A stretch of 64,000 nucleotides of DNA, taken from NCBI RefSeq assembly GCF_003112735.1, contig NZ_BFBR01000001.1:372001-436000 (forward strand), given 5' to 3'. The notes below the pieces were generated by a model. It had not been told where the DNA came from. It made no database searches and was given only the letters and a program-made list of their open reading frames with translations. The position numbers and the translations under genes are program-made. This document shows, one piece after another, positions 1 through 64,000 of the stretch (positions are counted from its first letter, which is position 1; each line of letters starts with the position of its first letter). Source of the DNA: Candidatus Phycosocius bacilliformis. GTDB taxonomy: Bacteria > Pseudomonadota > Alphaproteobacteria > Caulobacterales > Aquidulcibacteraceae.

Positions 1-722
1 CGCGAACTTGCCTGAACAATCGCGTCAAAATGGACCTTAGCTGTGTTCTGATAGAGACGGGTCGCGATCTGATGTTCGGCTTCTTCCACTGTCATTCCAT
101 CTACATGGTTGATGCGCTCACCAATCTCATAATCCTCAAAGCTATGAACAGACCCTGCGAGCGTGCCATCATAGTTTCCTTCCCAATAAGGAGCCGGTGA
201 TGGCAATTCGTCTGCAGGAACAAATGCAGGTAGGTCAGGGACAATTGGGGTGGGCGCTGGTGCGGCTGCATCAGCCTTATTCACCATGACCCAGCGCACA
301 TAGCTGAGTACCACGTCGCCTTGCTGATTGAAGCCAGTGGTCCGCACATAGACCACGCCGGTCTTGCCATTGGAATTCTCTTTCACCCCGATGACTTCGG
401 ACACGGCGGAAAGCGTGTCACCGGGATAGACCGGGGCAAGGAAGCGGCCATCCGCATAGCCCAGATTGGCCACGGCATTTAGGCTGATGTCTGGGACTGT
501 CTTGCCAAAGACGGTATGAAAAATCAGCAATGGATCGATGGGGGCAGCATCGAGGTCACCGTCTCGTGCAAAAGCATCAGAACTATAGAGCGCATAGCGC
601 GACCCCGTGAGGCCGGTGTAGAGCGCGACGTCGCCTTCAGTCAGCGTCTTTGGTGTGGCATGACGCAGCACCATGCCGACATAAAAGTTTTCAAAAAAGA
701 GGCCGGGATTTGATTTGGTCAT
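1..722 (-). CDS. mch: Mesaconyl-CoA hydratase-like MaoC-family dehydratase, partial
   Basis: The frame opens at an ATG at 722 on the minus strand and stays open to base 1, so about 240 N-terminal residues are visible and the C-terminus lies outside the window. The first MaoC-like hot-dog half is complete. Stretches such as GSRYALYSSDAF, FGKTVPDISLNAVANLGYA and GDTLSAVSEVIG match what I know of mesaconyl-CoA hydratase (beta-methylmalyl-CoA dehydratase, about 340 residues). That cytoplasmic enzyme interconverts mesaconyl-CoA and beta-methylmalyl-CoA in the ethylmalonyl-CoA pathway. The second MaoC half begins near base 180 and is cut. AAAGG seven bases upstream supports the start. Relatives occur in bacteria lacking the full pathway, so the substrate is inferred. 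It is divergent from the DUF808 gene. Confidence 0.8.
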   Translation of the reverse strand, partial: MTKSNPGLFFENFYVGMVLRHATPKTLTEGDVALYTGLTGSRYALYSSDAFARDGDLDAAPIDPLLIFHTVFGKTVPDISLNAVANLGYADGRFLAPVYPGDTLSAVSEVIGVKENSNGKTGVVYVRTTGFNQQGDVVLSYVRWVMVNKADAAAPAPTPIVPDLPAFVPADELPSPAPYWEGNYDGTLAGSVHSFEDYEIGERINHVDGMTVEEAEHQIATRLYQNTAKVHFDAIVQASS

Positions 723-838
723 GAAGCTGCCTTTCGCGAGGCTGGTTAGCGAGGCCGCGCCATGCCTGCAAGGCTTCAAGGTGCATGCGGTGGGCAAGGA
801 AAGGTCACAAGCTGGGTCATGCCCCACCTATAGGCCAT

Positions 839-858
839 TGATCACCCGAACGTGATCA
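839..858. promoter_or_regulatory. Inverted repeat between divergent genes
   Basis: TGATCAC (839-845) and GTGATCA (852-858) form a perfect 7-bp inverted repeat with a 6-bp spacer. It lies between the divergent mch-like and DUF808 genes. Because transcription leaves it in both directions, an operator is more likely than a terminator. No regulator can be assigned. Confidence 0.35.
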
Positions 859-969
859 TCACGCCTGTACATCGGGCGGACAAAAGCGCGGAAGTCGGCT
901 GTGGGGCATGGCAGCTTGTCCGCCAACTCCCTATATCGGGCGCGAGATTCGATGATTTGGGGGGTGGTC

Positions 970-1965
970 ATGAGTTCGGGATTATTGGCACTGCTGGACG
1001 ATGTGGCGGCCATTGCAAAGATTGCCGCAGCAAGTTTGGACGACGCCGCCGCCCAAGCGGTCAAGGCGGGCAGCAAGGCGGCGAGCAAGGCCGCCGGTAT
1101 CGTCATTGATGATGCAGCCGTCACTCCCCGCTATGTCGTCGGCTTTGCGGCAGATCGTGAATTGCCCATTATTGCCAAAATCGCATGGGGCTCTCTTAAG
1201 AATAAGATGATCATCCTGCTACCCGGGGCTTTGGTCTTAAGCTATTTTGTGCCTTGGATCATCACACCTATTTTGATGTTGGGTGGGGCCTATCTGTGCC
1301 TAGAAGGCTATGAAAAGGTGATGGACTTGGTGCGACCGCACGGTGCTGGCCACGGCCATGGCGATGATGGCGAGGCCGACTTCGACAAAAGTCCAGAAGA
1401 GTTAGAGAATGAAAAAGTCGCCAGTGCGGTGCGAACCGACTTCATCCTGTCAGCCGAAATCATGGCCATCACGCTGTCGACCGTTGCAACCGCGCCCATC
1501 TGGTTACAAGGCGGGGTATTGGCCGTGGTTGGTTTGGGCATGACCCTTCTGGTCTATGGCGCGGTGGCACTGATCGTTAAAGCCGATGATGCCGGGGTGG
1601 CCATGGCGCGCTCCACCGTCGCCGCAGTTGCCGCGTTTGGCCGGGGTCTGGTGCTGGCCATGCCAATCTTCCTAAAAGTTCTGAGCTATATCGGCATGGT
1701 CGCAATGCTATGGGTTGGGGGCGGGATTCTGGTTCATGGTCTGCATGAGTTGGGCTATCCTGCGGCTGAAAAGGCCATTCATCATCTGGCTGAATCAGTA
1801 GCAACAGGCCTTCCCGGCCTGGCAGGCTTTGTAACATGGTTGATCAGCGCCGGGATCGCCGCATGTATTGGTTTGATCGTGGGTGGCATTGTTGCGCCAA
1901 TTGCCCATTATGGCTTGGTTCCAGCCTTTAAAGCGGTGCAAACGAAGTTGCGCCCTAAATCCTGA
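970..1965 (+). CDS. DUF808 (YedI-like) inner membrane protein
   Basis: Integral membrane protein of 331 residues resembling the DUF808/YedI family. The N-terminus MSSGLLALLDDVAAIAKIAA is the typical family opening. A DDAAAQAVKAGSKAASKAAGIVIDDAAVTPRYV-like block follows, then several hydrophobic segments broken by a His/Asp/Glu-rich loop (HGAGHGHGDDGEAD). The function of the family is not established; transport has been suggested. I chose the ATG at 970 rather than in-frame starts at 901 or 952, because a G-rich ribosome site (GGGGGGTGG) lies just upstream and the family begins with MS-GLLALLDD. It appears monocistronic. Confidence 0.85.
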   Translation: MSSGLLALLDDVAAIAKIAAASLDDAAAQAVKAGSKAASKAAGIVIDDAAVTPRYVVGFAADRELPIIAKIAWGSLKNKMIILLPGALVLSYFVPWIITPILMLGGAYLCLEGYEKVMDLVRPHGAGHGHGDDGEADFDKSPEELENEKVASAVRTDFILSAEIMAITLSTVATAPIWLQGGVLAVVGLGMTLLVYGAVALIVKADDAGVAMARSTVAAVAAFGRGLVLAMPIFLKVLSYIGMVAMLWVGGGILVHGLHELGYPAAEKAIHHLAESVATGLPGLAGFVTWLISAGIAACIGLIVGGIVAPIAHYGLVPAFKAVQTKLRPKS

Positions 1966-2008
1966 CGCCGACCGGCATACCGCGCTTGACCACGGCCGAT
2001 GGATAGGC

Positions 2009-2026
2009 CATTTGTTATAACAAATG
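2009..2026. promoter_or_regulatory. Perfect 18-bp palindrome over the start codon
   Basis: CATTTGTTATAACAAATG is a perfect palindrome whose last three bases are the ATG of the following oxidoreductase gene. Palindromes of this kind (TTGTNNNNACAA-like) are typical operators for GntR-family and similar dimeric repressors. No regulator gene is adjacent. The oxidoreductase has no obvious Shine-Dalgarno sequence, so the site may sit at a leaderless transcription start. Confidence 0.5.
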
Positions 2027-3340
2027 CACTCGGTGAATACCCCATCACGCCATGTCAGTGCCGCCGCGAGCGCGCCTGACAGCTGGTATCATGCCTCTGC
2101 GATCCGCCACTTTCGGGCAACACGTCCGTTGGCAGGGACCAGACAGGCTGATGTGGTTATCATCGGTGCAGGCTTTACCGGCATTTCCGCCGCCCTTGAT
2201 CTGGCAACCCACGGCCTCCAGGTCGTCGTGCTGGAGGCCAATCAGGTTGGAGCCGGGGCATCGGGTCGCAATGGTGGGCTTGCATGCTCGGGCTGGCGAC
2301 ATGATCAGGCTTGGTTCGAGGCTCGGGTCGGACTGGCAGATGCACGCAAACTTTGGGCGCTGTCGGAAGCCGCCAAGGCTGACCTCCTCACTCGGATCAA
2401 TCAGCTTGGCATTGACGCAGACTGGACACCCGGCCAGATTTTTGCCGCCCACACACCAGGCATGATGCAAGCCCTCGATAATGATGCCGCCCATATGGCT
2501 GAAACATATGGCTATGTAATGCCCCAGCGGCTCGACCGGGATCAGGTTGCCGAGGCGCTGGGAACATCAGTCTATCATGGTGGCTGGCGCGATCCGTCAG
2601 CAGGCCATGTGCATCCTCTAAAGCTGCTATTTGGTCTAGCCGAGGCGGCCGTGACTGCCGGGGCTGTTCTGCATGAAGGCAGCCAAGTCCTAGAAGTGGG
2701 TCAACACGGTGCCAAACGCTTTGCCAGAACGGCTACGGGAAAGATTATTGCCGACCATGTTTTGTTGTGCGGCGACGGCTATCTTGATGGTATCCACAAA
2801 GAGGTTGAAGCCCGTGTCCTGCCGATTGGTAGCTTTATGATTGCGACCGAGCCACTCGAGCGTGACAGCCCAATCTTGCCGCAGCGCGATTCGGTGATGG
2901 ATACTCGCTTTGTCGTCAATTATTGGCGCAAAACGGCTGACCATCGGCTGATTTTTGGTGGCGGTGAAAAATACACGCCAAGCTGGCCGGGCGATGTAGA
3001 GGCCTTCGTGAAGGCCAATTTGGTCAAAATCTATCCAAGCCTCAAACAGGTCCGCGTGAGTCATGCATGGGGCGGGGCCCTTGGAATTACCCCGACGCGC
3101 CTGCCCTATCTGCGTGAACTAGAGCCTGGCTTGTTATCGGCATCCGGTTATTCAGGACAAGGCGTTGTGTTGGCCCCCTATTTCGGTCGCATTCTGGCCG
3201 CATGCGTGTTGAAGCGGCACAGTGAATATGATGTGCTGGCCCGCTTGCCCGTGCCCCCCTTTCCTGGTGGGCGGGCGCTTCGCTGGCCCATGCTGACTGC
3301 TGCCATGTCTTGGTATGCGCTGCGTGATAAATTGCCATGA
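2024..3340 (+). CDS. FAD-dependent amine oxidoreductase (DAO family, PuuB-like)
   Basis: 438-residue D-amino-acid-oxidase-fold flavoenzyme. The dinucleotide-binding motif VVIIGAGFTGISAALDLATHG is at about residues 44-64 and is followed by EANQVGAGASGRNGG, the signature of the PuuB/OrdL group (gamma-glutamylputrescine oxidase and relatives). The C-terminal GYSGQGVVLAPYFGRILA is the second FAD-contact motif. No signal peptide is visible, so it is probably cytoplasmic. The next gene, 30 bases downstream, is an aldehyde dehydrogenase. The pair suggests oxidative deamination of an amine to an aldehyde and then oxidation to an acid, as in polyamine or GABA routes. The exact substrate is unknown. 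Confidence 0.8.
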   Translation: MHSVNTPSRHVSAAASAPDSWYHASAIRHFRATRPLAGTRQADVVIIGAGFTGISAALDLATHGLQVVVLEANQVGAGASGRNGGLACSGWRHDQAWFEARVGLADARKLWALSEAAKADLLTRINQLGIDADWTPGQIFAAHTPGMMQALDNDAAHMAETYGYVMPQRLDRDQVAEALGTSVYHGGWRDPSAGHVHPLKLLFGLAEAAVTAGAVLHEGSQVLEVGQHGAKRFARTATGKIIADHVLLCGDGYLDGIHKEVEARVLPIGSFMIATEPLERDSPILPQRDSVMDTRFVVNYWRKTADHRLIFGGGEKYTPSWPGDVEAFVKANLVKIYPSLKQVRVSHAWGGALGITPTRLPYLRELEPGLLSASGYSGQGVVLAPYFGRILAACVLKRHSEYDVLARLPVPPFPGGRALRWPMLTAAMSWYALRDKLP

Positions 3341-3370
3341 ACCCATCGCCCCGGCTGAGGAGGCCGTGCC

Positions 3371-4819
3371 ATGAAACTTGCTGATCCCACCCTGTTCAAG
3401 ACCCAATGCCTGATCAATGGGCATTGGGTTGGCGACGCGTCAGAGGCCATTTTCAACCCGGCCACCGGAACTGTTCTGGGAAATGTGCCGCATCTGGGTG
3501 CTGAACATGCTGCAGAAGCGGTCGAGGCCGCACAGGCAGCTCTCCCGGCTTGGCGGGCCGCCACTGCGAAAGAGCGCAGCGCAACTTTGCGCCGCTGGCA
3601 CGATTTAATCATGCACCATCAAGAGGATCTGGCCCAGATCCTGACCGCCGAGCAGGGCAAACCACTGACCGAGGCGCGGGGGGAAATCGCTTACGCAGCC
3701 TCATTTATCGAGTTTTATGCCGAAGAAGCGAAGCGCATTTATGGCGAAACCCTGCCCTCGCCCAAGGCCGATGCGCGAATCTTGGTCCTGCGCCAACCGC
3801 TGGGCGTGGTGGCTGCCATTACGCCGTGGAATTTTCCAGCGGCCATGATTGCTCGCAAGGTCGGTCCAGCTCTGGCGGTCGGTTGCACCATGGTTCTGAA
3901 GCCAGCGCCTGAAACCCCCTTCACCGCTTTAGCATTGGCCGAGCTTGCCGTGCGCGCTGGTGTGCCATCAGGGGTATTTAATGTAGTCACCGGGGATGCG
4001 GCAGCCATTGGCCAAACATGGTGCACCAGCGAGGTTGTACGCGGCCTTTCTTTTACCGGCTCAACCCCTGTGGGCAAGCTATTGATGCGCCAATGTGCTG
4101 ATACGGTTAAGAAATTGGGCCTTGAGCTGGGTGGCAACGCCCCCTTCATCGTCTTTGAAGATGCCGATATTGAGGCTGCAGCCGAGGGGGCGTTGGCATC
4201 GAAATTCCGCAATATGGGGCAGACCTGTGTGTGTGCGAACCGGATATATGTACAGGCGGGTGTGCATGATCGCTTTGTGGCCTGTCTGGCCGAAAAGGTT
4301 GCCGCTCTGAAGGTCGGTCCCGGCACAGAGGCGGGCGTGACCCAAGGCCCCCTCATCAATCAGGCCGCCCTTGCGAAGGTGCAGAGCCATGTCGCCGATG
4401 CGGTTGCCAAAGGTGCGACCATTGCATTGGGTGGCAGGGTGAGTGCGCTGGGAGGCACCTTTTACGAACCCACAGTGCTGACCGGGGTTACTTCGGCGAT
4501 GAAGATTGCTCATGAGGAAACCTTTGGGCCGATCGCTCCCATCTTTTGCTTCCAAACAGAGGCCGACGTGATTGCCGCCGCCAATGACACGCCCTTTGGC
4601 TTGCAAGCCTATTTCTATACACGCGATTTGGCCCGTGCTTTCCGAGTGGCCGAAGCGTTGGAAACCGGGATTGTAGGGGTCAATTCGGGTCTAACATCCT
4701 CTGAAGGTGTGCCCTTTGGCGGCATCAAACAAAGCGGTCTGGGTCGGGAAGGTTCCCACCATGGCGTGGAAGAATATCTCGAACTCAAATATGTCTATAT
4801 GGGCGGGATCAGCAGTTAA
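3371..4819 (+). CDS. gabD: NAD(P)-dependent succinate-semialdehyde dehydrogenase-like aldehyde dehydrogenase
   Basis: 482 residues, the usual length for GabD-type aldehyde dehydrogenases. Seen in the sequence: the cofactor and oxyanion region TPWNFPAAM, the general base Glu252 in ELGGNAPF, and the nucleophile Cys286 in NMGQTCVCANR. The C-terminal GIKQSGLGREGSHHGVEEYLELKYV is typical of succinate-semialdehyde and glutarate-semialdehyde dehydrogenases. It would oxidise a semialdehyde to the dicarboxylic acid, feeding succinate to the TCA cycle. GAGGAGG just upstream is a strong ribosome site. It follows the PuuB-like oxidase and is probably cotranscribed. Assignment as succinate- rather than another semialdehyde dehydrogenase is inferred. 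Confidence 0.82.
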   Translation: MKLADPTLFKTQCLINGHWVGDASEAIFNPATGTVLGNVPHLGAEHAAEAVEAAQAALPAWRAATAKERSATLRRWHDLIMHHQEDLAQILTAEQGKPLTEARGEIAYAASFIEFYAEEAKRIYGETLPSPKADARILVLRQPLGVVAAITPWNFPAAMIARKVGPALAVGCTMVLKPAPETPFTALALAELAVRAGVPSGVFNVVTGDAAAIGQTWCTSEVVRGLSFTGSTPVGKLLMRQCADTVKKLGLELGGNAPFIVFEDADIEAAAEGALASKFRNMGQTCVCANRIYVQAGVHDRFVACLAEKVAALKVGPGTEAGVTQGPLINQAALAKVQSHVADAVAKGATIALGGRVSALGGTFYEPTVLTGVTSAMKIAHEETFGPIAPIFCFQTEADVIAAANDTPFGLQAYFYTRDLARAFRVAEALETGIVGVNSGLTSSEGVPFGGIKQSGLGREGSHHGVEEYLELKYVYMGGISS

Positions 4820-4864
4820 ATCGCTGCAGATGCTGCATCCAAGACCCTGATCTCGGCCGAGTCG

Positions 4865-4879
4865 TTAATCTTTGTTAAC
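4865..4879. promoter_or_regulatory. CtrA-like motif upstream of divL
   Basis: TTAA (4865-4868) and TTAAC (4875-4879) are separated by 6 bp and followed by CAATCTTAG. The known Caulobacter CtrA site is TTAA-N7-TTAAC, so this is one base short of consensus. It lies about 60-70 bp before the divL start, where a cell-cycle regulator could act. This is suggestive only. Confidence 0.3.
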
Positions 4880-4936
4880 CAATCTTAGCCTAGACTTAAT
4901 AAGTGATTCACGAGGTGGATCGGGCATTGTGATCGG

Positions 4937-7246
4937 GTGCAGAACGTGCCGTTGGATGTGACCGGCTTTTTGGCCCAGTGGGGGCAAGATATCGTGACCG
5001 CAGGGGGGGCTGCGGCCGCGGCAGGTTTTCTTGCCTATCGCTATGGCAAGCAACGTCGACTGCCGGTTTCGAGCCAACGTGCCAGCGCCGCGATTGCTGC
5101 ATCTGGCTCTGTGGCTTTGGTTTGGCCTGACCAGGATGACGGAACAGGATGGGGTGCACCCGAGGAAGAGGCTGACAGTTCCACCCGCATGGCGCTCCTG
5201 AAGCGCCTCGACCTCGTACCGGCGGACCCAACTCAAGAACCCAGCACATTCGAGATTCTTGAAGCCCTTGTGGCAGCCTCACCAGAGCTGGGGATCAGGC
5301 TTTCCCAGTTACGCCAGCGGGGTGAAGCATTCACCTTGTCGATCTTGGGCTTGGAGGTCATGGGCAAGCCCCATGGAGCAAAAGCCATTGTCTGGGTAAC
5401 GCCTGGTGCATCAGCTGGCGATCTGGCAGGTGCCGGTCAAGCAAGCTTCCCTGCCTGGCGAACCGACAGCCAAGGGGCGCTGTTGTGGGCCAATGAAGCC
5501 TATCTCAAGGCGGTTGAAGCCAGCGATCTGGAGGATGGTCGTGCGCGTAATAGTGCGCTGGACCCAAAGGCACGCGATGATGCTGTTTTGGCGGCCAAAG
5601 GCCAGCCCTCAACCCATACACGGGCTGTGACCATTGATGGCAAGCGACGCATGCTGCGCATCCATTTGTTTCCCGCCGACGACGGGGCCTCTGGGATTGC
5701 CTTTGACGTGACCGAGGAGATCGAGACCCGCGATACTTTGGCACGCGAAGCACGCGCCCATGAAGAGACCCTGAACCACCTAACCGATGCGGTGGCCGTC
5801 TTTGATTCAGCGCGTCGTCTGACCACGCATAACAGCGCTTTCTCCAACCTCTGGGGCTTGGAAGAAGCTTGGCTGAACGACAAACCGACCCATGGTGAAT
5901 GGCTTGATCGACTGCGCCAGTCGGCGCGGATCTCTGCCATGCGCGATTTTGCCGCCTGGAAGGCTAAGGAATTGTCGCATTATCAGGAGCCTGGCCTGAT
6001 CCCGGATGAGACCTGGACCCTGCCTGACGGGCGGATCCTGCGTGTCGCCCGCCAACGTCAGCCCTCCGGGGGCCTTTTGATCTTGTTTGAGGATATTTCA
6101 GACAAAATGGGCCTGCAGGCTCGCTTCAAGACATTGATCGAAGTTCAACGCGCAACGCTCGACAAATTGGGAGAAGGCGTAGCGGTATTTACCGCCGACG
6201 GACGGCTATCACTGGCCAACAGCGCCTTTGCGCGCATGTGGGGGCTCGATAAGGGCTTTCTTGATGCCCTGCCAGAGTTCGACCGTGTGGCTGAACAAGC
6301 GATACTGGTCCATCGTGACCCGGCTTTCTGGAGTGAGCTTAAAGCCCGTATCTCAGACCCCTCGCCGCGCGCGCGACAGGAAAAGCAGGGCGAATTTGTC
6401 TGTGCGGATGGAACTTGCCTGACATGGCTTACCCGACCACTTCCCGATGGGGCAACCTTGGCTGCCTTCGCCGATGTGACTGCTGACCGCGAGATTGAGG
6501 CAGCTCTGCGCGATAAGGCAGCCGCTTTCCAAGATGCCGATCGGCTGAAGACCGAATTTGTGCGCAATGTCAGCTATCAATTGCGCACACCACTGACCAC
6601 GATCGGCGGCTATGCGGAATTGCTGGCGGCCGGGGTTGGCGGCAGCCTGACCGATGCTCAAATCGATTATCTGGGAGCCATCAGCACCGCTTCGAGCCAA
6701 CTTGAAAAGCTGATCGAAAACATTCTCGATCTCGCCATGATTGATGCGGGCCAGATGTCGCTCGATCTGGGCGATGTCAATTTGGCGGAGACTTTGGACA
6801 TCACCGCAGAAATGGCGCGAACCAACTCAGTCAATGATCAGGTGCGGATATTAGTCGATTGCGACGACAATGCCGGCATTATCCGAGCAGATAAGGCGCG
6901 GATCCGCCAGATTCTGTTCAATCTGGTGTCCAATGCTCAACGCTTTACCGGCAAGGGTGACACGATCACGATCGGCGCGCGTCGCTTTGACGATACAGTT
7001 CGGCTGTGGGTGTCAGACACCGGACCCGGGATTGATATGGCGCGTCAGGCGTCGGCTTTTGAGGGCTTTGCCGATGGTAATCGCCGGGCTGGGGTCAGTT
7101 TGGCTTTGGTGAAACGCTTTGTCGAACTTCACGGCGGCTGGGTTTCGCTGGCTTCACCCAATGCCAAGGGCGTCACAGTATCGTGCTATTTGCCCGCAGC
7201 CGCCACTCAATTGCACGCCGCACCGGAACTCGATTTGGTCGATTAA
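4937..7246 (+). CDS. divL: Cell-cycle pseudokinase DivL
   Basis: 769 residues, a length that matches Caulobacter DivL as I know it. It has an N-terminal hydrophobic segment (about residues 20-35), then PAS-like modules to about residue 520. The HisKA-like helix reads FVRNVSYQLRTPLTTI, with Tyr547 where kinases carry the phospho-accepting His. The HATPase domain (about 640-755) keeps an N box (FNLVSNAQRF) and a G1 box (SDTGPGID). In Caulobacter, DivL binds phosphorylated or free DivK and modulates CckA, and so CtrA, at the cell pole. The start is GTG at 4937. The nearest purine-rich site (GAGGTGG) is 17 bases upstream, so the exact start is uncertain. It is convergent, with a 3-bp gap, to a hybrid kinase gene. 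Confidence 0.9.
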   Translation: MQNVPLDVTGFLAQWGQDIVTAGGAAAAAGFLAYRYGKQRRLPVSSQRASAAIAASGSVALVWPDQDDGTGWGAPEEEADSSTRMALLKRLDLVPADPTQEPSTFEILEALVAASPELGIRLSQLRQRGEAFTLSILGLEVMGKPHGAKAIVWVTPGASAGDLAGAGQASFPAWRTDSQGALLWANEAYLKAVEASDLEDGRARNSALDPKARDDAVLAAKGQPSTHTRAVTIDGKRRMLRIHLFPADDGASGIAFDVTEEIETRDTLAREARAHEETLNHLTDAVAVFDSARRLTTHNSAFSNLWGLEEAWLNDKPTHGEWLDRLRQSARISAMRDFAAWKAKELSHYQEPGLIPDETWTLPDGRILRVARQRQPSGGLLILFEDISDKMGLQARFKTLIEVQRATLDKLGEGVAVFTADGRLSLANSAFARMWGLDKGFLDALPEFDRVAEQAILVHRDPAFWSELKARISDPSPRARQEKQGEFVCADGTCLTWLTRPLPDGATLAAFADVTADREIEAALRDKAAAFQDADRLKTEFVRNVSYQLRTPLTTIGGYAELLAAGVGGSLTDAQIDYLGAISTASSQLEKLIENILDLAMIDAGQMSLDLGDVNLAETLDITAEMARTNSVNDQVRILVDCDDNAGIIRADKARIRQILFNLVSNAQRFTGKGDTITIGARRFDDTVRLWVSDTGPGIDMARQASAFEGFADGNRRAGVSLALVKRFVELHGGWVSLASPNAKGVTVSCYLPAAATQLHAAPELDLVD

Positions 7247-7249
7247 GCC

Positions 7250-8959
7250 TTAGAAGCTGGCTAAAGCCAGCCGCTCATCTGACCAAATGGGATTATGATC
7301 GGCGGCTTGCTGCGCACGAGCAAGGGCGGCCTCGATACCGCGGGCAAGCGATTCTGGCGTGATCGGCTTGGAGATATGCACATCGCAACCGGCCGCCAAG
7401 GCTTGGTCTACATGCTCCCGCATGGCATTGGCGCTCAACATGGCAATAGGTGTGCGCGGCACATTCTGGGTTAATTCATACGCCCGGATCGCTTGAGTGG
7501 CTTTCAGACCATCCATTTCCGGCATCTGCATATCCATCAAGACGATATCAAAACAATTGGCCTGAAAGGCTTCCAGAGCCCTGACACCATTTTCAACAAC
7601 AGTCAGATCAACGCCTAAAGGCTCCAGGATCATGGCAACGACCCGCTGATTGGTCGGATGATCTTCGGCCAATAGGACGCGCAGCAGCTTTTGAGCGCCG
7701 CTTTTGGGTTCGGGTTTGACTTCTGCGGCGCGCGCGCCTGCTTTGAGTGCGTCAAACGCCTCGAGGGGCATGGCCCGATGAAGTGGCAATTTGACAAGAA
7801 AAGTCGAGCCCTGATTGGGGGCCGAAACGACGGCAATCGATCCGCCCATCATGTCGGCCAAGGCCTTGCAGATCGACAACCCAAGGCCCGTGCCACCAAA
7901 TTGGCGGGTGATGGAGCCATCAGCCTGCTCAAACCGATTGAACAAGCGTGTGCGCGCCTCAGTGTCAAAACCTATGCCTGTATCAGTCACTTTGATCTGC
8001 AATGTTGCAGCATCACCCTCATAGTCAGGCTCGACCACATCTATCGCCACAGCGACCTCACCTTGAGGCGTGAACTTGACGGCATTGGAAGCAAGATTGG
8101 AGATGATCTGACGAATACGAACCACGTCACCTTTGAACAGCCCGCGTGCATGAGGTCCAAAGGTCAAGCCGAACCGCAGCGATTTCTCCGCGGCGGCTGT
8201 TTGCATCAAATGTACCGCCGCCTCAATGGCATCATGCAAGTCGAAGGTGTCGACTTGCAGGGTCAATTTTCCGGCTTCAATCTTTGAGACATCTAGAATG
8301 TCGGTTAGGAAACGCTCCAATGTCTGGCCAGACTGGCGGATCAAACCAACCATTTCTGATTGCTCGGCGGTCAAGTCCGTCCGGCTCAGCGCCCCTGCTA
8401 GACCAATCACACCATTGAGGGGTGTCCGAATCTCATGGCTCATGTTTGCAAGGAAGACACTTTTCGCCTTGCTGGCGGCCTCGGCGGCAGCACGGGCCTG
8501 ACGGATCGCTGCTTCAGAACGGCTGTTGCGCAGCACATAAGCCAACTGATAGGTGATAAGCCGCCAATTGATTGGCTTGACCACAAATGAGGTCGCCCCA
8601 GCGGCATAAGCAAGATCAATGGCCTCAATATCGTCGCGACCCGTAATCACCACAACGGGTATTGCCGAGAGGCGCGGATCTTTGCCCATCGCCTCCATCA
8701 GTTCAAATCCATTGAGATTGGGCATGTCGAGATCGACGAGGGCCACATCGAAATCATGCTTGGCCATCATCTCCAACGCGATGAGGCCATCTGCGGCCAC
8801 AAGGACCTCGACCGCATCAGCGCTCAGGTGGCCAATGGCAAATTCACGCAGAATGGGATCATCGTCCACGACCAGAACGCGCGCAAGATCAGACTTTGCA
8901 GCTAGGACAAGGCTCTCAGCGGGTTCCGTCATGGCAGACCCATCCGCGTGGTCATCCAA
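7250..8959 (-). CDS. Hybrid sensor histidine kinase, REC-HisKA-HATPase-REC
   Basis: 569 residues with no transmembrane segment. Domains in order: receiver 1 (about 27-145, phospho-acceptor Asp76 in DLDMP), a short coiled linker, HisKA with His175 in ANMSHEIRTPLNG, HATPase with NLASNAVKF, DTGIGF and GGTGLGLSI, and receiver 2 with Asp476 in MDMQMPEMDG. An N-terminal receiver instead of a sensor domain means the kinase is probably controlled by phosphotransfer or a binding partner in the cytoplasm. It ends three bases from the divL stop, tail to tail. That placement hints at, but does not show, a cell-cycle role. An alternative start is the ATG at 8932. Confidence 0.88.
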   Translation of the reverse strand: MDDHADGSAMTEPAESLVLAAKSDLARVLVVDDDPILREFAIGHLSADAVEVLVAADGLIALEMMAKHDFDVALVDLDMPNLNGFELMEAMGKDPRLSAIPVVVITGRDDIEAIDLAYAAGATSFVVKPINWRLITYQLAYVLRNSRSEAAIRQARAAAEAASKAKSVFLANMSHEIRTPLNGVIGLAGALSRTDLTAEQSEMVGLIRQSGQTLERFLTDILDVSKIEAGKLTLQVDTFDLHDAIEAAVHLMQTAAAEKSLRFGLTFGPHARGLFKGDVVRIRQIISNLASNAVKFTPQGEVAVAIDVVEPDYEGDAATLQIKVTDTGIGFDTEARTRLFNRFEQADGSITRQFGGTGLGLSICKALADMMGGSIAVVSAPNQGSTFLVKLPLHRAMPLEAFDALKAGARAAEVKPEPKSGAQKLLRVLLAEDHPTNQRVVAMILEPLGVDLTVVENGVRALEAFQANCFDIVLMDMQMPEMDGLKATQAIRAYELTQNVPRTPIAMLSANAMREHVDQALAAGCDVHISKPITPESLARGIEAALARAQQAADHNPIWSDERLALASF

Positions 8960-9281
8960 TCACGACTTATCCTCACAACGATTGGCGCGCCGGACTGGTT
9001 CTCACAGTCTGGGTGGAAAAATCGAACACACTGATCAAATCGAGCCTGCAAACGTTATCATCCTCAGCCCTGCGTGCACGTCGGGGCTGGATCAAAAAGT
9101 GACAGAAATTCCTTAAATCTGCGTCAAACGTGAACTGGGAATTTTACGCACCATATCTATCGCGATGCCACAACTTAGCATCAAGTCACAACAAAATACA
9201 TGCTTTAGCGCGCTATCGGATGAAGGCGATCGGCACGCCTTGTCAAGCCCATCTTCCGATCAAAGGTTAATAACGGCTGGT
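8960..9281. other. Gene-free interval
   Basis: About 320 bases between the start of the hybrid kinase gene and the stop of yihA. I see no convincing gene. The one open frame here (9165-9353, plus strand) runs into the yihA antisense strand and has no family features. The stretch from 9120 to 9290 is visibly more AT-rich than its surroundings and should hold the hybrid kinase promoter nearer 8960. No clear terminator hairpin was found downstream of yihA. Confidence 0.5.
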
Positions 9282-9950
9282 CTAGGAAGCGTCGATCACA
9301 GAAAGAGAGGCGATTTCATCGCGCAGGCGACCGATCCCTATCTGCTCGTGTGAGGAGACGGGAAGAATGTCGGGATGGGCCGCCGGCCTCTTCTTCAGCA
9401 CCTCTTGGGTCGCGCTGATGACCGCATCCAGCTCACCCTTTTTCAGCTTGTCGACCTTGGTCAAGACAATTTGGTAGGACAAGGCCGCACTGTCGAGCAT
9501 GCTCAAAACCTCGAGGTCATTGGGTTTGACGCCGTGGCGACTGTCGATCAGGACGAAGGCGCGCTTCAATGTGGCTCGGCCGCGCAGAAAGTCTTTGGTA
9601 GCGATGTTCCAGCGCGCAATCTCGGTCTTGGAGGCGACAGCATGGCCATAGCCTGGCAGATCGACGATTCGCACACGTTCCACTTCGTCTTTTCCGGCCA
9701 AGGTGAAGAAGATCAACTCGCGCGTCCGGCCAGGCTCCGAACTTGCCCGGGCCAAGCCCTTTCGACCAACCAAAGCATTAACCAGGCTAGATTTGCCGAC
9801 ATTTGAGCGTCCGGCAAAGCAAATCTCTGGTGCGCCCATTGGGGGCAGGTCTGCCATCGTCTTGGCCGCCCACAGGAAGCGCGGCTCCAGCCGGAACAGC
9901 CGCTCACCGGGTGACAACTGGCTGCCGGAGGCTGGTGTGCCGTCAGCCAT
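9282..9950 (-). CDS. yihA: Ribosome biogenesis GTPase YihA/YsxC (EngB)
   Basis: 222-residue TRAFAC-class small GTPase. Motifs: G1 GRSNVGKSS, the switch region GRTRELIFF, G3 DLPGYG, G4 TKVDK and G5 VSSHE. The family assists late assembly of the 50S ribosomal subunit in the cytoplasm. It is the last gene of the rpmH-rnpA-yidC-yihA block, starting two bases after the yidC stop, so translation is probably coupled. The length is usual for the family. Confidence 0.95.
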   Translation of the reverse strand: MADGTPASGSQLSPGERLFRLEPRFLWAAKTMADLPPMGAPEICFAGRSNVGKSSLVNALVGRKGLARASSEPGRTRELIFFTLAGKDEVERVRIVDLPGYGHAVASKTEIARWNIATKDFLRGRATLKRAFVLIDSRHGVKPNDLEVLSMLDSAALSYQIVLTKVDKLKKGELDAVISATQEVLKKRPAAHPDILPVSSHEQIGIGRLRDEIASLSVIDAS

Positions 9951-9952
9951 GT

Positions 9953-11785
9953 TCAGGCCGTCTTCTTCTTGCCAAGCCTGGCAAAGAACTCATCGATTGG
10001 ATTGGACGTGCCTGACCGGCGCGAGATCACATATTGCTGCACGATGGTGAGAAGGTTCGACCAAGTATAATAAATCACCAGACCAGAACTAAAGCCCGCA
10101 AACACCACGACGAAAATCCAGGGCATCAAGGCAAAAATCTGGGCCTGCATCGGATCGGTGGCGGTGGGTTGCATCTTCTGTAGCAACCAGAAGGAAATGC
10201 CATACAAGATGGGCCACGCCCCGATGGCAAGGAACCCGCCAATCACTGGCAAAGCAGTTGGATCATATGGCAACAAGCCGAACAGATTGAAGATCGTTGT
10301 GGGATCTTTGGCCGACAAATCATGGATCCACCCATAGAAGGGCGCATGGCGCAATTCGAGCGAGATGGACAATACTTTGAACAAGGCAAAGAAGATCGGC
10401 ATTTGTAGCAGAGCTGGGACGCAGCCTGCGACCGGATTGATCTTCTCCGTTTGGTAAAGCTTCATCGTTTCCTGCTGCTGACGTTGCACGTCCGCGGCAA
10501 AGCGTTCCTTGATCTCAGCCATCTTTGGGGCGAGGTCACGCAACTTAGCAAAGCTCTTGTAGCTTGAATAAACCAAGGGGAAGGTGACAACTTTCACCAC
10601 CACTGTGACCATCAAAATCGCTACACCAATATTGTTGCCGATCAACCCGTTAAAGAACATCAGCATGATGTAGAAGGGCTTTGTCAGGAACCACAGCATT
10701 CCCCAATCCACCGCGTCATCGAAACGCTGCAGGTTCAGCTTTTTGCCGACCTGTTCCAACAGCGAGACCCGCTTGGACCCGGCATAGAGGTGGCGTGTTG
10801 TGGTGATCGACTGGCCTGCTGCCAAAGTCTCCGGGGCTGCAAGGAAATTGACCTCGAAAACCTCTTCGTTCGGCAATTGGGTGACCTTGAAAGCCCCCTC
10901 GATCTTCGACTTTTGATCGGGGATTAGGGCGGTCAACCAATATTTGTCCGTGAAGCCTAACCAACCGCCGGTCGACGCCTGTTGGAGCGCTTCACCCTTT
11001 TCAAGCTTTTGATAGCTGATCAATTTAAGCTTGCCGTCAAATACCCCGACTGTACCCTCATGATTGATGCCATTGGGTGGCTCTTTGGGTTTGGTGTGGC
11101 GACGCAACGCACCATAGGCCTGCAGACTGACGGCATTAGCCCCCTTATTGGCCACCGTGTCGGTGATGGTGAACAGATAGTCTTCATCTGTTTTGATGAC
11201 ACGGGTGAAGACCAGACCCTGACCATTATCAAACGTCAGGGTGATTGGCGTCTTGGGTGTTAAAGTCTGGCCAGGCGCGGCCTGCCAAACTGTATTGGGT
11301 CCGGGCAGGACACCAGCATTGCCATCAGGTGCCGAGAAGCCGAAGAAAGCATAATAGCCATCGGCGGTGGACTGGGGATATAACAGGGTGACCGGCTTGG
11401 CATCTTTCTTGAGCGTGTCATTGTAACGCTTGAGGACAAGATCATTGAAACGCCCGCCGCGGGTCGAGATTGTCCCCTGCACGCCAGCCGTCTCAACCGG
11501 GATGCGCACATTCTGGCTCTCGATGTCGACCTGACCAACAACGCTGGCAGCGCCCTCACCCGTTGTTGTCGCAGCAGCCGTATTGGCTGATGCAGACGCG
11601 TTTGCCTTTTGGGCTGTCGCCTCGGCTGCGCGCTTCTGGGCCAGCTCAACCTGACGCGCCTTTTCCCGCGGCATTTCATAGAAATACTGGAAACCCAAAA
11701 GAATGGCTAAGGACAGGGCAATGGCAATCGCCAAATTCTTTGTGTCGGGCGCAGTGGGTGGTGGAGTGATGGGTGGTCGGGACAT
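9953..11785 (-). CDS. yidC: Membrane protein insertase YidC
   Basis: 610 residues, usual for proteobacterial YidC. The N-terminal transmembrane anchor is LAIAIALSLAILLGFQYFY, followed by a large periplasmic beta-sandwich domain (about residues 60-360). The conserved C-terminal insertase core follows, with KPFYIMLMFFNGLIGN, a cytoplasmic Lys/Arg-rich loop and QMPIFFALFKVL. It inserts inner-membrane proteins alone or with SecYEG. The extreme C-terminus is basic (ARLGKKKTA), which fits ribosome contact. No yidD-like ORF lies in the 21-bp gap to rnpA, although many bacteria have one there. Confidence 0.97.
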   Translation of the reverse strand: MSRPPITPPPTAPDTKNLAIAIALSLAILLGFQYFYEMPREKARQVELAQKRAAEATAQKANASASANTAAATTTGEGAASVVGQVDIESQNVRIPVETAGVQGTISTRGGRFNDLVLKRYNDTLKKDAKPVTLLYPQSTADGYYAFFGFSAPDGNAGVLPGPNTVWQAAPGQTLTPKTPITLTFDNGQGLVFTRVIKTDEDYLFTITDTVANKGANAVSLQAYGALRRHTKPKEPPNGINHEGTVGVFDGKLKLISYQKLEKGEALQQASTGGWLGFTDKYWLTALIPDQKSKIEGAFKVTQLPNEEVFEVNFLAAPETLAAGQSITTTRHLYAGSKRVSLLEQVGKKLNLQRFDDAVDWGMLWFLTKPFYIMLMFFNGLIGNNIGVAILMVTVVVKVVTFPLVYSSYKSFAKLRDLAPKMAEIKERFAADVQRQQQETMKLYQTEKINPVAGCVPALLQMPIFFALFKVLSISLELRHAPFYGWIHDLSAKDPTTIFNLFGLLPYDPTALPVIGGFLAIGAWPILYGISFWLLQKMQPTATDPMQAQIFALMPWIFVVVFAGFSSGLVIYYTWSNLLTIVQQYVISRRSGTSNPIDEFFARLGKKKTA

Positions 11786-11806
11786 AAGGGTCCTTGCTCT
11801 CAGCTG

Positions 11807-12232
11807 CTAGGCTTGGGCGTTAGGCGATGGTTCTGTCGGATGAGCCGATTTCGACGACAGCCTTAAGAACAGGGCGGTAAGCTCGTCAAGCAAGGCAGTC
11901 CAATCTGCTGTCACACTTGCAGTACGGGCAACAGCAACATAGTCCATGCCGGGCCTGCCATGAAGCGGCAAAAGCGATAGCATGGCAGCACGCAGCCGGC
12001 GACGGGCGCGGTTTCGTGTCACAGCATTGCCCACTTTCTTTGACGCGGTCAGCCCGAAACGGATCCGGCTGCGGGATTGCCCTGACACATCGGCTGGGTG
12101 ATTGGCCTGTAACAACACAAATCGCCCAGAAGCCTTTCGACCCTGGGCGACGTGGAGAAACTGATGACGAACCGTCAGGCGGTCAATCAAGGGCGCTTGG
12201 ATTACAGGGGGTTGGCGCACAGACATGGACAT
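11807..12232 (-). CDS. rnpA: Ribonuclease P protein component
   Basis: 141 residues. The RNP signature is FGLTASKKVGNAVTRNRARRRLRA, and the basic patch is the RNA-binding surface. The protein assists the RNase P RNA in trimming the 5' ends of tRNA precursors. The N-terminal DRLTVRHQFLHVAQGRKAS is the usual family entry. The C-terminus extends about 20 residues beyond the core and is Ser/Pro/Ala-rich. It lies between rpmH and yidC as in most bacteria. The true start may be the ATG at 12226 (residue 3) rather than 12232. Confidence 0.95.
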   Translation of the reverse strand: MSMSVRQPPVIQAPLIDRLTVRHQFLHVAQGRKASGRFVLLQANHPADVSGQSRSRIRFGLTASKKVGNAVTRNRARRRLRAAMLSLLPLHGRPGMDYVAVARTASVTADWTALLDELTALFLRLSSKSAHPTEPSPNAQA

Positions 12233-12266
12233 GCAGACAATCAGCTGCCCCGTCCGCCAGACGCCC

Positions 12267-12401
12267 TTAAGCGCTCAGGCGCTTACGACCCTTGGCGCGA
12301 CGACGCGACAACACCAAACGGCCGCCCTTGGTGGCCATACGGGCGCGGAAACCATGGCGGCGTGCGCGGACGAGTTGAGATGGTTGAAACGTACGTTTCA
12401 C
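12267..12401 (-). CDS. rpmH: 50S ribosomal protein L34, GTG start
   Basis: 44 codons reading [18 protein letters not shown] and ending AKGRKRLSA, the standard L34 sequence with its Arg/Lys-rich helices. The start codon is GTG at 12399-12401, with AGGAG eight to nine bases upstream on the minus strand. L34 binds 23S rRNA in the large subunit. It is the first gene of the rpmH-rnpA-yidC-yihA block. The gap to rnpA is 34 bases. Confidence 0.95.
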
Positions 12402-12455
12402 GGCAGTTACTCCTGGCGGACGACCGCCTTGATCAGTGAGAAAATTGAACGCGGG

Positions 12456-12484
12456 CTGTTACAGACCCCAAGCGGATAAGTCAA
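12456..12484 (-). promoter_or_regulatory. Predicted sigma-70-type promoter of rpmH block
   Basis: On the minus strand, TTGACT (plus-strand 12479-12484) is followed after exactly 17 bp by TAACAG (12456-12461). It sits 55 bases upstream of the rpmH start codon and points into the ribosomal and insertase genes. The -35 box is good; the -10 box is moderate. Confidence 0.45.
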
Positions 12485-12509
12485 TCTCGCCGCGCAGGGC
12501 CTGTCGGCG

Positions 12510-15071
12510 TTAGAATTGTTTGCGGAACCCCAATTCAACCGAGCGACCGCGCCCAATCAACAGAGCCCTCTGGTAAGCCTCTGGGGTCCTGCCAGCGCCA
12601 TCACGGACCTCTTGAACAGAATCGGTCAGATTGTCGACGCGCAGGACAAGTCGTGATCCTTTGAGAAATGGCGCTTGCTTCACCCATTTTGGACGGGCGT
12701 CAAAACTCAAAAAGCCCCTCAAGTTAAAGGTAAGGACATCGTCAAAATAGAGGTCTGTGGCACCTGGCACACCCGTCGTGCTGCCGATGATCTTACCCTC
12801 ACCACGCCAGTCACCAAAGAATCGGAAACCTACACCCATATAGGCCCAGCCCCCGTTGAACTCGACAGAGTGACGGCGGCTACCGCCTGCATCATCGACG
12901 GCGGCACCGTCCAACAAATCAAGCTTTGGCAAATTGGAGGCCAGCCGAATGCTGTCTTCAAGCTTAATGGTGTGGAAGACCGAAATGCTCCAGCGCCCAG
13001 CCTGACCGCCTGGCCCTCCAGGGCCACCGCCAAAACCGCCAAAGCCGCCGGGACCTCCGCCAAAGAAGACCCCTGGTGGTGGTCCTCCTCGCATGCCGCC
13101 CGCACCTGCGGGGCCACCTGTCGGCGCTCCGGTCTGAGGTCCAGCCGACGTGGGCCGCTGACCAGCGGCTGGGCCTGTTTGGCTCCCATTGGGGCGGGTA
13201 CCCGGTGGGTTGGAAGGGGCTTGGGGGGCGGGGACTGGCGGCCGACCGCTGGCAGCGGTGCCGCCGGAATTCGTGCCACCGCCCCGCCCAATCTGTGGGC
13301 CAAAGCCCTTGGAGAAGGAGAAGCCATAGCGCAGAATAGTGCTATCTGCGCTGTCATAATTGATCGGGCGCTGATCGATGGCCGTTAAAGTGCCGCCAGA
13401 GTTGCGGCTGAACCGGCTCGGGTAAGCCGCTTCCAGCGCCGGGGTCAGGATCGGGAAGGCGGCAACAGTATCCTCACTTGTGTTGACCGCATAGCTAAGA
13501 TTGAGGTCGAGCCCTTCGATCTGTGGCGGCGAGTAATTGACGCTGAAGGTGGTGTCGCCGCGGCTTTCAGCTTTCAAATTGGCATTGCCGCCGCTGGTGC
13601 GGTTGACCAGTACGCTTTGACCCGTTTTGAAGTCAAAAACCACAGAGGCGGGGGTTACGATGACCGGATTGCCCAATTGCTGGATGCTGGGAGCAGCTTC
13701 TGAGGCATCGTAGGCCAGAGACAGACGCAAGGCACTAATCGGGGACCAATTGAGGCCAAATCCACCCCCCTGCAGGCCGCCATAATCAGACAAATCGGTA
13801 TAAAAGCCATTCGCGGTCAGAGAAATGTCTCCAAAGCGCTCGCCGAAACCCGCACGGCGGCTGGTGATTGGGATGGAAACATTGCCCCGTGTTGTCAGGT
13901 CGCCTCGGCTGAGATCAGACAGGGCCGTCACCCCGTTGCGAACAGATTGGGAGTCAAGCTGCCTGTCTTGGTAGCCGATGCGGAATGAACCCCGCACTGG
14001 TCCGGCAGGGACATCCATCATGGGCCCAGTTGTGTTATAGATGGCTTCAAGAACAGTTGCCGTCGATTTGGCCGTTTGGGCCTGAGCCAGAAGCGACGTG
14101 GTGCGGGTGTCAGTCTCTGTCCGATCTGCTGAACCTGATACAGTCCACTGCCATCCCTCCGTCGTGCCATTCACAGTCAGTGCGGCACGCGAATTATCGA
14201 CAGCCACTTTGCGTCGGATCGGATCATTCGGGCCTGATGCTAAACCCAGCAGGCTCTCACTGTCGGTCGTGTCAAAACGCACATCAAAAGTCGCCCCGAT
14301 CGACTTGCCGTAATTGCGATTATAGCTGATGCCGATGTCGGCCGCGCTGGTTTCGGGAAGGACCGTCCGCCAGCGTGTCGCGTCGGGAGTCGTCGCGCGG
14401 ATGACGCCACGCTCGGCTTCGGTCACAGCATTCTGGTGGGATAGCTCGCCATTGATCGACAACCGGCCTTTGGGGTCAATTTTCAGCAGACCAAAATCAA
14501 TCTCTCCGCGGTTCTGGTCGCCATCTGCGGCCGTTGCTGCTGCGAGTTCGGTGGTGAACGCGCGGAAATTGTCCTTCAAGATGAAATTGATCACCCGCTG
14601 GTCTGCAGAATAGCCATATTGCAGCGCCGTGGCTTCCGGAAAAATCTCAACCCGTTGGATTGCCTCAGAAGCCAATCCCTGAACGTCCCGAAAGCTGGAA
14701 ATACGTCTGCCATTCAACAGGATGACTGGCGGGCCACTGCCACGTCCCCGCCCAGAGCCAGCGCGCGGCCCTAATGCTGCGAGTACTTCGGAGATGTTTG
14801 AAGCGCCTAAAGCCGCAATATCGACTGGGCTAAGTGTGGCCTCGGGCACCGCGTCGCCAGGCACACTATTTGGGCCGCGTTGGGCTCGAACGATGATTTC
14901 ATCGACTTGCGACTCCTCACCAGTTTGTGGCGTCGCAGCCGGACTTGTCGCCGGCGAGGCTGGCTGATCGAGGCCAGCAGATACGTCGATCGACTTCGCC
15001 ATCAACGGGCTGGCCAAAACCAGAGGCAGCACAAGACCAACGCTGCTCAAAAGGGCGTAACGGATGGGCAT
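12510..15071 (-). CDS. TonB-dependent receptor-like outer membrane protein with Pro/Gly-rich insertion
   Basis: About 853 residues from the ATG at 15071. This start is preferred over an in-frame GTG at 15116 because MPIRYALLSSVGLVLPLVLASPLMA is a good signal peptide. A short Pro/Thr linker and a TonB-box-like DEIIVRAQR follow, then the plug domain (VILLNGRRISSF, IQRVEIFPEAT). The rest is beta-barrel, ending in the aromatic strand VELGFRKQF. Bases about 13000-13295 encode roughly 98 residues almost entirely of Gly, Pro, Ala, Ser and Thr, breaking the barrel. The plug lacks some canonical TonB-receptor residues, so this may be a divergent subfamily. The ligand is unknown and no transport genes adjoin it. 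Confidence 0.75.
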   Translation of the reverse strand: MPIRYALLSSVGLVLPLVLASPLMAKSIDVSAGLDQPASPATSPAATPQTGEESQVDEIIVRAQRGPNSVPGDAVPEATLSPVDIAALGASNISEVLAALGPRAGSGRGRGSGPPVILLNGRRISSFRDVQGLASEAIQRVEIFPEATALQYGYSADQRVINFILKDNFRAFTTELAAATAADGDQNRGEIDFGLLKIDPKGRLSINGELSHQNAVTEAERGVIRATTPDATRWRTVLPETSAADIGISYNRNYGKSIGATFDVRFDTTDSESLLGLASGPNDPIRRKVAVDNSRAALTVNGTTEGWQWTVSGSADRTETDTRTTSLLAQAQTAKSTATVLEAIYNTTGPMMDVPAGPVRGSFRIGYQDRQLDSQSVRNGVTALSDLSRGDLTTRGNVSIPITSRRAGFGERFGDISLTANGFYTDLSDYGGLQGGGFGLNWSPISALRLSLAYDASEAAPSIQQLGNPVIVTPASVVFDFKTGQSVLVNRTSGGNANLKAESRGDTTFSVNYSPPQIEGLDLNLSYAVNTSEDTVAAFPILTPALEAAYPSRFSRNSGGTLTAIDQRPINYDSADSTILRYGFSFSKGFGPQIGRGGGTNSGGTAASGRPPVPAPQAPSNPPGTRPNGSQTGPAAGQRPTSAGPQTGAPTGGPAGAGGMRGGPPPGVFFGGGPGGFGGFGGGPGGPGGQAGRWSISVFHTIKLEDSIRLASNLPKLDLLDGAAVDDAGGSRRHSVEFNGGWAYMGVGFRFFGDWRGEGKIIGSTTGVPGATDLYFDDVLTFNLRGFLSFDARPKWVKQAPFLKGSRLVLRVDNLTDSVQEVRDGAGRTPEAYQRALLIGRGRSVELGFRKQF

Positions 15072-15312
15072 GGGGAGAACCTGTTCTTGTTTGGAAGCGC
15101 GCCTGTAGCAGCGCACCGCGAATTTATGCTTAACGTGTCAAACGATCTTTTACGCCAATTCCGTCGTCCGGGATGATGACAATGCTGTAAGAAGACAGTC
15201 TTGCTGATTCAATGTCATGACACCTGTGTCGAAATATTGACGAAGCGCCTGCACTCTTCCATGTCAGACAGGGATCATCATACATAATCTGGCCACGACA
15301 GGTGGGGACAAC

Positions 15313-15708
15313 ATGGCAGGATCGCACTCACAAGACAAACGGCCCTTATCGCCACATCTTCAAGTCTGGCGCTGGCACGTCACCATGGCGACGTCTATTT
15401 TTCACCGCGCGGCCGGGGTGGGTTTGTACATTGGTGCAGCGATCCTGACCGGCTGGTTGGTGGCTTTGGCGAGTGGGCCTTTAAGCTATGATGGCTACAT
15501 GGGCGTTTTGACCTCACCGTTAGGCTTGTTGGTCCTGTTCGCGATCACGGCAGCGGCCTGCTACCACCTCGCCAACGGCATTCGTCATCTGGTTTGGGAT
15601 GCGGGAAAAGGCTTTGAGCCTAAAGTGGCAACGGCATCTGGCTGGGCCACGATCGTGGCGGGCGGGCTTGGCGCCATCATTGTTTTCGCGCTGGCATTTC
15701 TTTTCTAG
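15313..15708 (+). CDS. sdhC: Succinate dehydrogenase cytochrome b556 subunit
   Basis: 131 residues with three hydrophobic segments. The family signature RPLSPHLQVWRWHVTMATSIFHRAAGV is near the N-terminus. HLANGIRHLVWD carries the likely haem-ligand histidine in the second membrane segment. It anchors the SdhAB head to the inner membrane and helps form the quinone site of complex II. GGTGGGG before the ATG is a good ribosome site. First gene of sdhCDA; nine bases separate it from sdhD. Confidence 0.95.
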   Translation: MAGSHSQDKRPLSPHLQVWRWHVTMATSIFHRAAGVGLYIGAAILTGWLVALASGPLSYDGYMGVLTSPLGLLVLFAITAAACYHLANGIRHLVWDAGKGFEPKVATASGWATIVAGGLGAIIVFALAFLF

Positions 15709-15717
15709 GGGCAGACG

Positions 15718-16104
15718 ATGAGCAATTCCTTGCGTACACCGCTTTCTCGTGCTCGTGGCCTCGGTTCCGCTAAGCATGGCGTCAGCCATTTCATCCACCA
15801 ACGTGTCACTGCCATATTTCTTGCCCTGTTGCTGCCTTGGTTTGCATTGTCCTTGCTGCTCAGCACCGACGGCAGTTTTGATGCCATTCAGCATTGGATG
15901 GGCCATCCATTTAATGCTGCAGGGACGGCATTGTTGGCATTGACCGGCCTTTACCACATGCGCTTAGGGATGCAGGTGGTGATCGAAGACTATATCACCA
16001 CGCCATTGGCCCGCACCCTATGCTTGCTGGCCAATACAGCCATCCCTGCCCTGTTAGCCCTAGTCGCGGTCCTGTCGATCGCAAAAGTCTTCGTTGGAGC
16101 CTGA
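15718..16104 (+). CDS. sdhD: Succinate dehydrogenase membrane anchor subunit
   Basis: 128 residues with three hydrophobic segments. Typical features are [18 protein letters not shown] near the N-terminus and [15 protein letters not shown], which contains the haem/quinone-side residues of SdhD. It pairs with SdhC to anchor complex II and bind ubiquinone. The stop (16102-16104) is followed four bases later by the sdhA ATG. Confidence 0.93.
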
Positions 16105-16108
16105 TGCC

Positions 16109-17902
16109 ATGACGGCTGAATATCAGTGGAATGACCATACGTTTGATGTTGTCGTGGTTGGGGCTGGTGGCTCCGGACTGCGGGCTGCTTTGGGTGCTGC
16201 CCAGGCCGGTTTGAAAACCGCCTGCATTACCAAAGTCTTCCCAACCCGCTCGCACACAGTTGCTGCTCAAGGCGGGATTTCGGCTGCTCTCGGCAATATG
16301 GGCGAAGATGACTGGCGTTGGCACATGTTCGACACCGTCAAGGGATCTGATTGGCTGGGCGATCAAGACGCCATCGAATATCTGACCCGCAATGCTCCAG
16401 CCGCCGTCTACGAGCTCGAACATTGGGGCGTGCCATTCTCGCGGACCGACGAGGGCAAAATCTACCAGCGTGCCTTTGGCGGTATGACACGCAATTACGG
16501 CGAAGCCCCGGTCCAACGCACCTGCGCAGCTGCCGACCGTACCGGCCACGCCATTTTGCACACTTTGTATGGCAACTCGCTGAAATATGACGTTGAATTC
16601 TTCATCGAGTATTTCGCCCTCGATTTGATCATGGATGAGACCGGGGCCTGCATCGGTGTGACCGCATGGGAATTGGCCACGGGCAAGCTGCATCGGTTCC
16701 GCGCCCAACGCACGGTTCTGGCGACCGGCGGCTATGGCCGCGCCTATTTCAGCTGTACCAGCGCCCATACCTGCACAGGTGACGGCAATGCCATGGTGTT
16801 GCGCGCTGGATTGCCCTTGCAAGACATGGAGTTTGTGCAATTCCATCCCACTGGTATTTATGGTGCCGGCTGCCTGATTACCGAAGGGGCGCGCGGTGAA
16901 GGCGGTTATCTGACCAATTCAGAGGGGGAGCGCTTCATGGAGCGCTATGCTCCAACGGTAAAGGATCTCGCCCCGCGCGACATGGTGTCGCGGGCCATGA
17001 CGATGGAAATTCGTGAAGGCCGTGGCGTGGGCCCCGGCAAGGATCACATCCACCTGCATCTCGACCATCTCGACCCTGCCATTCTGGCCCAGCGCCTGCC
17101 TGGCATTTCCGAAAGCGCCAAGGTGTTCGCCGGCGTGGACGTGACTAAGGAACCCATCCCGGTCCTGCCCACCGTGCATTATAACATGGGCGGCATTCCG
17201 ACCAATTATCATGGCGAAGTCCTCACCAAAGTTGGCGGCGACCCCGATCAAATTGTCCCCGGTTTGATGGCGGTTGGCGAAGCAGCGTGCGTGTCGGTGC
17301 ATGGGGCCAATCGTCTGGGTTCCAACTCGCTGATCGATTTGGTGGTTTTTGGCCGCGCGGTTGGGTTGCGGTGTGGCGAAACGGTTCAATCCGGCGCGCG
17401 TCAGCCCGAGATCACCAATGCGATGACAGACAGCCATCTGGCGCGGCTCGACCGCTTCCGTCAGGCCAAGGGTGGCACGCCCACGGCCCAGCTGCGCTTG
17501 CAAATGCAGAAGGTCATGCAAAACCATTGCGCGGTATATCGGGAAGGTGAGTCACTGGATGAAGGCTGCAAAGCGATGGACAAAGTCTATTCCGGCGCAC
17601 CCGATATCGCCATTTCAGATCGCTCCATGATTTGGAATTCCGATCTTGCTGAAGCCATGGAGTTCGACAATCTGTTGAGCCAGGCCATGGTGACCATGTA
17701 TGGTGCCGCCAATCGGACCGAGAGCCGGGGTGCCCATGCGCGCGAAGACTATGCCGATCGCGACGACGTCAATTGGATGAAGCACACGCTGACATGGTAT
17801 GATGAGGCGACCGGCTCGGTCAAAATCGACTATCGTCCGGTGCATATGAACACCATGAGCAACGACGTCGCAACCATTCCACCAAAGCTGCGGGTTTATT
17901 GA
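16109..17902 (+). CDS. sdhA: Succinate dehydrogenase flavoprotein subunit
   Basis: 597 residues from the ATG at 16109. I rejected the upstream in-frame TTG at 16094, which would overlap sdhD; TGGAGC precedes the chosen start. Motifs: FAD-binding [14 protein letters not shown], the covalent-flavin His in [15 protein letters not shown], substrate-site [21 protein letters not shown], the catalytic Arg region RDMVSRAM, and [19 protein letters not shown]. It oxidises succinate to fumarate in complex II. The expected sdhB iron-sulphur gene does not follow; the next gene is an Lrp regulator on the other strand. Confidence 0.97.
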
Positions 17903-17918
17903 GGGGATCCTTATCCCC
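17903..17918. terminator. Short hairpin between convergent sdhA and Lrp genes
   Basis: GGGGAT (17903-17908) and ATCCCC (17913-17918) form a 6-bp stem with a 4-base loop, starting right after the sdhA stop and overlapping the stop of the convergent Lrp gene. There is no clear T run on either side, so termination is only possible, not shown. Confidence 0.3.
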
Positions 17919-18363
17919 GCTCATCCTTGGGTGAGCCCATGACGATATAGCTCGTGATGGTGGCAACTTGCGGCAAAGCACCGAGGACTTCGGTGTGGAA
18001 ATGCTTATAGGCCGGCAAATCCACTGTCTCGACCCGTAGCAGATATTCCACCGTCCCGGTGATATTGTGACACTCGCGCACTTGGCTGGCGCGCCGCATC
18101 GCGGCTTCGAAATCAGCTTGTTCCTGCTTGGTGTGACGTGACAGGCCTACCGTAACATAGGCCAGAAAGCCGATGCCCAGCGCGGCTGGGTTCAGCCTCG
18201 CGCGGTAGCCCTCGATGACACCCTTTCGCTCCAATTCATGAACGCGGCGCAGACAAGCCGAAGGCGACAGCCCAACCCGGCCAGCCAAGTCAACATTGCT
18301 GATCCGCCCATCTTGGGAAAGGACTTGCAATATCCTGCGGTCAATATCATCGATATCAGTCAT
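17911..18363 (-). CDS. Lrp/AsnC-family transcriptional regulator
   Basis: 150 residues. An N-terminal winged helix-turn-helix (DIDRRILQVLSQDGRISNVDLAGRVGLSPSACLRRVHELE, about residues 4-43) precedes a RAM/AsnC effector domain (about 65-145) with GLSRHTKQEQADFEAAM and CHNITGTVEYLLRVE. Such regulators bind DNA as octamers and respond to amino acids. It is divergent from a LysE-type exporter gene, the classic arrangement in which the regulator controls amino-acid export. Repeated TTGCA motifs lie between the two genes. The effector amino acid is unknown. Confidence 0.92.
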   Translation of the reverse strand: MTDIDDIDRRILQVLSQDGRISNVDLAGRVGLSPSACLRRVHELERKGVIEGYRARLNPAALGIGFLAYVTVGLSRHTKQEQADFEAAMRRASQVRECHNITGTVEYLLRVETVDLPAYKHFHTEVLGALPQVATITSYIVMGSPKDERG

Positions 18364-18365
18364 AT

Positions 18366-18441
18366 CTTGCAGAAAATGCTATTGATTGATCATATTTGCA
18401 AGAACATGCCGTGCAATTTCGCATAAACTTGCAAGATCATG
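18366..18441. promoter_or_regulatory. Spaced direct repeats, candidate Lrp operators
   Basis: Three similar blocks are present: CTTGCAGAAAATGCT (18366-18380), TTTGCAAGAACATGC (18395-18409) and CTTGCAAGATCATG (18428-18441). Starts are 29 and 33 bp apart, about three helical turns. They fill the gap between the divergent Lrp and LysE genes, and the last overlaps the LysE ATG. A fourth, weaker match (CTTGCAATATCCTGC, 18324-18338) lies inside the Lrp gene. Multiple phased sites are typical of Lrp-type regulators. Confidence 0.55.
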
Positions 18442-19080
18442 ACTCAAGAACTCCTTCTCGCTTTATGCGGCTTTGCGCTCGTTTCTTCCATCACACCGGG
18501 CCCAAACAACCTGATGCTCATGGCCTCAGGCACCAATTTTGGGTTCATGCGGACGATTCCGCATATGCTCGGCGTGTCGATTGGGTTTGTGGTGATGACA
18601 GTCTTGGTCGGCTTAGGTCTGGCGCAAGTCTTTGTTGCCTATCCCATCGCTTATACAGCCCTAAAAGGAGGCTCGGTCATCTATCTCATTTACTTGTCAT
18701 GGAAGATTGCAACTGCGACCCCGCCAGGTTCAGATCATCCCAATGCGCAAGCCAATGCCAAGCCGTTCACCTTCCTTCAAGCGTGCCTATTCCAATGGGT
18801 CAATCCGAAGGCTTGGACAATGTCTCTCATGTCGGTCACGGCCTATGTACCCAGTGAAGACCCGATTTCGGGTTTGGTTATTGTGGCGGTGGTGTTTGGG
18901 TTGATTAATTTGCCAACTGTCAGCCTTTGGGCCTATGCGGGAATGCAATTACGCCAATTCCTGCAAGATCCCGTCAAGCTGCGCATCTTTAACATTGTGG
19001 CGGCTGTGACGTTATTGGCCTCGCTTTATCCGGTTATCACGCATGACCTATTGGCTCATCCTGCCTTGCAGGCCAAATGA
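18439..19080 (+). CDS. LysE-family amino-acid exporter
   Basis: 213 residues with about six hydrophobic segments. The LysE/RhtB signature SSITPGPNNLMLMASG is at residues 14-29, followed by a GVSIGFVVMTVLVGLGL helix and FQWVNPKAWTMSL. The family exports amino acids or their analogues across the inner membrane by proton exchange. It is divergent from an Lrp-type regulator that probably controls it. No Shine-Dalgarno sequence is obvious before the ATG, and one repeat of the operator array overlaps the start. Substrate unknown. Confidence 0.9.
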   Translation: MTQELLLALCGFALVSSITPGPNNLMLMASGTNFGFMRTIPHMLGVSIGFVVMTVLVGLGLAQVFVAYPIAYTALKGGSVIYLIYLSWKIATATPPGSDHPNAQANAKPFTFLQACLFQWVNPKAWTMSLMSVTAYVPSEDPISGLVIVAVVFGLINLPTVSLWAYAGMQLRQFLQDPVKLRIFNIVAAVTLLASLYPVITHDLLAHPALQAK

Positions 19081-19083
19081 GGA

Positions 19084-20703
19084 TCAAGCAGCAGGCAATT
19101 CAAGAATAAAGCGCGCGCCACTGCGGTCAGACCGATTCTCAGCCCAAATCGAGCCACCATGACTGGCGGCGATCTGGCGCGCAATCGCCAACCCAAGGCC
19201 GGAATGTTTGCCGAAGGCCGCTTGACCTTCCTCGCCAGCATGGGTCGGTCTATGCGTATAAAAGCGATTGAAAATGCTTTGAAGCGCTTCTTCCGGTATG
19301 CCTGGCCCTTCATCGGCCACTTCAACCCGGATTAGCTTGCCATCGCGGCGTGCCGACAAACTGATGGTGGCGGGCGACGGGGAGAAGCTCATGGCATTGT
19401 CGAGTAGATTTGTCAGGATGCGTGAAATGGCTTCCTCGCGCCCGCTAACACTCAACCGATCGGTCTCATCCCCATAACGCACCAGCACCTCCACCTGACG
19501 GGCGTGACCGATCGAGCCGTAGGCGCGGACCAAATCATCGAGCATGTCAGCTATGGAGAATTTCTGCTGACTGGCCCGCGCCAATTCAGCATCCAGCCGG
19601 GACGCATTCGCAATATCGGTAACCAGCCGATCTACGCGGCGGGCATCATTGAGTATGATGGTTTCAAGCTTCGTCTTGCTTTCAGCTGATGTGGCGCGCG
19701 GCAGCAGTTCAGCTGCGTTACGGATAGCTGCAAGCGGGTTTTTGATTTCGTGCGCCACATCAGCGGCGAAGCGTTCGTTCGCGTCAATTCGCTCCTGCAG
19801 ACTGGAGGTCATTGCCGCGAGGGCATCGGCCAGATCGCCAATTTCATCCGGGCGCTTGCGCAAGGTGTCAGCATCAAGCACTTGGGCGCGTCCACGGCGC
19901 ACATTATCGGCAGCTGCTGCCAAGCGGCGCAATGGTACGGCGATGGACCACGCCAGCAGGGTCGCCGAAATGGCCGTCACCAGAATGGCAGAGAAAATGA
20001 AGGGATACAGCGCGCGACGCTCCGCCTCCACAATCTCGCTAACGTCTCCACTCTCCAAAGTCAGGGCACCGACAACGGCGCGGATGCGTTGGATTGGTAC
20101 GGTTACTGAGACGACCCTGCGGCCTTCCTCATCAAAGCGTTCACTCTGCACGACATTGCCTTGCAAGGCGGTAGAAACTTCCCGAATGAGGGCCTTCTTG
20201 GGGTCGTCGCTGGCACCTTGCATGAAGACGCGAACATTGGAGACTGCTCGCCCAGCCACTTCAGTAATGTCAGGCGCTGCAGGGCCCAAGGGTGGCAGTT
20301 CGCGTACATTGACAATATCATCGAGAATGGTGCTGTCGGCTATGGGCCTTAGGTCGCGGCTGAACAGACGCAGACGCGCACCCGGCTCCCGAGAGAGACG
20401 ACGCAGGATGGCACGGGCACGGGCCTCATCAAGGACGGGTACTGCATCAGCGGGAATGGCTGCCTCTGCCAAGACGCTGGCAATGGTTGATCCCTGTGCC
20501 CGTAACGCGTCCATGCGCGCGCGCGTCAATCCCGAGCGCAACTCATTGAACAAAAGCGAGCCCAGCACCAGAATGACGATGCCGGCAAAGTTGGCGATGA
20601 AGATGATGCCGGCAATGCCGCCACGCCGCCGACGACGGCGGGTCTTGCCAAGAGCCGGCTGAGCCTTTGTGTCAGGATTCCTTGTAGCGATAGCCGACCC
20701 CAT
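19084..20703 (-). CDS. chvG: Sensor histidine kinase ChvG
   Basis: 539 residues from the ATG at 20703. A longer frame from 20820 is rejected because it would run deep into chvI. After a basic N-terminus (RRRRRR) come a transmembrane segment ([20 protein letters not shown]), a periplasmic stimulus domain of about 180 residues, a second membrane segment, HAMP, HisKA with His318 in [13 protein letters not shown], and HATPase ([26 protein letters not shown]). ChvG senses acid or envelope stress and phosphorylates ChvI in alphaproteobacteria. The start overlaps the end of chvI by 32 bases, so the pair is translationally coupled. It is convergent with the LysE gene. Confidence 0.9.
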
Positions 20704-21382
20704 AGAGCGTCTCGATGGCATCGAACTCGCCATCCACTTCGCGGAATTTCTTGCGCACACGCTTGACGTGGCTGTCAATGGTGCGGTCATCGACATAGAC
20801 GCTGTCGTCATAGGCCGCATCCATCAGCTGATCGCGGCTTTTTACAAAGCCCGGACGTTGAGCCAAGGCTTGCAACAGCAGAAACTCTGTCACTGTCAGG
20901 CGAACAGGCTTGCCTTTCCAATAGGAGGCGTGGCGATTTGGGTCCATGGTGAGCGAGCCGCGGGTGACCACCTTTTTGTCGCCTTCGGCAGGGGTTAGAT
21001 CGTCACCAACCGCATCGATTGGACGCGACCGTCGCAAAACGGCCTTGACCCGTTCAGACAACAGGCGGGTTGAGAATGGCTTGCGGATGAAGTCATCAGC
21101 CCCGACCGAAAAGCCAATGACCTCATCAATCTCATCATCCTTGGACGTGAGAAAGATCACAGGCACATCCGAGCTTTCTCGCACCCGACGCAACAATTCG
21201 ACACCGTCCATCCGTGGCATCTTGATGTCGAGAATAGCAATATCAGGCGGCTCTGAAATTAAAGCCGGTAGGGCGGTTGCCCCGTCAGGATAGCTGCGGA
21301 CATCATATCCCTCACTCTGAAACAGGATTTCGAGTGAGGCGCGGATGTTTTCGTCGTCATCGACCAGAGCAATTGTCGTCAT
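20672..21382 (-). CDS. chvI: Response regulator ChvI
   Basis: 236 residues. OmpR-type receiver with acidic pocket DDDE at residues 8-11, phospho-acceptor Asp52 in [11 protein letters not shown], Thr in FLTSKDDE and Lys in FIRKPFS. The C-terminal winged helix (about 140-233) ends with [15 protein letters not shown] and [13 protein letters not shown]. ChvI is the conserved alphaproteobacterial partner of ChvG and controls envelope, exopolysaccharide and stress genes. It is upstream of chvG and overlaps it by 32 bases. A promoter is expected in 21383-21482. Confidence 0.93.
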
Positions 21383-21482
21383 GTTCTTACTTATAAGGCG
21401 GTTTGTGTCTGGATGTTACCCCTCGCAAGGCAAGATTATGGCAAATAATGTATTGAAGAGACCCTAAGCGGCCTGCATAAGC

Positions 21483-21887
21483 CTAGCCGGCCTTTGCCTG
21501 AACCTCTTCGTCGGCCAGTTCATCCAGATAGGCGATGGCCAGATCCGTCAGTTCGAAGTGCGGCTCGGCCCAGAAATCCTCAACCCCGCTTGGGATGGCT
21601 GCATCGAGCACCGTGTGGATTTCACTCTCATCGTCGTTCCAGAGAATAGAGACATCTGCCAATCGGGCCGCCTCGCGACCAAGATTTTGGATAATCACCG
21701 GATCATTCATGCGATTTGCACTGACGCGCAGCACAACAAGGCCGCCGCCAATATCCTCGCTGATGTCCGCGTAGGACAGAATGGCATTCAGGAGCGCACC
21801 GGATGGGGGAGCCACCATGACAGGTGTTGGGGCTGGAGTTGAAACGGCTTTGCGGCGACGAGACTTGGGGTAGGGAAGAATGGTCAT
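21483..21887 (-). CDS. Uncharacterised acidic protein upstream of chvI
   Basis: 134 residues that I do not recognise. The N-terminus is basic (PKSRRRKA) with a Pro/Thr/Val linker, and the rest is acidic with alternating hydrophobic residues (GGGLVVLRVSANRMNDPVIIQNL, ADVSILWNDDESEIHTVLD). No membrane segment or signal peptide is visible. GTGAGG about ten bases before the ATG supports translation. It lies 100 bases upstream of chvI on the same strand and is divergent from tkt. It could share transcription with chvIG, but nothing shows a functional link. Confidence 0.65.
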   Translation of the reverse strand: MTILPYPKSRRRKAVSTPAPTPVMVAPPSGALLNAILSYADISEDIGGGLVVLRVSANRMNDPVIIQNLGREAARLADVSILWNDDESEIHTVLDAAIPSGVEDFWAEPHFELTDLAIAYLDELADEEVQAKAG

Positions 21888-22075
21888 GTTAGTGCCTCAC
21901 TGTCTGTGAGCTCGTTATGCAGCATGACTACGACAGATTCGGGCGTAGATTTTGTCCACAATGAGTCGGGATTGAGTCAGGGGCGCATGACCAATATCGC
22001 ATGCAATTGAGCATTGTTTGACTGCCGCAGTTCCGATAAGCGATCCGCCATACGTGATCAGTGAAAGCTCCCCCT

Positions 22076-24046
22076 ATGACTAGCCACCATGACCTTGCTA
22101 ATGCGATCCGCTTCCTGTCCATGGATGCGGTCCAAGCTGCCAATTCCGGGCATCCCGGCATGCCGATGGGGATGGCCGATGTTGCCACGGTCCTGTTCAC
22201 GAAATTTCTGAAGTTCGACGCGAAAGCCCCCAACTGGCATGATCGTGACCGCTTTGTGCTCTCAGCTGGCCATGGGTCGATGCTGATTTATTCCTTGCTG
22301 CATTTGACTGGCTATGAAGCCATGACCTTGGACCAATTGAAAGCCTTTCGCCAAATTGGCGCTTTGACGGCAGGGCATCCTGAATACGGCCATGTGCCGG
22401 GGGTTGAGACCACGACTGGCCCACTTGGGCAAGGGATTTCGACGGCCGTCGGCATGGCGATGGCTGAAGCACATTTGCGCGCGACTTTAGGGTCCGACGT
22501 GGTTGACCACCACACATGGGTGATCGCCTCAGATGGGGATTTGATGGAAGGCATCAGCCATGAAGCCATCTCGCTGGCCGGGCACCTCAAGCTCAACCGG
22601 CTGATCGTGCTGTGGGATGATAATGAGATTTCTATCGACGGGGCCTTGTCAGTTGCAGAAACCGGCGATCAGCTGAAACGGTTTGACGCTGCTGGCTGGG
22701 CCACAAGCAAGGTCGATGGGCATGATCCTGTCGCCCTAGAGGCAGCCATGTCGGCTGCCCTGCAATCAGACAAACCGGTCCTGATCGCTTGTCGAACCCA
22801 AATTGGTTATGGTTCGCCCAATTTGGCGGGTACCGCCAAGACCCATGGTTCACCACTAGGAGCCACCGAAATTGAGGCCACACGCCAAGCGCTCAACTGG
22901 CCTCATGCCCCCTTTGTGGTACCGGACGAAATTGTGTCGACGTGGCGTGCGGCGGGCAGCCGCGGGGCTGCGGCGCATGCAGATTGGAAGGCCCGGCTGG
23001 CCGCGCGCGCTGATGCTGAAGCAATTGAGGCACGTTTGGCCTCGCGCGTGGACGCCAAAGCCCTGCGCCAGCTGGTTGCCGATCATGCAGGCGCGATGGC
23101 CGCAAAGACGCCAAGCATGGCCACGCGGGAGAGCTCTGGCGCTGCATTGGAGACCCTCGTCCCAGCCTTTGACGTTTTGATGGGGGGTTCTGCTGACCTC
23201 ACCGGTTCAGTCAACACCAAAGTCAGCGGCATGAGCGCCTATGGTGCCAAAGACTATGCCGCCCGCTATGTCCATTATGGCGTGCGCGAACATGGAATGG
23301 CAGCTGCCATGAACGGCATGGCATTGCACGGTGGTGTGGTGCCCTATGCCGGAACCTTCCTCGTATTTGCCGATTATTTGCGCCCTGCTTTGCGATTGGG
23401 GGCACTCATGGGCGTGCGAACAATCCATGTACTAACCCACGACAGTATTGGTTTGGGCGAAGATGGGCCAACCCACCAACCTGTCGAGACCTTGGCCTCC
23501 TTGCGCGCAATTCCCAATGTCCAGGTTTTCCGACCCTGCGATCCGGTTGAAGTTGCCGAATGCTGGGAGTTGGCCCTGTTGGCCGACACGACCCCATCGG
23601 TCTTGTCGCTGACCCGCCAAAAATTGCCTTTCCAGCGACGAGACGGCTCACCCGTCAATCGCTCGGCCCAGGGTGCCTATGTACTCTCGCCTTCAAGCCT
23701 AGCTGAAAAGGCAGTGTTGATTGCAACGGGTTCTGAAGTTGAAATTGCCATGGCAGCTCAAGCTCGCTTAGCCGAATCCGGGATTGGTGTGCGGGTAGTA
23801 TCCGCGCCCTGCCTTGAATTATTCGCCGCCCAAAGCGCAGACTATCAAGACGAGGTATTGGGCGGCAACTTGCCCAAAGTGGCGATTGAAGCGGCCGTCC
23901 GCTTTGGCTGGGATCGCTGGATTGGCCCTAAAGGGACATTTATCGGCATGACCGGTTTTGGCGCTTCAGGCCCCTATCAGGCGCTTTACAGCCATTTCGG
24001 TATCACGGCTGAAGCGGTGTGCGCGGCTGTGCAGGCGCTGGACTGA
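22076..24046 (+). CDS. tkt: Transketolase
   Basis: 656 residues from the ATG at 22076; an in-frame GTG at 22061 would add only five residues. Transketolase signatures are present: [18 protein letters not shown] near the N-terminus, the thiamine-pyrophosphate motif GDGDLMEG-like ([14 protein letters not shown]) with DDNEISIDG, the pyrimidine-domain catalytic Glu in [17 protein letters not shown], and [14 protein letters not shown]. It moves two-carbon units between sugar phosphates in the pentose phosphate pathway. The following glycosyltransferase frame starts at or just before the tkt stop. Confidence 0.96.
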
Positions 24047-24048
24047 TC

Positions 24049-25044
24049 TTGCCAGAGCCACAGGTCTCAATTCTGATTGTGGCTTACAAGAGCCGGGCGC
24101 ACTTGCCCCGGCTCTTTGACTGTCTCGACGCCCAGAGCTTCACGGGCTTCGAGACCATTTTGATCGACAATGCCTCTCCAAGTGGCGCGGAACCTGAACC
24201 AGCAACGGCGGCGCGGGCAACCCAATATGTTGCCAATTCAGTCAATACTGGCTTTGCCGCTGCCAATAATCAGGCTGCCCGATTGGCACGAGGAATGTGG
24301 CTGATCTGCCTGAACCCTGATGCTTTCCCCGAACCGGATTGGCTTGCTGAACTTTTCACCGCAACCAGCCGCTATCCCGACATTACGGCATTTGGATCAA
24401 CCCAGATTCTCGATGAAGACCCAAGCCAACTGGATGGTGCTGGCGATGTGTATCATGCCGCAGGCATTCCCTTTCGTGGCGGCTATCGTAAGCCACGAGC
24501 AATTGATCTGGCGGATGGGCAAACATTTAGCCCCTGTGCCGCAGCAGCAATGTGGCGGGCCGATGTGTTTGCTGCCCTTGGCGGCTTTGAGGAAAGTTTC
24601 TTTTGTTACTGCGAAGATGTTGATCTGGGTTTCCGCCATCGACTCTCAGGGGGCAGAGTTATCCAGTTAGCGGGTGCCAAAGTCCGGCATTTGGGCTCCG
24701 CTTCAAGTGGGCGATTGTCAGATTTTGCCGTTTATCATGGCACACGCAATCGACTGTGGACCTTTGTGCGCAACATGCCAGGTATCTTGTTCTGGATCAT
24801 GTTGCTGCCCCATCTTGCTGCCACCTTGTTGCTTTGGGCCCATGCTATGTGGCGTGGAGCCGGGGCAGCCTATGGCCGCGGCCTGAAGGATGGACTTGTC
24901 GGTCTCGGCTCAGTTTGGCAGGCCCGCCGAACAGTCCAAGCAACCCGACGGGTCAGACTGGCGGATTTAGCCCGCCAATTTGCCTGGTCACCGATGGCGC
25001 TTCTCAAACGGGCCATTGTTTTGCGCCCAATCACTCAACCGTAA
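24049..25044 (+). CDS. Family 2 glycosyltransferase (rhamnosyltransferase-like)
   Basis: About 331 residues from a TTG at 24049, two bases after the tkt stop. A GTG at 24019 inside tkt is an alternative. GT-A fold: VSILIVAYKSRAHLPRL, nucleotide-sugar contact ILIDNASPSG, the CLNPDAFPEPDW metal-binding region and FFCYCEDVDLGFRHRLSGG. The last three are typical of the WbbL/rhamnosyltransferase branch of GT2. A hydrophobic helix (ILFWIMLLPHLAATLLLWAHAM) suggests membrane association. The 3' end overlaps the convergent glmS gene by 14 bases. It probably adds a sugar to an envelope polysaccharide; donor and acceptor are unknown. Confidence 0.8.
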   Translation: MPEPQVSILIVAYKSRAHLPRLFDCLDAQSFTGFETILIDNASPSGAEPEPATAARATQYVANSVNTGFAAANNQAARLARGMWLICLNPDAFPEPDWLAELFTATSRYPDITAFGSTQILDEDPSQLDGAGDVYHAAGIPFRGGYRKPRAIDLADGQTFSPCAAAAMWRADVFAALGGFEESFFCYCEDVDLGFRHRLSGGRVIQLAGAKVRHLGSASSGRLSDFAVYHGTRNRLWTFVRNMPGILFWIMLLPHLAATLLLWAHAMWRGAGAAYGRGLKDGLVGLGSVWQARRTVQATRRVRLADLARQFAWSPMALLKRAIVLRPITQP

Positions 25045-26854
25045 CAGATTTTGCCAGATTACGCGGCTGGTCGACGTCCGTCCCTTTAGCCACGGCCACA
25101 TGATAAGCCAGCAAATGGATTAGGGGTGAATAGACGATTGGGGCAACAAAAGGTTCAGCCTTGGGCGCTTCAATCGTGTGGCGGGCAACAGTGCCTGATT
25201 CTTCAATGCCTTGAGCATCGGAAAACAGGGTGACGCGGCCCTTGCGGGCAGCAATCTCCTGCACATTAGACATGGTCTTTTCAAACAAAGAATCATGCGG
25301 CGCGATGGCGAAGACTGGGGTAACTTCATCAATCAACGCAATAGGACCATGCTTCAACTCGCCGGACGCATAGCCTTCAGCATGAATATAGCTGATTTCC
25401 TTGAGCTTGAGAGCGGCTTCCAGCGCAATCGGATAGGACATGCCGCGACCAATATAGAGGATGGACCGGGCATGGCTGGCTTCTTCTGCGGCGCTCGCAA
25501 TGGTTGGCTCAACTTTGAGCGCTTCGCGGATCAGGCGTGGCGTCTCCATCAAGAGATGCGCGAGGCGGCGCTCTTCATCACGGTCGATCTGCCCACGCGC
25601 CAGAGCAGCTGCCACCGAGATAGCGGCAAGCGCGGACAATTGCGCCACAAAAGCTTTGGTTGAGGCGACTCCGATTTCAGGCCCGGCCAAGGTCGGCAGG
25701 ACAGCATCGGCCTCGCGCGCGATTGAGCTTTCGGGCACATTGACCACAGCAATCGTCTTCCAACCCTTGCGCTTGCATAAGCGCAAAGCCTCCAACGTAT
25801 CGGCAGTCTCACCTGATTGCGAGATGAACAGCGCTGCTGCCCGACCGGCCGCCACTGGTTCGCGATAACGGAACTCAGACGCAATGTCTGTCTCGCAAGA
25901 AAGCCCGGCGGTTTGCTCAAACCAATATTCGCCCACGCGGCCGGCCAAATAAGCTGTACCGCAGCCGATGATCCACAATTGGTCAATCTGGGCAAAATCA
26001 ACGCCAAAGTCCGGCAAGCTGACACGCTCTTCCAGCGGATCGACATAATGGCCGATGGTGCGGGCCGCAGCATCTGGTTCCTCGTGGATTTCCTTCTGCA
26101 TATAGTGGCGATAATTGCCTTTCTCGACCGCTGCTGCGCTGGCAGCAACAATCTTGATCGGCCGGGTTACCGGTGCGCGGGCAAGGTCATAAATGGCGTG
26201 ACTGGTGCGGGTCAGTACGACCAGATCACCCTCTTCGAGATAAATGACACGATTGGTGAAAGGTGCCACCGCGATGCCGTCCGAGCCGAGGAACATTTCA
26301 CTTTCGCCAACGCCTACCACCAATGGGCTGCCCTGACGCGCACCGATCAGCAAATCCTCTTCCCCGGTAAACAGACAGGCAATCGCGAAGGCCCCGCGTA
26401 CCCGCTTGAGCGCAGCAATCACGGCATCTTTTGGACTGTCGCCTTGATCGAGGGCGCGCGAAATCAACTGCGTGATGACTTCGGTATCGGTTTCAGAATC
26501 AAACACCCGACCTTCGGCTTCCAATTCCGCACGCAAGGTGCGGAAGTTCTCGATGATGCCGTTATGCACAACCGCCACGCGACTGGTGGCATGAGGGTGG
26601 GCGTTACGCTCAGACGGGGCACCATGTGTGGCCCAACGTGTGTGACCAATCCCGGCAACTCCGGCCAGAGGTGACTGGACGAGCACATCTTCGAGATTGC
26701 GGATTTTGCCCTGTGCACGACGGCGATCAATCACCCCGTCAACCAAAGTGGCGATACCGGCTGAATCATAGCCACGATATTCCAGTCGCTTCAATGAATC
26801 GATCAAACGCGAAGAAACTTCTTCCTGCCCCAAAATACCAATGATGCCGCACAT
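25031..26854 (-). CDS. glmS: Glucosamine-fructose-6-phosphate aminotransferase (isomerizing)
   Basis: 607 residues, the usual length. The N-terminal class-II glutaminase domain begins MCGIIGILG with nucleophile Cys2. It contains GIGHTRWATHG and HNGIIENF, and the two SIS isomerase domains follow (CGTAYLAGRVGEYW, SQSGETADTLEALR). The C-terminus PRNLAKSVTVE is the conserved end. The enzyme makes glucosamine-6-phosphate from fructose-6-phosphate and glutamine, the entry to peptidoglycan and lipopolysaccharide amino sugars. I saw no ribozyme-like leader. Its 3' end overlaps the convergent glycosyltransferase gene. Confidence 0.97.
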   Translation of the reverse strand: MCGIIGILGQEEVSSRLIDSLKRLEYRGYDSAGIATLVDGVIDRRRAQGKIRNLEDVLVQSPLAGVAGIGHTRWATHGAPSERNAHPHATSRVAVVHNGIIENFRTLRAELEAEGRVFDSETDTEVITQLISRALDQGDSPKDAVIAALKRVRGAFAIACLFTGEEDLLIGARQGSPLVVGVGESEMFLGSDGIAVAPFTNRVIYLEEGDLVVLTRTSHAIYDLARAPVTRPIKIVAASAAAVEKGNYRHYMQKEIHEEPDAAARTIGHYVDPLEERVSLPDFGVDFAQIDQLWIIGCGTAYLAGRVGEYWFEQTAGLSCETDIASEFRYREPVAAGRAAALFISQSGETADTLEALRLCKRKGWKTIAVVNVPESSIAREADAVLPTLAGPEIGVASTKAFVAQLSALAAISVAAALARGQIDRDEERRLAHLLMETPRLIREALKVEPTIASAAEEASHARSILYIGRGMSYPIALEAALKLKEISYIHAEGYASGELKHGPIALIDEVTPVFAIAPHDSLFEKTMSNVQEIAARKGRVTLFSDAQGIEESGTVARHTIEAPKAEPFVAPIVYSPLIHLLAYHVAVAKGTDVDQPRNLAKSVTVE

Positions 26855-26934
26855 GAAACGCCTCTTATGACCTGCCGGATGCTGTATCCGGTCGCCTTGA
26901 TAGAAAGCTTGCCGACTTCATGCCAGTGTCTGTA

Positions 26935-26953
26935 CTGTCACACTTGGTGACAG
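26935..26953. other. Inverted repeat upstream of glmS
   Basis: CTGTCAC (26935-26941) and GTGACAG (26947-26953) form a perfect 7-bp inverted repeat with a 5-bp spacer. It lies between the stop of the hydrolase gene and the start of glmS, both on the minus strand. No T run follows, so it may be an operator for glmS or a weak terminator of the hydrolase unit. Confidence 0.3.
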
Positions 26954-26973
26954 CCCGTTGCATGATCTTGGTC

Positions 26974-27927
26974 TTAGGGCTGAGAGACACCATAAATCTG
27001 ACGCAGGAAGGCCTCGACCTCACCTGCAGATTGCACCGGAACTTCTTCTTGCGGCAAATGGCCAATATTAGGGTAAGTCACGAGCTTGGCACCAGCAATC
27101 TCGCGCGCAAAGCGCTGGCCATCGGCAAGTGGGATCCAAGGGTCGGCCTCGCCCCAGATCACCAAAGTTGGCACCTTGATTGTCGGGATTTGCTGATGTG
27201 CATTTGGCGCATCGGGACCGGCGCGCATACGGGTGAGTGTTGCTTGACGATTGCCTTCCCGCATGAGGAGGTCGTGATAACGTGTCACCATCTGGTCGGT
27301 AACCAATGCATCATCAACAATGACCTGCTTGAGATTGGCTTCAATCATGCCTCGCGTGGTGAAGCGCGAGAAAACTTCACCCACGCCGGGTGTGCGGGCG
27401 AGACGAAAAACCAGTGGCGGCTTGCCTGTGTCACGCGGATAGCCCGCTGCATCGACCAAAATGAGACCTGCAAGTTTCTCAGGATGGGCGAGGCCATAGC
27501 GCCAGGCCACGCCCCCACCCATTGAATTGCCCCCCAAAACAAAGCGGTCCAGCTTGAAATAATTGGCTAAATCATCGACCACCTGCACATAGCTCGTGGT
27601 GCTATAGATACCATCCGGTGACGGCCCAGTCAGACCGTGACCGGGAAAGTCGAAACTGATGATGCGCCAATTTGCTTTGAGCTGCCCAACCCAAGGCTCC
27701 CACGTATGCAGGGATGCGTTTGAACCGTGGGCCAAGATGAGGACGGGAGCATCAGGCTTGCCCTCATCTCGCACATGCACGCGCAAACCTGCCCGCGTCG
27801 TAACAAACTGGCTTGCCGGGGAGGTGTAGCGCGCTTCGGCTACCGTGGCGCGCAAATCAGGGCTACAGGCGCTGGTGCCCAATGCAGCAAGAAAAAGCGA
27901 ACACAGGGCCACAAAACGCTTCATCAT
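26974..27927 (-). CDS. Alpha/beta hydrolase, exported or lipoprotein
   Basis: 317 residues from the ATG at 27927. A longer open frame to 28227 overlaps the glyoxalase-like gene and has no family features; AAGGA lies six bases before the chosen start. The N-terminus MMKRFVALCSLFLAALGTSAC is a signal peptide, and the Cys may be lipid-modified although the lipobox is weak. Alpha/beta-hydrolase motifs: oxyanion HGSNASLHTW, nucleophile Ser in GGNSMGGGVAW, acid Asp in WGEADPW and His in IGHLPQEE. It probably hydrolyses an ester or similar bond in the envelope; substrate unknown. The glyoxalase-like and DUF2244 genes lie upstream in the same direction. Confidence 0.8.
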   Translation of the reverse strand: MMKRFVALCSLFLAALGTSACSPDLRATVAEARYTSPASQFVTTRAGLRVHVRDEGKPDAPVLILAHGSNASLHTWEPWVGQLKANWRIISFDFPGHGLTGPSPDGIYSTTSYVQVVDDLANYFKLDRFVLGGNSMGGGVAWRYGLAHPEKLAGLILVDAAGYPRDTGKPPLVFRLARTPGVGEVFSRFTTRGMIEANLKQVIVDDALVTDQMVTRYHDLLMREGNRQATLTRMRAGPDAPNAHQQIPTIKVPTLVIWGEADPWIPLADGQRFAREIAGAKLVTYPNIGHLPQEEVPVQSAGEVEAFLRQIYGVSQP

Positions 27928-27967
27928 CTCGGTTCCTTTTGAAGAAATATGGCCAAGCCAAAACACT

Positions 27968-28438
27968 CTACCAGCTGCCAATATTCGCTGCGCTGGCCCA
28001 GGGTTCTTGCGGGGGCAAAGCAGGACCCCGCTGCAACAATTCCACCGAGATGCCATCTGGTGAGCGCACAAACGCCATATAGCCATCGCGCGGCGGCCGG
28101 TTGATGATGATACCACGGCTCTGCAAATGTGCGCACATGGCATAAATATCATCGACCTTATAGGCGAGATGACCGAAATTGCGGCCACCCTCATAGTGAT
28201 GCTCATCCCAATTATAGGTGAGTTCAATCATGGGCAGGCCAACCGGCAATCCCCCTGTACTGGTTTCGCCCAAGGCTTGATGGCGGGCGATATCAGCCTG
28301 AGTTGCGAGAAAAACCAATGTGAAACGGCCGGCTTCATTCTCTGTGCGGCGCAACTCGACCAAGCCAAGGCCGTCGCAGAAGAAAGCCAATGCCTTATCC
28401 AGATCGCCGACGCGGATCATTGTATGTAGATATTCCAC
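27968..28438 (-). CDS. gloA: Glyoxalase I-like VOC-family protein
   Basis: 156 residues from a GTG at 28438. An in-frame TTG at 28453 is rejected because AAGGA sits six bases before the GTG and the family begins with YLHTMIRV. Two VOC beta-alpha-beta repeats are seen. Putative metal ligands are His in LHTMIRVGD, Glu in IELTYNW, His in [10 protein letters not shown] and Glu in DGISVELLQ, the pattern of lactoylglutathione lyase. That enzyme detoxifies methylglyoxal with glutathione in the cytoplasm. It starts 11 bases after the DUF2244 stop and is likely cotranscribed. Assignment to GloA rather than a related VOC enzyme is likely but not certain. Confidence 0.78.
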
Positions 28439-28449
28439 TCTTGATCCTT

Positions 28450-28989
28450 TCAAACACAGATTTCGCTGGGATAACGCTCCCCACGCGCCTGATCCAGTGC
28501 GGACTTCAGCGCCTCGGCAAAGGCCAGCCTTTCAGGTGGAGACAAGCAAGTTGCCAAAGGTAATTGTGCGCCACCAGCGGCTAAGGTGACATGGGTCTCA
28601 TATTCATTGACTTCATCAATGATCACCCGCGCAAAACTTGGACTTACCCGCCACCAACCCACTTTACCCCGCTGGCATGTTTTGGAAATGGCGATCTGGG
28701 CAGCACTGACTTTGATGGTCTCACACTCTCGCCTACCAGCTTTGAAATTCACTTTGAAGGCAAGATAGAGCAGCACAATATCCAGCCCGAAAAAGCCAAT
28801 GACGGGCCAAGCTCCAATCGACCAGAACACCAAACCAGCCGCAAAACTCATGGCCGCCAGACTGAGCATCACCACGCGAAACCCGTTCGTCGATAGGGAG
28901 CGATTGGGCTTGAGAACTGCGTCCATATATATCGCATCACGCTGATCAAATTCAGGCGCGCGGTCCAGGGCGATTATCGTCGTGCTCAT
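28450..28989 (-). CDS. DUF2244 membrane protein
   Basis: 179 residues. Two hydrophobic segments ([40 protein letters not shown]) near the middle are followed by a beta-rich cytoplasmic region with [13 protein letters not shown]. The order matches DUF2244, an alphaproteobacterial family of unknown function. The N-terminal [17 protein letters not shown] is typical. It is divergent from nth, an arrangement I know from other alphaproteobacteria. Downstream on the same strand are the VOC and hydrolase genes. Confidence 0.85.
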
Positions 28990-29094
28990 GAGGATTAAGC
29001 TAGCGCAATCTGGGCGTTTGCAAAGTTGTGGCCTGCATGGGATGGCAGAGGATCAGCGATTGCCCCTTGGATCGCGTGTGGGTAAAGCCAGACT

Positions 29095-29811
29095 ATGGCT
29101 CGCACGATCAAACCCGCCCGTTCCAAACTCAAAGCCGCTGAAATCGCCGCTCTCTACGCGCAATTGGCGGCAGAACGGCCTGACCCGCGCACTGAACTTG
29201 ACTATCGCGACCCTTATACATTGGTCGTGGCCGTGGCTTTGTCTGCCCAAGCCACCGACGTGGGCGTCAATAAAGCGACACGGAAATTGTTCGACATTGC
29301 CGACACACCCCAGAAAATGCTCGCGCTCGGCGAAGAAGGCGTTGCCGCCCATATCAAAACCATTGGCCTATGGCGGAACAAGGCCAAGAATGTCATCGCC
29401 TTGTCAGAACTTCTGATCGAGAAATATGGCGGTGTGGTTCCCCAAGACCGCGATGCTTTGACAGAATTACCCGGTGTCGGTCGCAAGACAGCCAATGTGG
29501 TGCTGAATGAGGCGTTCGGGCAGCCGACAATTGCTGTCGATACTCATATCTTCCGCGTCTCAAACCGGACCGGTTTGGCGCCCGGCAAGACGCCTGATCA
29601 GGTCGAAGCCATTCTGGATCGCGTGACGCCAGAAACCTACAAAAAGGGCGCCCATCACTGGCTGATCCTACATGGTCGTTATGTTTGTGATGCGCGCAAA
29701 CCAGCATGTTGGCGGTGTGGCATCGCTGATATTTGTAAGTTCAAGACCAAAACACCCAATCCCGCTGATACGCCCAAGCCAGCTAAAGCAAAAGCCGCAC
29801 GCCCGAGGTAA
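29095..29811 (+). CDS. nth: Endonuclease III
   Basis: 238 residues. The helix-hairpin-helix [13 protein letters not shown] carries the catalytic Lys, [11 protein letters not shown] the catalytic Asp, and the C-terminal 4Fe-4S loop is Cys-x6-Cys-x2-Cys-x5-Cys ([17 protein letters not shown]). It is a DNA glycosylase/AP lyase that removes oxidised pyrimidines. A Lys/Pro/Ala-rich tail follows the iron-sulphur loop. The gene is divergent from DUF2244, with about 105 bases between them for promoters. Confidence 0.96.
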
Positions 29812-29900
29812 TCTGTGCAGGGATTGAGTCGCCACCAACTGATTCTGCGCCTATAAGCGCGGCGAACGTGCCAAAATCCTTGAGCTGGAGCCTAAGTCCC

Positions 29901-31487
29901 ATGTCCACCATCCGTCCTGTCCGCCGGGCCCTGATCTCTGTCTCGGACAAGACCGGTCTGATTGAAACGGCCACGGCGCTGGCTGATCAAGGTGTGGTTC
30001 TGGTTTCCACCGGGGGAACAAGCAAGGCTCTGTCAGCGGCTGGGCTGGCTGTGATTGATGTGGCCGATGTGACCGGCTTTCCTGAAATGATGGATGGCCG
30101 GGTAAAGACGCTACATCCGGCGGTCCATGGCGGACTCTTGGCACTGCGCCATGTTGACGATCATCAAGCCGCCCTCACCAAACACGGAATCGCGGGCATT
30201 GATCTGTTGTGGGTCAATCTGTACCCGTTTGAGGCGACATTGGCCTCTGGCGCAGATTTTGAAACCTGTATTGAAAACATCGACATTGGCGGCCCAGCGA
30301 TGATCCGCGCCGGGGCCAAGAATTTTGAGTGGTGTGCGGTTGCCACCGATTTGTCGGATGTTCAGAAAGTTCTGGCCGATATGTCCGTTCACGGCGGCAC
30401 TCAGGAAATCACCCGCAAGCAATTGGCAGCCAAGGCGTATGCGCGGACTGCAGCTTATGATGCTGCGATTTCGGGTTGGTATGCGGGACAGGTCGGCGAG
30501 ACCTCGCCGGATTGGCGCGCGTTTGGCGGGGGCAGAGTGCAAAGCCTGCGTTATGGCGAAAATCCTCATCAGCAAGCCGCATTCTATACAACCACGGAAA
30601 AGCGCTTTGGTGTGGCGACTGCTCGCCAGTTGCAGGGCAAAGAATTGTCCTACAACAACCTCAATGACACCGATGCAGCTTATGAATTGGTAGCTGAGTT
30701 TTCAGCCAATGAAGCCGCCGCCGTCGCCATTATCAAACACGCCAATCCGTGTGGTGTGGCGATTGGCGGCAGTTTGCGTGATGCGTATGAGCGGGCCTTG
30801 GCGTGCGATCCGGTGTCGGCATTTGGTGGCATTGTGGCCTGCAACCGTCCCCTGGACGGCGCAGCTGCCAGCGAGATGGTCAAGATCTTCACCGAAGTCG
30901 TCATTGCACCCGATGCCGACGAGGAAGCTCGTGCTATCTTTGCGACAAAGAAGAACCTCCGCCTTCTGGTTGCTGGCGGCCTGCCCGATCCAGCCCAGCC
31001 GGGGGTCACTTTCCGCACTTTGGCAGGCGGCTTTCTTGTGCAAAACCGCGATACCGGTCGCATTACCGCCTATGACTTGAAAGTGGTGACCAAGCGGGCT
31101 CCCACCGAGCAAGAATTGATCGACATGCTTTTTGCTTTCCGAGTGGCCAAACATGTAAAGTCAAATGCGATCGTTTATGCCAAGGACGGTGTGACTGCTG
31201 GGATTGGTGCCGGCCAGATGAATCGTCGCGACTCCGCCCGCATTGCCGCAGTCCGGGCCAGGGAAGCTGCTGACACCGCAGGCTGGGCTCAGGCAGCCAC
31301 GATCGGCTCCGCATGCGCGTCCGATGCTTTCTTCCCGTTTGCAGACGGCCTCTTGCAGGCTGTTGAGGCTGGGGCAACAGCGGTCATCCAGCCTGGCGGT
31401 TCAATTCGCGATGACGAGGTGATCGCGGCAGCCGATGATGCTGGGATTACCATGGTGTTTACCGGCATGCGCCATTTCCGCCACTGA
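29901..31487 (+). CDS. purH: Bifunctional AICAR transformylase/IMP cyclohydrolase
   Basis: 528 residues from the ATG at 29901; GGAG about ten bases upstream favours it over the frame start at 29868. The N-terminal MGS-like IMP cyclohydrolase domain has [27 protein letters not shown] and [10 protein letters not shown]. The transformylase domain has [42 protein letters not shown] and [10 protein letters not shown]. It catalyses the last two steps of de novo IMP synthesis. The next gene begins 17 bases downstream on the same strand. Confidence 0.97.
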
Positions 31488-31504
31488 TTGCTGAGGAGGC
31501 GACG

Positions 31505-32269
31505 GTGAAGTTTCCGCGTGAGTCCCTGAATAGCCGCGCCCAGCGCCTCCTTCCTCATTGCCAGATCATTCGTCCGCCTGGCCCGGGTCCATTTCCGACC
31601 TTGTTTTTGTTTCATGGCTGCGGTGACCCCGATGGTCCTCAACCCGCCTATGCTGCAGAAGCCGCCAAGCATGGGATTGCAAGCGTGGTGGTAGATTCGT
31701 TTCGACCACGCGATATCAGCTTAAACGAAGCCCGGATTCTGGTGTGCACGGGCATGCGGCTATGGGGACGAGAACGGGCTGGTGATCTAGTCGCTCTGAT
31801 GGATTGGGCACGACATCAAGACTGGGTTGATGCGCGCCGATTGGGGGCAGCCGGCTGGAGTCATGGTGGCTGGACTGTCATGGATGGATTGGCACTGGGG
31901 AGCCAGGTTGCCGAGTTCGCAGGCCTGACGGACGTGCCCGCTGATCCGCTGGCCGGACTGAAGACGGCGTTTCTGGTATACCCTTGGTGTGGCTTGGGTG
32001 CCCAGACCTTGCGCCTTGGCTGGACACAGAAAATCCCTGCCTTCTTCTTGCTTGCAGGCGAAGATAATTTGTCAGGCACCCGCTTACCTTTGCGGGCGGC
32101 AGAAATGCTCGCCAAAGCAGGTGGCCTCATTGAAACCCATATTTACCCCGGTGCGACCCATTCCTTTGACGAACAAATTTCTGTCAATCCAACTTTCCGC
32201 TATGACGCAGTCTTGTTTGAGGATGCCAAGTCCCGCTTCGCAAGCTGGATGGTTCGACATCTGGGTTAA
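31505..32269 (+). CDS. Dienelactone hydrolase-like alpha/beta hydrolase
   Basis: 254 residues, start GTG with GAGGAGG upstream. Features: the strand-turn [11 protein letters not shown], nucleophile Ser in [13 protein letters not shown], Asp in [10 protein letters not shown] and His in [10 protein letters not shown]. The order Ser-Asp-His and the spacing suit the dienelactone hydrolase branch. It has no signal peptide, so it is probably cytoplasmic. It follows purH by 17 bases but has no obvious tie to purine synthesis. The stop overlaps by four bases the stop region of the convergent FAD dehydrogenase gene. Substrate unknown. Confidence 0.75.
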
Positions 32270-33669
32270 AGCAGCACTCTCGGGTTCATGATGTTCTTGG
32301 GATCAAAGCTGGCTTTGATCGCCCGCATAAGGGCGAGATGAGCCGGAGGTTCACGGCGTAGGAACTCATCTCTGCGACTAATGCCAATTCCATGTTCAGC
32401 CGAAATCGACCCATTGAATGACATGGCAACGTCATGGATCGCCTCATTCATCTGCGGCACCAATGCCATATAGGCATCCCCCGACATATCTTGGGGTTGG
32501 ATGACATCATAATGGATATTTCCGTCGCTGCAGTGACCAAAGGCCACCACGCGCGCACCCGGTGCAACCCGGTCAGCTTCGGCGTCGGCCTGTCGCAGAA
32601 AGACTGGTATTTTTGAAACAGGGACAGAGACATCATGCTTGGCGGCCACCCCTTCAGGCTTCTGACACGCACTCATCTCTTCACGCAAATACCAAAAGGA
32701 TTTGGATTGAGTTTCATTCTGCGCCACCACGGCATCTTGGGCGAGCCCAGCCTCAAGGGCTGAGGCCAAAGCTTGTTCCACTTGATCCACAAGATCGGCA
32801 TTGGGGCCTTCAAATTCTACCAGCGCCATCCAAGCTGGGATGGTGCCGAATGGAATACGGACGTTGGGGATGTTTTTGACCGCGAGTGACACACCAAGAT
32901 GATTCATCACTTCAAAAGCGGCCACTGCAGCGGTTTCCTCTTCCAACCGATGTAAGAGGGCAACGGCCTGTTCGGGTGTGTCGAGTGCGAGCAAGGCCAC
33001 CGTTGTGTGCCGAGGTTGGGCGACCAGCTTTAAGGTTGCTGCCGTGACAAGCCCGAGCGTTCCTTCCGCACCGATGAACAAGTGCTTGAGGTCATAGCCC
33101 GTATTGTCCTTTCGTAAGGCAGACAGACCCTCATAGAGCGATCCATTGGCCAGAACGGCCTCTAAGCCCAAAATCTGGGCACGCATCATGCCGTGACGAC
33201 GTACATGCACACCCCCGGCATTTGTGGAAATCAGGCCACCAATGGTGGCAGAGCCTTCTGAAGCGAGGCTGAGTGGGAAACGCTTGCCGATTTGGCGCGC
33301 AGCGTCCTGGACTTGGGTCAGCACCACCCCGGCCTCGGCCACAAGCGCATCATCAACGGGATCAATCGCGCGAATAAGATTGAGCCGCTTGGTTGAAATC
33401 AGGACCTCGCCTAGAGGGATTTGGGCCCCGACCAGCCCCGTATTACCCCCCTGGGTGGTCACAGCCACGCCAGCTTCATGGCAGAGCCCGATAATCGCCT
33501 GGGCCTCTTCTGTGGTGGACGGCATCAACAGAATAGGCGCATGGCCCGACCAACGGTCGCGCCATTCAATCAAGTGGGGCGCAATCAGGTCCGGGTCCTC
33601 CGTCCATCCGTGTGGTCCGAGGCGGTCCTTCAAGCGAGCCAAGGTCGACAGATGCGCATCCATTTCCAA
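32266..33669 (-). CDS. FAD-linked D-2-hydroxyacid dehydrogenase (D-2-hydroxyglutarate/D-lactate type)
   Basis: 467 residues of the vanillyl-alcohol-oxidase superfamily. The N-terminal FAD domain has VTTQGGNTGLVGAQIP and GGLISTNAGGVHVRRHG. The C-terminal domain has FGHCSDGNIHYDV and the metal-site motif SAEHGIGISRRDE near the end. This pattern is shared by D-2-hydroxyglutarate dehydrogenases and GlcD-like D-lactate or glycolate dehydrogenases, which pass electrons to a quinone or ETF. An ETF pair is present at 55.8-57.5 kb, though not adjacent. I prefer the D-2-hydroxyglutarate branch, but this is inference. Confidence 0.82.
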   Translation of the reverse strand: MEMDAHLSTLARLKDRLGPHGWTEDPDLIAPHLIEWRDRWSGHAPILLMPSTTEEAQAIIGLCHEAGVAVTTQGGNTGLVGAQIPLGEVLISTKRLNLIRAIDPVDDALVAEAGVVLTQVQDAARQIGKRFPLSLASEGSATIGGLISTNAGGVHVRRHGMMRAQILGLEAVLANGSLYEGLSALRKDNTGYDLKHLFIGAEGTLGLVTAATLKLVAQPRHTTVALLALDTPEQAVALLHRLEEETAAVAAFEVMNHLGVSLAVKNIPNVRIPFGTIPAWMALVEFEGPNADLVDQVEQALASALEAGLAQDAVVAQNETQSKSFWYLREEMSACQKPEGVAAKHDVSVPVSKIPVFLRQADAEADRVAPGARVVAFGHCSDGNIHYDVIQPQDMSGDAYMALVPQMNEAIHDVAMSFNGSISAEHGIGISRRDEFLRREPPAHLALMRAIKASFDPKNIMNPRVLL

Positions 33670-33695
33670 TTAGTCCTAATCAAGAGTTTAGAGGG

Positions 33696-34718
33696 CTAAA
33701 GCCCGTGATAATTGCGATACCAGGCCACAAACGCATCTACCCCGTCCTGGATGGGTGTATTTGGCTTATAGCCGATTGCATTGACCAGTGCAGTCACATC
33801 TGCGGCAGTATCGGGCACATCACCCGGCTGCAATGGTAGCAACTCGACCACTGCCTTCTTGCCCACCGCCCTTTCAATCGCAGCAATATAGTCCGACAGG
33901 ATCACAGGCTGGCTGTTGCCAATATTGTAGAGCCGAAATGGAGCCGATGAGCTTGCAGGGTCAGGGGTGGCGCTGTTCCAATCAGGGTCTGGCTGGGCGA
34001 TCTGATCACTCACGCGAATAACGCCCTCGACGATATCGTCGACATAGGTAAAATCGCGGCTATGCTGGCCATGATTGAACAGCTTGATCGGTTCGCCAGC
34101 CAGAATAGCTTGAGTGAACAAATAGGGGCTCATGTCCGGCCGACCCCAAGGCCCATACACGGTAAAGAACCTCAGCCCTGTGGTCGGCAGACCAAACAAA
34201 TGGCTATAGGCATGGGCCATCAACTCATTGGCCCGCTTGGTTGCTGCATAGAATTGCAGCGGATGGTCTACGCCATGGCTCTCGGAAAACGGCATGTGCG
34301 TATTGCCGCCATAAACGCTCGACGTGCTCGCATACGTCAGATGGGCAGTATTATGGGCGCGGCAGGCCTCTAGGATGTTGGTAAAGCCCAACACATTGGA
34401 CGCGACATAGGCGCGGGGATTCTCAAGCGAGTAACGTACGCCAGCTTGGGCTGCCAGATGAATGACCCGATCAAACCGATGGTCTGCAAAGCACGCATCT
34501 ACGTGAGCAGCATCGGCGAGATCAGCGCGCACAAAACTGAATTGGCCAGGCCCTCTATCTGATAGGATAGCCAATTCTCGCAGACGGGCCTCCTTCAAGG
34601 CCGGATCGTAATAATCATTGACCACATCAAAGCCCACGACCTGATCACCACGTGCGATCAATGCCGCGGCGGTGTGAAACCCAATGAAGCCAGCAGCACC
34701 GGTAACCAGAACGCGCAT
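33696..34718 (-). CDS. NAD-dependent epimerase, UDP-glucuronate epimerase type
   Basis: 340 residues from the ATG at 34718. The longer frame from the GTG at 34748 is rejected because the Rossmann strand begins [13 protein letters not shown]. Short-chain-dehydrogenase motifs: GAAGFIG at about residues 7-13, [30 protein letters not shown], catalytic YAATK and [19 protein letters not shown] and [10 protein letters not shown] are typical of the CapI/LpsL UDP-glucuronate 4-epimerase group. That group supplies UDP-galacturonate for envelope polysaccharides. The substrate is by family only. AAGGTCG lies upstream of the start. Confidence 0.87.
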
Positions 34719-34893
34719 AAAGACGACCTTCGACGATAGTGTAGGCACCCGAACGAGCGTGGTTACCCAACAGCACCATCATTGCCGGATTGGGGCCGGA
34801 ATACCACTACGCGATGCAGAGGCCATGACCTCTGACGTTATTGCGGTCTTTCAAAAGAAACCAGTACACTGTCAGACAGCATAGGAGATCCCA

Positions 34894-35322
34894 ATGGCCC
34901 CGATTTGGCGAAACTGGCTTAACCTCTGGTGCGGAGGTGTTATTGTCCTTGGTCTCATCTTCTTGGGCAGCGGCCTGCCTGCCACCGATTGGGGTGTGCG
35001 CCTTTACTTTGATGCAATGGCCTGGCCCATCGATGGCAAGGGCTGGGAAGAGGCTGCGCGATTGACAGCTATGGTATTGGGCGCGGTGATGATGGGTTGG
35101 GGCGTGACAATGCTCATCCTGGTTCGGGTGGCGATTGAGAACCCCCATTTGCGCCTGTTTGTCCCGCTGACCGGGGCCATTCTGGTGTGGTGGCTGGGCG
35201 ATACGAGCCTCTCTTTCGTTTTGGGCTCACCGGGCAACGCCACTGCCAACACACTCTTCCTGATCGCCTATCTTATCCCAGTGATTGCCAGCGGTGCTCT
35301 AAAGCAGCCAAAGGCACAATGA
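34894..35322 (+). CDS. Small integral membrane protein, unrecognised
   Basis: 142 residues with four predicted membrane segments (about 11-30, 57-78, 85-103 and 116-135). I do not recognise the family. The first 40 residues (WRNWLNLWCGGVIVLGLIFLGSG) and the loop YFDAMAWPIDGKGW are the most characteristic parts. AGGAG seven to eight bases before the ATG supports expression. It is divergent from the epimerase and convergent with lepA, with a 4-base gap to the latter. Confidence 0.75.
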   Translation: MAPIWRNWLNLWCGGVIVLGLIFLGSGLPATDWGVRLYFDAMAWPIDGKGWEEAARLTAMVLGAVMMGWGVTMLILVRVAIENPHLRLFVPLTGAILVWWLGDTSLSFVLGSPGNATANTLFLIAYLIPVIASGALKQPKAQ

Positions 35323-35326
35323 TCGC

Positions 35327-37141
35327 TCAGTCGGCATCCATTTTCAGGGCGGCGATGAAGGCTTCCTGTGGAATGTCGACACTACCGAACTGGCGCATGC
35401 GCTTTTTGCCGGCCTTCTGTTTGTCGAGCAGTTTGCGTTTGCGGCTGGCATCACCACCATAGCATTTTGCTGTCACATCCTTGCGCATTGCCGAGATAGT
35501 TTCCCGCGCGATCACGCGGCCACCAATGGCAGCTTGGATGGGGATTTTAAACAAATGCTGCGGGATGAGATCCTTCAATTTCTCGCACATTGAACGCCCA
35601 CGCATTTCAGCGCGTGTGGCATGGACCAGCATTGATAGGGCATCAACCGGCTCTTCATTGACCAGAATGGACATTTTCACGAGGTTGCCGGGCCGATAGC
35701 CCTCGATGGCATAATCAAACGACGCATAGCCCTTTGAAATGCTCTTGAGACGATCATAGAAGTCAAACACCACTTCATTGAGTGGCAATTCATATACCAG
35801 CATCGCGCGTGAGCCGACATAAGTCAGTTCGCGCTGATTGCCGCGCCGATCCTGACACAGCTTCATAATCCCGCCCAAATACTCATCTGGGGTTAGAATG
35901 GTGGCCTTGATCCAAGGCTCCTCAATTGCCTCGATCGACATCACATCGGGCATATCGGCGGGATTATGAAGGTGCAGCGTTTCACCGCTCTTGAGTTTGA
36001 TTTCATAGACGACAGATGGCGCGGTGGCGATCAGGTCGAGGTTAAACTCTCGGCTCAGCCGTTCCTGAATGATTTCAAGATGCAATAGCCCAAGGAAGCC
36101 ACAGCGGAAGCCAAAACCCAAGGCGGCACTGGTCTCCATCTCAAACGAAAAACTTGCATCATTCAGGCGAAGCTTGCCCATAGCGGCGCGCAAATCTTCA
36201 AAGTCTGCAGCATCCACTGGGAAAAGCCCGCAGAAAACCACCGGTTGGGCTGGCTTGAAGCCCGGCAGCATGGTCGCAGTCTGACGGCGTTCTTCGGTGA
36301 TCGTATCACCAACGGCGGCGTCAGCCACCTCCTTGATTGAGGCAGTCAAGAAGCCAATCTCACCTGGACCCAATTCTTCAACTTCTGTGATCTTGGGCTT
36401 GAACACCCCGACCCGGTCGAGTGCATAATTGGCCCCGGTGGCCATCATGCGCACTTTCATGCCCTTCTTCAGCACCCCGTCTATGATGCGCACCAGCACC
36501 ACCACGCCCAGATACTGGTCGTAATAGGCATCCATCAATAGTGCCTTGAGCGGGGCGTCGCGGTCGCCAATCTTGGGAGCGGGCAGACGGGTAATGATGG
36601 CATCAAGCACATCCTCAATCCCCAGCCCGGTCTTGGCCGAAATCATCACCGAGTCAGACGCATCAATACCGATGACTTCTTCGATTTGAGCTTTCACCCG
36701 ATCAGGTTCAGCTGCAGGCAAGTCAATCTTGTTAAGAACCGGGACAATTTCAAGATCTGCATCAATGGCCTGATAGACATTGGCCAAGGTCTGCGCCTCA
36801 ACACCCTGACTTGCGTCAACGACCAGCAGCGCCCCCTCGCACGCAGCCAGCGACCGGGAGACTTCATAGGCAAAGTCGACATGACCTGGGGTATCAATCA
36901 GATTGAGGACATAGTCCTGCCCATCGCGTTGAAACTCAAGCCGCACGGTCTGCGCCTTAATCGTGATGCCACGCTCGCGCTCGATATCCATACTGTCGAG
37001 CACTTGGTCTTTCATCTCGCGTTGCGTGAGTCCACCCGTTAGCTGGATCAGCCGATCCGACAAGGTGGACTTGCCATGGTCGATGTGGGCCACGATGGAG
37101 AAATTGCGGATGTTTTCACGGGGAGTCATGGGCAGGGACAT
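35327..37141 (-). CDS. lepA: Elongation factor 4
   Basis: 604 residues, the usual length. Domain I G motifs: [14 protein letters not shown], the switch II region [12 protein letters not shown], and NKIDLPAA. The LepA-specific C-terminal domain is recognisable in [18 protein letters not shown] and [20 protein letters not shown]. It is a ribosome-dependent translational GTPase at the membrane-cytoplasm interface. The start may be the ATG at 37141 or the in-frame ATG at 37129 ([19 protein letters not shown]). Confidence 0.97.
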
Positions 37142-37198
37142 AGCCTGACAGGCCCACCGGGGAAAGAGCCTGATACTGTTGGTGGTTTGCGGGCGGGT

Positions 37199-39331
37199 TC
37201 AGACTGCGTGCACGTGGAAGATCAAAACTTGCTCTGGGGCAGTCAGGGGCAGACCAATACCCAGATCGGTCAAGACGCGCCCGCGCAGTACCTTTCCCTC
37301 CCCCAGCAGGTCGAGCGTCTCGACACTGGAGGCCGGTGACCAAGACTTAAAGCGTGGCGGCCAAACCAGCTTCAGGCGATAGTCGGCATCTGGATCAAGG
37401 CCCTGGAATTGAACGCGCGGCAAAAGGCGCTGGGTCTGACTTTTCATGATCGAAAGAGAATAAAGCGCTTGGGACTGATCCTGCGCCACCACACCCATCC
37501 CAATCAAATCGGCTGTGGTCTTCAGGCGCACCAGATTGCCGGTGTGCAAAAGGTTCCGGTGGGATTTGTGCAGGTTGATTGCCTGTTCGAGGACCGCCAT
37601 TTCCGCTTCGGATTCTTCCAAGAGATTGAGCTCAAGCCCCATATGGCCGATCATGGCTGTGCCAGCCCGCATCGCCATCGACAATGTACGCCCCGTGATA
37701 TGACAGCGCCGGGGCCCGACATGGGCCCCCATCACTTCCAGTGGGAAGAAAAAGCTCGCCCCATGCTGGATTTCCTGCCTGTCGAGGGCATCATTGCTGT
37801 CGGAAGTCCAGATCCTGTCCGTCAAGCCGAGAATTCCGTAATCAGTGCGTGCGCCACCCGAGGCACAGGATTCAAACTCGACGCTTGGATGGGCCGTGCG
37901 CAATCTGGAGAGCAAAGCATAAAGAGCCTCAACTTGGGCATGACCGCGCTGGAGCCCCTGATGATCACCAGGATGGCTGATGTCGCGATTCATGTCCCAT
38001 TTGACATAGGAAATATCATGATCGCGAAGAATGGCGTCGATCCGTTCGAACAAATAGTCAGAAACTTCCTGTCGCGAGATATCCAGCACCAATTGGTTGC
38101 GAAACGGCACCTGATCAACATGTGCTAGTCCCAAGACCCAATCGGGATGGGCTCGGTAAAGATCAGAATCCGGGTTCACCATCTCTGGCTCGAACCAGAT
38201 CCCCATTTCCATGCCAAGCCCAGTGACATAATCAATGAGCGGCTTGAGCCCATCAGGATAAACATCCGGAGAGACAACCCAGTCTCCCAGACCTGAGGTA
38301 TCATCACGCCGGGAACCGAACCATCCGTCATCTAGCACAAATCGCTCGACCCCGATCGCTGCGGCGCGGTCCGCGAAAGCCTTGAGGCGCTCAAAGTCAT
38401 GATCAAAGAAAACCGCTTCCCACGTGTTGTAGTGAACTGGGCGCGGCTTTTCGCGTAATTGGGGACGCAACACATGCTGCCGGACGTGGGCATGGAAACG
38501 TTGTGACAGGTCACTCAGGCCTTCAGAGCTGTAGGCCGCATGAATGGTTGGGGCAGTCAATCGTGCGCCAGGTGCTAGACGGATCTCGCCGGCACCGAAG
38601 AGCGCACCAAGGCCGACAAACACCCGCCCATCATGAAGCGTGTCGACGCGCATCCGGTGATTGCCACTCCAGCCCAAATGCAAGCCATAGGCTTCGCCTT
38701 GTCGCTCATCTGTTGAATCCGCGCACAAGATGATTCCCGGAAAGCCATCGTGGGAGGTGCGACCACGGCGGCTTTCACGCAGATAAGTGCCCGCAAACCG
38801 GTTCAAGCGCTCGCGTTGAAACTCCAGCGCCCAGCGCCCCGTAAAACCGATCAAATCGTTCATATGCGCAGGGATAGGCAGCACAGCTGTGGCAAACTCG
38901 GCCACGTCCAAATCACGCTCGCCCTGATTGGCCAATTCCGCAGTGACACGCATGACCCCGGTCACCGGGTCAAGCTGAATACGATATGCCAGTTCAATTC
39001 GGGTCGTGGCATCTGCACAAGTCATGATCACGCCGTCATCAATGTCTGAGACATTTTTGACCACAAATCGGCTGCCCCAATCCTTGCCACCGCGATGGGC
39101 GACAACTCCTGTCGGCCCCAGAAGCCCCAAACCCGCCTCCATAGCCAGAGATGCATGGACAAACACATCCGAACTACCAGGCCCACCTTGATGGCCTGTC
39201 AGTGCCTTCAGATCAGCGCCGATCATGCCGTCCGGCAGGCCCGGACCCCAATGAAGTATCGCGGGCGGCTCACCGATGGTCGTGGCTAGGACCACACTGC
39301 TGCCGCCACCATGCAGGATTACAGTGTCCAT
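37199..39331 (-). CDS. GH36 alpha-galactosidase, cytoplasmic
   Basis: 710 residues from the ATG at 39331; AAGAGGG is just upstream, so the frame start at 39403 is rejected. The N-terminal beta-sandwich is followed by a catalytic barrel. Conserved features: LDDGWFGSRRDD, GIWFEPEMVNPDSDLYRAHPDW-like block, nucleophile Asp446 in YVKWDMNRD, and acid/base Asp511 in IWTSDSNDALDR, all typical of GH36 alpha-galactosidases. No signal peptide is seen, so the substrate must be imported. It is divergent from a sugar symporter and glycerol kinase pair, which suggests a joint role in using a small alpha-galactoside. Confidence 0.92.
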   Translation of the reverse strand: MDTVILHGGGSSVVLATTIGEPPAILHWGPGLPDGMIGADLKALTGHQGGPGSSDVFVHASLAMEAGLGLLGPTGVVAHRGGKDWGSRFVVKNVSDIDDGVIMTCADATTRIELAYRIQLDPVTGVMRVTAELANQGERDLDVAEFATAVLPIPAHMNDLIGFTGRWALEFQRERLNRFAGTYLRESRRGRTSHDGFPGIILCADSTDERQGEAYGLHLGWSGNHRMRVDTLHDGRVFVGLGALFGAGEIRLAPGARLTAPTIHAAYSSEGLSDLSQRFHAHVRQHVLRPQLREKPRPVHYNTWEAVFFDHDFERLKAFADRAAAIGVERFVLDDGWFGSRRDDTSGLGDWVVSPDVYPDGLKPLIDYVTGLGMEMGIWFEPEMVNPDSDLYRAHPDWVLGLAHVDQVPFRNQLVLDISRQEVSDYLFERIDAILRDHDISYVKWDMNRDISHPGDHQGLQRGHAQVEALYALLSRLRTAHPSVEFESCASGGARTDYGILGLTDRIWTSDSNDALDRQEIQHGASFFFPLEVMGAHVGPRRCHITGRTLSMAMRAGTAMIGHMGLELNLLEESEAEMAVLEQAINLHKSHRNLLHTGNLVRLKTTADLIGMGVVAQDQSQALYSLSIMKSQTQRLLPRVQFQGLDPDADYRLKLVWPPRFKSWSPASSVETLDLLGEGKVLRGRVLTDLGIGLPLTAPEQVLIFHVHAV

Positions 39332-39465
39332 CTGCCCTCTTCCCTTCTGCGTGATCATAGTCGCGGAAATCACAGGTCCGCCCGGTCGGCCCGCTTGCCA
39401 CACTTAAGAGGCCTTACTAGTGTCTGGTTTGAATGAAAAGCCATGAGGCATAAGGGGGAAATGCC

Positions 39466-41004
39466 ATGTTGCAGGGCAGCGCGTCAGCGTTACAGATCGG
39501 CATTTTCTTCGGCCTGACGGCCCTGATTGCCATTCTCACATATTGGAAGGTCCATGGTGCCGGGGCGGCCAATAAGGATCGGCAAAAAGACGGCGGTACG
39601 ACCCGCGAAGTCTTTTTGGCTGGGGGCGGCTTGTCATGGTTGTTTGTTGCCGGTGCAATCACGCTCACCAATTTATCGACCGAACAATTGGTCGGCATGA
39701 ATGGCAATCAAATGCTCCTGCTGGCCTGGTGGGAGATTTGCGGTTTCTTCGGCCTGCTAATCCTAGCCTATGTTTTCGTGCCGATCTATTATCGCCACAA
39801 ATGCACGACGGTGACGGAGCTTTTGGAAAAGCGCTATAAGGGCGGCAGCATCCGCACGGTGATTTCTGCGCTGTTTCTTATTGGCAACGTGCTGATTTAT
39901 CTGCCTGCAGCCCTCTACAGCGGGAGCCTGTTCCTTAAATCCATGTTCGGGGTGGACTGGTCGCTCCTATGGTTTGCCGCCCCCATGGCGATCATCGCCG
40001 CCATTTATACAATCACAGGCGGTCTGCGCGCGGTGGCAGTCATGGACACCTATTCTGGAATTGGCGTGCTGGCGATTGCCTTTCTGGTTGTCATCCTCGC
40101 GCTAGCGGCGGTGGATTTCGACATTGTCAGCGGCGTACCAGAAGAACGCATCAGCATGATCGGGTCCTTCACCTCACCCATTCCCTTCCATACGCTGTTC
40201 ACCGGTATGCTTTTCATCCAGATTTTCTATTGGTCTACCAATCAGAATATCACGCAAAAAGCCATGACTGCCCCAACCGTACAGGAAGCACAAAAGGGCG
40301 TGCTGGCGGCAGCGGTTGTGCGTATTTTGATCATTCCAGCCATCGTGGTGATCCCCGGCGTCGTGGCCTATAAATTGTTCGGCAGCGTCGGCGACGAGGC
40401 CTATGGCAAACTGGTCGCCCATGTGCTGCCATCCTGGATGTCGGGAGCTTTTGCGGCCATGATGGCCGCGGCTGTCATTGCCCACACCAGCGCCATCCTC
40501 AATTCCAGCGTCGCGCTTTACGCCATCGACTTTCATGAGAAATTCATTGCAACGGTCAAGAACCATTGGCGGCTGGCGGCCATTGCTTCGGTCGTGCTGA
40601 CAATCACCTCGATTGCGCTCGTGCCGGTTTTCCAAAATGCCAAGAGCATCATCAATCTGTTGCAGGAACTAAACGGACTGTTCTCGATGCCGATCCTGTC
40701 GGCTTTCATTGCGGGGCTGCTGTTCCGCAATGTCGATGCACGTGCCGCCATTGCAGGGCTGATCTTCGGCTTCCTGCTCTATGGCTTCCACACGTTCGTG
40801 CTCTACAAACCCGACACCTTGTTCGTTGGCGAATCTTTCTACCAGCATATCGGTCTGCCATGGCTGCATTATATTGATGTCATGCTGATCGTTTTGATCA
40901 GTTCAGTCCTGACGGCGTTGAACGTTAACCGCTGGGTGTTTGGCAACAAAGCTGTGTTTATTTTCAGCGCCACCGGGCGCGCTATGAAGGCCAGTGAGTC
41001 ATGA
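39466..41004 (+). CDS. Sodium/solute symporter (SSS family, SGLT-like)
   Basis: 512 residues with about 14 hydrophobic segments. SSS family features: FLAGGGLSWLFVAGAITLTNLSTEQLVGMNGNQ in the first helices and YTITGGLRAVAVMDTYSG in the middle. FYWSTNQNITQKAM is close to vSGLT-type sugar carriers. It should import a sugar or glycoside with sodium. AGGGGG precedes the ATG. Its last four bases overlap the glycerol kinase start (ATGA), so the two are translationally coupled. The divergent gene is an alpha-galactosidase. Confidence 0.88.
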   Translation: MLQGSASALQIGIFFGLTALIAILTYWKVHGAGAANKDRQKDGGTTREVFLAGGGLSWLFVAGAITLTNLSTEQLVGMNGNQMLLLAWWEICGFFGLLILAYVFVPIYYRHKCTTVTELLEKRYKGGSIRTVISALFLIGNVLIYLPAALYSGSLFLKSMFGVDWSLLWFAAPMAIIAAIYTITGGLRAVAVMDTYSGIGVLAIAFLVVILALAAVDFDIVSGVPEERISMIGSFTSPIPFHTLFTGMLFIQIFYWSTNQNITQKAMTAPTVQEAQKGVLAAAVVRILIIPAIVVIPGVVAYKLFGSVGDEAYGKLVAHVLPSWMSGAFAAMMAAAVIAHTSAILNSSVALYAIDFHEKFIATVKNHWRLAAIASVVLTITSIALVPVFQNAKSIINLLQELNGLFSMPILSAFIAGLLFRNVDARAAIAGLIFGFLLYGFHTFVLYKPDTLFVGESFYQHIGLPWLHYIDVMLIVLISSVLTALNVNRWVFGNKAVFIFSATGRAMKASES

Positions 41005-42467
41005 GCGGAAAAATCCTTGTCATCGATGAAGGCACCACCTCGACACGGGTCATGCTGTTTGACGGGGACGGCACCTGTCTGGGTAGCGCACAGAAGCCGC
41101 TGACGCAGCATTACCCCGCCCCTGGCCTCGTAGAACATGATGGCGAGGAGATTTGGACCCTAACCCTGGCCTGTGCGCAGGAGATGGTGGCCAGAGCTGG
41201 CGGGCCGCAGGAGATTGCGGCCATCGGCATCACCAACCAGCGTGAGACCGTCGTATTTTGGGATCGTAGTACGGGCAAGCCTTTGGCACCTGCCATCGTT
41301 TGGCAGGATCGGCGCACGGCGGATCTGTGCCAATCCCTTAAAGATCAAGGCCATGAGACCATGGTGCAAGCTAAGACCGGCTTGCTGCTCGACCCTTATT
41401 TCTCAGGCTCCAAAATGGGGTGGGCCCTGCGCCATTGGCAGCAGCTTAAAGAGGCTGGCGATCGGTTGGCTGTTGGCACGATCGAGAGCTACCTCGTCTA
41501 TCGCTTAACCGGGGGTGCCCATATCAGCGACGCGACCAATGCCTCGCGTACAGCCCTCATGTCGATTGGCAGTTCGGGCTGGGATGATGGTTTGTGCGAG
41601 CTGTTTGGCGTGCCCCAGTCCATTTTGCCCCAGATTGTTGATTGCGCTGGGCAGTTGGGCCTCACAAAGGCGGATTTATTCGGCAGGCCGATCCCAATTT
41701 GCGGCATGGCTGGCGATCAACAGGCAGCGACGATCGGCCAAGCCTGCTTGATGCCCGGCCAGACCAAGGCGACGTTTGGCACCGGAGCCTTCGTGCTGAC
41801 CCAGACTGGACGAAGCCTGCCCCACTCACGTAACCGGCTTTTGGCCACCATTGCATGGCAACTCGATGGGGTGCGCCATTACGCGCTTGAAGGCTCGGTC
41901 TTTGTGGCCGGCAGTCTGATGCAATGGCTGCGCGATGATTTGGGACTGATTGAAAAGGCCGCGGATTCTGAAAGCTTGGCCCGGAGCGTTGTGGACAACG
42001 GCGGCGTCTATCTGGTGCCAGCCCTGTCAGGGCTTGGTGCCCCGCACTGGCAGCCCCATGCACGCGGGGCGATCCACGGTCTCAGCTTTTCGGCCAAAAA
42101 GGCCCATGTCGTGCGTGCTGCGCTCGAGGCCATGGCGCATCAGACACATGATCTTAAAACCGCCTTTGCAGCTGATGGCGCGGACTGGGCTGAGGTACGG
42201 ATCGACGGCGGCATGGTCGCCAATGATTGGATGGCGCAAGATTTGGCCGATATTCTGGCCATTGATGTGGAACGGCCCAGCTTTATCGAGACCACGGCTT
42301 TGGGAGCAGCCATGTTGGCGGCTGTTGGCGCAGGCCTTTATCCCTCACTGGCAGAGGCCTCTGTCATGCGTGGCAAGGTTGAGCGTTTTGCCCCGGCCAT
42401 GCCTCGCGAGGTGCGCCAAACCCGCCTAGCAGGATGGGCCGAAGCGCTGAAGCGGGTCCTCGCCTGA
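41001..42467 (+). CDS. glpK: Glycerol kinase (FGGY family)
   Basis: 488 residues. Motifs match GlpK: phosphate loop IDEGTTSTRVMLF, substrate contacts ITNQRETVVFWDR, WQDRRTA, GLLLDPYFSGSK and NASRTALMSI, GMAGDQQAATIGQ, and the ATP-site GTGAFVLTQTG. It phosphorylates glycerol to glycerol-3-phosphate in the cytoplasm. The phosphate loop has Glu (DEGTT) where GlpK normally has Gln (DQGTT). The start overlaps the symporter stop by four bases. No glpF or glpD is adjacent; glycerol is more likely to arise from a galactoside cleaved by the divergent alpha-galactosidase. Confidence 0.9.
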   Translation: MSGKILVIDEGTTSTRVMLFDGDGTCLGSAQKPLTQHYPAPGLVEHDGEEIWTLTLACAQEMVARAGGPQEIAAIGITNQRETVVFWDRSTGKPLAPAIVWQDRRTADLCQSLKDQGHETMVQAKTGLLLDPYFSGSKMGWALRHWQQLKEAGDRLAVGTIESYLVYRLTGGAHISDATNASRTALMSIGSSGWDDGLCELFGVPQSILPQIVDCAGQLGLTKADLFGRPIPICGMAGDQQAATIGQACLMPGQTKATFGTGAFVLTQTGRSLPHSRNRLLATIAWQLDGVRHYALEGSVFVAGSLMQWLRDDLGLIEKAADSESLARSVVDNGGVYLVPALSGLGAPHWQPHARGAIHGLSFSAKKAHVVRAALEAMAHQTHDLKTAFAADGADWAEVRIDGGMVANDWMAQDLADILAIDVERPSFIETTALGAAMLAAVGAGLYPSLAEASVMRGKVERFAPAMPREVRQTRLAGWAEALKRVLA

Positions 42468-42541
42468 CTCTCTGAAAACACGGAGCAGACAAGCACTCAT
42501 GTCTTTTTGACAAGGGTGCTTGACATGTCTGTGCCGATGTG

Positions 42542-42584
42542 TGACAAGCTTCCTTGTCAAATTAGCAAGGACACATGACATATG
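42542..42584. promoter_or_regulatory. Inverted repeats before membrane/XRE cassette
   Basis: TGACAAG (42542-42548) and CTTGTCA (42553-42559) are a 7-bp inverted repeat with a 4-bp spacer. GACATATGTC is a perfect 10-bp palindrome covering the ATG of the first gene. Two more TTGACA half-sites lie upstream (42507, 42520). The shared TGACA core suggests binding by the small XRE regulator encoded in the same unit. Confidence 0.45.
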
Positions 42585-43301
42585 TCGGATAAGCAATCCT
42601 CAGAGCGACGGACCAAGTCAATCAAGTCCTTTATCGCAGGCATCCTTGTCTTCATGGTTTTGGGTGGCATTACCGGATATTTTGCGGGCAGCTGGCTTCA
42701 CACCGCAGATCAGGGCGAGGCGGGTCTTCGGCTTGACGAGATTGGCTGGACCACAGCCATCAGCCTGTTCCTCGGCATCATCCTCTTGGCCATTTATTTG
42801 GTCAGTGCCGTGTTGTTTGGGGCTGCCATCATCAATCCCAGAATTGCCGCCAACAGCGCCATGACAGGAGGTTTAGGCGATGGACCTGGATCCCGACGGG
42901 CCTATCCTATGCTGCTAATCTTCTATGTCGGCTACTCAGCTGCGCTCGCAGCCCTGATGATCATCCAGGTCCTGCCAAGTCTTACTCAAAACATGCAGGG
43001 CATTTATCTGGGCGCTGTCATAACCGGAACAGCCATGATGGCTTGGAGCGGCTATCGGCTCTGGCACATTTTGGATGAGTTTTTCCGCGCGATTTGGATT
43101 GAGGCGTGCGCATTGTCCTGCTTCATATCCCTGCCGATCGGCATCATTTTGATGGCGACCGCGAAGCTGGGGTTCACAACCTCGATCACCGCCTTCGACT
43201 TCTTCGTCTGGTACCAAGTGATTTATCTGATCGCCTATAGTTGGGTGGCAGGAGCCAAAGACCCCAGCATGCTCTCGCCCTTAGGGATGGATGACGCATG
43301 A
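42582..43301 (+). CDS. Multi-pass membrane protein of XRE-linked cassette
   Basis: 239 residues with about six membrane segments and a charged N-terminus (MSDKQSSERRTKSIK). I do not recognise a named family. Membrane proteins of unknown role often neighbour very small YgzD/YozG-type XRE regulators, which is the case here. Its stop overlaps the XRE start by four bases (ATGA). The soluble loop HTADQGEAGLRLDEIGW lies between the first two membrane segments. Function unknown. Confidence 0.75.
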   Translation: MSDKQSSERRTKSIKSFIAGILVFMVLGGITGYFAGSWLHTADQGEAGLRLDEIGWTTAISLFLGIILLAIYLVSAVLFGAAIINPRIAANSAMTGGLGDGPGSRRAYPMLLIFYVGYSAALAALMIIQVLPSLTQNMQGIYLGAVITGTAMMAWSGYRLWHILDEFFRAIWIEACALSCFISLPIGIILMATAKLGFTTSITAFDFFVWYQVIYLIAYSWVAGAKDPSMLSPLGMDDA

Positions 43302-43492
43302 AAAACCGTCTCAAAGTTCTCCGAGCCGAGCGGGATTGGTCCCAATCCGACCTGGCTGACGCGCTCGATGTCTCCCGCCAAACCATCAACGCCTTGGAAA
43401 CTGGCAAATACGATCCCTCCCTCCCGCTTGCCTTCAAGATCGCCCGCCTGTTTGGCCTGCCGATAGAAGCCATCTTTGAGGATGTACCATGA
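43298..43492 (+). CDS. Small XRE-family helix-turn-helix regulator
   Basis: 64 residues that form only a Cro/C1-type helix-turn-helix: NRLKVLRAERDWSQSDLAD, then SRQTINALETGKYDPS and a final LFGLPIEAIF. This compact form (YgzD/YozG type) commonly sits with membrane-protein genes. It overlaps both neighbours by four bases, so the three genes are one translational unit. It probably represses its own operon through the TGACA repeats upstream. Confidence 0.9.
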   Translation: MKNRLKVLRAERDWSQSDLADALDVSRQTINALETGKYDPSLPLAFKIARLFGLPIEAIFEDVP

Positions 43493-43941
43493 CCGAGCCC
43501 GACTCAAAGCCGCCTCAAAAAGGCTGGACCCGACAAAGCAAGATCAACGCCTATATCATCGGCTCGCTTTTAGGCGGTGGCCTCTTGGGATTCAGCACGG
43601 CTCTCAATACCAGCAGCGCGCCGAATGGCCTGTTGGTTGGACTGGTGTGCATTGCCATGCTGGCTGTGTTGGCTGCCAATATTCATTACATCAGGCTGCT
43701 GGACGAACTGGCCCGTCAGACCCATGAGGTTGCATTCTTGTGGGCGGGTGTTGCCACCATGGCGTTCGGCATGATTCCGATTCTTGCCCTTCTGGGCTTT
43801 CCTGATTTTGAGTTGCCAGCCCTCGAAAGCTGGCTTGGCACCAAAACCCACGCCTTCGCCGCTGGCGTCGGCGCTACCATCGGCGTCCTCGTTGTGACCT
43901 ATTTCGCAGTCTGGGCCCATCTCTGGCTCAAACGTCGGTAA
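43489..43941 (+). CDS. Second membrane protein of XRE-linked cassette
   Basis: 150 residues with four membrane segments (about 20-40, 47-65, 80-103 and 120-143) and a Lys-rich N-terminus (KPPQKGWTRQSKI). Not recognised. It differs in sequence from the larger membrane protein of the cassette. Its ATG overlaps the XRE stop (ATGA). The segment EVAFLWAGVATMAFGMIPILALLGF is the best-defined helix pair. Function unknown. Confidence 0.75.
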   Translation: MTEPDSKPPQKGWTRQSKINAYIIGSLLGGGLLGFSTALNTSSAPNGLLVGLVCIAMLAVLAANIHYIRLLDELARQTHEVAFLWAGVATMAFGMIPILALLGFPDFELPALESWLGTKTHAFAAGVGATIGVLVVTYFAVWAHLWLKRR

Positions 43942-44013
43942 GGACGCGGGCCACCAAACTGAGACTTACAGACACGTCTCCTCCCCCACTCCCCACCTTT
44001 CTTGGAGAAAATG

Positions 44014-44943
44014 ATGAAAAAGACCCTTCTGGCATTTGCCTCTGCCATCACCCTTTTAACCTTCCAGGCCGCCCCTGCCTCGGCCCAAACCCCGGCTGCT
44101 GCACCAGCACCGGCAACCACAAAGGCAACACCAGCCTTGTGGGTGGTGAAGGACGCTGACACCACCATTTATCTATTCGGGACCTTCCACTTGATGCGCC
44201 CGGATGTAGATTGGAACCACGGCGCGGTGAAGGCAGCCTTTGACAAGTCCGACTCACTGCGTCTGGAGATTGCTAATCTGGAGGCCGAAGGCCCAGCAAT
44301 CGCCCAATTGATGGCAACTCAGGGCCAATTGCCTGCCGGTCAGACGATTTATGATGGGCTGAGCGATTCTCAAAAGGCACGTTTGGACAAGATTATCGCC
44401 GCAACCGGGATTCCCCCTCAGGCAATGCAACCCATGAGACCTTGGCTGGCCAGTCTTGTTCTGTCGCTCAGCGTTTATGCCAAGCTGGGCTTGAACCCTG
44501 AGCAAGGTATCGACAAGACGCTCGATAGTTTAGCTCGTGCCGCCAACAAGCCTGTGGAAGGTTTCGAGACCGGCGCAGAGCAAGTGGGCTTCTTTGCCAG
44601 CATGAGCGAAGCCCAGCAGCGGCAAATGCTTGTCGCCACGATTGAAGACTGGGACCAGATCTCAACCATGATCGACCAGATGGTGGTGTCTTGGAAGACC
44701 GGGAACGAGCAGCAATTGGCCGATTTGATGAATGCCAGCCTGCGGACCCAGCCAGAGCTCGCTAAATTATTGCTGAGCGACCGCAATGAACGTTGGGCCA
44801 ATTGGATTGCGGGGCGCATGGCACAGCCTGGCACCGTATTTGTTGCCGTTGGTGCCGGACACCTTGCTGGTACTGACAGCGTTCAATCTTTCCTAGAGCG
44901 CAAGGGCATTAAGAGCCAACGGGTTAACCCCAACGCACGATAA
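44014..44943 (+). CDS. TraB/GumN-family periplasmic protein
   Basis: About 309 residues from the ATG at 44014. GGAG is six bases upstream; ATG at 44011 and TTG at 44002 are less well spaced. A signal peptide (KKTLLAFASAITLLTFQAAPASA) is followed by a Pro/Ala linker. The family motifs are YLFGTFHLMRPD near the N-terminus and VAVGAGHLAG near the C-terminus; the GxxH pairs form the putative metal or active site of the TraB/PrgY/GumN clan. Its activity in bacteria is not established. A strong intrinsic terminator follows. Confidence 0.87.
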   Translation: MKKTLLAFASAITLLTFQAAPASAQTPAAAPAPATTKATPALWVVKDADTTIYLFGTFHLMRPDVDWNHGAVKAAFDKSDSLRLEIANLEAEGPAIAQLMATQGQLPAGQTIYDGLSDSQKARLDKIIAATGIPPQAMQPMRPWLASLVLSLSVYAKLGLNPEQGIDKTLDSLARAANKPVEGFETGAEQVGFFASMSEAQQRQMLVATIEDWDQISTMIDQMVVSWKTGNEQQLADLMNASLRTQPELAKLLLSDRNERWANWIAGRMAQPGTVFVAVGAGHLAGTDSVQSFLERKGIKSQRVNPNAR

Positions 44944-44989
44944 TCCGCAGAGCGGCGCGCCGCGCGCCAAGAGCTTATGCCGCATAGAG

Positions 44990-45016
44990 CCCCTCTCCGC
45001 GAAGGAGAGGGGTTTT
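44990..45016 (+). terminator. Intrinsic terminator after GumN-family gene
   Basis: CCCCTCTCC (44990-44998), a 5-base loop GCGAA and GGAGAGGGG (45004-45012) form a 9-bp GC-rich stem followed directly by TTTT. It lies 47 bases past the stop codon and is one of the clearest terminators in the window. Confidence 0.85.
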
Positions 45017-45096
45017 CCCTTGCCCGACCAACTGGTCCAAAAATGGCCGAGAACCCGCTTCACCATCCAGGATGGCGATGCGACAACAGTCACGGA

Positions 45097-45975
45097 TTAG
45101 CGCGTGGGGACTGGCGTCTCGCCACGATAATCATAGAAGCCGCGATCGGTCTTACGACCCAGCCAACCAGCCTCGACATATTTCACCAACAGCGGACAAG
45201 GGCGATATTTGGTGTCGGCGAGACCTTCATTGAGGATTTGCATGATCGACAAGATCGTGTCCAAACCAATGAAATCGGCCAGTTCCAACGGGCCCATCGG
45301 GTGATTGGCCCCCAGCCGCATGGCCTTATCAATGCCCTCCACCGTACCGACACCCTCATACAAGGTGTAGACTGCCTCATTGATCATCGGAATCAAAACC
45401 CGATTGACGATGAAGGCTGGAAAATCTTCGGCATTGGTGATGGTCTTGCCCATCGTGCTGACCACTTGGGTCGCCGCCTCATAGGTCTCTTCATTGGTGG
45501 CCAAGCCACGAATGACCTCAACCAATTTCATCATCGGCACTGGATTCATGAAATGCAGGCCAATGAAGCGTTCGGGCCGATCAGTGGACGACCCCAAACG
45601 TGTGATCGATAATGAAGATGTGTTGGACGCCAAGATCGTCTGCGGTCCGACGACAGCACATAATGACTTGAAGATCGCGCGCTTAATGTCTTCCTTTTCG
45701 CTGGCAGCCTCGATCGCCAGATCAATCGAAGCCAGATCTTCGATCGCCGTCGTGGTGACGATGCGCGCCAAAGCCGGGGCCACTTCGTCATCACGGATCA
45801 GACCGCGCGCGGCCTGACGGGCCAGATTGCGCTCAATTTTGGCGCGACCTAGGTCGAGCCGATCCTGCGAGATATCGTTCAAAAGGACATCATATCCTGC
45901 CAAAGCAGCAACGTGGGCAATACCGTTGCCCATTTGGCCGGCGCCAATGACGCCAATTTTCTTAATTTGTGCCAT
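45097..45975 (-). CDS. hbd: 3-hydroxybutyryl-CoA dehydrogenase
   Basis: 292 residues from the ATG at 45975; 40 extra residues to 46095 are rejected because the Rossmann strand begins right here (KIGVIGAGQMGNGIAHVAA). Also seen: SNTSSLSIT, the catalytic His in FIGLHFMNPVPMMKLVEVI, and the C-terminal helical domain with PAFIVNRVLIPMINEA and ANHPMGPLELADFIG. It oxidises (S)-3-hydroxybutyryl-CoA with NAD, in fatty-acid or butyrate-type metabolism. It is convergent with the GumN-family gene. The ETF genes at 55.8-57.5 kb could serve the same beta-oxidation chemistry. Confidence 0.93.
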   Translation of the reverse strand: MAQIKKIGVIGAGQMGNGIAHVAALAGYDVLLNDISQDRLDLGRAKIERNLARQAARGLIRDDEVAPALARIVTTTAIEDLASIDLAIEAASEKEDIKRAIFKSLCAVVGPQTILASNTSSLSITRLGSSTDRPERFIGLHFMNPVPMMKLVEVIRGLATNEETYEAATQVVSTMGKTITNAEDFPAFIVNRVLIPMINEAVYTLYEGVGTVEGIDKAMRLGANHPMGPLELADFIGLDTILSIMQILNEGLADTKYRPCPLLVKYVEAGWLGRKTDRGFYDYRGETPVPTR

Positions 45976-46193
45976 GAGTTGGAAAGACCTGCCCTTTGTC
46001 ATCAGACTGCTTTCTTCGCAGTTGCAGCAAGCTAAGCGCGAGGCGCGGTTACGGCAAGCACCTATTGCTGCAAACCCGACAAAACGCCTCGGCACAGTGC
46101 TTGCACTTGGCTGTCGGTAACCGCGTCAGCCGTCCCGAAACGGATCGATTCAGGGCAGGCGGCGTTTGTGATTGCGAGAACCAGGAGGACCTG

Positions 46194-46586
46194 ATGGCCA
46201 ATTCAATTGATCTGCACGTAGGACGCCGCTTGCGCCGCCGTCGCCGTCTGATGGGCATGACCCAGCAGCAACTGGCCGACGCTGTCGGCATCCGCTTCCA
46301 GCAGATCCAGAAATATGAGTGTGGGGCCAATCGCATCACCGCCAGCCGCTTATTTGAACTGGCCGGTGCTTTGTCGATTGCCGTGCAATACTTTTACGAC
46401 GGGCTCAGCAATCTAGCCGCTGCCAACGAGCCCGCGGCCAATGATGACGAGATCGGGCCCGACGTCCTGCGTCAGAAGGAAACGCTGGAACTGATCCGCG
46501 CCTATTACCGTCTGGGCGAGCGCCCACGGCGGCGCCTTTTGGACCTTGCAAAGGCCCTAAAGGACGACGCCACAGACGCGGCATGA
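46194..46586 (+). CDS. XRE-family transcriptional regulator
   Basis: 130 residues from the ATG at 46194, with AGGAGG six bases upstream. The open frame back to 45996 is rejected for that reason. Helix-turn-helix: VGRRLRRRRRLMGMTQQQLADAVGIRFQQIQKYECGANRITASRLFELAGAL (residues 9-60), then a C-terminal helix ending GERPRRRLLDLAKAL. This is the conserved alphaproteobacterial single-HTH regulator type with basic LRRRRR motif. Its targets are not known. It is divergent from hbd and convergent with the YHS gene. Confidence 0.9.
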   Translation: MANSIDLHVGRRLRRRRRLMGMTQQQLADAVGIRFQQIQKYECGANRITASRLFELAGALSIAVQYFYDGLSNLAAANEPAANDDEIGPDVLRQKETLELIRAYYRLGERPRRRLLDLAKALKDDATDAA

Positions 46587-46595
46587 TCAAGCAGA

Positions 46596-47057
46596 CTATT
46601 TCTTCAAGACAGTGGGCCAATTGCGGTTGCCAGCAGCGATGTTGGCGGCCGTATTCTGCTGCCAGCGGGCTTGAACGTCTTTGTTGTAGTTGAGATAGAG
46701 CTTACCCCCGACAATCGCCCAGGCCTGAGGGTCGATCCCGGCGGTATAGCCTTGACTGACAGCCCAAGCACAATAGCCGCCAAATTGTGGTGCATAACGA
46801 GCCGGATTAGCTGAAAAGGCATCGCGATTGGCGGCGCTGGCAAAACGGAACTCGGCCCCCTGATAGGTTACCTTGAACTGGGCGGAACCTTCGACTGGCT
46901 TTCCAGCGGTAAAATAGGCCACCGGATCATAGCCGCGAATAGCAACATTGGAACCAAAACTGGTCCAAACCGGGGCCTTGTCAGCCAAAGCGGGGCTGGC
47001 AATCGCCAGAGGGGAAAGCGCAAGTGCGAGCATCAGGGCGGTGGATCGCTTTTTCAT
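46596..47057 (-). CDS. Secreted YHS-domain protein
   Basis: 153 residues. The signal peptide is MKKRSTALMLALALSPLAIASPALA, followed by a YHS-like domain (GYDPVAYFTAGKPVEGSAQFKVTYQGAEFRFASAANRDAFSANP) and a GGYCAWAVSQGYTAG block carrying the single conserved Cys. YHS domains are often near metal-handling proteins. The role is unknown; it is probably periplasmic. It lies downstream of the DoxX gene on the same strand, with a gap of about 50 bases. Confidence 0.88.
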   Translation of the reverse strand: MKKRSTALMLALALSPLAIASPALADKAPVWTSFGSNVAIRGYDPVAYFTAGKPVEGSAQFKVTYQGAEFRFASAANRDAFSANPARYAPQFGGYCAWAVSQGYTAGIDPQAWAIVGGKLYLNYNKDVQARWQQNTAANIAAGNRNWPTVLKK

Positions 47058-47107
47058 TGTTCGTCTCTGGTTTGAAAGATATTGGGGAGGGTAAGGGGCA
47101 GAAAGGT

Positions 47108-47623
47108 TCAGGCGCGTGCAGGCTTGCCCATGGGGGCCATGTCATCCGAAGGGGCTTGGATAAATGCCCGACTGAGATCGCCCAGCAGGCCGGCTATGTC
47201 GGGCAGGCGGATCAAGATCAGGATAGCTGACCCGGTCAGCAAGGTGGCCGCGGCCGCAAACAGGCCGCCACCGTCATGATTGGGGTCAATGCCCAGCGGG
47301 GTAAGCAGATGGAAGCTTACGGCCCCGCTCATCACGGCAAAGGCGATCAGCGCACCGAGGGCATTGAGGCGCTGTAATCGCGGCAACAGGCCGACCAGCA
47401 ACAATATTGACGCGACCAACTCTGCCGAGCCGATCACATATTGGCTGAACAGACCGGTATGCGCAAACAGGCCCGGCAATCCCAGTGAGCTGGCCCAACC
47501 GTCCAATGCGCCAAAAATTACTTGGGTTTTTGGGTGATCGGTAAACTTGTAACGCAGGCTGTCGAGAAAAATGACAGCGCCGAACAGGGAAATGGCCGTG
47601 GCCGCAAGGTTCTTAAGTTTCAT
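47108..47623 (-). CDS. DoxX-family membrane protein
   Basis: 171 residues with four hydrophobic segments. The first begins NLAATAISLFGAVIFLDSLRYKF. A periplasmic stretch (FGALDGWASSLGLPGLFAHTG) is followed by ELVASILLLVGLLPRL and two further helices. DoxX-like proteins are small quinone- or thiol-linked membrane proteins with few known functions. The tail (QAPSDDMAPMGKPARA) is hydrophilic. It is upstream of the YHS gene and transcribed the same way. Confidence 0.82.
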   Translation of the reverse strand: MKLKNLAATAISLFGAVIFLDSLRYKFTDHPKTQVIFGALDGWASSLGLPGLFAHTGLFSQYVIGSAELVASILLLVGLLPRLQRLNALGALIAFAVMSGAVSFHLLTPLGIDPNHDGGGLFAAAATLLTGSAILILIRLPDIAGLLGDLSRAFIQAPSDDMAPMGKPARA

Positions 47624-47698
47624 GGCCGTGGCCTCCTCATGTCGATAGAAGGAGGTACGCCTGATATTTGGCCGCGGTTACAGGAGATGCGTTGAAGA

Positions 47699-49888
47699 CT
47701 ACTCCGCCGCCACGTGCACCTGCTCGGTGACCTCCGTGACCGTGCCGCCTGCGACCAGCAGCGTACGGTCAGCCCCAGCAATCGCGGCTTCCCTGTGCGC
47801 AACAAAGATACGGGTGCAAGATAGTCCACGTAGGGTCTCGGCAACCCGTGCTTCAGTCTCGGGGTCGAGATTGGCGGTGCCTTCGTCTAGGAACAGAATT
47901 GTCGGTTCGCGGTAGAGCGCGCGGGCAAGAAGCACGCGCTGCTGCTGCCCACCAGACAGGGTGGAGCCCAGATCACCCACCAAAGTCATCGTGCCCATTG
48001 GCATCTTGAGAATATCATCCAACACGCATGCCTTGGCCAAGCATTCTTCCACTTTCGCCATATCGTGATCTGCATCGAAGAAAGAGACATTGTCGGCAAT
48101 CGTGCCTGCCAGCAGGCGATCATCTTGTAAGACAGCGCCGATGCGATGCCGGAATGTGCGCACGCCAAAATTCTTGAGGCCCACCCCTTCAACCTTCACT
48201 TCCCCTTCGGTGGGATCAAGCAGGCCCAGAAGAACCTTCATCAAAGTCGTCTTGCCACCGCCGGACGGGCCAATGATGGCAACAAATTGGCCGGGGTCGA
48301 TGGAGAAGCTGGCATCCTTGAACACCAAGGGCTCGTGAGTTGCATAACGGAAAGAGAGTTTGTCGGCCCCAATACGGCCTTCAAACAAGCGGCCTTCTTG
48401 AATGGGCTCATCCACGCCAACTTCTGGGTCCTCATGCACCACGTCGGCGAGGCGCTCGAGGTGAAGCTCCAACGTCTTCCACTGGAAATAGATGCCAATG
48501 AGGCCGGATAGTGCCCCAGAGAATTGCCCTGCATAGGATTGAAACGCCATCAGCATGCCAAGGCTCATGGTGCCATCAATTACTTGCTTGGCACCCAGCC
48601 ACCAGACGGCAACCCCTTGCAGGCCTGTAACAATCCCAAGCCCCGCCCCGCCCCACAGGCCGACCCGCTGTATGGTAACGCTATTGTTAACGCTGGCTGC
48701 CATATCATTCTGCCATTGGCTGACCCGTTCGCGCTCTTTGCCGAATAGCTTAAATGTCCGCGCGCCGCGCAAAGTCTCCATGAACGTCGTCGACTCAACT
48801 GCCCCGAGCGAAATGCCCTCATCGGTCTTGCGCCGCACCCAAGGAAAGGTGACGGCTTGAACGATTACGGGGATGACCATACTGGCTATTACACAGCCAA
48901 ACAGCAGTGGCGAATAGAGCACCGCCATTGTGCCACCGACCACCAGCATGATGACGTTCAAAGTTGCGCCAATTGGCACGCTGGTCAAGAAACTTTGTAC
49001 TGGTCCGAGCGAGCCAAACCGGCTCATAATGTCGCCAATATGACGCTTCTCAAACCACGCCACGGGCAAGCGCAGGGCATGGCGCAACAGATTGCTCTGC
49101 ATCTGAAAGTTAAGCTGCGTGCCCAGATACATGCCGACAAAGCCTTGCAAGAGGCCAATGCAGGTCTGGATCAGAAGCAAGATCACCATGCCCGTGCCAA
49201 TGGTGGTCAGAAGGTCCATATCGCCTTTGGAAATGGCATCATCAATGATCAATTGGTTCAGCATCGGGCTGAATACGCCAATCACTTGCACGACAAGGGC
49301 TAGCAGGAAGAGCTGGATGACAGGGCCTTTGAGGCCCTTCAGCGTGCTCCAGAGATCAGACAGTCGAACCCGCTCGACGTGCTTCTTCTTGGTAAAAGCG
49401 GGTGTAGGTGTCAGTTCCAGCGCCACACCGGTGAAGGAACGCCCAATCTCTGCGGGGGCGACTTTGCGCACACCGCGCGCGGGGTCATGAATAACGGCCC
49501 AAATTCCGCCTGGCCCATTCCAAGCCTTTTTTAGCACGACATAGTGGGATAAATTCCAATGCAGCACACAAGGCGGCTTGAGGCTCGGTAATTCATCGAC
49601 TTCTAACCGCAAGGGCCTACCCACCATGCCCAGCCCGTCGGCCATATCCATGACGCTTTTGAGGGTCGTGCCCTTCAGGCTGGCGCTGAATTTGCGGCGA
49701 AGATCAGAGAGCGTGTGACGTTGGCCATGGGCGGCGGCAACCATGGCAAGGCAGGTCAAGCCACACTCCGCCGCCTCTGCCTGCAGGATCATCGGCAGCT
49801 TGTCGGAGTGGAACAGACGGGTCAGCCACATGCGGCTTTCGTCGTGGGAGTTTATGCCGGAGTTTAGATCACTTACATTGTTGCGCAA
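47699..49888 (-). CDS. Peptidase C39-containing ABC exporter (CvaB/LagD type)
   Basis: 729 residues in three parts. The N-terminal C39 peptidase has Gln36, Cys42 (QAEAAECGLTC), His115 (NLSHYVVL) and Asp135 (HDPA), a complete catalytic set. Next comes a six-helix type-1 exporter membrane domain (about 185-470). The C-terminal ATPase has Walker A (GPSGGGKTT), signature LSGGQQQR and Walker B (ILFLDEGTANLD). Such exporters cut a double-glycine leader and pump the mature peptide across the inner membrane. The divergent gene at 50090 has exactly such a leader, and an HlyD adaptor gene follows in that operon. An alternative start is the ATG at 49831 (MWLTRLF). Confidence 0.93.
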   Translation of the reverse strand: MRNNVSDLNSGINSHDESRMWLTRLFHSDKLPMILQAEAAECGLTCLAMVAAAHGQRHTLSDLRRKFSASLKGTTLKSVMDMADGLGMVGRPLRLEVDELPSLKPPCVLHWNLSHYVVLKKAWNGPGGIWAVIHDPARGVRKVAPAEIGRSFTGVALELTPTPAFTKKKHVERVRLSDLWSTLKGLKGPVIQLFLLALVVQVIGVFSPMLNQLIIDDAISKGDMDLLTTIGTGMVILLLIQTCIGLLQGFVGMYLGTQLNFQMQSNLLRHALRLPVAWFEKRHIGDIMSRFGSLGPVQSFLTSVPIGATLNVIMLVVGGTMAVLYSPLLFGCVIASMVIPVIVQAVTFPWVRRKTDEGISLGAVESTTFMETLRGARTFKLFGKERERVSQWQNDMAASVNNSVTIQRVGLWGGAGLGIVTGLQGVAVWWLGAKQVIDGTMSLGMLMAFQSYAGQFSGALSGLIGIYFQWKTLELHLERLADVVHEDPEVGVDEPIQEGRLFEGRIGADKLSFRYATHEPLVFKDASFSIDPGQFVAIIGPSGGGKTTLMKVLLGLLDPTEGEVKVEGVGLKNFGVRTFRHRIGAVLQDDRLLAGTIADNVSFFDADHDMAKVEECLAKACVLDDILKMPMGTMTLVGDLGSTLSGGQQQRVLLARALYREPTILFLDEGTANLDPETEARVAETLRGLSCTRIFVAHREAAIAGADRTLLVAGGTVTEVTEQVHVAAE

Positions 49889-49918
49889 TAGATGTTCCGA
49901 TTACTGGGTACTCCGCTT

Positions 49919-49956
49919 CAGCTGTACTTCGCAAAGCCGCAGCTGTACCTCACAAA
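49919..49956. repeat. Tandem direct repeat in divergent promoter region
   Basis: CAGCTGTACTTCGCAAA (49919-49935) and CAGCTGTACCTCACAAA (49940-49956) match at 15 of 17 positions and start 21 bp apart, two helical turns. They lie between the exporter gene and the precursor peptide gene. A TTGACA box (49986-49991) lies just downstream toward the precursor gene. This layout suits activation or repression of the export locus by a dimeric regulator. Confidence 0.5.
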
Positions 49957-50089
49957 TTTGTGTCTGCGTGGTTAACGAACGCAACTTGACATACCCTCCC
50001 CGAGCCCGTCAACTTTACTCACGGTCGATTAGGCCGCGGAACACAGAGATGTGATATCCAATTTTAACATCTATGATGGAGCTGAAGTT

Positions 50090-50473
50090 ATGCGCGTATT
50101 GACGGTCGATGAAGTTAGGTATGTTAGCGGCGGAAATAGTCCCCCTCCTGCCCCACCAGCTCCGAGCACACCCTCAAAGCCTGCTGAAAAACCCAAGGAA
50201 GAAGACCGGCAGGTCGAAACCGTGGTGGTCGTTGGAGTCCGTGGGCCAACTGGAGTAGGCGGCTTCGTCGGAGGCGGTTGGATTGGCGGATCAGTTGGTC
50301 GACCTGGCGTTGTGGTTCAGCCTGTGAAGCCAGCAGACCCTGAAAAGCCAGAAGTCAAAGTAGAAGTGCAGCCAGATGCGATTGATGTTATGGTGCCAGT
50401 CAACACGTCAAGGGAAGCACGGCAACGCTTCTGGGGCCGAGCCTTCGGAACTCCGCCTGCTGCAATCCCATAA
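50090..50473 (+). CDS. Double-glycine leader precursor with Pro/Gly-rich core
   Basis: 127 residues from the ATG at 50090; GGAG is eight bases upstream, so the open frame back to 50051 is rejected. The leader MRVLTVDEVRYVSGG ends in Gly-Gly and has the hydrophobic spacing expected by C39 peptidases. The predicted 112-residue core starts NSPPPAPPAPSTPSKP, has a charged KPKEEDR segment, then a VVVVGVRGPTGVGGFVGGG region with glycine zippers. It ends FWGRAFGTPPAAIP. The core has no Cys, so no lanthionine, sactionine or disulphide linkage is expected. I know no family for it. The exporter, ClpP-like lipoprotein and HlyD genes adjoin. Confidence 0.75.
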   Translation: MRVLTVDEVRYVSGGNSPPPAPPAPSTPSKPAEKPKEEDRQVETVVVVGVRGPTGVGGFVGGGWIGGSVGRPGVVVQPVKPADPEKPEVKVEVQPDAIDVMVPVNTSREARQRFWGRAFGTPPAAIP

Positions 50474-50513
50474 AGCGTTTTGAAAAGCTAATGGACCTGT
50501 AGAGGCAACTTGG

Positions 50514-50550
50514 CGACCTACTTTCCGGAAATTTTTGGATAAGTAGGTCG
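50514..50550. other. Long inverted repeat between precursor and lipoprotein genes
   Basis: CGACCTACTT (50514-50523) and AAGTAGGTCG (50541-50550) are perfect 10-bp arms around a 17-base AT-rich centre whose ends (TCC, GGA) can extend the stem with a one-base bulge. No T run follows, so it is not a standard terminator. It may set the ratio of precursor to downstream transcripts or be an operator. Confidence 0.45.
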
Positions 50551-50603
50551 TCGTACTGTGTCTAAACGCCTCAATTTTGCTGGCTAAGGGGAATTAAAAG
50601 TCT

Positions 50604-51395
50604 GTGAAAACAATACCAACATTTGCAGTGCGAATAGCTTGTTCGGTGTGTCTATGCTTCTCTTCAGGGTGTATGTCGCGACCCGTCATTGAGTATTCAG
50701 GACCCATTACGCAAACCAACATCAAACCAGTTTTGGAAGCGCTAGATCGCGACAGCCATTACACACTCCGTATACGTAGTTTGGGGGGTGATGGATCAGC
50801 AGGCATCGCTCTAGCCGAAAAAGTTCAGGAACGAAAGATACCGGTAGTAATATATGACTATTGTGGATCAGCATGTGCCTTGGTCTTTATTGCTTCGCCG
50901 GAAAAGAGGGTCGAGCCAAACACGGCGCTTTTATTTCATTGGAGTATGAACTCTCATGCAGATTTTCTTACGAGTCGACTCGGCAAACTGAATCCAGAAG
51001 TCGAAAAAGCTCGCGATCTAGCAACGCGCGAACTTCAAATTCTTGAGAGGGCTGGTATTTCGAATGATCTGCTGAAGGATTCCATCAAACTGGTCGAGCC
51101 GACCTGCGTGAGCGCTGAAATCGAGAACGGACAGTTAAACTACTTCGGTCGATCAAAATTGGGATTTGTAGTGTTTTCGAGGGACGCTCTGAAGCAGTAT
51201 GGGTTTCAGATAAAGGCGGGCAGAAATCTCATTGATACTGCGGCTGACTTGGACAAGGTTGCATCAAAGCGGCCTGAATGGGGTCCGGTTGGGTTTGTTG
51301 CTTCTCGTGCTGTTTCTGATCAAATTGAGTACGCGCATACGATTGCCAACTGTGGCGCAGATGACAAATCCACTCTTCAGCTTCTGAAACAATAG
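50604..51395 (+). CDS. ClpP-fold (COG3904-like) envelope lipoprotein, putative serine protease
   Basis: 263 residues, GTG start, with AAGGGG 12 bases upstream. The N-terminus (FAVRIACSVCLCFSSGC) is a signal peptide; Cys23 may be lipid-modified, though the lipobox is not ideal. The body shows LRIRSLGGDGSAGIALAEKV, then VVIYDYCGSACALVFIAS with Ser89, then ALLFHWSMN with His112. Ser and His are 23 residues apart, close to ClpP, so a ClpP/crotonase-fold peptidase is likely. No chaperone-binding features are seen. The gene is visibly more AT-rich than its neighbours. It precedes HlyD by six bases and may act on the exported peptide. Confidence 0.7.
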   Translation: MKTIPTFAVRIACSVCLCFSSGCMSRPVIEYSGPITQTNIKPVLEALDRDSHYTLRIRSLGGDGSAGIALAEKVQERKIPVVIYDYCGSACALVFIASPEKRVEPNTALLFHWSMNSHADFLTSRLGKLNPEVEKARDLATRELQILERAGISNDLLKDSIKLVEPTCVSAEIENGQLNYFGRSKLGFVVFSRDALKQYGFQIKAGRNLIDTAADLDKVASKRPEWGPVGFVASRAVSDQIEYAHTIANCGADDKSTLQLLKQ

Positions 51396-51401
51396 TAGGC
51401 A

Positions 51402-52865
51402 ATGACCCTCTTCCGCCCCGCCGTCATTGAAGCCCAGCGCCGCCGTGTTTACGGCAGCGTAACACTGCATCAGCCCGCCAGATTGGCAGCATTCACGGCA
51501 GTAGCGGTCATCAGCGTTGCCATTGGCACGGTCTATCTGGCACTTGGCCAATATGCACGCAAAGAGACCGTAGCAGGGTGGATTGCGCCAGAGGCGGGTT
51601 TATCGGCTGTCTATGCGCCGCGTGGCGGGGTGGCAGATGCCGTGCTGGTCCGCCAAGGGGATCTGGTGGCTGAGGGCCAGCCTTTGATGCGGCTTGCTTT
51701 GGATGTGTCAGGGGCTGACGGTGCCGTGGTACCACTGCAGCGAGCACAGACCCGGGCGCGGTTGACCGAGATTGAGCTGCAGGCCGCCGCCAGCGCCCAA
51801 CGCTTTGCCGAAGAGAGCCGCAGGCTTGCAGAACGGGCGAGTGCCACGCTCGACCGCTTTGCAGCCGAAGATGCGCGCCTAATGGAGGCGGCACGCGGCA
51901 ATGCCAATCGCTTTACCCAGGATGATGCGCGCTTAGCTGATCGTGCGATGGCCGCCCGCGCCGACGCCAGCCGCCTTGAGGCCAGCCGCGAGCTGGCTCA
52001 AGGCCAATTGGCCATCTCTGAACGCGCCGAAGCCCAAGCCCGAACCTTAGTATCCAAAGGCTATATGGCGAGCACCGAGGCTGATCGGCGGGCACAAGCC
52101 AGTATTGCTGCCCGCGCCCAATTGGGCGACCTTAACCGGCAAATCCAATCCCGCCTTGACGAGGCCAAGGATTATGACCGCCAGCGCCAATCCCTTCGCG
52201 CCACCCATCAAGCCGAACTGGCCGACATCGCTCGCCAACGTGCCACTCTTGCCGCGTCACGTTCTGGCGAGACCAAAGACCTGATGCGTCAACGTCAAGC
52301 CCTTGAGCCTGCGCGCGCTTCTGAAGCCAGTCAGCTGCGCAGTGCTAAGACACAATTGGAAACGGGGCTGACCGAGCTTTCGGTGCAGGACGGCTATGTC
52401 GTGCGTGCCCCCGTTGCGGGCCGGGTGGCGAGCCTCAATATCCGCCCCGGCGAAGCAGCCAACCCCAATGTGCCCTTGATCAATCTCTCGCCCAAGGGCA
52501 GCCCGATGGAAGCACAAATCTTGGTGCCTACGCGTGCGGCGGGCTTCATCACCGAAGGCCAGCGCGTGCGCCTGATGGTCGATGCCTTTCCGTTCCAGCA
52601 ATTCGGGGCCATTCAAGGCGAAGTGCGCGAAATCGCCCGCTCAGCCCTACGCCCCGGCGAAATTGCAGCGCCTATCGAGTTCAAAGAACCCGTCTACCGC
52701 ATCCGCGTGGCGCTGACTGGCCCCGGCATCCAAGCCTACGGCAAAGACCGCCCCCTCCAGCCCGGCATGACGTTGAAGGCCGATGTCATCACCGACAAAC
52801 GCACTTTCATGAGCTGGCTGCTTGATCCACTTCTTGCGGCGCGGGCTAGGGCCGCGGCGGGATAA
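51402..52865 (+). CDS. HlyD-family membrane fusion protein
   Basis: 487 residues. A single N-terminal membrane segment (AAFTAVAVISVAIGTVYLAL) is followed by a split lipoyl domain (VYAPRGGVADAVLVRQGDLV and VVRAPVAGRVASLNIRPGE). A very long Ala/Arg/Glu-rich coiled coil (about residues 110-330) lies between the halves. The beta-barrel and C-terminal region follow (FQQFGAIQGEVREIA, LQPGMTLKADVITDKRTFMSWLLDPL). These proteins link an inner-membrane ABC exporter to an outer-membrane channel. The partner exporter is the C39 ABC gene; no TolC-like gene is in the window. The stop abuts the DUF2164 stop from the opposite strand. Confidence 0.93.
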   Translation: MTLFRPAVIEAQRRRVYGSVTLHQPARLAAFTAVAVISVAIGTVYLALGQYARKETVAGWIAPEAGLSAVYAPRGGVADAVLVRQGDLVAEGQPLMRLALDVSGADGAVVPLQRAQTRARLTEIELQAAASAQRFAEESRRLAERASATLDRFAAEDARLMEAARGNANRFTQDDARLADRAMAARADASRLEASRELAQGQLAISERAEAQARTLVSKGYMASTEADRRAQASIAARAQLGDLNRQIQSRLDEAKDYDRQRQSLRATHQAELADIARQRATLAASRSGETKDLMRQRQALEPARASEASQLRSAKTQLETGLTELSVQDGYVVRAPVAGRVASLNIRPGEAANPNVPLINLSPKGSPMEAQILVPTRAAGFITEGQRVRLMVDAFPFQQFGAIQGEVREIARSALRPGEIAAPIEFKEPVYRIRVALTGPGIQAYGKDRPLQPGMTLKADVITDKRTFMSWLLDPLLAARARAAAG

Positions 52866-53120
52866 TCACTTCCGGCGTCGCCAGTAGGTAAAGGGTTCTT
52901 GATAGATGTCTTGGTCCAATTCGGTGATCAGGCCTTGCAGGCGGGCTTGGGCGTCTTGGACGCCTTGATTGTAGAAAAGTGGGCCGAGGTCTTGGGCGAT
53001 GAAGTCAAGCAGGGCTTCAATCGCCAAATTGCCGACGGGCTCATCAAGATTCTCGGCACAATATTGGCTGAGAGCTTTGATGGCATCCTGACGCTGATCC
53101 CGGGGCAAAGAAGGCATCAA
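52866..53120 (-). CDS. DUF2164 small protein
   Basis: 84 residues. NLAIEALLDFIAQDLGPLFYNQGVQDAQARL is the DUF2164 core. Function unknown, small and probably cytoplasmic. The start is one of two adjacent ATGs (53120 or 53117). Downstream of pheA on the minus strand with a 20-base gap, so possibly the last gene of that unit. It is immediately convergent with the HlyD gene. Confidence 0.88.
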   Translation of the reverse strand: MMPSLPRDQRQDAIKALSQYCAENLDEPVGNLAIEALLDFIAQDLGPLFYNQGVQDAQARLQGLITELDQDIYQEPFTYWRRRK

Positions 53121-53140
53121 ATTAGGTCCTGTATTGTCGC

Positions 53141-54010
53141 CTAACCAGCAGTGGCCGAGGACTCGAGATTGCGATAGGGATGAGCCTTATAGACGCCAAG
53201 GATTTTCAACTCAGCAGAGAAAAACTTCAATTCCTGCAACGCCAGTTGCACATTGCGCTCATTTGGGTGGCCTTCAATATCGGCATAAAATTGGGTGGCA
53301 TGGAAACTTCCGCCCACCTGATAACTTTCCAGCTTGGTCATGTTGACGCCATTGGTGGCAAACCCGCCCATGGCCTTATAGAGCGCGGCAGGAATATTTC
53401 GGACCTGAAAGACAAAACTTGTGATGTACTTACCATCTTCGAGATCGGCATCATCAGGAGTGGCCGAGAGAATGACAAAGCGGGTGGCATTGTGGGGCTC
53501 ATCCTCCACATCGGCGCGCAGGATCGGTAGATCGTAAAAAGAGGCGGCCAAGGTTGATCCAAGAGCCGCCACGCTCTTGTCTCCCAGTTCAGCAATCTCG
53601 CGCACAGCACCCGCAGTGTCGGCGGTTTTGACGGCTTCAGCTCCCAGTTCTCTGATGATTTTGCGGCATTGGCCGAGCGCCATTGGGTGGGAACGGATTT
53701 TGCGGATATCGGCCAAAGCAGCCCCTTTGACACCGACAAGTTGGTGATGGATAGGGGCAAAATACTCCCCCACAATATAGAGGCCGGCTTCAGGCAAAAG
53801 ATGGTGCACATCGCCCACCCGGCCAGCCAACGTGTTTTCAATCGCTATCATCGCCCGTTCAGCTTTGCCGCTGGCAACGGCGGCAAAAGCGTCTTCAAAG
53901 GTCTGACAAGGCAAAGGCTCCAGATCCGGACAGGCAGCCTTGGCCGCAGCATGGGAATTGGCCCCCAATTCACCCTGAAAGGCGATTTTTCCCGCAGATA
54001 GCGCGCTCAC
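53141..54010 (-). CDS. pheA: Prephenate dehydratase
   Basis: 289 residues from a GTG at 54010, whose GTGA overlaps the kdsB stop by four bases; CAGGAG seven to eight bases upstream supports it over the TTG at 54043. Features: AFQGELGANSHAAA, IENTLAGRVGDVHHLL, the catalytic region DTAGAVREIA, and the C-terminal ACT domain with NMTKLESYQVGGSFHATQFY. It makes phenylpyruvate from prephenate, the committed step to phenylalanine. The ACT domain implies feedback inhibition by phenylalanine. It has no chorismate mutase domain. Confidence 0.95.
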   Translation of the reverse strand: MSALSAGKIAFQGELGANSHAAAKAACPDLEPLPCQTFEDAFAAVASGKAERAMIAIENTLAGRVGDVHHLLPEAGLYIVGEYFAPIHHQLVGVKGAALADIRKIRSHPMALGQCRKIIRELGAEAVKTADTAGAVREIAELGDKSVAALGSTLAASFYDLPILRADVEDEPHNATRFVILSATPDDADLEDGKYITSFVFQVRNIPAALYKAMGGFATNGVNMTKLESYQVGGSFHATQFYADIEGHPNERNVQLALQELKFFSAELKILGVYKAHPYRNLESSATAG

Positions 54011-54804
54011 GTTGGGGTCTCCTGATTGTTGTTGTGATACCAAGCCCGGGCTGCTTCCAAATGCTCTGGTGTGTCCACACCTTTGGGGAAGACCGCTACT
54101 GCGCGGGCGGCAATCCCCATCCCCAGTTCCAAAGCACGCAATTGTTCCAGCTTTTCGCGCTTTTCAAGGGCGGAAGGCGGGGCAGCAACAAAGCGGGCCA
54201 AACTGTTTCGCCGCCAAACATAAAGGCCGACATGACGCATCACAGGCCCGGGCCCGCTCGGCGCATCGGCTCGGGTGAAGTAGAGACAGCGACCCGTTGT
54301 CGCAGGCAAAGTGCCCTGCCCGTCTTCTTCCTGCCCGTCTTCATCATCTGGCCAAGAAACGATTGCCTTAACCACATTGGGGTCCGCCCGCTCAACCGGA
54401 TCATCACTCGGCGACACCAAAGTCGATAGGCCGGCCTCGGGGCTGTCTTCCAATGCGGCCAGCGCGGATTGCAGCAACGCGGGGTCCAAGGTCGGCATGT
54501 CGCCTTGCAGATTAATGATGGGATCAAACTGGCCTTCAGGATCCAGTGCCGCCAAAGCAGCATGAATCCGGTCTGATCCAGAGGGCAAATCGGGATTGGT
54601 GAGCACCGCCATGGCACCGGCGGTTTCTGCTGCAGCAACAATCTCGGGCTCGCCAGCAGCGACGGCAACCGGGCCTAGACCAGCCAGCAAGGCCCGCTCG
54701 ATCACCCGCGCGATCATCGGCTTTCCAGCAATATCGGCCAAAGGCTTGCCGGGCAGACGGGTGGCAGCCATGCGTGCAGGAATGACAATCAAGGGTCGCG
54801 ACAT
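54007..54804 (-). CDS. kdsB: 3-deoxy-manno-octulosonate cytidylyltransferase
   Basis: 265 residues. Nucleotidyltransferase motifs: IVIPARMAATRLPGKPL, SGSDRIHAAL, NLQGDMPTLDP, and HVGLYVWRRNSLARF. The enzyme makes CMP-Kdo for the inner core of lipopolysaccharide. A Glu/Asp-rich loop (DDEDGQEEDGQG, about residues 153-164) appears longer than in the family members I know. The pheA start overlaps its end by four bases. Usual length for KdsB is about 245-250. Confidence 0.95.
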   Translation of the reverse strand: MSRPLIVIPARMAATRLPGKPLADIAGKPMIARVIERALLAGLGPVAVAAGEPEIVAAAETAGAMAVLTNPDLPSGSDRIHAALAALDPEGQFDPIINLQGDMPTLDPALLQSALAALEDSPEAGLSTLVSPSDDPVERADPNVVKAIVSWPDDEDGQEEDGQGTLPATTGRCLYFTRADAPSGPGPVMRHVGLYVWRRNSLARFVAAPPSALEKREKLEQLRALELGMGIAARAVAVFPKGVDTPEHLEAARAWYHNNNQETPT

Positions 54805-55012
54805 CGTGATAGTCCTCAGTCTGGGGCCGTTCTTAAAGAAGCGAGCACCAATTGGCGAGCCTCAGGGATAGCAGCGCCACAGCACTAACTGTTGAAAGCC
54901 GATAAGACGCATGCCATAGGACAGTTTGATCCGCAAAGCCGCCAGCCTAGCCCCTAAAATAACGGGGTAAGCCTTGTGGCAAAAGCGATGCAACAGGGAT
55001 ATCAGCACCGTT

Positions 55013-55711
55013 ATGAGCAGCAATAATCTGTGGTTCAACATGGTTGCCGGCGCCATTCTGGCGACTGGCTTGGGCATTATGGGCCTCCGCACTTTAGGCG
55101 ATATGGTCTATGCCAATAATCAAGAAGCCGTCGGGTTCCCCGTCGAAGTCGCCGAAGCCCCAGCCGGGGGTGCGGCTGCCGATGCCGGGCCGGAATTGAT
55201 GCCAGATTGGGGAACGCTTCTGGCCGACCCTGCCAAGACCGCCGAGCTGGTGGCCCAAGGCGACAAGCTGCATAAAGTCTGCTCGTCCTGCCATAATGTC
55301 GAGCCTGGAAGCGCCAATAAGACCGGCCCATCGCTGTATGAAGTGTTCGGGCGCACGGCAGGGACCCATGGTGGGTTCGCCTATTCCGACGCCATGAAGG
55401 CCTATGGCAAGGCTTGGGACTATGATGGGCTATATAACTTCTTGAAAGCCCCAAAGACCTATATCAAAGGCACTGCCATGTCTTATGCAGGTATGGGCAA
55501 GTCGTCAGACCGTGTGGCTGTGGTGGCTTATCTGCGCTCGCTGGCACCATCACCGGCTGCTTTGCCAGCACCAGACCCAACACGGGATCCAGCCCAAGCG
55601 GCCGCCGCAGCAGCAGCGGCAGCGGCACCTGCAGATGGCGCGGCGGCACCTGCTGACGGGGCGGCACCGGCTGCGACAGATGCTGCAGCTGCCCCTGCCG
55701 CACCAAAATAG
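55013..55711 (+). CDS. Membrane-anchored c-type cytochrome
   Basis: About 232 residues from the ATG at 55013. An N-terminal anchor (NMVAGAILATGLGIMGL) is followed by a linker and a class-I cytochrome c domain with haem motif CSSCH. The axial Met is probably in GTAMSYAG. The last 45 residues are almost only Ala, Pro, Asp and Gly. It resembles the CycM/c552 type that carries electrons from complex III to oxidases on the periplasmic face. The upstream frame to 54974 is rejected as the family starts at the anchor. A stem-loop follows. Confidence 0.87.
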   Translation: MSSNNLWFNMVAGAILATGLGIMGLRTLGDMVYANNQEAVGFPVEVAEAPAGGAAADAGPELMPDWGTLLADPAKTAELVAQGDKLHKVCSSCHNVEPGSANKTGPSLYEVFGRTAGTHGGFAYSDAMKAYGKAWDYDGLYNFLKAPKTYIKGTAMSYAGMGKSSDRVAVVAYLRSLAPSPAALPAPDPTRDPAQAAAAAAAAAAPADGAAAPADGAAPAATDAAAAPAAPK

Positions 55712-55726
55712 ACTACATTCTTTCGG

Positions 55727-55759
55727 CGGGGCCATCGTTTAGAACTGGCCATGGCCCCG
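55727..55759. other. Stem-loop between cytochrome c and etfB
   Basis: CGGGGCCAT (55727-55735) and ATGGCCCCG (55751-55759) are perfect 9-bp arms with a 15-base loop. It lies 15 bases after the cytochrome stop and about 80 bases before etfB. No T run follows, so termination would be weak. It may be a processing or stabilising hairpin. Confidence 0.4.
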
Positions 55760-55840
55760 ACCGAACCCATATACACAATCGTGGGGTAAGCTGGCGACCT
55801 TGCCCCAAACAGACAAACGCTCACTCAGTGGAGACGCCCC

Positions 55841-56587
55841 ATGAAAATCCTCGTACCCGTCAAGCGGGTCATTGATTACAATGTGAAGGTCCGCGTGAAA
55901 CCCGATCAGACCGGGGTGGACCTTGCCAATGTGAAAATGTCGATGAACCCCTTCTGCGAAATTGCCGTGGAAGAAGCTGTCCGCCTGAAGGAAAAAGGTG
56001 TGGCCAGCGAGATTGTTGCAGTCTCGATTGGGCCCCAGCAAGCTCAGGAAACCATTCGCACAGCCTTGGCCATGGGTGCAGATCGCGGCGTGCTGATCCA
56101 GACCGATGCCGATCTTGAACCTCTTGCTGTAGCCAAGCTGCTCAAGGCCGTTGTTGGCGAAGAAGCCCCCCAATTGGTGCTGATGGGCAAGCAAGCCATT
56201 GATGGCGACAACAATGCCACTGGCCAGATGCTCGCAGCGCTTTTGGGTTGGCCACAAGCTACATTTGCCTCCAAGGTCGAAATTGCCGATGGCAAGGCAG
56301 TGGTGACTCGTGAAATTGACGGGGGTCTGCAAACGCTGGAAGCCGCCCTTCCAGCCATTGTAACCGCAGACCTGCGCTTGAATGAGCCGCGCTATGCCTC
56401 GCTACCTAACATTATGAAGGCCAAGAAAAAGCCGATCGATGTAAAAGCCGTGGCTGATTACGGTGTTGATGTCGCATCGCGCCTCAAAGTGCTGAAAGTG
56501 ACTGAGCCGCCTGTTCGCGCCGGTGGCATCAAGGTGGAAAGCGCTGAGCAATTGGTTGGCAAACTCAAGGAAGCAGGGGTCCTCTAA
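55841..56587 (+). CDS. etfB: Electron transfer flavoprotein beta subunit
   Basis: 248 residues, the usual length. The N-terminus [22 protein letters not shown] and the AMP/FAD-side motif [30 protein letters not shown] are typical. The C-terminal recognition-loop region includes [22 protein letters not shown]. With EtfA it moves electrons from acyl-CoA and other dehydrogenases to ETF-quinone oxidoreductase. Its stop shares one base with the etfA start (TAATG). Confidence 0.97.
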
Positions 56588-57531
56588 TGGCAGTTCTCGT
56601 TGTTGCCGAACATGATAATGCGTCCGTAAAGGACGCAACCAACAAGACCATCACCGCCGCTTTAGCCTTGTCCAAAGACGTTGACGTTCTGGTCGCGGGA
56701 CAAGGTGCGGGTGCTGCCGCCGGTGCAGCAGCCGGCATCGCAGGCGTGCGCAAGGTGCTCCATGCGGAAGGTGCGGCGTTCGAGCAAGGCATTGCCGAAG
56801 CCATTGAAGGCTTGGTGGTGCCGCTCATGGCCAATTATGATGCGGTGTTGTTTGCCGCTACGGCCACGGGCAAGAATGCCGCGCCCCGCATCGCCGCAGC
56901 TTTGGATGTTTCACCGATTTCAGACATTCAAGAAGTGGTCAGCGGCAACACTTTTGTTCGGCCAATCTATGCCGGCAATGCGCTTGAAACCATTGAAAGC
57001 TCGGATGCCAAGAAGGTCATCACCGTACGCACCACTGCCTTCGGGGCGGCTGGGGCAGGTGGTTCGGCTGCAGTGGAAAGCGTGGCAGCAGGCGCTGCAA
57101 CCGCCGCAATCACTTTCAAGGGTGCTGAGATTGTTAAATCCGAGCGCCCTGAATTGGCCGGTGCCAAACGTGTGGTTTCTGGTGGCCGGGCCATGGGTTC
57201 TGCTGATGAGTTCCACAATGTGATCGAGCCTCTGGCAGATAAACTGGGTGCGGCTGTTGGTGCCTCTCGGGCGGCAGTGGATGCGGGCTATGCGCCCAAT
57301 GACTATCAAGTTGGTCAGACTGGCAAAGTGGTCGCCCCAGAACTTTATGTCGCAGTCGGCATTTCAGGTGCCATCCAGCATTTGGCTGGTATGAAAGATT
57401 CCAAGGTGATCGTTGCGATCAATAAGGATGCTGACGCGCCGATTTTCGCCATTGCCGATTATGGGCTGGTTGCCGACTATAAGGCTGCTGTACCCGATTT
57501 GATGGGTGAGCTCACCAAAGCGGGCCTCTAA
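56587..57531 (+). CDS. etfA: Electron transfer flavoprotein alpha subunit
   Basis: 314 residues. The C-terminal FAD domain has [69 protein letters not shown], and [19 protein letters not shown], the standard EtfA signature. It carries the FAD of the heterodimer. Overlapping the etfB stop by one base, it is the last gene of the pair and is followed by a clear terminator. Confidence 0.97.
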
Positions 57532-57570
57532 GCCCAATGTGATCATTGGATCGACGGGTCTTTAGACCCA

Positions 57571-57607
57571 AGCGCCTCTCAGCCACGCTGGGAGGCGCTT
57601 TTGTTTG
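57571..57607 (+). terminator. Intrinsic terminator after etfA
   Basis: AGCGCCTCTCAG (57571-57582), a five-base loop and CTGGGAGGCGCT (57588-57599) form a 12-bp stem with one G-T pair, followed by TTTTGTTT. It lies 40 bases past the etfA stop. The bases 57608-57729 that follow, up to the stop of the next minus-strand gene, hold no gene that I can see. Confidence 0.85.
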
Positions 57608-57729
57608 GTCGACACGCGCCAAATCCATCTATGGCATCGTTGGTTGAGACCAAATCCGACAGGCAGATGCTTTCCCCTGTCTTCGGAAATTACCAAGGCC
57701 GACCCATTTGTGTTGAACACAAGCCAATT

Positions 57730-58668
57730 CTAAAGTTTAAATCGGCGGTCTTGGGCCGCCAGATACGCAAAGCGCTTCGCCTCGCGTCGACCACGCGTCA
57801 CCGTGTCCAGTACGAAACCAGAGAATACCGAAATCACAGCCGTCACCATCATCGCACTTGCCAGAATGGCGGTCGGAAACCGGGAAACCAGACCGGTTTC
57901 CAAGAACTCAAGCACCACGGGTATACCCAAGCCGAAGGCTGCCAACGCCAAAAGCGCACCCAATGAGGTAAAAACAATCAAAGGCCGCTCCTCACGCACA
58001 AACAGGCCGATAATCGACAAAATGCGAATGCCATCTCGAATCGTATTGAGCTTGGAAACAGATCCTTCCGGCCGCTCGGCATAGGGGGTCGGCATCTCCT
58101 TGATCGTCATGCGTAGTTCCAAAGCATGCACCATCAATTCGGTTTCAATCTCAAACCCGCGCGAGTGGGCCGGGAACGACTTCACAAACCGTCGCGAAAA
58201 AATTTTGTAGCCCGACAGCATGTCAGTCGTCATGGTACCAAAGATGAGACCAACCAGACCGGTCAGCAGGCGATTGCCAAAGCGATGGCCCGGCCGATAA
58301 GCCTTAATCGCCGAATCTACCCGCGCGCCATTGACCAAGTCCGCCTGGCTTTCCACCATCAGATTGATCAGTTCCGGTGCAGATGGGGCGTGATAGGTCG
58401 CATCACCATCGATCATGACATAAATATCAGCCTCAATATCAGCGAACATACGCCGCACGACCTCGCCCTTACCCGGGCGATCTTCGCGTCTTACAATGGC
58501 ACCGGCTGCTTGTGCGCGGGCGAATGTGTCATCGGTCGAGCGATTATCATAAACATAAATCTTGCACCCTGGCAGAGCAGCGGCAAAATCCTGCACGACT
58601 TGGGCAACAGTCGCGGCCTCATTATAGCACGGCACCAAGACCGCAATCGACAAATCTTGTGGCAACAC
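57730..58668 (-). CDS. Family 2 glycosyltransferase, polyprenyl-phosphate sugar type
   Basis: 312 residues. GT-A core: LSIAVLVPCYNEAATVAQVV, YVYDNRSTDDT, the metal motif IDGDATY, and FGTMTTDMLSGYKIFSRRF. Two C-terminal membrane helices (LIVFTSLGALLALAAFGLG, ILASAMMVTAVISVFSGFVL) follow. This resembles DPM1/GtrB-like enzymes that load a sugar on a lipid carrier. The divergent gene is a GT39-like transferase that could use such a donor. Sugar unknown. Confidence 0.87.
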   Translation of the reverse strand: MLPQDLSIAVLVPCYNEAATVAQVVQDFAAALPGCKIYVYDNRSTDDTFARAQAAGAIVRREDRPGKGEVVRRMFADIEADIYVMIDGDATYHAPSAPELINLMVESQADLVNGARVDSAIKAYRPGHRFGNRLLTGLVGLIFGTMTTDMLSGYKIFSRRFVKSFPAHSRGFEIETELMVHALELRMTIKEMPTPYAERPEGSVSKLNTIRDGIRILSIIGLFVREERPLIVFTSLGALLALAAFGLGIPVVLEFLETGLVSRFPTAILASAMMVTAVISVFSGFVLDTVTRGRREAKRFAYLAAQDRRFKL

Positions 58669-58832
58669 CGCGATCTAACCCCCTCTCGACAATCGCAAGC
58701 CATACGGTGGATGGGATGGTTTGCGAAGTAGGTTTTGCATCGACAGCGCCCTCCATAAGCCAGCAATTGCCACCCTGCGCGGGAGTGGCTAGACCAGAGC
58801 TTTCAAAGTCATCGATCTGGAAGGATGTGCGC

Positions 58833-60551
58833 GTGTCGGAGCCTGCCCCTCAGCCGAACAGCCACAAGGCGCTGATACTTTTGGATTTGCTGTGTCAAAG
58901 CTGGCGGCCCTATGCCCTCATCGCCGCCTTGCTTCTTGCCTGCGCCTTGCCGGGTTTTATCAGCCTACAACCTTTGGACCGAGACGAGAGCCGCTTTGTA
59001 CAGGCGACGACACAAATGTTCGAGAGCGGTGATTTCATTCGCATCAGCTTTCAGGATGAACCGCGCAACAAGAAGCCGATTGGGATCCACTGGCTGCAAG
59101 CAGCAACCGCCGGGCCGCTGGATGGAGCCGAGACGCGCACAATTCAAGCCTTTCGCCTGCCATCACTTCTGGGCGGGCTACTCGCCGCGCTGTGTGTTTT
59201 CCAGATCGGTGTGAGATTATTTGACCGTCGGGTTGGTCTCATTGCAGCCATCGCAATTGGCGGGGGGCTGTTATTGTCCACCGAAGCCGGCATTGCCAAG
59301 ACTGATGCCGCTTTGGCTGGCTTTACTGCTTTAGCCTATCTGGGCATGGCTGGTTTGCGGTCAGCACCCGGCCAGGCCAACGTCCGCTGGGCCAGTTGGG
59401 CTCTATGGGGTGGCCTTGGTATGGCCGCGTTAATCAAGGGGCCGATTGGACCTCTCTTGATCATCCTGTCAGCGGTCATGCTGATCGCGTGGGAGCGGGA
59501 CCTAAGTTGGGTACGTCGGGCCATGCATTGGCCAGCCATCCTGTTGGCCGCAACAATCGTGCTGCCATGGTATATTGCGATTTGGCATGCCACGAATGGG
59601 CAGTTCTTCATCGATGCTGTGGGCCAAGACCTCGCCCCGAAACTGGCAGGTCAATCAGAAAACAAAGCAGTGCCGCCCGGTGCCCATCTCTTGCTGTCAC
59701 CGGTCATTTTCTGGCCTGGAAGTGTGCTGATCCCGCTGGGTTTCTGGATGGCATGGCATGGCAGGCGCGAAGCAGGCATCCGATTTCTATTGGCTTGGCT
59801 GATCCCTGGCTGGATCATGTTTGAGGCCGCCCCTGCCAAGCTGGCCCACTACACGCTGCCTGTCCATGGCGCGTTGCTGTTGCTCGGAGCAGCTGGCCTC
59901 GTCAAAGGCGCGTGGCAAACGGCGTGGGTGAGGTGGAGTGCGATCGGAATCCTCAGCCTTGGGACATTGGTCATGACGTTAGTGCCCATTCTCCTGGCCC
60001 AAGATGTGGCACCCGATGCCAAAGGTCGGGCGATTCAAACCAGCGCGATCATCGCAATTGTTGGGCTGGCTGGTTTGGGCCTTGTGATACGTCGCCATCA
60101 TCTGGCCGCTGTCGGCCTGATCGCCGCTGCAGTCGTGACCAGCGTGATGATTAAGGGGGTATTTGTTCCAGCCCTGCCCCAATTAGATGTCAGCGCCCGT
60201 GTCTCCACTGCACTCGTGCGCGAAGGCTTGCACCCCCGTCTATCTCCCGGCCAACCTGGGCCTCTGGTTGGCGCAGGCTATCAGGAGCCAAGCCTGATCT
60301 TCCTGACCCGCTCGGATTCTGCTTTATCCAGTGTTGCAACCGCCACTGCGGCCGCGCGACTTGGGTCAGGGGTTGTGGTCAATCAATCAGACAACATGGA
60401 CGCACAATTGTCTGAAGCCTTGAAAGCACGTGGCCTTGCCATTAGCTGGCGTGGCGAACCGATCACAGGGTTGAATTATTCCAAAGGAGATCCGGTTAGC
60501 TTGCGGATCGGCCAAGTGATTGCAGCAGACGCAGACGCCAAGCCACAATGA
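58833..60551 (+). CDS. ArnT/PMT-like membrane glycosyltransferase (GT39/GT83 type)
   Basis: About 572 residues from a GTG at 58833 with AAGGA seven bases upstream. An ATG at 58716 is possible; the open frame back to 58512 overlaps the divergent gene and is rejected. About eleven membrane segments are seen. The first loop carries LQPLDRDESRFVQATTQMF with Asp/Glu typical of catalytic acids, and DEPRNKKPIGIHWLQAA follows, as in ArnT-type transferases. The C-terminus is a soluble domain. It would move a sugar from a polyprenyl-phosphate donor to lipid A, protein or polysaccharide outside the inner membrane; acceptor unknown. Confidence 0.83.
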   Translation: MSEPAPQPNSHKALILLDLLCQSWRPYALIAALLLACALPGFISLQPLDRDESRFVQATTQMFESGDFIRISFQDEPRNKKPIGIHWLQAATAGPLDGAETRTIQAFRLPSLLGGLLAALCVFQIGVRLFDRRVGLIAAIAIGGGLLLSTEAGIAKTDAALAGFTALAYLGMAGLRSAPGQANVRWASWALWGGLGMAALIKGPIGPLLIILSAVMLIAWERDLSWVRRAMHWPAILLAATIVLPWYIAIWHATNGQFFIDAVGQDLAPKLAGQSENKAVPPGAHLLLSPVIFWPGSVLIPLGFWMAWHGRREAGIRFLLAWLIPGWIMFEAAPAKLAHYTLPVHGALLLLGAAGLVKGAWQTAWVRWSAIGILSLGTLVMTLVPILLAQDVAPDAKGRAIQTSAIIAIVGLAGLGLVIRRHHLAAVGLIAAAVVTSVMIKGVFVPALPQLDVSARVSTALVREGLHPRLSPGQPGPLVGAGYQEPSLIFLTRSDSALSSVATATAAARLGSGVVVNQSDNMDAQLSEALKARGLAISWRGEPITGLNYSKGDPVSLRIGQVIAADADAKPQ

Positions 60552-60560
60552 CCGATGTGG

Positions 60561-61391
60561 TCACACCAGTTCGGCAGGACGTCCGCCAGCACCTGAGCGC
60601 GAGCCCTGTGCATTTGGGGGTGCGAATTCCAAATAAGACTCGCGAATATCTTGGGCGAGTTTGAGGAGCTTTGGCAGAAGCTCCGCCAAGACACGATCGT
60701 CGGTCAGAGCCGAGCGAATGAAGCGGACGGTCAATGCCGCCAAGACAGAACTACCCTCACTCCCCTCTGGTCGCATGACCGGGACAGCGAGATTAATCTC
60801 CCCTCCGGACGCCTTGACATCGAAGGCGTAACCGCGAGCGCGGATCGTTTCCAACTGAACTTTCAGCGTGGTCTGTCCGGAGCGTTGCAGGCCAATATCT
60901 TCCAAAAGGTTGCGCTTCAGATTGCTTTCAAAAGCTTGCATCACCAAGCCGGCTCCGGAGTCGAACAAATCTGCATGGGCTCCGCTGGTGAGCCGATTGA
61001 GCGCTAACGGGCTGGTCCGGTCTGTGGCTGCACGCAAGGTCAAGTCCGAGCCGCTTAAGGTCCAAATGCCTAATGGCCACAATATCTGCTTACCCAGCTT
61101 GGCAATCTGGGGCCATGCCCCTTCGCGGATCCAGGCTTCATTCTGTGCACCCTCAGCCAGGTCTGTCACCGCCAAAGTAGGCCGGTAACGATCGTCCATC
61201 GCATCGCGTACGACGAAGCCACCCTGACACAAGGTCTCGAGAATACGGTAAGCCGTGGTGCGGGGAACCCGTGCCCGCTCAGCAACTTCGGTGACGGTCA
61301 TCCCGTCCTGGCCATTGAGTGCGCGCAGCGCCTCAAGACCTCGTAGTAATGCACGGATTGGGCGCACTGGTTCAGAATGATCATGTAACAT
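60561..61391 (-). CDS. IclR-family transcriptional regulator
   Basis: 276 residues. N-terminal winged helix (IRALLRGLEALRALNGQDGMTVTEVAERARVPRTTAYRILETL, about residues 12-54) and an IclR effector domain (about 85-255). It resembles MhpR-like activators in its PIRALLRGLEAL start. Effector and targets unknown. It is not next to an evident catabolic operon. The 130 bases upstream (61392-61522) carry TATGTGACCATATTTGTTGACATG, possibly its promoter or operator. It is convergent with the GT39-like gene. Confidence 0.88.
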   Translation of the reverse strand: MLHDHSEPVRPIRALLRGLEALRALNGQDGMTVTEVAERARVPRTTAYRILETLCQGGFVVRDAMDDRYRPTLAVTDLAEGAQNEAWIREGAWPQIAKLGKQILWPLGIWTLSGSDLTLRAATDRTSPLALNRLTSGAHADLFDSGAGLVMQAFESNLKRNLLEDIGLQRSGQTTLKVQLETIRARGYAFDVKASGGEINLAVPVMRPEGSEGSSVLAALTVRFIRSALTDDRVLAELLPKLLKLAQDIRESYLEFAPPNAQGSRSGAGGRPAELV

Positions 61392-61522
61392 CCGGTAACC
61401 CCTTATCTCCGTGCGCGCTGGTCGACTCCCACAGATTTATGTGACCATATTTGTTGACATGATCATGCGTCTAAATCGTTGGAATATCAAGCGCACGGCG
61501 GGAAGACCGCTGCGTTAACTAT

Positions 61523-62386
61523 TTATTTCTTCAAGGCAAACCGAACAAAAAACCCTAGAATCAACAAAGGAGCAGCAAAGATCACCGCCAAATGACCGAC
61601 AGGCGAACGGGCGTACTTCCAAAAATAGCGTAAGAAACTGTGAATCTTGGCAATTTCGACACGCCATGACGCAACCTGACTCGTTCCTCCAACGTGCTCA
61701 GCTTGTGCTTCAGGAACGAAAACAACCTTTCCACCGGCACGCCAATAGCGTTTGCACAGGTCAATATCCTCGACATGGAGGAAAAATCCCGGGTCAAAGC
61801 CACCGATGCGCTGAAACGCCGCAGCTTGCGTGACCATCAAAGCACCCGAAACGACTGGCATTTCGATGGCCGTCACAGGCAAGGGTTCACGGTTGCGATT
61901 CACATCCCGCCACACACCCGCCTCAACACCTGGCCTCGCCAAACCTGCAAAGCTGACCAGCGCTGCCCATAAAGTCATCTCACCGCGGCGGCCACCGCGC
62001 TGCTCTCGTCCTTGGGTGTCGCGAATACAGCCCCCGGCGAGTATCATTGGCGCTTCACGGGTTTGCCGCGCCATCAAAAGCAGAGTCTGCGGGCGAACCA
62101 CGCAGTCAGGATTAACAAAGGCGAGGACGGGTTGCGTGGCGTGTTGTGCGCCGAGATTACAGCCGCGAGCAAAGCCGATATTGCCATGACCGCTCACAAT
62201 CTGTAGCCGCGGCTCTCGCCCGGCCCAATCACGCAAATCTGCAAGCACTGTTGGATGATTGCCATTATCAACAAGGATCAATTCGGCACAAGCTTCAGCA
62301 TCCAACAAAGCCTGCAGGCTGGCCGATAAAATCGGGCCGGTGTGATAGGTTACCACAATAGCGCTGATCATGGCGTCATCTGTCAC
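61523..62386 (-). CDS. Family 2 glycosyltransferase (rhamnosyltransferase-like)
   Basis: 287 residues. Motifs: MISAIVVTYHTGPILSASL, ELILVDNGNHP, NIGFARGCNLGAQHA, FVNPDCVVRP and the acceptor-side FFLHVEDIDLCKRYW. A C-terminal hydrophobic helix (LAVIFAAPLLILGFFV) anchors it. Same GT2 branch as the gene at 24049. It starts four bases downstream of the O-antigen ligase stop, in the same direction, and is likely cotranscribed with it. Confidence 0.87.
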   Translation of the reverse strand: MTDDAMISAIVVTYHTGPILSASLQALLDAEACAELILVDNGNHPTVLADLRDWAGREPRLQIVSGHGNIGFARGCNLGAQHATQPVLAFVNPDCVVRPQTLLLMARQTREAPMILAGGCIRDTQGREQRGGRRGEMTLWAALVSFAGLARPGVEAGVWRDVNRNREPLPVTAIEMPVVSGALMVTQAAAFQRIGGFDPGFFLHVEDIDLCKRYWRAGGKVVFVPEAQAEHVGGTSQVASWRVEIAKIHSFLRYFWKYARSPVGHLAVIFAAPLLILGFFVRFALKK

Positions 62387-62390
62387 CCCG

Positions 62391-63686
62391 CTACTGCCTG
62401 GCTTGACGCCAACGCCTTGGATTGCGCAACATGGCCGAGAAGGCGATCAAGGCGGCAAAGCTAACCCAGACCCATTCGCGCCAAGCCGCATGGCTAAAGC
62501 CCCAACTGATCGCCAGAAAAGTCAGACCACCTGCCAGCGCTGCGGCTGCAACCGGATATCGACCGTAAAGTCGGATGGCGACACCCCCACCCGTTACAAT
62601 GGCTAAGGAGGCCAAGAGCGCACCAATTCCCCCAGTTTCCAGCCAAATATGTAGGGGCGCAGAATGGGGATGAAGCTGAATGATTGGCCAACTGATCCCG
62701 CCATAAGCTATTGGCGCATCGAAGGTACTGCCGGCACCCAGCCCCCAGCCTGTCAACGGCTTCTGCATGATCAAATGGGATGCGACCTCCCACATCTGGG
62801 CGCGACGACCATAGGACAGTGGCATAGCCTCCCCCGGCAAGGCTCTGTGGGCTAGATCGGCTAAGGTTGGATAAATCATCGGCGCAGCGGCTACCAGCAC
62901 TGCGGTCCCAGCCGTCACAAGGGCCAGCATGAAGCGGGGAATCCGCAAGGTCAGAAGGGCAACCAATGTTCCAACAACCAGACCTAAGGCATTGAGGTCA
63001 GTTCCGAATTGGAAGGCGACAAAAAGAGCAAGGACAACCAACGCAAATCGCACGCGTGTATCACTTTGCTGCTGATGCAAACAGGCGAAAGCTACCCAGA
63101 AGAGAACCAAGGTCGCCGTTGCACCGCGCCCCATGTCACCCGCAATCTCCAAAGGCTCTTTGTAAGGGGTGGCGATGTAGGTCATCGCATAATGGCTTAT
63201 GGCTTCACTTGTGAGAATAGCCAGAGCCGTGAAAACCCCAGCGACAATTGCCCGTTGGGCCAAAAGTCGATCTTGCCCTGTACAGGCGTGCACCGCCCAA
63301 ACCACAATCGGCCCCAAAATGGCCAAAGTTGCCAACCGGCGCACAGTCTCTGCAGCCAATCCTTGGGCTGGTGACCAAAAGGACGTCATCAAGACCCAAA
63401 ACACAAACAAGAATAGAAACAGCCAAGCCTCACCCGCCCGCTTGACTGTTTGGCCAAGCGAACGGTCCAAAGGGCGTCCGCGGGCAGTGAAGCCGAAAAA
63501 CAACCCCCAGAGCCCCGCAAGGGCGAGTGCCATGGCAAGACCGGCTGTGCCGGTTCCCGCGAACAGGCCAAAAGCAATACCAAACGCGCCGGCGATGCGT
63601 GCGCGGGGGTCCGTTCGAACCTTGCGTTCGAGGTTAAGGGCTGTGCCGGTCAAGCAGCGACGTCTTTCAGGTCCGGGGGCAGGCAT
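62391..63686 (-). CDS. O-antigen ligase/Wzy-like membrane protein
   Basis: About 431 residues with 10-12 hydrophobic segments. The Wzy_C-type periplasmic loop has [13 protein letters not shown] and [24 protein letters not shown], the motif shared by O-antigen ligases (WaaL) and polymerases. It would transfer polysaccharide to lipid A-core or polymerise it. The start is uncertain: ATG at 63686 overlaps thrS by 37 bases, while TTG at 63653 would overlap it by four (TTGA). The next gene downstream is a GT2 glycosyltransferase. Confidence 0.8.
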
Positions 63687-64000
63687 TCCTCTCGGAGAAC
63701 ACCAACGGCTTCGTCCAAGCCCATGAATTCCTGCGCCTGGCTACCGAATCGGCGCAAAGCCACTTTGCCCTCCTCAGCCTCGCGGCGGCCGACAATCGCC
63801 ATCACCGGCACTTTGTCGAGGGAATGTTCGCGCACCTTGTAATTAATCTTCTCGTTGCGCAAATCCGTCTCAACCCGGATGCCCGCTTGGCGAAGCCGTG
63901 CAGCAACCGCCTCTGCATAAGCATCGGCTTCTGACGTAATCGTCGCGACGACAACTTGCACTGGGGCCAACCATGTCGGCAGAGCACCTGCATAATTCTC
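63650..64000 (-). CDS. thrS: Threonyl-tRNA synthetase, C-terminal part
   Basis: The reading frame enters from the window end and covers the last 116 residues. It begins [21 protein letters not shown], the conserved junction between the catalytic core and the anticodon-binding domain of ThrRS, and ends DLKDVAA. The anticodon-binding fold ([46 protein letters not shown]) is complete. The rest of the gene lies beyond base 64000. Its stop region overlaps the O-antigen ligase frame. Confidence 0.95.

Follow-up and report, generated by a model that had tools for sequence, protein, structure and literature searches.

The described systems closest to the locus analysed here are the class II microcins of the microcin V type, in which a small product with a double-glycine (GG) leader is combined with a C39 exporter, an HlyD-type adaptor and an unlinked TolC-family protein. 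Mature microcins usually have a mass below 10 kDa. Group B colicins such as colicin Ia, which have a TonB box near the mature N-terminus, are large multidomain proteins made without a cleaved leader. In Gram-positive bacteriocin loci with protease-type immunity (Abi/CAAX; compare SilX, PMC9298176), a protease gene is found where an immunity gene would be expected. Cdz of Caulobacter is a contact-dependent bacteriocin with a two-protein Gly-zipper toxin and a 3-TM immunity protein, and the paper describing it does not mention TonB (PMC5380434). Microcin V (MccV) is reported as not predicted to have a TonB box (PMC12190408).

The present locus lies in a 64-kb stretch of Candidatus Phycosocius bacilliformis DNA, referred to as the window, and has in common with the microcin V type the GG leader, the C39 exporter, the HlyD-type adaptor and a small product, with candidate TolC-family proteins encoded elsewhere. 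It differs from that type in that the core has its own TonB-box-like string, the exporter and adaptor genes run divergently on either side of the cargo, and the partner of the precursor is a ClpP-fold lipoprotein. Its features, with the basis for each, are as follows:

47640..52876, no strand assigned: whole locus (congener DoxX-PheA regions compared with the window by BLASTN)
47699..49888, minus strand: C39-peptidase ABC exporter of the bacteriocin/type I secretion class (Pfam, catalytic motifs, congener copies)
49986..50015, plus strand: TTGACAT-C-rich-GTCAACTT, an element conserved upstream of cassettes (upstream regions of 13 cassettes aligned)
50078..50081, plus strand: GGAG ribosome-binding site of the precursor (read from the sequence; conserved in the alignment)
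50090..50134, plus strand: double-glycine leader MRVLTVDEVRYVSGG (cassettes whose cores are unrelated have a nearly identical one)
50135..50473 (stop included), plus strand: Pro/Val/Gly-rich, Cys-free core of 112 aa (codon-position pattern; composition)
50216..50245, plus strand: TonB-box-like string within the core, ETVVVVGVRG (scored on a matrix of receptor boxes from the same genome)
50604..51395, plus strand: ClpP-fold exported lipoprotein, the cassette partner (AlphaFold2 model, ClpP structure matches, invariant residues)
51402..52865, plus strand: HlyD-type periplasmic adaptor (HlyD_3, 2.6e-17; congener identity)

All four genes named in the initial annotation (exporter, precursor, ClpP-like protein and HlyD adaptor) are present at these positions, and its reading of a peptide-export locus is borne out. 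The exporter (729 codons, start TTG) matched Peptidase_C39 (5.3e-26; PF03412, 91.5 bits against a cut-off of 22), ABC_membrane and ABC_tran in Pfam, and the complete Cys-His-Asp set attributed to it was located in three catalytic motifs, AAECGL, LSHYVVL and IHDPARG. Assignment to the NHLP bacteriocin exporters (TIGR03796) was rejected, the score of 456.9 bits lying below the curated cut-off of 853.3. The adaptor scored 63.9 bits for HlyD_3 (cut-off 22.2) and 149.9 bits for TIGR01843, below its cut-off of 208.65. The earlier statement that TolC is missing is correct for the window and does not extend to the genome, where OEP (TolC-family) domains are found in five other proteins encoded elsewhere. 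Using BLASTN against the window, we found that congeners hold other DNA, of ~0.3-3.7 kb, instead of the locus between DoxX and the PheA-side genes. The module sits at different genomic locations among relatives, which suggests horizontal transfer, but nucleotide identities of 86-87% for HlyD versus 80% for PheA lend this only modest support, and it was not adopted as a reading.

The precursor gene (50090-50473) starts at ATG 50090 and encodes 127 aa. G006 has a 78% identical homologue at the corresponding place; the differences from the G006A sequence are distributed 21/18/56 over codon positions 1/2/3. Because the homologue is in place and the differences are concentrated at third codon positions, we regard the precursor as a real gene, as initially annotated. 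The composition of the large Cys-free Pro/Gly core was likewise confirmed, with 20 Pro, 19 Val and 14 Gly and zero Cys, Leu, His or Tyr; no known toxin domain was found in it using Pfam. As its mature mass of 11.6 kDa exceeds the microcin limit, we term the product microcin-like rather than a microcin. A Cdz-type toxin was also considered for the window core. As in Cdz, a small alphaproteobacterial product would be exported by type I secretion (T1SS) with TolC unlinked, but the window core is single and hydrophilic, lacking both a Gly-zipper pair and any hydrophobic segment, and a ClpP fold is predicted for its partner; this assignment was therefore rejected. Some sister cassettes do resemble Cdz, having Gly-zipper cores with small TM partners.

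Comparison with relatives showed that the four genes, presented initially as one system, are not a fixed set. Among congeners the exporter and HlyD are 93-97% identical (exporter, 93-97% amino acid identity in five congeners, two of the matches being partial; HlyD, 95-96% in four), while everything between them differs; in G013, a member of the same family, the identities are 72% and 64%, respectively. G006 alone has a relative of the window precursor between exporter and HlyD. Precursor and partner switch as a pair, with unrelated cores accompanied by different partners, and the partner slot holds a ClpP-like lipoprotein, an S9-type hydrolase, a small lipoprotein, a 2-4-TM protein or a pair of thioredoxin-like and DUF6171-like proteins. 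In G003 the core is unrelated and its ClpP-like partner divergent (27% identity); G002 has a core with a membrane protein of 116 aa, and the second cassette of G006 a Cys-containing Gly-zipper core with thioredoxin-like and DUF6171-like proteins, a trio similar to one in G013. Three cassettes stand in a row in G005, with two exporter copies, the partners being a 681-aa S9/S33-type hydrolase, a 186-aa lipoprotein and a 659-aa S9-type hydrolase. In the tandem arrays of G005 and G006, an HlyD 5′ fragment joined to an exporter 5′ fragment stands between cassettes (contig breaks in G006 and G002 fall in repeated genes). Such scars would be expected if recombination within the conserved flanks had brought in a broken-ended cargo cassette. 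Orphan cassettes were found elsewhere in G005, G006 and G008, two of which (G006:C46 and G008:C104) retain exporter remnants. On Ti plasmids, more distant exporter relatives (~52% identity) adjoin a gene annotated 'Blp family class II bacteriocin'; plasmid searches for relatives of the window precursor and of the ClpP-like protein returned no match.

Homologous exporters thus do lie beside other substrate genes, an outcome that the initial annotation had set against its own reading; what this reflects is cargo swapping and not a false precursor. The leader and the upstream element, which is common to most cassettes of the genus, are shared even though BLASTP links few cores to one another. The G002 and G005C3 cores align over 28 residues only, and the N-terminal part of the cores may be a module. 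In the genus and G013, hydrophilic cores have exported (signal- or lipobox-like) partners in 8/8 cases, these being ClpP-like, S9-type or lipoprotein, and cores with hydrophobic segments, including the Gly-zipper type, have 2-4-TM partners (four) or the thioredoxin pair (two), these assignments resting on simple hydropathy and lipobox patterns. Between the window genome (G000) and G006, identity falls from 96% for HlyD to 78% for the precursor and 45% for the ClpP-like partner, the fastest-diverging gene; the core gene PheA stands at 91%. Exchange of payload and partner beside a constant exporter, stacking and orphans together make up the anatomy of a toxin/immunity cassette. Since precursor and partner form an exchangeable cassette, a toxin is more likely than the structural product that had been suggested.

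A string in the core that had been overlooked, ETVVVVGVRG, matches the TonB boxes of the organism's own receptors. The genome has 38 Plug-domain matches (TonB-dependent receptors), and the boxes of these receptors include ETVVVLGTRR, ETIVVVGIRR and EVVVVTGTRV. On a matrix built from 14 own-genome receptor boxes the string scored 16.8 (shuffle p=0.0002). Of 15 cores, 14 of them from the genus and the other from G013, 11 have strings at shuffle p<=0.011, figures to be read knowing that several of the cores are homologous to each other, and so are not independent cases, and that the matrix was built after the likeness had been noticed, so that the test was not blind. In the passing cores the string always lies within ~30 residues of the GG, and it recurs in cores that BLASTP mostly leaves unaligned. 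Among 115 control ORFs, none scored >=10 and two scored >=6. The four cores without it are those of G003, G005C6-3, G008 and G006C72; beyond the genus and G013, an incomplete survey of the order, using regular expressions for the leader, found it in one core each of G189, G147, G112 and G019, the majority of the other cores being without it. These absences would fit a coincidental Val-rich beta segment in an ordinary class II bacteriocin cassette that uses another entry route, and a Val-rich string could serve another purpose. However, the frequency of the string in the cores against that in the control ORFs, and its constant place near the GG cut in cores mostly unaligned by BLASTP, make coincidence rather unlikely in our view. 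Open-access papers yielded nothing direct on TonB boxes in GG-leader bacteriocins, which is weak evidence. The window protein resembles group B colicins in having such a string near its mature N-terminus and in its putative TonB-driven entry, but it is far smaller, is made as a 127-aa precursor whose GG leader would be cleaved, has a dedicated T1SS exporter and is without colicin domains.

The partner had been described as a signal-peptide protein with a ClpP-like Ser/His pair. Its Pfam match is weak (0.014, below cut-off). An AlphaFold2 model based on 21 homologues (pLDDT 88.4, pTM 0.84), which replaced a weak three-sequence model (pLDDT 61.5), had solved ClpP chains as its top structural matches (Z ~13 over 150-160 residues), and the predicted ClpP fold is secure. 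G61, G62, C87, S89, C91 and H112 are invariant in the 21 homologues, upholding the Ser/His pair as Ser89 and His112. The homologue alignment contains no conserved Asp column for the ClpP triad; peptidase activity is therefore only putative. A lipobox-like SSGC places the lipoprotein Cys at position 23. The invariant GG, CxSxC and His pattern and the ClpP fold are shared with periplasmic ClpP-related proteins that we take to be COG3904-like, but most of the relatives found do not adjoin a GG-leader gene, many being encoded outside loci of this kind. Nevertheless, nine genomes from five genera have a ClpP-like gene directly 3′ of a GG-leader precursor, the precursors being mostly unrelated, and the pairing is thus not accidental. 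Our search of open-access papers found nothing direct on ClpP-like periplasmic proteins, again weak evidence.

A protease partner remains as odd as it was first held to be. The accompanying statement that no immunity gene is present is now doubtful, the ClpP-like gene occupying the slot where other cassettes have immunity-like genes. The arrangement recalls the protease gene in the immunity position of Abi/CAAX-type loci. CAAX proteases are intramembrane, whereas immunity here would be conferred by an envelope-exported ClpP-fold lipoprotein or, in sister cassettes, by S9-type hydrolases. Maturation or release would account almost equally well for a protease at this place. The locus could be of bacteriocin type, with the ClpP-fold lipoprotein and the sister S9-type hydrolases trimming or releasing the core in the envelope and immunity coming from another source. 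Two unrelated serine-hydrolase folds occur in the slot, Ser89 and His112 are invariant, and a C-terminal motif common to the G000, G006A and G003 cores (RQRFWGRAF / RQQFWEGAF) could be a cleavage or recognition site. However, other cassettes have 2-4-TM proteins or small lipoproteins at this position, and no second candidate immunity gene accompanies the ClpP-like gene in its cassettes. Moreover, T1SS secretion bypasses the periplasm, so that a periplasmic protease would meet the incoming and not the outgoing product. We consider such a processing role fairly improbable. A slot that takes membrane proteins, lipoproteins and hydrolases makes self-protection likelier than the trimming of the peptide proposed in the initial annotation, and a toxin likelier than a structural product.

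The TonB-box-like string and the hydrolase partners would also be compatible with a secreted non-toxic product (a scavenger, signal or surface protein) that re-enters the cell via TonB-dependent receptors and is then broken down by the partner hydrolase, as would a hydrophilic Pro/Gly core with no known toxin domain. Rapid joint exchange and tandem stacking of cargo and partner, in a slot that also takes membrane proteins, are instead the behaviour of toxin and immunity genes, and we regard a non-toxic product as very unlikely.

On balance we favour, with confidence and doubt in equal measure, a microcin-like, T1SS-exported bacteriocin that would enter target cells via TonB and kill them, with the ClpP-like lipoprotein serving self-protection. 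The export machine, made up of HlyD, the C39 exporter and a TolC-family channel whose gene lies elsewhere, would be fixed, and the cargo cassette exchangeable. The C39 domain would cut the 127-aa precursor after the GG, and the 112-aa hydrophilic protein would be secreted. Its TonB-box-like string may then allow the core to be drawn into the periplasm of a related target cell by way of one of that cell's TonB-dependent receptors. The ClpP-fold lipoprotein, made together with the core, would reside in the periplasm of the producer and protect it, probably by degrading or binding the core. More tentatively, and with doubt prevailing, the locus may represent a class of GG-leader bacteriocins of the order that carry their own TonB box, joining microcin-type secretion to colicin-type entry, with cassettes swapped and stacked and with ClpP-like and S9-type hydrolases acting in proteolytic immunity.

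If the favoured reading is true, it would give small exported bacteriocins a natural route to bring their own TonB-engagement signal, a question for microcins that the MccV-Cir structure paper left open (PMC12190408). As the cassette series combines a common entry region with different remainders, entry and immunity would be separable and testable. A ClpP-fold lipoprotein acting as an immunity protein would, to our knowledge, be a new kind of Gram-negative self-protection.

The cores of ClpP-type cassettes in the window genome and two congeners (G006 and G003) share a C-terminal RQ(R/Q)FWxxAF motif, outside which they do not align. The cassette partner may use this motif to recognise the core. 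Cys-containing cores are accompanied by a thioredoxin-like and a DUF6171-like protein, possibly with a role in disulfide handling.

Features in the window and in stretches from relatives (L-numbers)
Window 50405-50470 and L020 6305-6739: RQ(R/Q)FWxxAF, compared between ClpP-type cores
L029 3628-4283: thioredoxin-like protein and small CxxC (DUF6171-like) protein alongside Cys-containing core
L023 7775-8412: same pair, alongside Cys-containing core
L029 1952-2592: HlyD 5' fragment fused to exporter 5' fragment, between cassettes
L039 15938-16338: same fusion, between cassettes
L039 19044-19382: same fusion, between cassettes
L042 2474-3634: gcvT-like site with exporter piece or orphan cassette
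L094 6161-7324: gcvT-like site with exporter piece or orphan cassette

Two HlyD/exporter scars in the congener G005 have an identical joint, as if one scar had been duplicated. A gcvT-like gene has an orphan cassette or a piece of the exporter next to it in G006 and G008, at a site distinct from the window's DoxX-PheA site. G006 also carries orphan GG-leader cassette remnants (L043 1-3345) on the PheA side of the window-locus site, where the window has a complete locus.

A TTGACAT-C-rich-GTCAACTT element lies ~75-105 bp 5' of the precursor start (window 49986-50015). This element is conserved ahead of most cassettes in the genus, including orphans, and may be a promoter or operator common to them.
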